Shown here: positions 1 through 33,655 of the stretch, in pieces | How the letters are laid out: every line of letters begins with the position of its first letter | Numbering within the stretch: the stretch's first letter is position 1 | IMG/VR virus record: IMGVR_UViG_3300014497_000020 | Location: 1-33,655 of that record | Length of the DNA stretch: 33,655 bases | Reading direction: 5' to 3' (one strand) | Source: a virus | Translations under genes and position numbers: made by a program | The notes under the pieces: generated by a model | What the model saw: only the letters and a program-made list of their open reading frames with translations | Databases searched by the model: none | What the model was told of the DNA's origin: nothing

Positions 1-858
1 TCTCACCTCAGCGATCAGGTCTTCACGCTCTTTCCAGAGGTCTTGGTCGATCTCAGCAACGATGTGCTTCGTGACAAGCGCGGAAAGCACGGCGGGCTCA
101 AGCGCATCAAGTTCCCATGACTCGTTGCCGTGCTTGCGTTGGTAGCTGGCGAAACGGCTGTCAGTGACCTTCGCCGGGTTGGGTGGCGGCGCGTACTTTT
201 CGACCTGGGTCATGTTGAGCGCAATCCGGCGCACCTCAACATTCGATGCAGCGCCGTCCTGCTCAAGAAAAAGCTCGATCCGCTCTTGCAGGTCGCGCGT
301 CATGTCGATGCCTGAGGGGTCGTGGTCGCCCAGGTGGAGCACGAGGCAATCCTGCCCATCGGTGATTGCGGGCATCAACTGGGTTTCGACCAGCTCGCGA
401 ACGATGGACACCGACGGGTAGCCCTTTGCGGCGAGCAGGGGAACGTCGTACTCACGAGTCGGTCGGTCCAGGACGCCGGCGAGCGCGGCCTTTTCAACGA
501 TGACGAACACGCGGCGCTCCTGCCCTTCCCACATGTCCATGTGGTACTGCTGCGCGACCGCATGAACGATGTCGGCGCCGGAGTTCCAGCGATTGCGCAC
601 GACGATATCTCGACCGCGGTCCTCGATCATGTCCCAGTCGAGCAGACCCGCGAGGCGAGCGTCGTTGATGATCGACGCGACGCGCTTGTAGCTCCGCTCG
701 GTGTTCGGGACGACATCCCGCGCCACGAGCTGGTAGTAGAGCTGACGCACTGAAAGCACGTAGCCTTCTCGTTGGTACTCGCCGACAAGGCGGTCGAGAA
801 AGTCAATCAGCGCGCGCGTCTCGCTGCTGAAGCGGAATGTGCGGTATGCCTGCTTCAT
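1..858 (-). CDS. Spo11/topoisomerase VI A-like protein (Mini-A-like), partial
   Basis: Read from ATG at 858, the frame is open for 286 codons to the window edge, so the C-terminus is missing. A winged-helix (5Y-CAP-like) region at about residues 30-75 contains SVRQLYYQL (36-44). This matches the R-x-(I/L)-(F/Y)-Y signature around the catalytic tyrosine of Spo11 and Topo VI A; Tyr42 is the aligned residue. A TOPRIM-like part follows: VIVEKAA (119-125, Glu122) and LHLGDHDPSGID (174-185, Asp178/Asp180), as in Topo VI A. No B-subunit (GHKL ATPase) gene is visible beside it. This fits the small stand-alone A-subunit homologues of mobile elements called Mini-A. Its biochemistry here is unknown; a role in DNA cleavage or replication/recombination is inference. 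The start overlaps the upstream HD gene stop (ATGA, 855-858), so the two are probably translationally coupled. Confidence 0.72.
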   Translation of the reverse strand, partial: MKQAYRTFRFSSETRALIDFLDRLVGEYQREGYVLSVRQLYYQLVARDVVPNTERSYKRVASIINDARLAGLLDWDMIEDRGRDIVVRNRWNSGADIVHAVAQQYHMDMWEGQERRVFVIVEKAALAGVLDRPTREYDVPLLAAKGYPSVSIVRELVETQLMPAITDGQDCLVLHLGDHDPSGIDMTRDLQERIELFLEQDGAASNVEVRRIALNMTQVEKYAPPPNPAKVTDSRFASYQRKHGNESWELDALEPAVLSALVTKHIVAEIDQDLWKEREDLIAEVR

Positions 859-1517
859 GCCGTGGCCTTCAGTCCCGCGAGGGTTCGGCGGACTTGCAGC
901 GAGAGATATCGGTCGTGGAACTCTTTGCGCCAGTCCTTCCACGTCTTCGCTTCGCGCTCTGCGGAGTCGAGGCGCAGCCAGTCGGCCGGGGCGACCGGCT
1001 GCACGGTGCCATCGCCCAAGACGGGCCACGGCAGGTGCTGGGCCGCGTCGTAGGGCGTGAGGTCGCGCCTGGCGGTGGCGAGGGCTTGCGAGTCGATGGA
1101 GCGCAGTAGTTGCTTGTGGCCCGCGAAGACGGTCAGCAGCTTGAAATGCTCGCGCACGGTCTTGGCGTGCTCGGCTTCGAACATCGTCCATGCTGCGATG
1201 CCTGCCGTGCCCATGCTGAAGCTGTTGACGGCTTGCTTGGCTGGGCTGATGAGGTCGTTCGTGTAGGCCTCGTGCGCGTCATGCATCAGTGCGGCCATCT
1301 CCACGAAAACCGAGGCGCCGGCTCGGCGCGCGATGTCGGCGCAAACGAGGCTGTGTTCCGCGACGCTGTACGGGCGCGAGGTCGCGCCGTTGAACTGGGC
1401 CACGATGGCGAGGTGATGGGCAACGTCCTCGATCTTCACGGGCCGCCCGCACGCGGCGAGCGAAGTCGGGCCGGCGAGGTGGTACTCGGCGCCGCTGGCG
1501 GTAAGCATCCACGTCAT
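855..1517 (-). CDS. HD-domain phosphohydrolase (YfbR-like)
   Basis: This 220-residue protein has metal-binding HD-superfamily motifs: a first histidine in SVAEHSLVCA (His55), the paired HD in ALMHDAHEAY (His79-Asp80), and a later acidic helix around RSIDSQALATARRD. The pattern and length match YfbR-type 5'-deoxynucleotidases and related phage HD hydrolases. In a phage early operon such an enzyme could adjust nucleotide pools; that role is inferred. The frame is open upstream to 1967. ATG 1517 was chosen because GGAGGTG lies about 7 nt upstream and the codon overlaps the previous stop (ATGA, 1514-1517). It also overlaps the next gene by ATGA. Confidence 0.85.
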   Translation of the reverse strand: MTWMLTASGAEYHLAGPTSLAACGRPVKIEDVAHHLAIVAQFNGATSRPYSVAEHSLVCADIARRAGASVFVEMAALMHDAHEAYTNDLISPAKQAVNSFSMGTAGIAAWTMFEAEHAKTVREHFKLLTVFAGHKQLLRSIDSQALATARRDLTPYDAAQHLPWPVLGDGTVQPVAPADWLRLDSAEREAKTWKDWRKEFHDRYLSLQVRRTLAGLKATA

Positions 1518-1711
1518 TGCGACACCTCCGTCGCGCTGTGTGTTGCCTGGGCGCGAAGGGCTGCGCGGTGCTCGTTGTAGATGCGCATGAACGCTTCGCC
1601 GGCCGGGTCGCCGAAGGGGTAGCGGCATGCTTCGTTGGGGGTCTGCCCCTTCTCGGCGGCGGCCTTGGCCTCGCGCTCGATGGTGGCGAGTGGGGTGATG
1701 GGGAATGGCAT
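1514..1711 (-). CDS. Small phage protein, 65 aa, unknown function
   Basis: Short soluble protein beginning MPFPITPLATIE, with a charged helix and then NEACRYPFGDPAGEAFMRIY. The CxYPFG...AF pattern recurs in small phage and ribosome-modulation-factor-like proteins, but the similarity is too weak to name a function. Start 1711 lies 23 nt after the preceding gene's stop. An upstream in-frame start at 1783 would overlap that gene and adds an arginine-rich tail typical of non-coding sequence. No strong Shine-Dalgarno is seen. The stop overlaps the HD gene start (ATGA). Confidence 0.6.
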   Translation of the reverse strand: MPFPITPLATIEREAKAAAEKGQTPNEACRYPFGDPAGEAFMRIYNEHRAALRAQATHSATEVSQ

Positions 1712-1734
1712 GTTGTTGCGCTGGTGGTGCAGGG

Positions 1735-2076
1735 TTAGGCGGCTTGGGCTGCGGCGCGCGCGCGTGCGGGCAGCAGCTCGCACGCGCGAATGGCAGCGTG
1801 GATTTCCGGCTGGTGAACGCCGGGCATCGAGCGGGGATTGATGAGTTCAAGGCGCAGGGCGTCGCCGGCCTTGAGGCTGGGGTGCTGTGCGCGCCATGCC
1901 GCGGCCTCGGGGCCGACCCAGCGCACGACGTAGCCCTCGACCGCGCGAGGGCCTTGGTTGTCGACAACGCGCATCTTCAGCACGAAGTCGCCGGCATCGT
2001 TCTTGTGCTCGCTGACGGCGGGGCGCGACGGGTAGTTCTTGCCCACGAAGAAGAGTCCGGTGGTGGTCGTCGTCAC
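1735..2076 (-). CDS. Conserved phage protein, 113 aa, unknown function
   Basis: Starts at GTG 2076, inside a GTGA overlap with the upstream small gene (2073-2076), so probably translated by coupling. The protein is soluble, beta-rich at the N-terminus (GLFFVGKNYPSRPAVSEHKN) and ends in an alanine/arginine-rich helix. A repeated beta pattern (DFVLKMRVVDNQG, VEGYVVRWVG, GDALRLELINP) could form a small barrel like single-strand DNA-binding folds. That is speculation and no diagnostic motif is present. It is the fourth gene from the left edge in the leftward operon. Confidence 0.65.
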   Translation of the reverse strand: MTTTTTGLFFVGKNYPSRPAVSEHKNDAGDFVLKMRVVDNQGPRAVEGYVVRWVGPEAAAWRAQHPSLKAGDALRLELINPRSMPGVHQPEIHAAIRACELLPARARAAAQAA

Positions 2077-2243
2077 GCCTGGGCACCTCGCTTCATCTCG
2101 GCGGCGGCGCGCTTGAGCGTCTTGCGGATGTCCGTTGCGAAGCTCGGCGTGTAGTTGAAGCGGTGGTCAGCGAGGCCGCCGACAGGACCGGTGCGCTGCG
2201 GCTGCTTGGGCCGGCGCGGGCGAGGAGAGGTAATCACGATCAT
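2073..2243 (-). CDS. Small basic phage protein, 56 aa
   Basis: ATG 2243 opens a 56-codon frame starting MIVITSPRPRRPKQPQ and ending in a lysine/arginine-rich helix (DIRKTLKRAAAEMKRG). GGAG lies about 7 nt upstream. Both ends are coupled: ATGA with the membrane-protein gene (2240-2243) and GTGA with the downstream gene (2073-2076). The double overlap and ribosome site make it real despite its size. The high basic charge would suit nucleic-acid binding; function is unknown. Confidence 0.6.
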   Translation of the reverse strand: MIVITSPRPRRPKQPQRTGPVGGLADHRFNYTPSFATDIRKTLKRAAAEMKRGAQA

Positions 2244-2401
2244 GGAAGGCTCCAGCCATAGACAGCCATCGCGGCGAGCACGATGGGCAGGACGACGAAG
2301 ACCGCCACTGCAGCAGCGGTCGCGAGGGCGCGCGGGGAGGGCGCAACAGGCGATGTCCTCATGGGGCCATTGCCGGTTCGGTGGAGAGAGGTCGAGCGCA
2401 T
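2240..2401 (-). CDS. Small single-pass membrane protein, 53 aa
   Basis: The C-terminal half is one hydrophobic segment (ATAAAVAVFVVLPIVLAAMA, about residues 27-46) after a short basic N-terminus, so an inner-membrane single-pass protein is expected. Start 2401 was chosen because AAGGG sits about 5 nt upstream, just after the previous gene's stop at 2412. A later ATG at 2362 (40 aa) has no ribosome site. Small membrane proteins in phage early operons can act in superinfection exclusion or host-membrane modification; nothing here selects one role. Confidence 0.55.
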   Translation of the reverse strand: MRSTSLHRTGNGPMRTSPVAPSPRALATAAAVAVFVVLPIVLAAMAVYGWSLP

Positions 2402-2411
2402 GGCTGCCCTT

Positions 2412-2684
2412 TCAGAAGGGGCAGGCCGCTGCAGCGCGGCCGGGGGTTGTGAGGGCGATTTCGAGCGCGATGTCGAACACCTCTTCATCAGAGGCGCCGT
2501 ATCGGCTCGCGAGCAGGGCCACGCTCATCGGGTTGCGCTCGCAGTACGGCGAACCCGGGCGGTGCTCGTAGTGGTATCCGCCGCACCGGCACAAGCGATG
2601 GCCGGTTTCGCGCAGGTGCTGCGTGAACAGGCCATAGCTGCGGCGCCGCGTGCGGCACTCGGGGCAGCGGAAAAGGAATGCCAT
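2412..2684 (-). CDS. Zinc-finger-like small phage protein, 90 aa
   Basis: Begins MAFLFRCPECRTRRRS. Cysteines at CPEC (residues 7 and 10) and a second cluster (CRCGG, then a Cys in SPYCERN), with intervening histidines, look like a treble-clef or zinc-ribbon site. The C-terminal half is helical (DEEVFDIALEIALT). The start overlaps the previous stop as TAATG (2682-2686), so expression probably depends on coupling. Nucleic-acid binding is a reasonable inference from the metal site and basic patch. The specific role is unknown. Confidence 0.65.
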   Translation of the reverse strand: MAFLFRCPECRTRRRSYGLFTQHLRETGHRLCRCGGYHYEHRPGSPYCERNPMSVALLASRYGASDEEVFDIALEIALTTPGRAAAACPF

Positions 2685-2965
2685 TACGCGGCGCCCCCTT
2701 CCTCTGCGCTTGCCTTGGCAGACTCGAGAATGGCCTGCAGCTCACCGCGGCAGTGGGTCCACCAGTCGGCGCCGTGGGTGCTGTACTTGCTCAGCATCCA
2801 GTGGATGACGGTGGCTTGCTCGGCCTCCGCCTTGCCCGCGATGTCTGCGCCGCCGATGCGAAGCACCGCGGCGATCCGCGTGCACGCAAAGTTCGGGCGC
2901 CCGAGAATTTCCCGCAGGTCGTCGTTTAGCGGCGGCAGCGTGAACGTGGTGTGCTGCGTGCTCAT
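2684..2965 (-). CDS. Conserved phage early protein, 93 aa, unknown function
   Basis: Starts MSTQHTTFTLPPLNDD at 2965, within an ATGA overlap with the upstream gene and with AAGG about 6 nt before it; the frame also runs upstream to 2998. The body is helical (DLREILGRPNFACTRIAAVL, then EQATVIHWMLSKYS) and ends in an acidic/alanine tail. It has no metal site, signal peptide or membrane segment. Proteins of this type recur in betaproteobacterial phage early operons without assigned function. Confidence 0.65.
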   Translation of the reverse strand: MSTQHTTFTLPPLNDDLREILGRPNFACTRIAAVLRIGGADIAGKAEAEQATVIHWMLSKYSTHGADWWTHCRGELQAILESAKASAEEGGAA

Positions 2966-3273
2966 GCGATGGCCTTCGCGTAAGGCGACTTCAGCCACTC
3001 GCCGAAGCGCAAGCCGCTGGCTGCCTCAAGGAAGGCTTCGTAGCGGCGCTGGCTGCGCGTCATCGGCCGCACGGTGCCCATGTCGAGGTACTGAACCTCC
3101 CACGTCGGATGTGCGTTGCGAATCACGCCTGGCTTGTCGACGTCGAAGTTGATGTCGATGTAGTGGCCTCGGTCGGAGGCGATGACGCCGGGCTTGCCGG
3201 CGACGATCACGCGGCGGCCGATGGCAGCGGGCACGTTGTAGTGCTGGCGCACGTATGCGAAGGGCGTGCTCAT
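2962..3273 (-). CDS. Conserved phage early protein, 103 aa, unknown function
   Basis: Starts MSTPFAYVRQHYNVPA at 3273, inside an ATGA overlap, with AAAGG about 6 nt upstream. The middle is a compact beta region (GRRVIVAGKPGVIASDRG, then YIDINFDVDKPGVIRN) like a small SH3-type barrel. A helical C-terminus (RSQRRYEAFLEAASGL) follows. Phage proteins with this valine/glycine barrel pattern are common but uncharacterised. It is coupled at both ends to neighbours in the leftward operon. Confidence 0.65.
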   Translation of the reverse strand: MSTPFAYVRQHYNVPAAIGRRVIVAGKPGVIASDRGHYIDINFDVDKPGVIRNAHPTWEVQYLDMGTVRPMTRSQRRYEAFLEAASGLRFGEWLKSPYAKAIA

Positions 3274-3755
3274 CCTTGCCCTTTCACGTAGTCGGCCATG
3301 ACCCAATAGCAGGCGTTCACGAGCTGGGTGTCATTCATCGCCTGCAGCACTTCGCGCGACTCGGAGCATTCCTCGAAGCTCAGTGTGTGGTCGATGATGT
3401 CCGCGCGTTCTGCGGGCGAGAGCACCCCGTCATCGTCGAGGCCGGCGAAGCCGCGGAAGCGGTGCAGGAAGAGGTCTTCGACGCGCTGGCCGATGGTCAA
3501 GGTGCTCCACTGGCGGACCTTGTTCATCAGGTGGCGTTCGTTCTCGATGCAGTGCTTGACCGTTCTCGATGAGCGGTCTTCGAGGATGGCGATGGCTTCG
3601 CTCGTGGAGATGCCGCCCCGTTCGGCCAGCCGCTCCAGCGTCTGACCATGGTTGCGCAGAGCATGCACCTCGTGAGGCGCGAGCATGGCGAGGGGAATTT
3701 CGCTCAGCAGGGAGCTGCCCATGATCGGCATGGTTGTGCGCTGCGTGGTGCTCAT
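3270..3755 (-). CDS. Phage early protein, 161 aa, unknown function
   Basis: Starts MSTTQRTTMPIMGS at 3755 with GGGAG about 6 nt upstream and an ATGA overlap with the previous gene. It is an all-helical, soluble protein. Residues around LAPHEVHALRNHG, LERLAERGG and STSEAIAILEDRS resemble short helix-turn-helix turns, but no recognised DNA-binding family can be claimed. The second half (RVEDLFLHRFRGFAGLDDDG) has a short acidic loop reminiscent of an EF-hand; a single copy is not enough to call calcium binding. Confidence 0.65.
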   Translation of the reverse strand: MSTTQRTTMPIMGSSLLSEIPLAMLAPHEVHALRNHGQTLERLAERGGISTSEAIAILEDRSSRTVKHCIENERHLMNKVRQWSTLTIGQRVEDLFLHRFRGFAGLDDDGVLSPAERADIIDHTLSFEECSESREVLQAMNDTQLVNACYWVMADYVKGQG

Positions 3756-4108
3756 GCCGCGCTCCCGGTGGCCCTGTCGAGCCGCAACGCGCCAAGGATC
3801 ACGCGGACGACGATTGCGCGCGCCGGATCATTGGGCGCCAGCAGGGGCATAACGTGCTGCGCGCACAGCAGAGGGTCAGCGCGTAGCCGGCCGGAAACGA
3901 CGGTCAATGCAGCCTGCGCCGGCAGGGGGGCAGGCAGTGCCCAGCGGTCGCCATACCAGAAAGCGCGAGCGGAGCACGCATCTTTGATGGCCGTGGTGCG
4001 GGCCTCGGGCGTCTTTGCGAAGCGGCCGAAGGCGCGGAGGTCGCTGCTGTTCTGGCGGTAGGCGCGCTTCGCGTCGCTGCGCCCCGGTGCGTGCTGCGCG
4101 CTGCTCAT
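3752..4108 (-). CDS. Phage early protein, 118 aa, unknown function
   Basis: Starts MSSAQHAPGRSDAKRA at 4108 with AGGAG 6 nt upstream, one of the clearest ribosome sites in the operon, and an ATGA overlap. The basic N-terminus (DAKRAYRQNSSDLRAFGRF) is followed by AFWYGDRWALP and an alanine/leucine-rich helical C-terminus. No known motif is seen. It is coupled at both ends. Confidence 0.6.
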   Translation of the reverse strand: MSSAQHAPGRSDAKRAYRQNSSDLRAFGRFAKTPEARTTAIKDACSARAFWYGDRWALPAPLPAQAALTVVSGRLRADPLLCAQHVMPLLAPNDPARAIVVRVILGALRLDRATGSAA

Positions 4109-4386
4109 GCGTAGCTCCTGGCGGCCTTGGGGATGGCGGCGCCGCCAAGCAGCAGAAGGCCGCCGCGCTTGCGGATCATTTCGACGGTGTGCTCCAGCGC
4201 CGACTCGGTATGCACCAGCGCGCGAACCCGCGCGCGGAACATGGTGCTGCCGACCTTTGCGCGGCGAACCAGCCGGGTCATCTCCGCAACCGCTGCCGCG
4301 TCTTCGTGGAAAGCCGGCAAGAACAGGTCGCTAAGACACTCGGTGTCCACTGTCAAAGGTGCCGGCGTTTGCTGCGCCGCGTTCAT
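4105..4386 (-). CDS. Phage early protein, 93 aa, unknown function
   Basis: Starts MNAAQQTPAPLTVDTE at 4386 with AGGTG about 5 nt upstream, inside an ATGA overlap; the upstream in-frame extension to 4602 is antisense-like and rejected. Helical protein: a charged N-terminal half (FHEDAAAVAEMTRLVRRAK), then RARVRALVHTESALEHTVEM and a basic C-terminal helix. No catalytic or binding motif can be named. Confidence 0.6.
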   Translation of the reverse strand: MNAAQQTPAPLTVDTECLSDLFLPAFHEDAAAVAEMTRLVRRAKVGSTMFRARVRALVHTESALEHTVEMIRKRGGLLLLGGAAIPKAARSYA

Positions 4387-4727
4387 GCCGCACCTCGCGC
4401 ACCAAGGTTCATCGCGTCGATTTCGCCGTTCAGCGCCATTGCGCGCGCGGCGAACTCGGCGGCCATCGGGTGGGCCTGTTCGACGTACTGCTCGACCGCC
4501 GCATCGGCAATGCCGGGCAGGCTGATGCTGCCGAGCTTCAGCGCCTTGTCGGCGAGCGGCACGCCGAGGGCTTGCCAGTTCGCAATACCGGCTGCGCTGC
4601 AACGGTAGAACGCCTGGCGGCGGCCACGAATAGTGCGAACCCAGATGTCTACGCGCGCTGAGCTGGTGGCCGCGTGGCGAGTGGCGGCGCGGCTGTCGGT
4701 AGCGTGGTTGATTTGAGCGCGGGCCAC
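4383..4727 (-). CDS. Phage early protein, 114 aa, unknown function
   Basis: The frame starts at GTG 4727, 4 nt after the stop of the first operon gene. An ATG at 4732 lies in another frame that ends after 27 codons, so the GTG is preferred, though internal starts cannot be excluded. The protein has a short beta section (RVDIWVRTIRGRRQAFYRC) and a helical second half (AAVEQYVEQAHPMAAEFAAR). Its function is unknown. Confidence 0.55.
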   Translation of the reverse strand: MARAQINHATDSRAATRHAATSSARVDIWVRTIRGRRQAFYRCSAAGIANWQALGVPLADKALKLGSISLPGIADAAVEQYVEQAHPMAAEFAARAMALNGEIDAMNLGARGAA

Positions 4728-4731
4728 GGCA

Positions 4732-4926
4732 TCAGCCCTCGATGCGCTCGACTTCGGAGACTGGGCACCCGGTGACGTGTTGCGCGCTTATGAAGGCGGC
4801 TTCGGCATTCGCGGCCTTCAACTGGACGAAGGGGTGTGCGCCGGTTTCTGAGGGGGCGAGCTGGCCGAAGCCATCGCGGGGAACGAAGAAGCAGCGGTAG
4901 CTGCGCGTCGCGGGGAGTTTCGCCAT
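4732..4926 (-). CDS. First gene of the leftward early operon, 64 aa
   Basis: Starts MAKLPATRSYRCFFVPRDG at 4926, with GGAG 6 nt upstream; an earlier ATG at 4932 would sit too close to that site. A small alpha/beta protein (SYRCFFVPRDGFG, then FVQLKAANAEAAFISAQHV and CPVSEVERIE) of a type often seen first in phage early operons. Its function is not known to me. It lies about 40 nt downstream of the repressor operator at 4968-4988, so it should be among the first genes expressed on induction. Confidence 0.65.
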   Translation of the reverse strand: MAKLPATRSYRCFFVPRDGFGQLAPSETGAHPFVQLKAANAEAAFISAQHVTGCPVSEVERIEG

Positions 4927-4967
4927 CGTCATCTCCAAGGTGGCTGCGGAATGCAGCACTTGGATTG

Positions 4968-4998
4968 AAGTCTAGAATAACTAGACTTAATGAGTCAA
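4968..4998 (-). promoter_or_regulatory. Leftward early promoter (PL-like) with repressor operator OL
   Basis: A perfect 21-bp inverted repeat at 4968-4988 (arms AAGTCTAG and CTAGACTT, spacer AATAA) is the likely repressor operator. On the minus strand a -35-like TTGACT (4993-4998) is followed 18 nt later by TAGACT (4969-4974, four of six matches to TATAAT), which lies inside the operator. Bound repressor would therefore block polymerase. The same 17-bp core, differing only in the spacer, recurs at 5831-5847. Confidence 0.7.
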
Positions 4999-5017
4999 GC
5001 GAAACTAGTCGATTCGG

Positions 5018-5030
5018 CAAGCATTTCTTG
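5018..5030. promoter_or_regulatory. Short dyad CAAG-N5-CTTG beside OL
   Basis: CAAGCATTTCTTG is a 4-bp-arm dyad with a 5-nt spacer. The same CAAG-N5-CTTG pattern occurs at 5810-5822 on the other side of the repressor gene. It may be a second operator class, for example for the Cro-like protein. The arms are short, so chance is possible. Confidence 0.3.
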
Positions 5031-5049
5031 ACTGGGTGGCTTGTGGCGA

Positions 5050-5073
5050 GAAAAAGCCGCCCTGATGGCGGCT
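5050..5073 (-). terminator. Rho-independent terminator of the repressor transcript
   Basis: On the minus strand AGCCGCC-ATCAG-GGCGGCT forms a 7-bp stem with a 5-nt loop (5055-5073), followed directly by a run of U (5051-5055). It lies about 30 nt past the repressor stop codon and before the leftward early promoter, so it separates the two leftward transcripts. Confidence 0.85.
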
Positions 5074-5102
5074 CAAGAAAAAGCGGTGCTGAGTTGTCGC
5101 TA

Positions 5103-5774
5103 CTACCAGAGGGAAGTGATCTTTCGCCGTGGGACTGGATGCGCGATGTAGTAGACCCAGTCCACATCCTCAAACCGATAGTGAAGCACCACTGAGGTGT
5201 TGTAGCTGCCAAGTCGGTAAGCGCCGCGCTGCGAAAGCAGGCGCTTGATCATCGTGACGCCCGAGGTCAGCCGAACCAGTACATCGTCCTCCAGTTCAGG
5301 CGTGGTCCCTGGCTCCACCAGCGCGAAATCGCCAGGGGTGTACTTTGGAACCATGCTTTCTTCGGAAACTTCCACGAGGAAGGCGTGGGGGTCCGTACTC
5401 GCCACAAGCCCGTATTGATCCGTTGCTCCTACTGGATGGTCTCCATCGCTCCAAATTCGCTCTGACAAGCCGCCAGCGCCTTTGCCGACAACCCATATGC
5501 GATGCGGCTTTGTCGGGTCGACGAGGATTGCTCCATCAGGCAATTGGGGGGCGAGTTCGTTAGGCGGCGGCGGCGTGCTGGCGCTCTCACGGCCAAACGG
5601 ATGAGGGTATCCGGTGACCTCTGCGATCTTCTGGATTTGCACAAAGCTGGGAGCGGTTTTGCCGTTCTCCCAAAACCCTGCCGTTGCCTTGCTCCGACCC
5701 ATGGCGTCGCCGAGCTGCTCAAGCGTCCAGCCTTTGTGTTTTCGGGCGGCACGCACCCAGTCTTTCAACTCCAT
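5103..5774 (-). CDS. cI: CI/LexA-type phage repressor (HTH + S24 peptidase)
   Basis: A 223-residue repressor. The N-terminal XRE helix-turn-helix (about residues 4-58) contains WTLEQLGDAMGRSKATAGFW. The C-terminal S24/LexA-like domain (about 95-215) has the catalytic serine in SEESMVPKYTPGD (Ser140) and lysine in GVTMIKRLL (Lys177). A candidate Ala-Gly autocleavage site is at GKGAGG (Ala100-Gly101). It should maintain lysogeny and be inactivated by RecA-stimulated self-cleavage during DNA damage. Start 5774 is the first ATG ahead of the HTH; GAAGGA directly abuts it, an unusually short spacing. An upstream in-frame extension to 5951 runs across the operator and is rejected. Terminator at 5050-5073; operators on both sides. 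Confidence 0.95.
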   Translation of the reverse strand: MELKDWVRAARKHKGWTLEQLGDAMGRSKATAGFWENGKTAPSFVQIQKIAEVTGYPHPFGRESASTPPPPNELAPQLPDGAILVDPTKPHRIWVVGKGAGGLSERIWSDGDHPVGATDQYGLVASTDPHAFLVEVSEESMVPKYTPGDFALVEPGTTPELEDDVLVRLTSGVTMIKRLLSQRGAYRLGSYNTSVVLHYRFEDVDWVYYIAHPVPRRKITSLW

Positions 5775-5809
5775 TCCTTCATCGTAAAGAAAAACTTGAC
5801 CTCGCGAGG

Positions 5810-5822
5810 CAAGTAATACTTG
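5810..5822. promoter_or_regulatory. Short dyad CAAG-N5-CTTG near the repressor start
   Basis: CAAGTAATACTTG has perfect 5-bp arms (CAAGT and ACTTG) around AAT. It sits in the repressor 5' region next to an imperfect dyad (5795-5813) built on CCTCGCGAGG. Placement between the repressor start and OR suits a site controlling repressor synthesis. It partners the similar site at 5018-5030. Confidence 0.35.
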
Positions 5823-5848
5823 ATGTGACTGTCTAGAAATACTAGACT
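5820..5848 (+). promoter_or_regulatory. Rightward promoter (PR-like) with repressor operator OR
   Basis: A 17-bp inverted repeat at 5831-5847 (GTCTAG-AAATA-CTAGAC) matches the core of OL. TTGATG (5820-5825) lies 17 nt from TAGACT (5843-5848), giving a rightward promoter whose -10 is covered by the operator. The same TAGACT -10 is used at OL, so both early promoters share one architecture. It drives the Cro-like gene 27 nt downstream. Confidence 0.7.
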
Positions 5849-5874
5849 TCACGGAAACTGCCAAAGGATCAAGC

Positions 5875-6135
5875 ATGGAACACCCCGTAGACAGAGCTGC
5901 AAAGGTTGTTGGTTCTAAAGCCGCACTTGCGAATGCGCTGGGCGTTACCAAGGCTGCCGTCGGTCAGTGGAAAGACGAAGGGCGGCGCGTGCCCGCTGAG
6001 CATTGCCCGTCCATTGAGCGCTTGACCTCTGGTGCCGTGCGCTGCGAAGAACTGCGGCCTGACGTGGCGTGGGGGGTATTGCGCCGCGACCAAGCTGCCG
6101 ACGCGCCGACGGAGAGCGTGCATGCAGATCGGTGA
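5875..6135 (+). CDS. Cro/YdaS-like DNA-binding protein
   Basis: An 86-residue protein with a compact helix-turn-helix: KVVGSKAALANALGVTKAAV followed by GQWKDEGRRVPAEHC, then SIERLTSGAVRCEELRPDVAW. This is the YdaS/Cro-like pattern of the first rightward gene in lambdoid prophages. It should counteract the repressor at the shared operators. Start 5875 has AAAGGA about 7 nt upstream. It is transcribed divergently from the repressor and ends 7 nt from the convergent gene at 6143. Confidence 0.9.
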   Translation: MEHPVDRAAKVVGSKAALANALGVTKAAVGQWKDEGRRVPAEHCPSIERLTSGAVRCEELRPDVAWGVLRRDQAADAPTESVHADR

Positions 6136-6142
6136 AACGGCT

Positions 6143-6652
6143 CTACCAGTCTCTTCGGGAGAAGTCGGGGCCAGCGCTACGGCGTTGGATCGATTGGCGC
6201 GGCCTCGGCTCGATGCTGACGCTAACGTTGCAAAGCGGGCAGTGGGCAGCGTAGGGCCCCACATGGAGGACGCCTTTCTTGCCGGCATCGAAACACGGCT
6301 GGCAGACGAAGTGTTCAGGCTCGTCAGCGCGCTCCGCGAGTTCAGCGGCAGGACGCAATTGATATGCCAAGAGTTGCCCGAGCGAGCCCACCTTAGCAAG
6401 TCGGTAACGGGCTTTCTCAGCCTCATTGGTCTCCAACTCGCGGATGCGCTCGCGAAGGGCTTGGATCGTGCCGTCCTTTTCGATGACAGCGCCCAGTATC
6501 TCGGAGAACTTGGCTTGAGCCTGGAGGATCTTTTCCGAGAGATCGATCTGGATGGCCGCCGCCTTCTGGCGGTCGCGCTCATCGACGAGCCCGCGCGCCA
6601 TGGTGCCAGCGACAGAAAGGATGCTGATAAATGCGCCGATCTCGCCTGACAT
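6143..6652 (-). CDS. Coiled-coil protein with C-terminal zinc-knuckle-like cysteines, 169 aa
   Basis: Starts MSGEIGAFISILSVAG at 6652, with AAGG about 9 nt upstream. A short hydrophobic N-terminus (residues 4-20) precedes a long charged helix (KILQAQAKFSEILGAV, then IQALRERIRELETNEAEKAR) likely to form a coiled coil. CQPCFDAG and CPLC then supply four cysteines, as in a zinc ribbon. This architecture is common in phage accessory genes of unknown role. It points left, against the Cro gene, so it is outside the rightward lytic transcript and may be expressed in the lysogen. Confidence 0.75.
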   Translation of the reverse strand: MSGEIGAFISILSVAGTMARGLVDERDRQKAAAIQIDLSEKILQAQAKFSEILGAVIEKDGTIQALRERIRELETNEAEKARYRLAKVGSLGQLLAYQLRPAAELAERADEPEHFVCQPCFDAGKKGVLHVGPYAAHCPLCNVSVSIEPRPRQSIQRRSAGPDFSRRDW

Positions 6653-6790
6653 ATCTCGAGCCTTCCGCAAAAGTACAAGCCACGAATGGTACGTTGCAGC
6701 GGCCCGGGGAAGGCGAGCATGTCTGACGCCATCACCATGACGATTTCCATTGACTGCTCGCCGGTGCTCGATCCGGCTGAGGAACTGCTG

Positions 6791-7000
6791 CTACTTCTTG
6801 AACGCTTTCCGAAGCACGTCGCCGACGCCCTTGTGCAACGCGCGCTCGATCTTCTGGATCTCGGCTTTGAGACTGAAAGTGTTCCCGCAGCGGCCACAGG
6901 TAGCTGTGTCTTGCGTTTGCGCAGTCTCGCCCTTGCTGAGTTGGTCGGAACCGCACGCCGGGCACTTGATGGTGGCTGTCCCCAGGTTGTAGGTGGTCAT
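6791..7000 (-). CDS. Small zinc-ribbon protein, 69 aa
   Basis: Starts MTTYNLGTATIKCPACGSDQ at 7000. Two CxxC knuckles, CPACG and CGRCGNTF, make a classic zinc ribbon; a basic helix follows (IQKIERALHKGVGDVLRKAF). Such proteins are frequent near phage regulatory regions and are presumed to bind nucleic acid or polymerase; the target here is unknown. High-GC third codon positions favour this frame over the long antisense frame on the plus strand. Confidence 0.8.
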   Translation of the reverse strand: MTTYNLGTATIKCPACGSDQLSKGETAQTQDTATCGRCGNTFSLKAEIQKIERALHKGVGDVLRKAFKK

Positions 7001-7222
7001 GTCTGCGCCCCGAAGGGTCCGTGTTGTGGCGATGCGGATTGTGCCCTTCGGGGCGTCGGCGCCCGTTTGACCGTGCAGTCTGCGGAGCGAGGGCACTCAT
7101 GCGTGATGTAAACGCCATCTTCAATGGCTGTAATGCACGAGCGGTTGCCCAAGCCTCGGCGCTGTTGCCGAGCGCAGTGATTCGCAGGGTGCAGGCGGCG
7201 GAGAAGGAGCGTCGCAAACTGC
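7001..7222. other. 222-bp gap with competing short frames on both strands
   Basis: No frame is clearly coding. On the minus strand a reading frame ending at 6997 overlaps the zinc-ribbon start as ATGA and contains ITAIEDGVYITHECPRSADC. Its only plausible start is a weak TTG at 7152 (51 aa). On the plus strand, ATG 7099 opens 112 codons containing AAEKERRKLLKLLEAGASL, but that frame runs 215 nt antisense over the well-supported gene at 7223-7642. I see no clear promoter or terminator. Confidence 0.4.
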
Positions 7223-7642
7223 TCAAGCTGTTGGAGGCGGGCGCTTCGCTTTCCCAATTGCAGATTGAACATCTGCGCCAATCGGGGGAGGCGGCTCTTC
7301 CCCAAGGTTCGCGCCCAGGCTTGCTACCCGCGTCACCAGTTCGCCAATCGCCACCATTCGCCGGGCCGACACGGCCTGATGCGCGCGCATCCGCTCCACG
7401 CATAGTTGCATCCAAGAAGAAAAGGAGTCCACGGTGAGTGGTTCGACTTGTTCTTCTTCCGAGGGGGCAGAGAGCGGCAACTGCGCTGTATACACGATGG
7501 CCGACTCCAGCCTTTGCACGTGCGCACGGATGGCTGTGCTGTCCACTTCGATCAGCAGCAGCAACTGTCCAAGGAAATATTCCATGGCCTCGAGCCGCTC
7601 TTCCACGGTGGGCGTGGTCGAGGGTCGTTCGGGCGTGTTCAT
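7223..7642 (-). CDS. Accessory helical protein, paralogue of the gene at 7874-8131 (139 aa)
   Basis: Starts MNTPERPSTTPTVEERLEAM at 7642. The N-terminal part, ERLEAMEYFLGQLLLLIEVD, aligns with ERIDAIEQFLQQLVLLLEVE in the neighbouring leftward gene, showing two diverged copies of one family. The middle is an amphipathic helix (AIRAHVQRLESAIVY); a second helical block (SSWMQLCVERMRAHQAVSAR) and a proline-rich tail follow. It has no metal site or signal peptide. The function is unknown. The repeated, leftward arrangement apart from the lytic operons suggests accessory genes. Confidence 0.75.
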   Translation of the reverse strand: MNTPERPSTTPTVEERLEAMEYFLGQLLLLIEVDSTAIRAHVQRLESAIVYTAQLPLSAPSEEEQVEPLTVDSFSSWMQLCVERMRAHQAVSARRMVAIGELVTRVASLGANLGEEPPPPIGADVQSAIGKAKRPPPTA

Positions 7643-7873
7643 GCCTGCCCCTTTCGTCTTCGTTGGTTGTGTGAGAACGGCCATGGTAGGGCGGAAGAGT
7701 GCGGGCGCCACATTTTTTGGAGCCGAAGCCCCTCGGGCACGTGATTGGTTGGGGGAGCGCGCGCGCAGCTTCAAGCGCGCCGCCGCAGAGAGGGGGCCGC
7801 GCCTCAGATGACCCGAACCTCCCTCCACCTGCTAGCGCTCGCGGCGCAACGCGAGCGGCGCATTGCCACGTGC
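7643..7873. other. 231-bp intergenic region with a strong hairpin
   Basis: No convincing gene lies here. A perfect inverted repeat (CGCTCGCG at 7836-7843 and CGCGAGCG at 7850-7857, 6-nt loop) stands just beyond the stop of the leftward gene at 7874. It could end that transcript, but no U-tract follows, so it is not a standard intrinsic terminator. The rest presumably carries the promoter for the leftward gene starting at 7642; no good -35/-10 pair was found. Confidence 0.4.
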
Positions 7874-8131
7874 TCACGACCACCGCGCGTCCGCCAGGCG
7901 CACCACGTCGACGGCGGGCGTGAGCACGCGTCGGCACAGCCCCTCGAGCGTCTTCGTCTGCCGCGGTGTGCGTGCGCCATGTGCCAGCGCGCTCGCCGAG
8001 CAGATGGCGATCCACGCCGAGACGGTTTCCCGGTTGATTTCGGGCTCCACCTCCAGCAACAGCACGAGCTGCTGCAGGAATTGCTCGATGGCATCGATTC
8101 GCTCGCTGGGCGTGGGGGCGAAGGCTTCCAT
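7874..8131 (-). CDS. Accessory helical protein, paralogue of the gene at 7223-7642 (85-97 aa)
   Basis: From ATG 8131 the protein is 85 residues (MEAFAPTPSERIDAIEQF); from ATG 8167 it is 97. The segment ERIDAIEQFLQQLVLLLEVE matches its paralogue. A helix with WIAICSASALAHG and a C-terminal VVRLADARW follow. The longer start would overlap the start codon of the divergent CII-like gene (ATG 8166-8168 on the other strand), so the shorter start is preferred. Neither has a strong ribosome site. Its function is unknown. Confidence 0.7.
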   Translation of the reverse strand: MEAFAPTPSERIDAIEQFLQQLVLLLEVEPEINRETVSAWIAICSASALAHGARTPRQTKTLEGLCRRVLTPAVDVVRLADARWS

Positions 8132-8165
8132 GGCCGGCTGGTCTTTCTCTTCTCTTGAGGTTTGC

Positions 8166-8696
8166 ATGAACGCAACTTTCTCAATTCCGGGCCATCTCGC
8201 CTATGGCGGCGATGAGCCCAATCCCTCCAGACCCGCAGGGCAGGACATCCTCGATGCGGTCTACAACACGGTGCACGGGTATCCGGGTGGCGTCACGGCG
8301 CTGGCTGCACGCATGGGCATTCCCGTCAACACGTTGACGCACAAGGCCAACCCCAACACGACCACGCACCAGCCCAACCCACGCGAGCTGATCGCGATGC
8401 AGGCCTTCAGCGGCAATTTCGCGGTGCTCCATGCGATGGCCGAGGCCTTGGGCCACACCTGCACGCTGGCGACGCCAGACCAGTCCGGCGCCGATCCGGT
8501 CGAGGCGCTGATGCGCCTGCACTCGGCCTTCGCCGACTACGTGAGAGCCACGGCCGACGCGGTGCGCGAAGGCGAGGGCGCTGTCACGGGCAATCAGGTC
8601 CGCCGGGCGGACTACGCCGCGCAGGAGGTCATCGCGGCCGTGGGCCACGTCATGGCGCTTCTGCGCGGACGTATGCGGAAGGCGCCGCAGACATGA
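8166..8696 (+). CDS. CII-like phage transcriptional regulator
   Basis: A 176-residue protein of the phage regulatory CII (CP76-type) family. ILDAVYNTVHGYPGGVTALA and ARMGIPVNTLTHKANP form the helix-turn-helix. PNPRELIAMQAFSGNFAVLH and MAEALGHTC follow, and the C-terminal helical part probably oligomerises. It likely activates lysogeny or replication-region promoters in analogy with CII, although the fold differs from lambda CII. Start 8166 has TTGAGG about 5 nt upstream. It opens the rightward block and overlaps the next gene (ATGA, 8693-8696). Confidence 0.85.
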   Translation: MNATFSIPGHLAYGGDEPNPSRPAGQDILDAVYNTVHGYPGGVTALAARMGIPVNTLTHKANPNTTTHQPNPRELIAMQAFSGNFAVLHAMAEALGHTCTLATPDQSGADPVEALMRLHSAFADYVRATADAVREGEGAVTGNQVRRADYAAQEVIAAVGHVMALLRGRMRKAPQT

Positions 8697-9205
8697 GACG
8701 TGGAGAAATGGATCTGCCACCCGATATCGACCTGGCGGGCCTGCTCGCACGGGTCGATGAAGTGGGCGATTGCCTGATCTGGAACTGCTACGCCCTCGAT
8801 GGCCTGCATCCGCAGTGGCGCGTGGGCGGGCGACTGTGGAACGTGCGACGCCTGCTGTGGCTGCTCGTGCGCGGTCCGCTCGTGGCCGGCCTGCAGGTGG
8901 GTGTCGGCTGCGATGTCGACCTGTGCGTGCATCCCGACCACCTGGCGGCACGCACGCGCTCGCAGGCATGCGCCGGCAAGCCGAAGACCGCAGCACACCG
9001 GGTGCGCATCGCGCTGGCGAAGCGGGCCGATTCGACGCTGACTGCGGACATCGTGCAGGCGGTGCGCATGAGCGCAGAGCCGGGCGTTGTCCTCGATGAG
9101 CAGCTTGGGCTTTCGCGCGGCTACGCCTCGAAGTTGCGCACAGGAGCGGTTTGGCGGCAGCACGGGTGCGCGTTCGGCGGCCTGGGGGAGCGTGCAGCGT
9201 CATGA
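8693..9205 (+). CDS. HNH-nuclease-like phage protein
   Basis: A 170-residue protein with the layout of small phage HNH proteins: CLIWNCYALDGLHPQWRVGG, a conserved RRLLWLLVRGPL helix, a pair of cysteines (VGCDVDLCVHP) and the terminal DHL of the HNH finger (about residues 80-87). The C-terminal half carries a helix-turn-helix-like stretch (GVVLDEQLGLSRGYASKLR). The first catalytic histidine is not obvious, so it may bind DNA without cutting. Coupled by ATGA at both ends, between the CII-like and replication genes. An alternative start is ATG 8708. Confidence 0.65.
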   Translation: MRRGEMDLPPDIDLAGLLARVDEVGDCLIWNCYALDGLHPQWRVGGRLWNVRRLLWLLVRGPLVAGLQVGVGCDVDLCVHPDHLAARTRSQACAGKPKTAAHRVRIALAKRADSTLTADIVQAVRMSAEPGVVLDEQLGLSRGYASKLRTGAVWRQHGCAFGGLGERAAS

Positions 9206-10095
9206 GCATCAAGGTGATGACGATGGTGTTCGACCGCTACCCCGTGGGCGGTAGCGAGCGGCTACTGGCGCTGGCCATTGCAGACCATGCGCACGATGAC
9301 GGGACGCACATCTACCCGGCCATCGACACGCTGGCGAGCAAGACGATGCAAAGCCGCAGCACGGTGCAGCGGCAAATCGCCAAGATGCTCGCCATCGGGT
9401 GGCTCGAGCGCGTCGGGTCGAAGACGGGGCGCGGCTACGTCAATGAATACCGTATTTCGTCGGCATGGATCAGAGGGGAGCTGCTGCCTTCGCAGATCGC
9501 TCCGCCGCTTGTTACAGACGTGAGGCCCAGTTATCCACAAGCAGGTCAAATTGACACCCTTATTTCTGCGCAGAAGGGTGTCATCCAGAGCGAAAAGGGT
9601 GTCATCCACGACGTGAAGGGTGTCACAGCTATGACACCCGAATCTTCAGAACCGCCAAAGAACCGAACCCCCCTACCCCCCGAAGGGGGAGCGACGGGTT
9701 TCGATCAAGTCTTTGCGGAATACCCGAACCATGCCAATCGGGCGAAGGCAGAACGGCAGTGGCGTCGGCTCGGGCCCGATGCGGCATTGCAACAGGCCAT
9801 GCTCGCCGCCATCGCCGTGCAGCGGCACAGCGTGAAGTGGACGAAGGACAAGGGCCAGTTCGTGCCCGAGTTCCACACCTGGCTGCGCAACGCGGGGTGG
9901 CGCGACGACGTGAGCGAGCGTGGCCCGGTCGTGCCGTGGGACACCAACCGCAGCACCATCGAAGCCAAGGCTGCCGAGCTGGGCATGGCCCCTTGGAACG
10001 AGAGGGACCTGAGCGTCAACCGTGAGACTTTCCACGCCTACACCGAGCGCGTGCGCCGTCTGGTCGAGCAGGAGGCTGAATGCGCATCGACCTGA
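9202..10095 (+). CDS. Phage replication initiator (winged-helix, O-like)
   Basis: A 297-residue protein. The N-terminal winged helix (about 10-80: GGSERLLALAIADHAHDDG, TLASKTMQSRSTVQRQI, GWLERVGSKTG) is the helix_turn_helix_36 type found in phage and plasmid initiators. A low-complexity linker with four KGV repeats (about 128-141) is followed by a C-terminal domain with WTKDKGQFVPEFHTWL, typical of phage replication proteins that recruit the host helicase. Like lambda O, the gene seems to contain its own origin (9531-9640). The start at 9202 overlaps the previous stop (ATGA); the stop overlaps the next gene by 16 nt. Confidence 0.8.
   Translation: MSIKVMTMVFDRYPVGGSERLLALAIADHAHDDGTHIYPAIDTLASKTMQSRSTVQRQIAKMLAIGWLERVGSKTGRGYVNEYRISSAWIRGELLPSQIAPPLVTDVRPSYPQAGQIDTLISAQKGVIQSEKGVIHDVKGVTAMTPESSEPPKNRTPLPPEGGATGFDQVFAEYPNHANRAKAERQWRRLGPDAALQQAMLAAIAVQRHSVKWTKDKGQFVPEFHTWLRNAGWRDDVSERGPVVPWDTNRSTIEAKAAELGMAPWNERDLSVNRETFHAYTERVRRLVEQEAECAST
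9531..9640. other. Candidate replication origin: DnaA box plus iterons
   Basis: A perfect DnaA box, TTATCCACA (9531-9539), is followed by the palindrome GTCAAATTGAC (9545-9555). Three direct copies of AAGGGTGTCA start at 9574, 9595 and 9616, exactly 21 bp apart (two helical turns). The first two extend to AAGGGTGTCATCCA. Inverted copies lie at 9551-9561 and 9632-9639. A C6-GAA-G5 hairpin follows at 9676-9689. Iterons inside the initiator gene are the lambda-O arrangement. No strongly AT-rich unwinding element is obvious. Confidence 0.65.
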
Positions 10096-10859
10096 AGCTC
10101 GACGGCATCGAGTCTGTGCGCGGTGCGCTCAACAAGCTCACCGGCAATCAGGCGCGCGATGCGTTCGCCGCGGCCCTCAACGACACGGCCTTTCGCGTTC
10201 GTCGAGAAATGCAAAAGGAAATGAGGGCGGTCTTCGACAAGCCGACGCCGTACATCCTCAAGAGCGTGTACGTCCGGCAAGCCACGCGGCAGCGGCAGGA
10301 TGTGGCCATCGAGCCCACCTACTTCGGCGGCAAGGGTGTTGACCCGCAGAAGATCCTTCAGGCGCAGGAGTTCGGCGGCAGGCGCGCGGACAAGCGCAGC
10401 GAGGTGGCGCTGCGCCGCGTGGGCATCCTACCTGCCGGCTATCAGACGGTCATTCCTGCGAGCCCATACCCGGGCAGCGATGACGGCCGGGGCAACCTGC
10501 GCGGTTCATTCCTTTCACAGTTGCTGTCGTACTTCCGTGCATTCGGTGAGCAGGGCTACAGGGCCAACATGACGGACAAGCGTCGTGCGCGCGTGCACCA
10601 AGGCTCGAAGAAGGTCGATGGTCGCCGCTACTTCGTGGCCTATGGGCGCTTGCGCAGTGGGCCGACTGCACACCTGCCTCCTGGCATCTGGGCGGCAGCG
10701 GGTACGCATGGGGTTGATGTGCGCCCTGTGCTGTTGTTCGTGCAGGTGGGTGATTACGTGCCGCGGCTCAGCATGGAGACGGTGGCCGAGCATGCCGATG
10801 TTGATGCGTACATGGCGCGTCGGCTGCGCTACCGAATCAGGCAGGCGGTGGGCGAATGA
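10080..10859 (+). CDS. Conserved phage protein, 259 aa, possibly minor tail/completion
   Basis: Starts MRIDLKLDGIESVRGALN at 10080 with GGAGG 4 nt upstream, overlapping the initiator stop. The N-terminal half (ALNDTAFRVRREMQKEMRAV, then KPTPYILKSVYVR) is the basic helical pattern seen in minor tail Z-like completion proteins, a weak likeness. The second half includes DKRRARVHQGSKKV and RRYFVAYGRLRSG. The family is widespread in phages but I know no proven role. Its position between replication and packaging genes, away from the tail genes, is unusual for a tail protein. Confidence 0.6.
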   Translation: MRIDLKLDGIESVRGALNKLTGNQARDAFAAALNDTAFRVRREMQKEMRAVFDKPTPYILKSVYVRQATRQRQDVAIEPTYFGGKGVDPQKILQAQEFGGRRADKRSEVALRRVGILPAGYQTVIPASPYPGSDDGRGNLRGSFLSQLLSYFRAFGEQGYRANMTDKRRARVHQGSKKVDGRRYFVAYGRLRSGPTAHLPPGIWAAAGTHGVDVRPVLLFVQVGDYVPRLSMETVAEHADVDAYMARRLRYRIRQAVGE

Positions 10860-11023
10860 AGACGGCCAAGGCAGACATGCGCCACCGCACGGCGCCGAGG
10901 GGGCGATGCGAGAAAACAGCATCGACCAGGGGAGGGCGCGGGTCCCTCCTGGAGGCCTGCCGTGCGGGTAATTCGAACCGCGTCCTCGGACTGTTCACCG
11001 AGCTTCCTAAGGGGGTTAAGTGA
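10856..11023 (+). CDS. Possible 55-aa ORF (may instead be the cos region)
   Basis: ATG 10856 overlaps the previous stop (ATGA) and its stop overlaps the terminase GTG (GTGA, 11020-11023), which looks like a coupled small gene. The product is basic with a plausible end (GNSNRVLGLFTELPKG). Against this, the middle is glycine/arginine-rich and coincides with two perfect dyads at 10904-10949. Non-coding sequence here would fit a cos site just upstream of the small terminase gene. I cannot decide between the two. Confidence 0.35.
   Translation: MKTAKADMRHRTAPRGRCEKTASTRGGRGSLLEACRAGNSNRVLGLFTELPKGVK
10904..10949. repeat. Two adjacent dyads upstream of terminase (candidate cos element)
   Basis: CGATGC (10904-10909) pairs with GCATCG (10919-10924) around 9 nt. 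GGAGGG (10931-10936) pairs with CCCTCC (10944-10949) around 7 nt. Lambda-type terminases cut a dyad-symmetric cosN close to the small-subunit gene, here about 70 nt downstream. The position fits; the sequence itself proves nothing. Confidence 0.3.
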
Positions 11024-11571
11024 AGGTAGTTGAAGCTATGGGAGTGGGCATCACGCAAGCGGAGTTCGCTGCGCTGGTCGGCGTGAGCGAGGCGAAGGCG
11101 AGCCAGCTGGTGGGCGAGGGCATCATCGAGCGCGGCCAGACCGCCCATGCCTGGCTGCTCGCCTACTGCGAACGCCTGCGCGAGGTGGCCGCGGGCCGCG
11201 CATCGGTCGAGGCCGGCGGGCTTGACCTCGTGCAAGAGCGCGCCAGGCTGGCGCGCAGCCAGCGCGAGGCGCAGGACATCAAGAACGCCGTGGCCCGCGG
11301 CGAGTTCGCGCCCATCGGCCTGCTCGCCGACGTGCTCGGCATGGCATCGAGCGCGGTCGTGGATCGCTTCGAGCAGCTCGAAGGTGCGCTGCGCAAGGCG
11401 TGCCCTGACTTGCCGGACGAGGCGAAGGCCACGGTGCAGCAGGTCATCGCGAACGCGCGCAACGAGTGGATTCGTGCAACCGAAAAGCTGGTGGTGCTCG
11501 AGCTGGATCGGCTGGTGTCCGACGACGAAGGCAGCGCCGAGGACGTGCTCGGCGAAGAGGCGGGGCAGTAG
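11020..11571 (+). CDS. nu1: Terminase small subunit (Nu1-like)
   Basis: A 183-residue Nu1-family protein. An N-terminal winged helix (GITQAEFAALVGVSEAKASQ, about 8-27) recognises phage DNA. A basic helix follows (VQERARLARSQREAQDIKNA), then GEFAPIGLLADVLGMASSAV and a helical C-terminus expected to contact the large subunit. GTG 11020 has AGGGGG about 5 nt upstream; an ATG at 11038 is a weaker alternative. It overlaps the large subunit start (TAGTG, 11569-11573), so the subunits are coupled. Confidence 0.92.
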   Translation: MKVVEAMGVGITQAEFAALVGVSEAKASQLVGEGIIERGQTAHAWLLAYCERLREVAAGRASVEAGGLDLVQERARLARSQREAQDIKNAVARGEFAPIGLLADVLGMASSAVVDRFEQLEGALRKACPDLPDEAKATVQQVIANARNEWIRATEKLVVLELDRLVSDDEGSAEDVLGEEAGQ

Positions 11572-13613
11572 TGGCTGAGTACGTTTCGCGTGAAACATTG
11601 CGCGCCGTGATCCACGCGGTGAGCCTCGGCCTCGGCAGTCTGCGCGCCGAGGTTTTCCAGACGCTCAGCGAGTGGGCCCCCGACAACTTCAAGCTGGCCG
11701 GCGAAAGCTCGCACCAGAAGGGCGGATGGATCGCGTGGTTCTTTCAGATCGGCATCCTCGACTTCATGAGCGACGACCGCATCGAGGAACTCGATGTGAT
11801 GAAGTCCAAGCGCGTCGGCTACACGAAGATGATCACCGCCTTCGTGGCCTACAACATCGCGCACCGCCGGCGCAAGCAGGCGCTCTGGCAGCCGACAGAC
11901 GACGACCGCGACAGCTACGTCAAGAGCGAGATCGATCCCATCCTTGATGCGCGCGACGGCGTGCCCTCGGTGCAGGCCGCGCGCCGCAAGGGTGGTGGAA
12001 GCGACGACACCATCAAGATGAAGAAGTTTCGCGACAGCGTTCTTCATCTACTCGGCGGGAAGGCCAAGCGAGCCTATCGGCGCATCACCGTGGCGATTGC
12101 CATCCTCGATGAGTGGTCCGCCTTCGACCAGACCATCGAGAAATCTGGCGACCCGGGCGGCCTGGCGAAGGGCCGCCTCGAAGGCGCTCCCTATCCGAAG
12201 TTCGTTGGCGGCTCGACGCCTGGCTTCAAAGGGCTGTGCCATGTCGAGCGTGCCGTGCTCAACGCCGAGGGCTTCGTTCGCTTCTACATCGACTGCAAGC
12301 ACTGTGGCCTCGAGCATCCGCTCGCATGGGGCGACAAGGGAAAGCTGCACGGCTTCAAGTGGGACCGCGGCAACCCCGCCAGCGTGCACCATGTCTGCCC
12401 GCATTGCCGCAAGTCCATTCGGCAGAGCGACTTCCTGCAGGGCGGCCTTCCCATGCAGGGCACCTGGGTGTGCGAGAAGACGGGAAAGAGGTTCGGGCCG
12501 GACCGAGTGTGGCGCGACAGCGCCGGCATGCCCACTCGCCCGCCGAAGACGCTGGGTGTGCACATCTGGGCCGCGTACAGCCCGCAGCGCACCTGGGAGA
12601 GCATCGTCAAGGAATTCGAGGAAGCGCTCGACGCACTCGCCCGCGGCGACTCGGGGCCGATGCAACTCTTCGTCAACGAGACGCTCGGCGAGACATGGGA
12701 AGTCGTCGGCGAGCGCACCGATGAGCATGCGCTGCAATCGCGTGCCGAAGACTACCCGCTGAAGACTGTGCCGGCGGGTGGCCTGATCCTGACGGCGGGC
12801 GTGGACGTGCAGCGCGACCGTTGGGAAATCGACGTGTGGGCGTGGGGGCGCGGCTTGGAGTCCTGGCACGTCGACCACCATGTCATCCATGGCAATCCTG
12901 CGTCCGAAGATGACTGGGCGCCGGTCGCGGCCTACCTGTCGAGCCGTTACGTGCAAGCTTGGCACGGCGGCTCGATGGGGTTGAGCGCAATTTCCATCGA
13001 CTCGAGCGACCAAACGCAGGCGGTCTACAACTGGGTGCGCAAGACGCAGCACCAGCTTCCGAGGCTGCGCGCCATCAAGGGGCGCGGCGAAGAGAACGTG
13101 CCCGTCCTTGGCCCCAGCAGCCCGCAGGAAGTGCGGTGGAACGGCACAAAGATTCCCAACGGCATCAAGCTGTGGAATGTCGGCATCGACTCGGCGAAGG
13201 ACCTGTTGCTCGGGCAGCTCGCCATCGAGAAGCCGGGGCCGGGCTTCGTTCACTTCAGCCAGGAGCTGCCGCAAGAGTGGTTCGAACAGCTCACGGCCGA
13301 GCAGCGCATCCTCGTGAAGGTCAACGGGAAAGAAGCCTACCGTTGGGTCAAGCGCAGGCCGCGCAACGAGGTGCTCGACAACCGCAACTACGCACTGCAC
13401 GCCGCCTTCGGCCTCGGCCTTCACAACTACACGGACAAGCGTTGGAGCGACCTCGAGGCCTCAGTGCAGCCTGCTCGTGATCTCTTTACCCCGCCGGCTT
13501 CGCTTCAGCTCAGCACAACCGCGGCACCGCCAAGGCTGTCGGAAGCAGTCGCGAGCACCGGTGCGTCCGCTTCGACTGACGTAGATATTTTTTCTCCCAT
13601 TGCACTGACCTGA
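11571..13613 (+). CDS. A: Terminase large subunit (lambda GpA-like)
   Basis: A 680-residue packaging motor. The lambda GpA-type Walker A is MKSKRVGYTKM (about 77-87) and Walker B is AIAILDEW (about 175-182, Asp180/Glu181). A zinc-finger-like pair (CKHCG at 242-246, CPHC at 276-279) sits between the ATPase and nuclease parts. The nuclease begins TAGVDVQRDRWE, with Asp412 as the metal-binding candidate. The length is close to lambda GpA (641), with an extra serine/threonine/alanine-rich tail. GTG 11571 overlaps the small-subunit stop; the frame extends upstream to 11466 but only inside the small-subunit gene. Confidence 0.96.
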   Translation: MAEYVSRETLRAVIHAVSLGLGSLRAEVFQTLSEWAPDNFKLAGESSHQKGGWIAWFFQIGILDFMSDDRIEELDVMKSKRVGYTKMITAFVAYNIAHRRRKQALWQPTDDDRDSYVKSEIDPILDARDGVPSVQAARRKGGGSDDTIKMKKFRDSVLHLLGGKAKRAYRRITVAIAILDEWSAFDQTIEKSGDPGGLAKGRLEGAPYPKFVGGSTPGFKGLCHVERAVLNAEGFVRFYIDCKHCGLEHPLAWGDKGKLHGFKWDRGNPASVHHVCPHCRKSIRQSDFLQGGLPMQGTWVCEKTGKRFGPDRVWRDSAGMPTRPPKTLGVHIWAAYSPQRTWESIVKEFEEALDALARGDSGPMQLFVNETLGETWEVVGERTDEHALQSRAEDYPLKTVPAGGLILTAGVDVQRDRWEIDVWAWGRGLESWHVDHHVIHGNPASEDDWAPVAAYLSSRYVQAWHGGSMGLSAISIDSSDQTQAVYNWVRKTQHQLPRLRAIKGRGEENVPVLGPSSPQEVRWNGTKIPNGIKLWNVGIDSAKDLLLGQLAIEKPGPGFVHFSQELPQEWFEQLTAEQRILVKVNGKEAYRWVKRRPRNEVLDNRNYALHAAFGLGLHNYTDKRWSDLEASVQPARDLFTPPASLQLSTTAAPPRLSEAVASTGASASTDVDIFSPIALT

Positions 13614-13615
13614 AC

Positions 13616-13939
13616 ATGATGGACCTGATCCCAAACGACGAACCTATTGCCATCATCGAAGAGGAGGCGCGCGCGATGGCGCGGTGCTTTGGCGTCACTG
13701 CACCTGAAGAGGCTGCAGCGTCCCTGGTTGATCGCATACTGCTGAGACTCGGCGGCGCGCATGTATATCTACCGCGCCGAAGCGCCCGCGCCCGAGCGCG
13801 CACACAGGTTGAAATCGTCGCCCGATTCAACGGCAGCAACCTGTTCGAGTTAGCACGTGAATACGCAATGAGCCCTCGGCACCTCCGCCGGATCATCGCC
13901 AAGCAACGTACGGGTAAGTCGTCGCCCGGCCCCGGTTAG
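13616..13939 (+). CDS. Mor/C-family DNA-binding protein
   Basis: A 107-residue protein with the Mor/C activator layout known from Mu-like phages. A helical dimerisation part (EEAAASLVDRILLRLGGAHV) precedes YLPRR. The C-terminal helix-turn-helix follows (VEIVARFNGSNLFELAREYA, MSPRHLRRIIAKQR). It starts 2 nt after the large terminase stop. Mor-type activators normally drive Mu middle genes; finding one between terminase and head genes is odd. It may control late genes or the neighbouring NYN-NACHT cassette, both unproven. An alternative start is ATG 13619. Confidence 0.75.
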   Translation: MMDLIPNDEPIAIIEEEARAMARCFGVTAPEEAAASLVDRILLRLGGAHVYLPRRSARARARTQVEIVARFNGSNLFELAREYAMSPRHLRRIIAKQRTGKSSPGPG

Positions 13940-14073
13940 CGAAAATCAAGGCTGTGCCGAAAGCCAGGGCGTCGGCTACATTTCGTAATACTGTCGGCAC
14001 GGTTGCCTCACAGTTTTTACGGTGGAAATCCAATGCGCCCTGTTGAAGGTGGTCCCTTGTCGGGGCTCGAGGC
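13940..14073. other. Left junction of the NYN-NACHT cassette
   Basis: A 134-bp non-coding gap in which base composition falls from phage-like to AT-richer. GTGCCGA (about 13956-13962) and TCGGCAC (about 13993-13999) form a spaced 7-bp inverted repeat. I found no clear -35/-10 pair for the cassette and no integrase-type core or direct repeat matching the right junction. Confidence 0.4.
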
Positions 14074-14724
14074 ATGAGCAAGATTGTCGCCCGGAGTCCT
14101 GCTGTCGAGGCGGTGGCGTTTGTAGATTGGAATTCTCAATTACTTCTTACGGGTCGAAATCTCCAGTTCGATCCGGAAGCCGCCGCTAAATCTGCCTTTG
14201 AACAAACGACTCGCCGAATCGCATCATGTCTAAGTTCTGTTGCCCCAGAACTTCGCTTCCGAGTTGTTCTGCGCTTGTATCATGGTTGGCACAAAGGCTA
14301 TGAACCCACTGCTAATAGAAAAGCAGCTAAAGTCGTAGTGGGAAGAGCCGATTTTTCTACGCTTTCCCCAAAACCAAATGTCATTTTTTCTCCGAATGTT
14401 GGATTTGGAGACCGATTGACTGCTTCCTTGGATCGACGTTTGCACGCAAGGTTAGCCGTGCATTTGCCAAATACGGTTAGAAAACGGTATGGTGACGAGT
14501 TAGAAGAAAAAATGGTTGACACGGCCCTGGTCGCAGATGTCGTTTCCACTGCATACCGCGAACCCCAGGATTGGATAGTGGTTGTAACCGAAGACGATGA
14601 TTTGATTCCATCAATCTATGTGGCAGAGGCGGTGCTTGCCGCGTCCACCGGCCGGGCAGTGCTGCTGAGAAAAAGAAATCACATGGGGATGTTGAGCTTG
14701 GACGATCTCCTTATCGCGGACTAA
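14074..14724 (+). CDS. NYN/PIN-like ribonuclease, putative defence effector
   Basis: A 216-residue protein with the NYN (LabA/DUF88-like PIN) fold. VEAVAFVDWNSQLLL carries the first-strand Asp18 and Asn20. EKMVDTALVADVVSTAY supplies Asp149 and Asp155. WIVVVTEDDDLIPSI (Glu173, Asp174-176) is the acidic strand end that completes the metal site, in place of the usual SGDSDF. YHGWHKG (69-75) is an unusual insert-like aromatic stretch. These residues predict metal-dependent RNA cleavage in the cytoplasm. It lies 1 nt before the NACHT gene, so the two are co-translated. One 60-nt line counts 28 G+C (47%) against about 70% in the terminase, a sign of transfer. GAGG sits unusually close to the ATG. 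Confidence 0.8.
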   Translation: MSKIVARSPAVEAVAFVDWNSQLLLTGRNLQFDPEAAAKSAFEQTTRRIASCLSSVAPELRFRVVLRLYHGWHKGYEPTANRKAAKVVVGRADFSTLSPKPNVIFSPNVGFGDRLTASLDRRLHARLAVHLPNTVRKRYGDELEEKMVDTALVADVVSTAYREPQDWIVVVTEDDDLIPSIYVAEAVLAASTGRAVLLRKRNHMGMLSLDDLLIAD

Positions 14725-14725
14725 T

Positions 14726-16936
14726 ATGAAAAAACAAGACCTACTTACGCAGCTTATCCCGTTCGGTGACATTGGAGAGGAACCTGTAAAAATCACCGAA
14801 CAGGGCGATAAGTTTACTGTCAAAATGATTCGCGACGGTAAACCCATGAAGCTCTCGGTTGATGGAGTGAGCGGCAAAATTCAATGCACATGGGGTTCGT
14901 TTCCTGCGAGAGGGTTTGCGTCCTTTTCGGCTCTTCTAGCCTCTGAAATTTTCGCCAACTTAAAGCGTTGGGGCGATGCGCAAGCTCTGCTTTTGCGGGA
15001 GCTGGATGCTCCAGATAAATTATTGCCTTTCCAAGGCACGACGCACGATAAAAAACAACTAAGCTCTGTTGATGAAATCGATTCTTTACTCGGGGGGGTA
15101 GCAAGAAGCGAAGATTTTACGGAAATACTTCTGATTGATGGCCCGGCGGGCATCGGAAAAACAAGCCTTATCGAGCAGCTGGCGTTGAAGCGTGCAAGTG
15201 CCTACAAGACCGCCGCTCGGCCGCTAATCCTACATGTCAAAAGCCGAGGCAGAGTGTTGTCGAATCTGCAAGATCTTATGGCGTTTAGTTTGCAAACAAT
15301 TCGCTCCCAAATTACTTACGACCAAATTCCGGTGCTCGCCAAGCACGGGTTGGTGGTCATCGCTATTGACGGATTCGATGAGCTCGCGGACCCCAATGGT
15401 TATGAGATGGCGTGGGCACAGCTAAGTGACTTAATCGCATTTATACGTGGCAAGGGCACACTGATTTTGGCAGGTAGGGATACGTTCATTAATCGTTCGC
15501 GATTGCTAGAAGACGTGGAGGTCCTTCGGGAAGGTAAGGATTCGGTGATTGGGCTCACCCTCGGTCCGCCGTTACCGGACCAAGCTAAGGCATGGCTGGC
15601 GAAGCAGCCGAAGCATCCGTGGACTCAGGAAAACTTTGAAATACCCTCGATTGCAGTCTTGCTAGAGCGCGGCTCATTCGCACTTCGTCCGGTATTTCTG
15701 CGCATTTTGGCAAAACACATTAAGCCGAAAGAACTGGAAGGTAAGCACGAGCGATATTTGACGCCGCTTTTGGTGAATGAAATGATTCGGCGCGAGGCAG
15801 GGCTTTTTGGAAAACCAATAAATGCAGTGCTGAATGAATCTCAGAGAGAGGGGTTTTTGAACAGCTTTCTTTGCGAAACCGCGCGACAGATGGCGGATTC
15901 GCAAGTGGAAGCGCTGGATGCTAGCGAAGTGGCGTGGATAAGTGAGGCAGCTCTTGAAGAAGGTTTGCCGTCAGAAGTCGTGGCGCTTATAAGAAATCGC
16001 GCCGGAGTCGTAGCTTTTTTTGTAAACGACGAGCGCAATGGCTACAAAACATTCTTGCATTCCTATCTAATGAATTATTTCCTCGCTCTTGTCGTCGTTG
16101 ACGCAATTGGGCGAGGAGATATTCCGAAGTTTGTGCGAAGAAATCTGTTGGGTTCTGAGTTTCTTTCGGTGTTTTGCGATGTTGTTGCCGAAGCGGCGGT
16201 TGCTGATAAGGCGAAATTTGATCGATTCTTCGAAAAGGCCGCCGCGAGTTCTCTTTCCTACACGAGTGTCGATCGCGGACTACGGAATCTGGGAGCTTTA
16301 GCGCTAGCCGCCCTATCGGCTGTTATCCCCGGTGAAGAGTTGATTTTAAGAGAGTTTTCGATTGATGATGGAGTAATTCGGGGGATTTGCCCGGACTGCG
16401 TTTTGGAGAACTTTGAAATAAGCCAGCTTGACATCCGCGGTGCTGACTTGTCGTCTGTGACGTGGACGGGGGGGGCAATTTCGGGAGTTATTGCTGATTC
16501 GGCAATTCGAGTGTCACCATCATTTCCGCTGCCAACAAAAATTTCGCTGGCAGACGATACGGAGATCATAGGTGCAGAGGCTGTTTCGTCTTGGTTGGCA
16601 AGCAGAGGGCGTGATGCCGAATATGTCGATCAAACCGGGTTGGCAACTCTTCGGAGCAAACCGCTGTATCTATTGCTGATGCGAGCGGCTCGGCTGCGTC
16701 AATATTGGCTTCGAGCGGAGGCGGATGATTTTCAAGCCAGCAAAATACTCAATGACAGAGATTGGCCTGAACTGGCGAAGATACTGGTTGAGCGTGATTT
16801 GTTGCGCGAAGAGATTCGGCAGGCCTCTGGTCGATCATCAAAGTTTTTTCACATAAAGCATCGAGAAAGTATCCTTTCCGAATCAGTAGAAATCGAGGCG
16901 CTTGCTGGACTTTTCGAGGATATCCGAAAGTCTTGA
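14726..16936 (+). CDS. NACHT-type STAND NTPase, putative defence sensor
   Basis: A 736-residue protein. Residues 1-110 form an alpha/beta domain I do not recognise. The NACHT core follows: Walker A GPAGIGKTS (139-147), Walker B VVIAIDGFDELADP (210-223, Asp215, Asp218/Glu219), a sensor-like TLILAGRDTF (245-254, Arg251), and FLHSYLMNYFLAL (443-455), matching the FxHxxxxEYFxA region of NACHT proteins. Residues about 555-595 (VLENFEISQLDIRGADLSSV) look pentapeptide-repeat-like; the last 90 residues look winged-helix-like. There is no membrane segment. STAND NTPases oligomerise on sensing a trigger; here the partner NYN nuclease is the likely effector. It starts 1 nt after that gene's stop without its own ribosome site. 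Low GC (26 of 60 at 15001-15060). Confidence 0.88.
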   Translation: MKKQDLLTQLIPFGDIGEEPVKITEQGDKFTVKMIRDGKPMKLSVDGVSGKIQCTWGSFPARGFASFSALLASEIFANLKRWGDAQALLLRELDAPDKLLPFQGTTHDKKQLSSVDEIDSLLGGVARSEDFTEILLIDGPAGIGKTSLIEQLALKRASAYKTAARPLILHVKSRGRVLSNLQDLMAFSLQTIRSQITYDQIPVLAKHGLVVIAIDGFDELADPNGYEMAWAQLSDLIAFIRGKGTLILAGRDTFINRSRLLEDVEVLREGKDSVIGLTLGPPLPDQAKAWLAKQPKHPWTQENFEIPSIAVLLERGSFALRPVFLRILAKHIKPKELEGKHERYLTPLLVNEMIRREAGLFGKPINAVLNESQREGFLNSFLCETARQMADSQVEALDASEVAWISEAALEEGLPSEVVALIRNRAGVVAFFVNDERNGYKTFLHSYLMNYFLALVVVDAIGRGDIPKFVRRNLLGSEFLSVFCDVVAEAAVADKAKFDRFFEKAAASSLSYTSVDRGLRNLGALALAALSAVIPGEELILREFSIDDGVIRGICPDCVLENFEISQLDIRGADLSSVTWTGGAISGVIADSAIRVSPSFPLPTKISLADDTEIIGAEAVSSWLASRGRDAEYVDQTGLATLRSKPLYLLLMRAARLRQYWLRAEADDFQASKILNDRDWPELAKILVERDLLREEIRQASGRSSKFFHIKHRESILSESVEIEALAGLFEDIRKS

Positions 16937-17056
16937 GGCCGCGATTTGGAGTTTTTTGAGCATTGATGCGTAAAGAAAAGGTGGCGTAGCCGATGGTCAC
17001 TTAAAGGTGACATTGTCCAGCGGAAATGTCCGCGATGACCTGTTGTCATTGCGTCC
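16937..17056. other. Right junction of the NYN-NACHT cassette, dyad-rich
   Basis: A 120-bp non-coding gap. Small dyads cluster here: GTCAC-TTAAAG-GTGAC (16996-17011) and GCGGA-AATG-TCCGC (17020-17033), all enclosed by GGTCA (16995-16999) and TGACC (17036-17040). TGTCC occurs twice as a direct repeat. The T6 run at about 16952 has no stem before it, so I see no intrinsic terminator after the NACHT gene. Cassette RNA may read into head genes. Confidence 0.45.
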
Positions 17057-17296
17057 ATGGGCATTTACCGCCATCTGAGTGTTGAAGAGTTGCAAGCGAC
17101 GCGCACACGCCTGATGGCGTCGCTGCACGACCGACTCGCTTCCCCTACAGCCGCCGCCCACAACGGGCGCTCCATTCAGTACCAGCAAGACGTCGCTGAA
17201 ATCCGCAAGGAAATCGCGGCGTTGAGCGAAGAGCTCGAAGCCCGCGGCGCTGGCGTTTCCGGTGGCACGGTGCGCGGCCCGATCTACATCGTTTGA
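17057..17296 (+). CDS. W: Head-tail joining protein W-like
   Basis: A 79-residue protein like lambda gpW (68 residues): a helix with LSVEELQATRTRLMASLHDR, a basic/aromatic middle, a second helix (QDVAEIRKEIAALSEELEAR), and the glycine-rich end RGPIYIV, matching gpW's terminal pattern. gpW plugs the portal after packaging and prepares it for tail attachment. No strong ribosome site precedes ATG 17057. It is the first phage gene after the cassette. Confidence 0.8.
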   Translation: MGIYRHLSVEELQATRTRLMASLHDRLASPTAAAHNGRSIQYQQDVAEIRKEIAALSEELEARGAGVSGGTVRGPIYIV

Positions 17297-17298
17297 AG

Positions 17299-18930
17299 AT
17301 GAGTCGCCGCAACCGCCGTCTCATGCCCGCTGGCCCGCGCATCTCCGCGCCTGGCGCCAGCGGCACCGCAGGCGCAGGCATGAACGCGCACGAAGCCGCC
17401 TCAACCAACGACCTGGCCCTGCATGGTTGGAACCCCATCGCCGGCAGCGCCGATGCGGATCTGCTGCCCGACCTCGACACGCTGACTGCGCGCTCGCGCG
17501 ACCTGGGCCGGAACAACGGCCTCATGGCCGGCGGCATGCAGACGATGCGCGACAACATCGTCGGATCCGTGCTGCGCCTCAGTGCGACGCCGGACTATCG
17601 CCTGCTCGGGTGGACGCGCGAGCAGAGCCGCGAATGGGGCAACGTCGTGGAGGCTAAGTTCCGCTCGTGGGCCGAGACCACCGAATGCGATGCAGCGCGC
17701 ACGCAAAACCTGCTTGGCCTCACGCTGCAAGCCCTCGGCGGCGCCATGCTCAACGGCGACGCTTTGGGCTTGCCGCTGTGGTTGCCCCGCCCTGGCACGC
17801 GCTGGAACACGCGCTTGATGATGGTCGAGGCGGATCGGCTCGCCACGCCCCTGGGCCTCGAGCATCGCGACGACATCCGCAAGGGTATCGAGTTCGACCG
17901 CTGGGGCGCACCTGTGGCGTACCACATCCTCAAGCGCCACCCGGGGGACGTGTACGCGTTCGGCTTCTATGGCATGACGCGGGAAGCGCAGCTCATGGAG
18001 TGGGACCGCATTCCTGCGTTCACCGCGTGGGGCCGTCGCCGTGTCATCCACTTGCACGACAAGGAACGCACCGGCCAATCGCGCGGCAAGCCCGTTGTGA
18101 CGGCCGTCATGCGCGAATTCCACATGGCCGGCAAGTACGCGGCGAACGAGCTGCAGGCCAGCCTTGCGAACTCGCTCGTTGCCGCGTTCCTCGAGTCGGA
18201 CCTCGATCCAAACTCGGCCGCCGCGCTGTTCGGCGACAACCCACGCGATCAGTGGAATGCATCGGTGGCGCAAACCCGCAACATCCGCCAGCTCAAGGGC
18301 GCGGCGGTCATCCCGCTGCCCGCCGGCGCGCGGCTCTCCAGCTTCACACCAGGCCGCCCGAATCAGGCCTTCGAGGCCTTCATGCTCGCTTCGCTGCGGC
18401 ACATTGCCGCCGGCATGAACCTGCCCTATGAACTGCTGCTGAAGGACTTCAGCAAGTCGAACTACAGCAGCGCGCGTGCCGCCTTGCTCGAGGCCTGGCG
18501 CTACTTCCACGGCCGCCGCCGCTGGCTCACCGACTACTGGCTTCGGGCCATCTACGAACTGTGGTTCGAAGAAGCCGTGAACGCCGGCGAGATCGAAGCG
18601 CCCGGCTTCTACGAAAACCGCTACGCCTATCTGCGTGCGCGCTTCATCTTCGGCGGCCGTGGCTGGGTCGACCCAGTGAAGGAGGCACAGGCCGCCGGGC
18701 TGCGCATCGAAATGGGCATCTCCACGCTCGAGAAAGAGTGTGCGGAGCAGGGCGACGACTACGAGGAAATCATGGATCAGCGCGCCATCGAGTTGCGCAT
18801 GGCCGCCGACCGTGGCCTCAACACCGCGCAACCCATCGCCGTGGCTCTGGCTTCGGCCGGGCAGGGCAAGTCCGACGACGAAGAACAGCCTGGCACATCG
18901 CAAGGGCAGAACGAGGAAGCCGCCGCATGA
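17299..18930 (+). CDS. B: Portal protein (lambda gpB-like)
   Basis: A 543-residue lambda-type portal. Diagnostic stretches include NDLALHGWNPIAGSADADLL, AGGMQTMRDNIVGSVLRLSA, MNLPYELLLKDFSKSNYSSA and RAALLEAWRYFHGRRRWLTD, the last two being the signature region of the family. The length matches gpB (533). Twelve copies should form the DNA-entry vertex. ATG 17299 lies 2 nt after the W-like stop; a TTG at 17293 would overlap that stop. The end overlaps the protease gene (ATGA, 18927-18930). Confidence 0.95.
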   Translation: MSRRNRRLMPAGPRISAPGASGTAGAGMNAHEAASTNDLALHGWNPIAGSADADLLPDLDTLTARSRDLGRNNGLMAGGMQTMRDNIVGSVLRLSATPDYRLLGWTREQSREWGNVVEAKFRSWAETTECDAARTQNLLGLTLQALGGAMLNGDALGLPLWLPRPGTRWNTRLMMVEADRLATPLGLEHRDDIRKGIEFDRWGAPVAYHILKRHPGDVYAFGFYGMTREAQLMEWDRIPAFTAWGRRRVIHLHDKERTGQSRGKPVVTAVMREFHMAGKYAANELQASLANSLVAAFLESDLDPNSAAALFGDNPRDQWNASVAQTRNIRQLKGAAVIPLPAGARLSSFTPGRPNQAFEAFMLASLRHIAAGMNLPYELLLKDFSKSNYSSARAALLEAWRYFHGRRRWLTDYWLRAIYELWFEEAVNAGEIEAPGFYENRYAYLRARFIFGGRGWVDPVKEAQAAGLRIEMGISTLEKECAEQGDDYEEIMDQRAIELRMAADRGLNTAQPIAVALASAGQGKSDDEEQPGTSQGQNEEAAA

Positions 18931-20273
18931 AATACCCCCATCTCGCAGCGCGGATCTTCAACACGCCGCTGCTCATCCATCCGCAGAAGCTTGACGCCAT
19001 CATTGCCGGCCTGAGCGACCGCTTGCTCGGCGCCATGCCGTTGATGGTTGCCGCGGCCGATGGCTTGCCCAAGCTGGCCCCGGAACTGTTCTCGACGCGG
19101 CGCGGCGAGCAGAGCGACCGCGGCTATCGCGTGGTCGAGGGCGTCGCGGTGCTCAACGTCAACGGCGCGTTGCTGCATCGCAGCCGCCTCGATGTGGCCG
19201 AGAGCACTTTTCTCGTGGGCTACAACGACCTGGCTGCCGACCTCGAGGATGCGATGAGCCATCCCGACGTGCACGCAGTGCTTCAGGTCTACGACAGCCC
19301 GGGCGGCGAGGCGCAGGGCGCATTCGAATATGCGCAGCGTGTGTTCGATCTGCGCGGTCGCAAGCCCATGCAAGCCATCGCTGACGGAATGGCGCTGTCG
19401 GCCGCCTATCTGGGCGCCAGCGCAGCTGACGAAGTGGCGGTTACCGCAACCGGCTATGCCGGCTCTGTGGGCGTGGTCTCGCGGCACGTCGACTTTTCGC
19501 GTGCGCTCGATCAGGACGGCATCACCGTGACGCACATCTTCGCTGGTGCGCACAAGGTCGACGGCAATCCCTATGAGCCGCTGCCCGCCGACGTGCGCAG
19601 TGCCTGGCAAGCCGAGATTGACGGGCTCTACACGATGTTTGTCGATGCGGTTGCGCGCCATCGCGGCATGGAAGCGGCAGCCGTGCGCAAGACACAGGCC
19701 GCCAGCTATTCCGGCGTCGCGGCCGTGGCTTCCGGCCTGGCCGACCGCATCGCGACCACTGACCAACTGATTTCCGAACTGGCCGCCCAACGCGGCCGGT
19801 CCTTCCCTGTCGGGCCGACCGCCCGATCCAACGCCAACGACAAAGGAGCTTCAATGTCTGGCAATTCCCCCAACGAGGCGGGCGGTCATCAAGCCGCAGC
19901 AGTCCCCGCCGGTGCCCCGGCAGTTACCTCCGCCTTCACACAGGCCAGCGTGGATGCGGCACGCGCCGAAGGCCGCGAAGAGGGCGCGCAGACCGAGCGC
20001 ACTCGCGTGAGCGGCATCTTTGCGCACGAAGCCGCCGCCGGGCGCACGCAACTGGCCATCCAGTGCGTCACCAGCGGCCTGAGCGTCGAGCAAGCCGGCG
20101 CCGTTCTCGCTGCTGCACCGGTGGCGACCGCCGCGCCGGTGAATGCCTTCGCGACCGCAATGGCCGCGGTGGGAAATCCCGATGTTTCGGGCGTCGAGGC
20201 CGGTAGCGGCGCGCAGAACGACGAGGCCGCTCTCGCGAGCCAGATCGTCGCGAGCTTCCGCGGTTCGCGCTGA
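18927..20273 (+). CDS. C: Prohead protease/scaffold fusion (lambda gpC-like, S49)
   Basis: A 448-residue protein. The S49/SppA-type protease domain spans about residues 70-290. The nucleophile is in ADGMALSAAYLGAS (Ser158), the general base in GAHKVDGNPYEPL (Lys210), and YAGSVGVVSRHV is the conserved strand-turn after the serine. The C-terminal 139 residues are an alanine/glutamine-rich scaffold with a basic helix (DAARAEGREEGAQTERTRV). As in lambda, protease and scaffold share one frame. ATG 18927 overlaps the portal stop. Confidence 0.93.
   Translation: MKYPHLAARIFNTPLLIHPQKLDAIIAGLSDRLLGAMPLMVAAADGLPKLAPELFSTRRGEQSDRGYRVVEGVAVLNVNGALLHRSRLDVAESTFLVGYNDLAADLEDAMSHPDVHAVLQVYDSPGGEAQGAFEYAQRVFDLRGRKPMQAIADGMALSAAYLGASAADEVAVTATGYAGSVGVVSRHVDFSRALDQDGITVTHIFAGAHKVDGNPYEPLPADVRSAWQAEIDGLYTMFVDAVARHRGMEAAAVRKTQAASYSGVAAVASGLADRIATTDQLISELAAQRGRSFPVGPTARSNANDKGASMSGNSPNEAGGHQAAAVPAGAPAVTSAFTQASVDAARAEGREEGAQTERTRVSGIFAHEAAAGRTQLAIQCVTSGLSVEQAGAVLAAAPVATAAPVNAFATAMAAVGNPDVSGVEAGSGAQNDEAALASQIVASFRGSR
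19854..20273 (+). CDS. nu3: Internal scaffold start (Nu3-like)
   Basis: Within the gpC-like gene, AAAGGAG (19842-19848) stands 5 nt before an in-frame ATG at 19854 (MSGNSPNEAGG). This gives a separate 139-residue scaffold identical to the C-terminus of the protease, the lambda C/Nu3 arrangement. It should fill the prohead and be removed by the protease. Confidence 0.82.
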   Translation: MSGNSPNEAGGHQAAAVPAGAPAVTSAFTQASVDAARAEGREEGAQTERTRVSGIFAHEAAAGRTQLAIQCVTSGLSVEQAGAVLAAAPVATAAPVNAFATAMAAVGNPDVSGVEAGSGAQNDEAALASQIVASFRGSR

Positions 20274-20299
20274 TTCAACCATTCACAGGAGTTGCGAAC

Positions 20300-20677
20300 A
20301 TGAACTATCGCGCAAGTTTCTCGACGGAAGGCGTCTCTGCCTCCAAGGTGCTCGTGGCCGGCAACGCCCACCTGCTGGTCGGCCGCAAGGTCACGCTGCT
20401 GGCCGGCGCGGTCTACGCGGCCGGCACGGTGCTCGGCGTCATCACTGCTTCGAAGAAGCACACCGTCAGCGCCTCGGCGGCCACCGATGGCAGCGAAGAG
20501 CCGGACCTGATCCTGGCCGAAACGGTCGACGCCACCGCGGGAGACCGCGAAGCGCTCGGTTATGCACGCGGCGACTTCAACACGAGCGCGCTCGTGCTCG
20601 GCGCCGGCCACTCCGTTGCCAGCATCACCGAGGCCCTGCGCACCAAGGGCATCACCTTGCTGGCCGACGTGGCCTGA
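20300..20677 (+). CDS. D: Head decoration protein (lambda gpD-like)
   Basis: A 125-residue protein matching lambda gpD (110). ASKVLVAGNAHLLVGRKVTL, YAAGTVLGVITASKKH and ATAGDREALGYARGDFNTSA are the family's beta-tulip strands, followed by VASITEALRTKGITL. Trimers cement the expanded capsid. AGGAG precedes ATG 20300 by about 9 nt. It lies between scaffold and capsid, as in lambda. Confidence 0.92.
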   Translation: MNYRASFSTEGVSASKVLVAGNAHLLVGRKVTLLAGAVYAAGTVLGVITASKKHTVSASAATDGSEEPDLILAETVDATAGDREALGYARGDFNTSALVLGAGHSVASITEALRTKGITLLADVA

Positions 20678-20722
20678 CGCCCAGCACCCAGCAACCCAAC
20701 CTTTCAATCAGGAGCAACTTTC

Positions 20723-21736
20723 ATGGACATTTTTTCCATCGGCGTCCTCGCGCGTGTGATCGCCGAGCTTCCGGCCCCCGCGCCGTTCATTCTCAATTCG
20801 TTCTTCACAGCCATGCAGACCGAGACGAGCGAGGAAATCCACTTCGATGTCGAGAACGGTCGCCGTCGCCTGGCGCCGTTCGTCGCGCCCATCGTGGCCG
20901 GCAAGGTCGTGCAGTCGAAGGGCTTCGTCACCAAGACCTTCAAGCCCGCCTACATCAAGGACAAGCGCGTCTTCGACAGTTCGCGCCCCTTCAAGCGCGC
21001 CATCGGTGAGCGCATCGGCGGCGAGCTGTCGCCGGCGCAGCGCCTGCAGGCGTTGCTCGCTACCGACCTGCAGGATCAGCTCGAGATGCTTGCCCGCCGT
21101 CAGGAGGTGATGGCCGTGGAGGCGCTGCGCACTGGCAAGGTCACCGTCAAGGGCGAGCAGTATCCGACCGTGGTCGTGGACTTCGGCCGCCATGCCGACC
21201 TGACCGTCGAACTCACCGCCGGCGACCGCTGGGGCGAGGCCGGCGTCGACCCGCTCGAGGACGTGCAGGCTTGGTCGATGGGTGTCACGCAGCACTCGGG
21301 CGCGGCCGGCAACACGCTCATCATGGACGTGAAGGCTTGGCAGCTCTTCAGCGCTGCGCCTTCGGTGCAGAAGCTGCTCGACCGCTTCCGCGGCGCCGAC
21401 AAGCTCAACGCCACGGTGACGGGCGAGGGCGGTCGCTACATGGGCAACATCGGCAACTTCGACATCTGGGTTTATGCCGGCTGGTACGAAGACCCGGACT
21501 CAGGTGCGCTGACGCCCTACCTGCCCGACAACACCGTGCTCATCACGAGCCCGGACCTCGAGGGCACGCGCGCCTATGGTGCGATCAAGGACGAAGAGTC
21601 CGGCTTTCAGGCCATGCCGTACTTCTCGAAGTCGTGGGTCGAGAAGGACCCCGCCGTCCGTCTGCTGCTGCTGCAATCGGCCCCGCTGCCGGTGCCGTAC
21701 CGCGTCAACGCGTCGATGTCGGCCAAGGTTCGCTGA
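20723..21736 (+). CDS. E: Major capsid protein (lambda gpE-like)
   Basis: A 337-residue HK97-fold capsid protein of the lambda gpE family (341 residues). Typical stretches: PFILNSFFTAMQTETSEEIH, VVQSKGFVTKTFKPAYIKDK, QDQLEMLARRQEVMAVEALR, GVDPLEDVQAWSMGV, and the late APLPVPYRVNASMSAKVR. AGGAG precedes the ATG. Its length and order match lambda head assembly. Confidence 0.95.
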   Translation: MDIFSIGVLARVIAELPAPAPFILNSFFTAMQTETSEEIHFDVENGRRRLAPFVAPIVAGKVVQSKGFVTKTFKPAYIKDKRVFDSSRPFKRAIGERIGGELSPAQRLQALLATDLQDQLEMLARRQEVMAVEALRTGKVTVKGEQYPTVVVDFGRHADLTVELTAGDRWGEAGVDPLEDVQAWSMGVTQHSGAAGNTLIMDVKAWQLFSAAPSVQKLLDRFRGADKLNATVTGEGGRYMGNIGNFDIWVYAGWYEDPDSGALTPYLPDNTVLITSPDLEGTRAYGAIKDEESGFQAMPYFSKSWVEKDPAVRLLLLQSAPLPVPYRVNASMSAKVR

Positions 21737-21746
21737 GGCCCTGAGC

Positions 21747-22049
21747 ATGTCCGCACGCGCGCCCTTCGCCGAGATCGAAGCCATGGTGGATGCCGGGGTG
21801 CTCGGCCACCTGGCGAATGCCATCGCGACTGTGGCGGGTGTCGATGTGCCGGTCATCTTCGATGTGCCGTCCGCGCAGTCTTTCGACGGGCAGATCGACG
21901 CCAGCGCACCCGAATGCAGCGGCGCTGCCGATCTGCTCGCGAATGTTGAGCGCGGAGACGCCATCGTTCTGCGCGGGCGCAGCTACGAAGTGGTGACTGC
22001 GGAGCCCGATGGCGCTGGATTCATCCGCCTCGTGCTGGGGAGCCTCTGA
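21747..22049 (+). CDS. Head-tail attachment protein (FII-like)
   Basis: A 100-residue protein starting MSARAPFAEIEAMVDAGVLG at 21747, with GAGG about 7 nt upstream. The end pattern RGDAIVLRGRSYEVVTAEPD, then GFIRLVLGSL, is that of phage attachment proteins such as lambda gpFII (117 residues), which sit on the portal and receive the tail. It overlaps the next gene (TGATG, 22047-22051). Confidence 0.72.
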   Translation: MSARAPFAEIEAMVDAGVLGHLANAIATVAGVDVPVIFDVPSAQSFDGQIDASAPECSGAADLLANVERGDAIVLRGRSYEVVTAEPDGAGFIRLVLGSL

Positions 22050-22462
22050 TGCTGGCGCTCGAACCCGCCATCGTGCAGCGGCTGCGCGCGAACCTGGCCG
22101 AAGCCTGGACCGTGAAGGGCATGTTCTCCGACGCCGGAAAGCGGGAGCCCGACCTCTTTGCATCCGTGATGTTTGGCGACGCGGATGTGCCGGCCAGCGA
22201 GGTGCCGGGCGTGCTGGTGCGGCCGTTGTGGCTTGTCACGCTCGTTGGTAGGCGCGCCGATGCAGAGGCCGCGCCGCAGCTCGACAGCGCCTTCGCGCTC
22301 GTCATCGAGGTGCTTCACGGTTGGGCGCCCGGGCCAGTCGCCGGCCGGCGCTGGGAGCGTCTTCAACTGGTGCGCGTGAAGCCGCCACCTTTTCTCGAGA
22401 ACGGCCTTGTCGGGATCGAACTCGCTTTTTCTACTTCCGCCCGCTTCGACGGGCAACCCTGA
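22049..22462 (+). CDS. Tail terminator-like protein (U-like)
   Basis: A 137-residue alpha/beta protein following the attachment gene and preceding the tube gene, the place and size of lambda gpU (131 residues). It has a helical start (PAIVQRLRANLAEAWTVKGM) and strands such as RPLWLVTLVGRRAD, FALVIEVLHGWAP and NGLVGIELAFSTSA. The function rests mainly on order and size. It overlaps the upstream stop by TGATG, so it is coupled. Confidence 0.62.
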   Translation: MLALEPAIVQRLRANLAEAWTVKGMFSDAGKREPDLFASVMFGDADVPASEVPGVLVRPLWLVTLVGRRADAEAAPQLDSAFALVIEVLHGWAPGPVAGRRWERLQLVRVKPPPFLENGLVGIELAFSTSARFDGQP

Positions 22463-22474
22463 AAGGACATCGTT

Positions 22475-23260
22475 ATGCCTATCTCGCACACCAAGACGGA
22501 ACTGTCGGCCCCTCGCGGCCGGCTTCGTCTGGACATCATGAACGCCCTCGAGGAACTCACGGGCGAAGAAGAAATGGGCAACTGCCCGGCCTTCGTGCTG
22601 ACCATCGATTCGGAAAAGGCCGAAGAATTCTCGGCCGAGAGCGCGGCCAGTGAACTCATCGGCACGCTGACGGGCAAGGTCAAGCGAACCGCCAAGATCA
22701 CCTGCAACAACATGAGCATGGCGACCTATCAGCGCTTCCTCGCTGCGACGAGTGAAGTGGTGGTGCAGGCTGCCGTGGCGGTCACTGCAGAGCTGCGCGC
22801 CGTCGTGCCCGGCAAGATCTATCAGCTCGGCCAGACGGCTGCGAACCCTATCGGGGTGCGCAATGTCACTGCCGTGACCGTCAAGTCGGAAGACGGCACC
22901 ACGCCCTATGTGGCGGGAGAAGACTTCAACGTCGATCCCGAAACCGGCGCGGTGCAGATCATCGCCGGCGGTGGCATCGCGGCGGGCGTCGTGCAGTTCG
23001 GCTATACGCCTGTGGCGGGCTCTTACACGCGCCTCAAGACCGGCGGCAACACCTCCTTCCTCTCGGCCATCCGTGTGGTCGCGGACAACGCGGCAGGCAG
23101 CAACAAGGACTGGTACATGCCCCGCTGCAGCCTCACGCCGTCCGGCGACCTCCCCATCGTGTCGAACGAAGTCGAGTTCGTGAAGGTCGAGTTCGACGTT
23201 GACGTTCTCAAGTCCGCGAACGCGGAGGCGGTCTACGTCGGAGGCCGGCCGGTCGCCTGA
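22475..23260 (+). CDS. Major tail tube protein
   Basis: A 261-residue protein. The N-terminal half (ALEELTGEEEMGNCPAFVLT, then GTLTGKVKRTAKITCNNMS) is a beta-sandwich tube-like region. A middle section has the EDFNVDPETGAVQII motif, a pattern that recurs in the large tail protein at 26488. The C-terminus (LPIVSNEVEFVKVEFDVDVL) contributes tube strands. AAAGGA lies upstream of ATG 22475. Order and predicted fold point to the tube of a long flexible tail. Confidence 0.78.
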   Translation: MPISHTKTELSAPRGRLRLDIMNALEELTGEEEMGNCPAFVLTIDSEKAEEFSAESAASELIGTLTGKVKRTAKITCNNMSMATYQRFLAATSEVVVQAAVAVTAELRAVVPGKIYQLGQTAANPIGVRNVTAVTVKSEDGTTPYVAGEDFNVDPETGAVQIIAGGGIAAGVVQFGYTPVAGSYTRLKTGGNTSFLSAIRVVADNAAGSNKDWYMPRCSLTPSGDLPIVSNEVEFVKVEFDVDVLKSANAEAVYVGGRPVA

Positions 23261-23272
23261 TCGAACGCACGT

Positions 23273-23292
23273 CCCCGCGCATCGGCGCGGGG
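23273..23292 (+). repeat. Strong GC hairpin between tube and tape-measure genes
   Basis: CCCCGCGC-ATCG-GCGCGGGG is a perfect 8-bp stem with a 4-nt loop and no U-tract. It occupies the 106-bp gap where lambda-like phages carry tail-chaperone genes. It may attenuate transcription or stabilise the upstream tube mRNA. Confidence 0.5.
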
Positions 23293-23366
23293 CGTGGTGA
23301 CGCATGCGGCTTCGCGCAGAGGCTCCATGCGCCGCCATCGCCCCACCCATCTGACCCTCTCTCCCT

Positions 23367-26087
23367 GTGGCCATTAAGCCGATTCAGATTCTCATCAATG
23401 CCAAGGACAACGCGTCCTCGGTGTTCGACAAGCTGCAGCAGCGCGTGATCGCGTTCGCGGTGCTGGTGGCCGGCTACTTCGGCATTCAGGCCTTTGCGGG
23501 GTGGATCAAGGGCGGCGCCGACCTCGAGCAGGCACTCAGCCGCGTGCAGTCGGCCACGGGTGCCACCGCGGCAGAAATGCGGCTGCTGCGCAAGGCGGCG
23601 GTCGACGCTGCGGCCGATACCCGTTTCAACTTCACCCAGTTGGAGGCGGCGGGCGCGCTCGAGAACCTGGCGAAAGCGGGTCTGAGCGTCAAGGACGCCA
23701 TTGCCACTCTGCCCGCTGCAATGCAGCTCGCCCGCGCCGGCGACATCGAGCTTGCGGGTTCGGCGGAATACCTGACCAAGATCGTCAACGGTCTGGGCTT
23801 GTCGTTTACGGAATCGGGGCGGGTGGCCGATGTGCTCGCAAAGGGCGCCAACGCGACGAACACCAGCGTGACCGGCCTGGCGCAGGCGCTCAGCTACGCG
23901 GCGCCCCTCGCCAACACGCTTGGCCTCGGCCTTGAGTTCACGGTCGCGATCATCGGCAAGTTTGCCGACGCCGGCATCGACGCCAGCCGCGCAGGTACTG
24001 CCCTCAACAGCATCCTCGCCCAGTTCTCCGACCCGGCCAGCAAGTTCCGCACGGAACTGGCCGCGGCGGGGATTACGTCGACCAATTTCGAGAAAGCGCT
24101 GCACGAGCTTGCCGCGGCCGGACCGGCAGGCCAGCGTGCTATCGCTGCGGTGGGGCAGGAGGCCGGTCCGGCATTGCGTGCCCTGCTGAATCAGGGGGTC
24201 GGCAAGCTCGATGAGTTGAAGAAGTCGCTGCAGGATGCCGGCGGCAGCGCTGCGGCCACGGCGGCCATCATGCAGGCCAACCTCAACGGTGCGCTCGCGA
24301 GCCTGCGCACCGCGTGGGATTCAGCCACCAATGCGCTGACCACGCCGGTTCTGCCGGTCCTGAAAGAAGGCGTCGAGCAGCTCGCGGGGGCGCTGCGCGG
24401 GGCCGTTGCAGACGGCACTATCGGGCGCTTCGGTTCGGCCATCGCATCCGCGTTCCAGAGTGGCATGAAGTGGGTGCGCGAGTTTCTCGGCACCGTTGAC
24501 TTCGCCGCTGTCACAGCGCGTGCTCAGGCCTTCGCCGAGCGCATCGGCGCGCTGCTCGACAGCTTCGGGCAGAAGGCGCAGACCACGAGCAACATCGTCC
24601 AGACGGTCTGGGGTGTCATGGCCGGCGGCGCGAATGTCGTCCTTGCAGCGATGTTCAAGATCGCTGAGGGCATGGCGAACGTGGTCAGCGCCGTGCAGTC
24701 TGGGCTCGCGACCATCATCTCCGGCCTGGCAAAGATCACCTTCGGTGATCTTTCGACCGCGTTCAAGGCCGCTGCCGAAGAGGTGCGGCTCTCGGCCGAG
24801 GCCACCGGGGCCGTGGCCGATGCGTTCGGCGCAAAGGCTGGAGAAGCATTCGACCGCGCCGCAGAGGGTGCCGAACAGGCGCGCGCCGGCTGGGCGGGCC
24901 TGACCGGCAGCGCCGAAGCCACCACCGCGGCCGCCGCCAGCAGTGCGGCGGCGTTCACGAACATGGCTGCGGAGATGAAGGCCGCGGGCGAGAGCGCACA
25001 AGACGCCGGGCAGAAGGCCGCCGGTGCGGCCGAATTGCAGCGAGCAAAGGCGGAGGAAGCCCGCGCGACGGTCGAGCGCTTGCGGGCGGAATATGCGCAG
25101 GCCATCGCTACCGGCAACCTTGAGCTCGCCGCCCAGAAGCTTGACGAGCTGAAGAAGGCGAATCTTGCGGCGGCCAGCTCGGCCAAAGAGAACAGCAAGG
25201 CTCAGGAGCAGGCGGCCCTCGAGATTGCCGCGGCGTTCTCCCGCGCTGGCATCGAGACGAAGGCGTCGCTCGAGGTTGCCGCCAAGACCGCGCTTCGCGA
25301 CTACGAAATCATCCGTGACAGTGGTCAGGCAACCGCCATCGGTCTTGGCGAGGCTTGGAAGAGGGCGGCCGAGGCGGCCATCGCGGCAGGAAATGGGGTG
25401 GCGCCCGGCTGGGTGCAGGCACAAGCCGCGATGCGCGGCTTCGAGGTCGTGCTCGACAGTGCGGGGCGCTCGACGGTCAAGCTGCGCGACGCGCAGAACG
25501 ATGCAATGCAGTCGGCACACGGCCTGGCCGGCGCGCTGCGCGAGGTTACCAACGCACGCGAGCGCGACATCGAGTCACGCGAGAAGGCCAACGCTCTAAA
25601 GGAGCGCGAAACCGCGCTGGAAAACAAGCGCCTCGGTCGGGACGCGAACGGCTTCTCGACGGACAAGAACGGGAAGACCGTTGTCGCGGGCAGCGACCTC
25701 GGCACCTTGACCGGCATTGCCGCCTTCCTCAAGGCGGCCGGTATCGAAGACCAGAAGAGGGCGCGAGAAATCGCGCTGGAATTCGCCGACGCGAAGGGCG
25801 ACATCCCATTCTTCAACAACCCAGGCCAGAAGAAGTATGCGGACGGCGGAACGCTGAGCCAAGCGCTGATGAAGGCGGCCGAGAAAGAAACCTTCTTCGG
25901 CAACGGGAAGTCGGCGACCTCGATCCCAAAGCCCGAATCGAATCGCACCGTGAACCTGCACCTGAACCTCAATGGTCGGGAATATGGAACGGTAAATACC
26001 GATGCCGCCGGCGCGAATGCCATCGAGGGGCTGCTCGCGCAGCTCGGTGCGGCAAAGGGCACCTCTTCCAGCCGACTGGGCAATTGA
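23367..26087 (+). CDS. Tail tape measure protein
   Basis: A 906-residue protein with an N-terminal TP901-type tape-measure core (PhageMin_Tail-like, about 50-330: QALSRVQSATGATAAEMRLL, NLAKAGLSVKDAIATLPAAM, AGIDASRAGTALNSILAQF). A hydrophobic stretch (FAVLVAGYFGIQAFAGW, 31-47) precedes it. Long alanine/lysine/glutamate coiled-coil regions (about 550-630, 730-770) make up the rod. Such proteins set tail length. By the common rule of about 0.15 nm per residue the tail would be near 136 nm (an estimate). The start is GTG 23367 with no visible ribosome site, the weakest start in the late operon. Confidence 0.92.
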   Translation: MAIKPIQILINAKDNASSVFDKLQQRVIAFAVLVAGYFGIQAFAGWIKGGADLEQALSRVQSATGATAAEMRLLRKAAVDAAADTRFNFTQLEAAGALENLAKAGLSVKDAIATLPAAMQLARAGDIELAGSAEYLTKIVNGLGLSFTESGRVADVLAKGANATNTSVTGLAQALSYAAPLANTLGLGLEFTVAIIGKFADAGIDASRAGTALNSILAQFSDPASKFRTELAAAGITSTNFEKALHELAAAGPAGQRAIAAVGQEAGPALRALLNQGVGKLDELKKSLQDAGGSAAATAAIMQANLNGALASLRTAWDSATNALTTPVLPVLKEGVEQLAGALRGAVADGTIGRFGSAIASAFQSGMKWVREFLGTVDFAAVTARAQAFAERIGALLDSFGQKAQTTSNIVQTVWGVMAGGANVVLAAMFKIAEGMANVVSAVQSGLATIISGLAKITFGDLSTAFKAAAEEVRLSAEATGAVADAFGAKAGEAFDRAAEGAEQARAGWAGLTGSAEATTAAAASSAAAFTNMAAEMKAAGESAQDAGQKAAGAAELQRAKAEEARATVERLRAEYAQAIATGNLELAAQKLDELKKANLAAASSAKENSKAQEQAALEIAAAFSRAGIETKASLEVAAKTALRDYEIIRDSGQATAIGLGEAWKRAAEAAIAAGNGVAPGWVQAQAAMRGFEVVLDSAGRSTVKLRDAQNDAMQSAHGLAGALREVTNARERDIESREKANALKERETALENKRLGRDANGFSTDKNGKTVVAGSDLGTLTGIAAFLKAAGIEDQKRAREIALEFADAKGDIPFFNNPGQKKYADGGTLSQALMKAAEKETFFGNGKSATSIPKPESNRTVNLHLNLNGREYGTVNTDAAGANAIEGLLAQLGAAKGTSSSRLGN

Positions 26088-26088
26088 C

Positions 26089-26484
26089 ATGGCCGCACCG
26101 AAGTTTCACGTCCTTGGCGCCCTGCAGATTCCGCGCGGCATGGTCTGGTCCGATGAGTTCGGATGGAACCCCGTCGAGAAGAGCCTCGAGTATTCCGTGG
26201 CGGGCGCGGCCCTCATCGATGCGGGTGTGCGCTTGGCGGGCCGGCCGATCACGCTGCAGGGCGAGGCGGACGCGGGTTGGATCAAGCGCGGCGGCCTCGT
26301 CGCGCTGCAGGCGCTCAACGCCGGCGACCCGGTGGGCGAGCACATCCTCCTGCTGGCCGATGGCCGCAGCTTCACCGTGCAGTTCGCGCCCGGCCTGGCA
26401 GTCGAGGGAAAGCCGCTCGCACGCCCCGAACTGCCCGCCGAGGACTACCCCTATATCGCCACCGTGCGGCTCATCACCGTTTGA
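26089..26484 (+). CDS. Distal tail protein, 131 aa
   Basis: Starts MAAPKFHVLGALQIPRGMVW at 26089, immediately after the tape-measure stop. A beta-rich small protein (RLAGRPITLQGEADAGWIK, LLLADGRSFTVQFAPG, YPYIATVRLITV). Its place directly after the tape measure suggests a distal tail or baseplate component. I know no characterised family member. Confidence 0.6.
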   Translation: MAAPKFHVLGALQIPRGMVWSDEFGWNPVEKSLEYSVAGAALIDAGVRLAGRPITLQGEADAGWIKRGGLVALQALNAGDPVGEHILLLADGRSFTVQFAPGLAVEGKPLARPELPAEDYPYIATVRLITV

Positions 26485-26487
26485 CCA

Positions 26488-29400
26488 ATGACCATTTCTG
26501 AATCCGATATCAAGCTCGTCGCCACGCAGGTGATGGACGACGTTCCCGAAGGCGGCGGCGCGCCGACTTCCACCGTCATCGTGGACGGCAAGGCCAATGC
26601 GATCTTCAAGGACATCTCCGCGGTGGACCGCGCGCGCGGTGACGTGTCCATCATGAAGATCGCGGCGACGATCCAGACCCTGAACACCGACACCGCCCTC
26701 GGCGGCCTCGTCATCATCTCGCGTCCGCCGGCCGATCCGAACGTGAGCCCGGCGCTGTTCTACACCGGCGACTTCTTCGACCGACGCGCGAGCATCCAGA
26801 ACCGCATCGAGGCGTACACCGCGCCCGGCGAAGAGTTCAACGGCTGCATGCTCTCGAATCACGTTCAAGGGCAGCGCTCGCTTCAAATCTTCCAGCGTCC
26901 CGGCGCCACACCGCCCACGATCAACGGCACGCTGCAGATCAGCGGCGGCGGCAAGACCGAATACGTGCGCGTGTCCGATGTGGCGGTGGAACAGCGCACG
27001 TACAGCTACAGCACCGGTGGCTCGTTCGTGGACTATGCCGCGCAGGTCTGCATCTGCGAGCTGCTGGACGGCCTCAAGAACGACTACGCCGGCTCGACCG
27101 CAAGTCGCCTCTTCGAGCGCTCCGCGACGGCCGCAGCGGTTAACCGGATGCTCGTGGCGAACGCCGCCAAGTTCTACGGCATCGCGAAGCTGGTTGCGCC
27201 CGTGAGCACCGGCGACCTGTCCGCCAAGGTCAACACCATCAGCACGCAGCTCGTGCCGAGCGCGACCACCGAAATCCCGCTCGTGGACATGTCGGCCGCC
27301 GGGTCTTCGGCTTCGCTCATTGCATCAGGCTCGGGTACGGTGTCGCTGAACACCGGCGTGGTGTTCGGCCCGAATTCGATCATCGCCTTTGGCAATCCCG
27401 CCTATCCCGGGTCGCTGTCGGTGGCGACTTCGGCGGGCACGCTGGCTGACGACGGCGGGCGCCTGAAGCTCGGCGCCCTGACTGTGGGCAGCGTGAACTA
27501 TGCCGGCGGAGCGATGACGCTCGCCAGCGACGCGCCCACGATCACCGGGAACAAGACGATCACCTTCCGTCCGGCGGGCGCACCCATCGAACTGGCCGAC
27601 TCGACCTCCATTGCGGTGACCGTGGAAAGCCGGCGCATCAACTACCCGTTGACCATCCTGCCGCCGCCGGCACCTGGCTCGCTGCGCGTGGCCTATCGGG
27701 CGGGCGGCAACTGGTACGAGCTGGCCGACGACGGCGGCGGTCGTCTCTCGGGCACTGATTCCAGCATCGGCAGCGGCACCGTGGATTTCGTGACCGGCAC
27801 CGCCTTGCCGACGCTCGGGAGCCTGCCCGACGTGGGCAGCGAAGTCATCTTCACCTGGGCCGCGAATTCGAACTACAAGGACCGCAGCGGCACGCTCACG
27901 GCTGCGGTGTCCATCCGGCTCGCGCTCGACAATCAGGCCGCCCAGTCGGGCACCGTGTCGGTGGACTGGAACGACGGCACGGCGCGGCATGCCAGCGATA
28001 ACAGCAGCGGTGCGCTCGCGGGCGATGCGTCCGGCCCGGTGTCCTATGCGTCGAGCACCATCGAGCTGCGGCCCAATGTGTTGCCGGCCTCGGCCGTAGC
28101 GTTCACGGTGGGCTACAGCCACGGCGACCCGGAGACGAAGACCTTTCAGGCCCCGGCACGCGATGTCGATGGCGGCATCACGCTCAACCTCGGCAAGACC
28201 AACATCGCGCCGCATTCGCTGTCCCTCGACTGGAATCTCGTCCTGATGTCCACCGGCGGGGTGCCGGCCGATCAGTGGGTGCCGCAGAACTTCGCGTCCA
28301 CCAAGACCGTGACCGACAACGGCGCGGGCAAGCTCGTGGACGGGCTGGGCGTGGAGTTCGGAACGATCGATTACCTCTCCGGTATGGCGAAGCTCTACCC
28401 GGAGGCCGTCGTCAGCGTGGCGGTGCCGCAGTGGGCCGTCAACCCGCAGGGCGTGCTCGGCACGGTGCTCTCGCCGAACCTGCCCGGCTTCTATCGCAAC
28501 ACCCTGACGGGCTACACCTATGCGGTGCTCAACGCCACGTTGCCGGCCGACTCGACCGCGCTTGTGGCGGCGAATTTCCGGGTGGCGGGCGCCGGCACGA
28601 CGAAGAGCCAGACTTTCAATCAGCCGAAGCTCTCCATCAAGCTGCTGCCGAACTTCAGCGAGGCCGGCGTGCCTGGCTCGGTCAACTTCGCTTTCGCGGG
28701 CAAGACCTACTTCGACCGCGCGGGCAGTCTCTATACCGACCTCGACCCCGCCACCGGCGCGGCATCGCTGGCCGGCACCTACGACTACGCGACGAACATC
28801 GCGTCTCTAACCACCTGGCCGGCGTCGGCATCGAGCGCGGTTGTCGTCAACAGCCTGTTGACCTCGCTCGACAGCCAGCCGGTGGAGTACGTCGTCTTCC
28901 GCACGCCGGTTGCACCGGTCAGTCCGGGCTCGTTCCAACTCCTGGCGACCAAGCTCAACGGCGGCACGATCAACGTCACGGCGGACGGCGCGGGCTTCAT
29001 CAACGGCACGAACGTACACGGCACCTTCGATGCTGCGACGGGCGTCGGCAAGGTGCGCTTCGGTGACTGGGTGACCGCGGCGGGTAACGAGGGTGCTGTG
29101 TGGTATTCCGCCGATGCGGTCGGCAGCGACGGCAAGATTTGGAAGCCGGTCCCCGTCTTCGCCAGCACGATCCGCTACAACGGGGTCGCCTATACGACCT
29201 TGCCCGTCGATGCGACGCTGCTCGGCCTCGACCCGGTGCGCCTTCCTCCCGATGGCCGTGTGCCGATCTTTCGCAAGGGTGAACTCGTCGTTATCCACAA
29301 CACCAAGCGCATGCCGGCGGCCGTGGTGTCCAACGGGCAGACGCTCGATGTCGGCCGCGTGCGCCTCTCGCGCGTGCGCATCGTCGGCGCGGATGGCGCG

Positions 29401-30069
29401 ACCATCGACACGGGGTACTCGCGCAACCTCGATGCAGGCACGGTGACCTTCACCGACGTGTCGAGCTACGTGCAGCCGGTCGCTATCGAAGACCGCATCG
29501 AAGACCTGCTGACCGTCTCCGACGTGGGCATCGATGGTCGCCTGGCCTTCGCTGGCCGCGTGACGCACGACTTCACCGCCGGCGACAGCTACGTGAGCAG
29601 CGCGCTGCCGATGGGCGATGTGAAGGCGCGCGTGTCGCTGCTGTTCGATCAGCAGAGTTGGTCGGGTGCATGGTCTGACAGCCTCATCGGCAGTGCTGCG
29701 GATGCGACGTTCAACGACATCGATTTCCCGATCACGGTCATGAACAAGGGCGCGGTCACCGAGCGGTGGCGCATCCAGATCAACGCCGGCGGCACCGCCT
29801 ACAACCTGATCGGCGAGCACGTCGGCCAGATCGTGACGGGGCAGAGCTTGGCGGCGGACTGCTCGCCTGTCGGCCCCTCGGGCGTGCCCTACATGACGAT
29901 CCCCGCCGCCGGCTTCGGCTCGGGCTGGGCGGCCGGGCAGCTCATCCGCTTCAACACGGTGGCCGCGACCTTCCCCTTCGTACCGATCCGCACCACCCAG
30001 ATGGGCGCCGAGACGGTGCTCGACGACAGCTTCGAAATTTTGGTCCTCATTGGCGTGGACCGCCCCTAA
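26488..30069 (+). CDS. Large repeat-containing tail/baseplate protein, 1193 aa
   Basis: A soluble, beta-rich protein with no signal peptide, starting MTISESDIKLVATQVMDD 3 nt after the preceding stop. Residues from about 310 to 860 hold at least six diverged copies of a short beta motif: a DGxGxL turn, a few strands, then GxVxYxTGxxxL. Examples are LADDGGRLKL...GSVNYAGGAMTL, LADDGGGRLS...GTVDFVTGTA and DNGAGKLVDG...GTIDYLSGMAKL. This fits tandem small sandwich domains on a tail-tip or baseplate protein. The C-terminal 200 residues (SDVGIDGRLAFAGRVTHDFT onward) look distinct. A structural role is inferred from position and size; receptor binding is possible but unproven. Confidence 0.72.
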   Translation: MTISESDIKLVATQVMDDVPEGGGAPTSTVIVDGKANAIFKDISAVDRARGDVSIMKIAATIQTLNTDTALGGLVIISRPPADPNVSPALFYTGDFFDRRASIQNRIEAYTAPGEEFNGCMLSNHVQGQRSLQIFQRPGATPPTINGTLQISGGGKTEYVRVSDVAVEQRTYSYSTGGSFVDYAAQVCICELLDGLKNDYAGSTASRLFERSATAAAVNRMLVANAAKFYGIAKLVAPVSTGDLSAKVNTISTQLVPSATTEIPLVDMSAAGSSASLIASGSGTVSLNTGVVFGPNSIIAFGNPAYPGSLSVATSAGTLADDGGRLKLGALTVGSVNYAGGAMTLASDAPTITGNKTITFRPAGAPIELADSTSIAVTVESRRINYPLTILPPPAPGSLRVAYRAGGNWYELADDGGGRLSGTDSSIGSGTVDFVTGTALPTLGSLPDVGSEVIFTWAANSNYKDRSGTLTAAVSIRLALDNQAAQSGTVSVDWNDGTARHASDNSSGALAGDASGPVSYASSTIELRPNVLPASAVAFTVGYSHGDPETKTFQAPARDVDGGITLNLGKTNIAPHSLSLDWNLVLMSTGGVPADQWVPQNFASTKTVTDNGAGKLVDGLGVEFGTIDYLSGMAKLYPEAVVSVAVPQWAVNPQGVLGTVLSPNLPGFYRNTLTGYTYAVLNATLPADSTALVAANFRVAGAGTTKSQTFNQPKLSIKLLPNFSEAGVPGSVNFAFAGKTYFDRAGSLYTDLDPATGAASLAGTYDYATNIASLTTWPASASSAVVVNSLLTSLDSQPVEYVVFRTPVAPVSPGSFQLLATKLNGGTINVTADGAGFINGTNVHGTFDAATGVGKVRFGDWVTAAGNEGAVWYSADAVGSDGKIWKPVPVFASTIRYNGVAYTTLPVDATLLGLDPVRLPPDGRVPIFRKGELVVIHNTKRMPAAVVSNGQTLDVGRVRLSRVRIVGADGATIDTGYSRNLDAGTVTFTDVSSYVQPVAIEDRIEDLLTVSDVGIDGRLAFAGRVTHDFTAGDSYVSSALPMGDVKARVSLLFDQQSWSGAWSDSLIGSAADATFNDIDFPITVMNKGAVTERWRIQINAGGTAYNLIGEHVGQIVTGQSLAADCSPVGPSGVPYMTIPAAGFGSGWAAGQLIRFNTVAATFPFVPIRTTQMGAETVLDDSFEILVLIGVDRP

Positions 30070-30090
30070 CGAGATAGCGAGAGCAAAAGC

Positions 30091-31302
30091 ATGACTTCAG
30101 TTGTCGATACCAGCGTCAAGCACTTCACAAGCCAAATGACGGGCGCCACTACTCTCTCGGGTACGGCCGGCTCTCTCATCGCGCTCTTGGATGCGTGCTT
30201 AAAGGACGGCTTTGATATCAAGACCCTGTCTTCGCTGACCGTTGCCGGCGGCGTCGCCACGGCGGCTTACACGGGCGCGCATTCGGCCACCGTCGACTCG
30301 GTGGTATTGATCGCGGGGGTGACCGGCGGGCCGACTGGTTTCGCTGGCCTCAACGGCGAGCAGAAGATCACGGCGAGGGCGCCGGCCGGCAACAGTGTCA
30401 GCTTCGCGACGGCGCTCCCGGATGGCACGTACACGGGCACCGTCACGATGAAGATGGCGCCCTTGGGGTGGACGAAGGTCTATGCCGGCACGAACAAGGC
30501 CGTCTACAAGAGCGCGGACCCGAGCAGCTCCGGGTGTTATCTGCGCGTCGACGACAGCGGAACCACAACCGCGCGCGTGATCGGCTACGAGTCGATGACC
30601 GACGTTGACACCGGCGCGGGGCCGTTTCCGTCTGCGGCCCAGATCGCGGGCGGCGGCTACTGGGCAAAGAGCACTGTCGCCAGCGCGGCCGCCACGCAGT
30701 GGATGCTCTGCGGTGACAGCAAGGCCTTCTTCTTCACGAACGCGGCCGCACTGCCGAGCAATTCGGGCTACCTGGGCACCGTGACTCGCGGCTTTGGAGA
30801 TCCGATTACCCAGAAGCCTGGCGGTGACCCTTATGCGTGCTTCATGAACTGCAGCCTGTTGAATGTCGCGAACGGGAGCATCGACGGGGGCTTTGACCGC
30901 CGTTGTGACGGCACCAACAATCAGACCTTCTCGCCACGGACGCATACTGGCCTGGGTTCCGCTGTGGCTCAGTTCGCGCGCACCATGACTGGCAGCGCCT
31001 CGCTGTCGTCAGGGCAGGATTCAGCCTTTGGCATCTTTCCGAACGAGTGCGTGGATGGCGCGATCCGGCTCAGTCGGCGCGCGATCGTGCAGGTCGGTTT
31101 CGCCGGCATCCGCTCCTTCGTTCCGGGCGTCTATCACATCCCTCAGGACCGGCTCGCCGGCTCCTTCAACAACTTCGACAAGTTCACGGCGACGGATGGC
31201 CGGAGGTTCATCCTGATGTTGACCTCGAATCAGTCGCTCGACACCACATCGAGCGCTACGTTCGGCGCGGTTCCCGTCGACATCACGGGGCCGTGGCGCT
31301 AA
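30091..31302 (+). CDS. Phage virion structural protein, 403 aa
   Basis: Starts MTSVVDTSVKHFTSQMTGAT at 30091. A glycine/serine/threonine-rich beta protein with TLSGTAGSLIALLDACLKDG near the start, VASAAATQWMLCGDSKAFFF mid-way, and PGVYHIPQDRLAGSFNNFDK toward the end. Proteins like this follow the large tail gene in many betaproteobacterial siphophages and are called virion or tail proteins; no biochemical role is known to me. It lies 3 nt ahead of the next structural gene. Confidence 0.65.
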   Translation: MTSVVDTSVKHFTSQMTGATTLSGTAGSLIALLDACLKDGFDIKTLSSLTVAGGVATAAYTGAHSATVDSVVLIAGVTGGPTGFAGLNGEQKITARAPAGNSVSFATALPDGTYTGTVTMKMAPLGWTKVYAGTNKAVYKSADPSSSGCYLRVDDSGTTTARVIGYESMTDVDTGAGPFPSAAQIAGGGYWAKSTVASAAATQWMLCGDSKAFFFTNAAALPSNSGYLGTVTRGFGDPITQKPGGDPYACFMNCSLLNVANGSIDGGFDRRCDGTNNQTFSPRTHTGLGSAVAQFARTMTGSASLSSGQDSAFGIFPNECVDGAIRLSRRAIVQVGFAGIRSFVPGVYHIPQDRLAGSFNNFDKFTATDGRRFILMLTSNQSLDTTSSATFGAVPVDITGPWR

Positions 31303-31305
31303 AAG

Positions 31306-32346
31306 ATGGCAACGGTCGATCTGGGCAATTTCGTCACGGTGGACTACTCGGCCGCCGCAGGGGCTACTGCGCCCGCGACGGCCTATGCCAACTGGGCAGC
31401 GGAGCTGGGTGTCTCGCCGACTGCCACTCTCTACGCCATGGACGCCGACGACGGCTCGTGGGCAGTGAACTTCGCTGCCTCGCCGATGAGCAACTCGCCC
31501 ATCATCACCGGAATGGTGTCCTCAGAAGGCGGTGTGGGCTTCTACAAGAAGGCACCGGTCAACACTGCAGGGCTCACGGTCACAGCGATTCCGAACGTGA
31601 GCCGGATGAACCTGTTGACGGACAGGCCCGATGTGCTGTTCACGTTCCACCCGCAGGCCGACCTGAAGAGCGTCGGCGTGAAGCTGCAGCGCGCGGGAAC
31701 AACCACCATCATCGGTGGCAGAGTGCAGCTGTACACGAGCACGACGACACCGGTCAATGTCGCGGACTTTGCGATGCGGCTCAACGGCAACGCCAGCATC
31801 GTGCTGATCGTTTCCGTCCCTGCAGGTGACACGCCTGTTCCTTTGTACGTCATGGACGGCACGGTCAATCTGGCCGGTGCACTCATGGACACGGTGGCCG
31901 CCGGCACCACCCGGGAGATCACGGCTGCGGTCACGTACACCGCTTCAGCCATGAGCATGGCGCACCTCGATGACCTGAAGGTGGTGAACTCGCTGGCCTG
32001 GACCGGCACGCCCGTGGCCATGCGCCTCTTCGGCGATGGTCGGGTCAGCCGCAAGAACTACACGTTGGGCGACCTCGGACAGAGCATCGGGCGGGTTCGG
32101 GGCTTCACGTTGGACTACGTGAATCCTCTCAACAAGCCGTATCCCTGCCGGGTGCGACTGGTGCGCGAAAGCGACGGACTCCAGATTCGCGAGGTGTGGT
32201 CGGGCGCGGATGGCTCTTATGACTTCCAGTTCGTCGACGAAATGCAGAGCTACACCGTCATCGCCTACTACCTGGCGCACGGAAAGCGCGCCGTCGTGAC
32301 GGACGGCCTGACGCTTGCGAATGGCAAAGTGGAGCTGATGCCATGA
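31306..32346 (+). CDS. Tail protein with C-terminal carboxypeptidase-regulatory-like domain, 346 aa
   Basis: Starts MATVDLGNFVTVDYSAAAG at 31306. The main part is beta-rich. The last 75 residues (YPCRVRLVRESDGLQIREVW, GSYDFQFVDEMQSYTVIAYY, GKRAVVTDGLTL) form the seven-strand sandwich typical of carboxypeptidase-regulatory or transthyretin-like domains on phage tail proteins. It likely lies at the tail tip and may take part in host contact. The ATGA overlap with the next gene (32343-32346) shows coupled translation. Confidence 0.65.
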   Translation: MATVDLGNFVTVDYSAAAGATAPATAYANWAAELGVSPTATLYAMDADDGSWAVNFAASPMSNSPIITGMVSSEGGVGFYKKAPVNTAGLTVTAIPNVSRMNLLTDRPDVLFTFHPQADLKSVGVKLQRAGTTTIIGGRVQLYTSTTTPVNVADFAMRLNGNASIVLIVSVPAGDTPVPLYVMDGTVNLAGALMDTVAAGTTREITAAVTYTASAMSMAHLDDLKVVNSLAWTGTPVAMRLFGDGRVSRKNYTLGDLGQSIGRVRGFTLDYVNPLNKPYPCRVRLVRESDGLQIREVWSGADGSYDFQFVDEMQSYTVIAYYLAHGKRAVVTDGLTLANGKVELMP

Positions 32347-32753
32347 ATGTGCTCGCCATCAACGCCATGTTGAGCGGGCCGGGCCTCGTGGTGTACCTCG
32401 ACGCCGGGGCGCGGCTGCTCGTGTGCGGCGGGGTGCAGCCGGGCGAAGGCGGCCCCATCACGGTACTGCTGGCCGCTGCTGTGCTGGCGCTGCCCGCCGG
32501 CGCGGTCACGGATGGCCGGCTCGTGCTCGTGCAGGCCGACACCGCCGGCGACCTGGCCGTGGCGACCGGCATCGCGACGTGGGGGCGGCTGGAGAAGGCG
32601 GACGGCACATGGGTGGCCGACTTCAGCATGAGTGGCCCCTCGGGCTCGGGACAGGTGAAGCTCATCGTGCAGAACCCGCCCGAAGGTGACCCCGAGGCCA
32701 AGCTCTACCAGGGCGGAACCTTCTTCCTCGGCGAGGTGGCAATTGGCGGTTGA
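32343..32753 (+). CDS. Small tail-associated protein, 136 aa
   Basis: Starts MNVLAINAMLSGPGLVVYLD at 32343, overlapping the previous stop. Beta-rich, with alanine/valine/glycine strands (GPITVLLAAAVLALPAGAV, GRLVLVQADTAGDLAVATG, GQVKLIVQNPPEGD) and no signal peptide; the hydrophobic patches are strand-like rather than membrane helices. Coupled genes on both sides are virion genes. Its function is unknown. Confidence 0.6.
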   Translation: MNVLAINAMLSGPGLVVYLDAGARLLVCGGVQPGEGGPITVLLAAAVLALPAGAVTDGRLVLVQADTAGDLAVATGIATWGRLEKADGTWVADFSMSGPSGSGQVKLIVQNPPEGDPEAKLYQGGTFFLGEVAIGG

Positions 32754-33655
32754 TGACCTCATCTTTCGCAAGCCGCCGCTCGACGGCCCGCCGAACGTCC
32801 TCGTGTTCGGTGAGCCCGATGAGCCGAGCGGCGGCGCGGCCTATGCGTTCGGGCGCATCCCGCTGCCGGGCTTCTTCGTGTCCGGTGGCGTCACCGCGAC
32901 GATGCCGCCGCTTGCCACGGCCACGGGCCGCATTCCGCTGCCGGTGTTCATGGTGCGCGGGGCCGCGAAGTACGCGAGCGCGGTATCGCGCCCGCTCGTG
33001 GGCAAGGTGTCGAGCGGCTGGCAGGTGGCGCGGCAGATCGAGGGCGGCGCGGCGGCGAAGCATCAGAGCGCCCAGCGTGCGCGCGTCGGGCGTGTGTCTG
33101 CCTGGCAGGACGCGGCGCCGGCCTCGGCCAGCACGTCAACCGTGTGGCAGGACTCGCTTCGTGCGCGTGCTGCTGCCGCTGCGCGGTATCAGGCGGCCCG
33201 GCAGCTCGAAGCCGCCACCGGCGCGCGGCATCAGGAGGCGGTGCGCGCCCGCTCGGCCGCTTCGGTGCGCTGGCAGGAGGCCCGGCGTCTGGCGCCGGCG
33301 CCCGTCGGCGTCCGCTATCAGGAGGCCGAGCGCATGCGCCGCGGCGTGCGCGTGAGCTGGCAGGAAGCGGCACGCGCGCAGGGGCGCCACGCCGAGCGCT
33401 TCGGCGCCGCGCTGCAGGTCGATGTTGGCCGCGTGTCTCGCTGGCAGGCGGCCATGTACCCGCTACCCGGCCGCTCGGTCATCGAGCCGCCCATCGAATC
33501 CCCGTGCTACGTGCCCTCGACAACCCTTGTCTTTCGCGAGCGGCAGCAGCACGCGACCACGCTCATCTTTGTTTGCGAGCGGCACGGGCCGCCGCCCGGC
33601 ACCGGCGAAACCGTCGTGGTGCCAGTCTTGGAGGTTTACACCGTGCAGAACAGCA
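32743..33655 (+). CDS. Tail protein with 14-residue WQ repeats, partial
   Basis: The frame reads AVDDLIFRKPPLDGPPNVLV and runs off the right edge. The best start is TTG 32743 with AGGTGG just upstream, overlapping the previous gene by 11 nt. After an N-terminal part with RIPLPGFFV and RIPLPVFMV, residues about 93-247 are eleven tandem repeats centred on [W/Y/H]QxA. A second part (STTLVFRERQQHATTLIFV) begins before the edge. The alanine/arginine-rich repeats should be helical. A long tail fibre or tip appendage is a reasonable guess. Confidence 0.7.
   Translation, partial: MAVDDLIFRKPPLDGPPNVLVFGEPDEPSGGAAYAFGRIPLPGFFVSGGVTATMPPLATATGRIPLPVFMVRGAAKYASAVSRPLVGKVSSGWQVARQIEGGAAAKHQSAQRARVGRVSAWQDAAPASASTSTVWQDSLRARAAAAARYQAARQLEAATGARHQEAVRARSAASVRWQEARRLAPAPVGVRYQEAERMRRGVRVSWQEAARAQGRHAERFGAALQVDVGRVSRWQAAMYPLPGRSVIEPPIESPCYVPSTTLVFRERQQHATTLIFVCERHGPPPGTGETVVVPVLEVYTVQNS
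33019..33483 (+). repeat. Eleven in-frame 42-bp (14-residue) repeats
   Basis: Codons for an aromatic or His residue followed by Gln recur at 33019, 33061, 33103, 33145, 33187, 33229, 33271, 33316, 33358, 33400 and 33442. Every step is 42 bp except one of 45 bp. The copy at 33400 has Phe-Gly in place of the pair. The consensus is roughly R-[W/Y/H]-Q-[E/D/A]-A-x-R-A with variable remaining residues. A degenerate unit may begin at 32971. Confidence 0.88.

Follow-up and report, generated by a model that had tools for sequence, protein, structure and literature searches.

The window, the whole 33,655-nucleotide stretch of IMG/VR virus record IMGVR_UViG_3300014497_000020, begins inside a gene. A minus-strand frame (858..1) has no stop codon between its ATG at position 858 and base 1 and codes for a protein of 286 residues. 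The 3' end of the gene lies outside the contig; the closest relative of its product has 301 residues. Directly upstream is an HD-domain gene (855-1517, minus strand) whose product resembles dNMP phosphatases (phrog_318, E 1.8e-30; Pfam HD over its cut-off), in agreement with the HD nucleotidase proposed in an earlier note on this DNA. The two genes are probably translated together because the TGA of the HD gene overlaps the ATG of the 286-codon frame in the motif ATGA.

By its predicted gene content the window is part of the genome of a lambda-like temperate phage. It encodes an S24/HTH repressor (5103-5780, minus strand), a CII-like activator (7863-8696, plus strand), an O-like replication protein and the large terminase TerL (11466-13613, plus strand). 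The 286-codon frame is located in a leftward unit on the repressor side. Lambda carries recombination genes on the repressor side, and the frame would occupy a position parallel to theirs.

PHROG 6247, annotated "DNA topoisomerase", covers residues 1-286 of the window protein in a profile search (E 5.3e-119). Because of this coverage, and of homologues present in phage records and in IMG/VR, the frame is a genuine gene. From end to end, the window protein and gp49 of Pseudomonas phage NP1 share 54% identity (287 aligned positions, E 2e-110); another full-length relative, L001, is 63% identical. The founding paper on the Mini-A family is reportedly that of Takahashi et al. 2020, and the definition used here is that of later reviews. 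These describe Mini-A as truncated Top6A homologues of archaeoviruses and bacteriophages (PMC7614492) that are encoded by mobile elements, are near Topo VIII or its A subunit and have an unknown function (PMC8185306, PMC8084294), while a 2024 paper presents Mini-A as a viral homologue of Topo VI-A/Spo11 that is ancient (PMC11302465). Phage NP1 serves as the illustration of Mini-A in a 2021 review (Fig. 4 legend, PMC7614492), and gp49, the sole NP1 region matched by the window protein, would be its Mini-A. The window gene (1-858, minus strand; the 5' 286 codons) is assigned to Mini-A because of its full-length identity to gp49, which bears out the name suggested in the earlier note. By PHROG 6247, the phage homologues and this identity, it is a typical, ordinary example of a published family and not a new one. 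The membership is independent of sequence-profile kinship to Topo VI A. The NP1 exemplar and the window protein have the same size and the same domains and are both phage-borne with no B subunit; they feature no difference that matters, the last carboxyl terminus residues of the window protein being beyond the contig edge.

Homologues of the window protein are found in 74 annotated phage records, including Chi-like Salmonella phages, Nipunavirus and phages of Roseobacter, Brevundimonas, Flavobacterium and Listeria. In IMG/VR, 545 stretches fit the search patterns and encode a relative, the best 80 of which were retrieved. Relatives are also encoded by 83 stretches of genome contigs and 43 plasmids have matches, mostly distant Streptomyces forms. 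Mini-A is carried by viruses and mobile elements, as seen from the phage records, the plasmids and the window itself with its TerL, CII- and O-like genes, and the relatives are small stand-alone A-type proteins of ~300 amino acids. Two of them lie in contigs binned to archaea, a Methanimicrococcus MAG (L150) and a Nanoarchaeota MAG (L098). The assemblies of both MAGs gave no match to TP6A_N; incomplete bins or misassigned contigs are possible. In Parabacteroides phage PDS1 (L166:7917-8803) a frameshift splits Mini-A into two genes annotated as topoisomerase and primase; Bacteroides phage C1_85S2P, a near relative of PDS1, codes Mini-A in a single frame.

TP6A_N (PF04406) and TOP6A-Spo11_Toprim (PF21180) do not match the window protein, a direct search of the window with PF04406 was empty and searches of PDB sequences with the protein and with its profile returned no match. 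Among 117 relatives, TP6A_N matches nine weakly and TOP6A-Spo11_Toprim twelve (E up to 0.1; best about 0.002). When hhalign was applied against a set of 51 Topo VI A sequences, the three motifs all paired up in the same order, but the E of 0.023 is not significant: of 40 column-shuffled decoys, 2 outscored it. Being no better than the best decoys, the score was dropped as evidence of homology. Because the PF04406 and PDB sequence searches were empty, the kinship of Mini-A with Topo VI A rests on predicted structure and motif order. DUF2399, a Toprim family common to JetD-type nucleases, is the best Pfam match of the window protein, under its cut-off, and matches 34 of the 117 relatives.

AlphaFold, run with 117 aligned sequences, models the window protein at a mean pLDDT of 94.7 and a pTM of 0.88. 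Ranking of the whole model against the PDB with VIA-align places Topo VI A first, with 1d3y (Z 11.1, 151 residues, 4.9 A) and 9o0g (Z 10.7, 148 residues, 3.5 A), then MksG 8b7f (Z 10.5) and JetD 7til (Z 10.0). Other Toprim or Rossmann-like structures have Z scores of 9.2 or less, below Topo VI A, MksG and JetD, and Spo11 8uru (Z 8.4) falls among them. Foldseek gave Topo VI A 9o0g as the only match below 0.001, and a BFVD search had one notable match, a 152-residue unnamed entry. The whole-model PDB listings align the Toprim half only (for 1d3y, residues 98-269), and for this reason the amino terminal half was folded and searched separately.

The first 103 residues folded alone reach a pLDDT of 87. 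Their winged helix finds 1d3y first in the PDB (Z 7.6; residues 11-82 lie on 72-143, with 69 residues aligned at 2.4 A), a score that is modest by itself since other winged helices go up to 6.8; the same Topo VI A structure is at the top of both listings. The alignment has the same offset, 61, at its two ends, which sets Tyr42 on residue 103 of 1d3y, in M. jannaschii Topo VI A the catalytic tyrosine. The predicted architecture is a winged-helix (5Y-CAP-like) domain (residues 11-82; positions 613-828, minus strand) followed by a Toprim domain with a conserved segment after it (residues 106-270; positions 49-543, minus strand), each matched to Topo VI A separately and not in one rigid superposition. 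The Spo11/Topo VI A-like character first read from the sequence is borne out by this model, which in the PDB comes closest to Topo VI A, MksG/JetD and Spo11 and whose winged helix leads to Topo VI A.

The motif SVRQLYYQL (residues 36-44) holds Tyr41 and Tyr42, VIVEKAA holds Glu122, and LHLGDHDPSGID holds Asp178 and Asp180, exactly where the earlier note had placed the catalytic positions. Tyr42 (733-735) is the predicted nucleophile, Glu122 (493-495) the Toprim glutamate and Asp178-His-Asp180 (319-327) the Toprim DxD, all coded on the minus strand like the two residues that follow. Arg38 (745-747), which by motif comparison corresponds to the arginine of the Topo VI clasp (M. mazei R102), stands four residues ahead of Tyr42 in an R-x-x-x-Y motif with the spacing found in Topo VI A. 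Glu249 (112-114) lies in the sequence WELDAL, which occupies in Mini-A the place of K[AS]EQQA[LF] in Topo VI A; by order and motif it is the probable counterpart of Topo VI E342. R38, Y42, E122, D178, D180 and E249 are unchanged in 158 sequences and in the 117-sequence alignment, and the first five are also invariant in a diverse set of 14 that includes homologues down to 21% identity. None of the 158, 117 and 14 sequences compared lacks Tyr42, Glu122, Asp178 or Asp180. This invariance, the fold and the family membership are computational observations. The relatives from Cellulophaga/Chryseobacterium phages (L233:3974-4996, L236:2677-3705) are very divergent, with 21-22% identity; they retain R38, Y42, E122, D178 and D180 and have deazaguanine genes nearby.

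The catalytic set of Topo VI comprises Y106 and the acidic tetrad E202/D254/D256/E342, and its R102-E342 clasp, common to Spo11, restrains cleavage; in the E342Q mutant nicking is favoured by Mg2+ (PMC13040014). The R38-E249 pair may restrain cleavage by Mini-A in the way of the Topo VI clasp R102-E342. Within the diverse set of 14, the Glu249 column has Gln in two Streptomyces plasmid homologues (L232:4040-4873 and L235:3944-4870; 28-29% identity), where the alignment is tentative. This is the same change as Topo VI E342Q, which raises cleavage (PMC13040014).

The Toprim half could also belong to a hydrolytic nuclease of the JetD/MksG type acting on host DNA or rival elements, in which Tyr42 would not be the nucleophile. 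On this domain the scores of the MksG and JetD structures (8b7f, 7til) are similar to those of Topo VI A, and DUF2399 and JetD profiles match weakly. Such a nuclease would not need Tyr42, yet Mini-A differs from JetD/MksG in retaining this winged-helix tyrosine, invariant in all compared sequences down to 21% identity. Together with PADLOC matches that are weak (E 1.5e-4 at best) and no JetA, JetB or JetC, the SMC-like components, among the neighbours of Mini-A as annotated in the records, this makes a hydrolytic nuclease very unlikely. A defence role of Mini-A found no support in PADLOC and was discarded. A catalytically dead, DNA-binding or architectural relic would recall the many Topo VIII enzymes that a review describes in variable states of inactivation (PMC7614492), and one related record does have a frameshift-split Mini-A gene; but the predicted catalytic residues are invariant across phages, plasmids and genome contigs, and a relic is extremely improbable.

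The window ends inside Mini-A, so that the next gene lies outside it, and the B subunit was searched for in the records of relatives. HATPase_c_3 was detected in one of 56 Mini-A records and HATPase_c in none, many of these records being fragments; both profiles were detected in all 14 control genomes. As the GHKL searches of the 56 records gave a single, architecturally different protein, the lack of a B subunit around Mini-A looks real, and the tested part of the family agrees with what had been noted for the window alone. The single protein (L071:11538-12983, plus strand), coded two genes past a Mini-A, has an amino terminal GHKL ATPase and a carboxyl terminal HEFGH zinc-protease-like motif, and its relative is found in just one other phage record (LR745208.1, 41.7% identity). 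Its different carboxyl terminal part and its single occurrence among the loci rule it out as a Topo VI B.

Mini-A might still be a partner-dependent topoisomerase, in which an unrecognised phage or host ATPase takes the place of Topo VI B for full strand passage. The A fold and the R-E clasp are kept in Mini-A, the clasp restrains cleavage in the B-regulated Topo VI, and helicases are the commonest annotated neighbours. No neighbour family, however, recurs beyond a few loci, and the GHKL counts of 1/56 and 0/56, with a GHKL and HEXXH protein that is not Topo VI B as the one match, also speak against such a partner, which is distinctly unlikely.

DNA helicases, ATP-dependent ligase, primases and pyrophosphatases are the most frequent families in a set of 148 genes that neighbour Mini-A in 61 dereplicated viral loci, each seen five times or fewer. 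Annotated relatives lie among genes for polymerase, ligase, ThyX, Sak4, Cas4, RuvC-like and NinB/NinG proteins, with SSB and nucleotide enzymes also present. This describes a replication and recombination context and is not an enrichment result. Given such neighbours, the host-DNA cleavage offered in the earlier note as one possible role is not favoured over its other proposal, phage DNA processing. A fixed recombination partner, an idea prompted by phage NP1, was ruled out by the presence of Sak4 in only 5/56 Mini-A records and of a Cas4-like exonuclease in 4/56. Because no recombination gene is a constant neighbour, the pathway assignment for Mini-A rests on general gene context.

The favoured reading, with a probability of about 0.6, is that Mini-A cleaves DNA through its tyrosine in the manner of Spo11, in the service of phage recombination or replication, an activity that we infer. 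The protein is a stand-alone Topo VI A/Spo11 homologue of ~300 residues with a tyrosine-bearing winged helix and then a Toprim domain. In a homodimer, Tyr42 of each chain would act together with the metal-binding Toprim acids of its partner to cleave duplex DNA by transesterification; the ends would be 5'-phosphotyrosyl-linked and have a short 5' overhang. Because there is no GHKL gate for strand passage by an ATP-driven two-gate cycle, Mini-A should behave like Spo11 or like a nicking/religating enzyme. Early in infection, or once a prophage is induced, it would likely take part in the replication, recombination or concatemer processing of phage DNA. A more specific proposal, less likely than not, is that Mini-A is a self-sufficient, B-free Spo11-type enzyme whose programmed tyrosine-linked double-strand breaks start recombination-dependent phage replication, with the R38-E249 clasp restraining it.

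The same gate-less protein might instead relax DNA independently of ATP, a transient nick or cut followed by religation relieving supercoils during phage replication. The topoisomerase catalytic set is intact in Mini-A, Microscilla marina Topo VIII relaxed DNA with no need of ATP (PMC7614492) and Mg2+ favoured nicking in Topo VI E342Q (PMC13040014). The papers found report no measurement on any Mini-A, however, its function being given as unknown in reviews, and a relaxing or nicking-closing enzyme is unlikely.

Spo11 shares its catalytic fold with Mini-A (8uru; on the Toprim domain, Z 8.4) and also cleavage uncoupled from strand passage, the mode proposed for Mini-A. Spo11 works together with accessory proteins and with Rec102/104 or TOPOVIBL, its Topo VI B-like partner; none of these was seen for Mini-A. 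Topo VI A shares the order of winged helix and Toprim domain, the catalytic Tyr, Glu and DxD, the R-x-x-x-Y motif and probably E342; it differs in its length of 350-400 amino acids, against about 300 in Mini-A, and is too distant for significant profile matches. The Topo VI holoenzyme differs further, as no Topo VI B-like GHKL gene was found in the 56 searched Mini-A records. Reviews place Mini-A near the A part of Topo VIII and both on mobile elements (PMC8185306, PMC8084294), but Topo VIII has A- and B-type parts and Mini-A only the A part.

Mini-A is among the few named Spo11 relatives with no activity reported in the literature found. The window gene being an ordinary example of the family, the interest lies in what such an enzyme does without an ATP-driven partner subunit. 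Intact catalytic residues in many phages lacking an ATPase partner would make Mini-A a simple system for studying how the Topo VI A core cuts alone, and also for asking how Spo11-type cleavage arose. Comparison with the 2026 Topo VI structures offers R38 and E249 as a concrete residue pair for mutation.

The window codes, just past the terminase gene, for a NACHT/STAND ATPase-like protein of 736 amino acids (14726-16936, plus strand; Pfam NACHT, E 5e-7) with no PHROG match. Its gene lies in an island of ~49% GC within a phage of 64% GC and looks like a cargo gene of the defence type.
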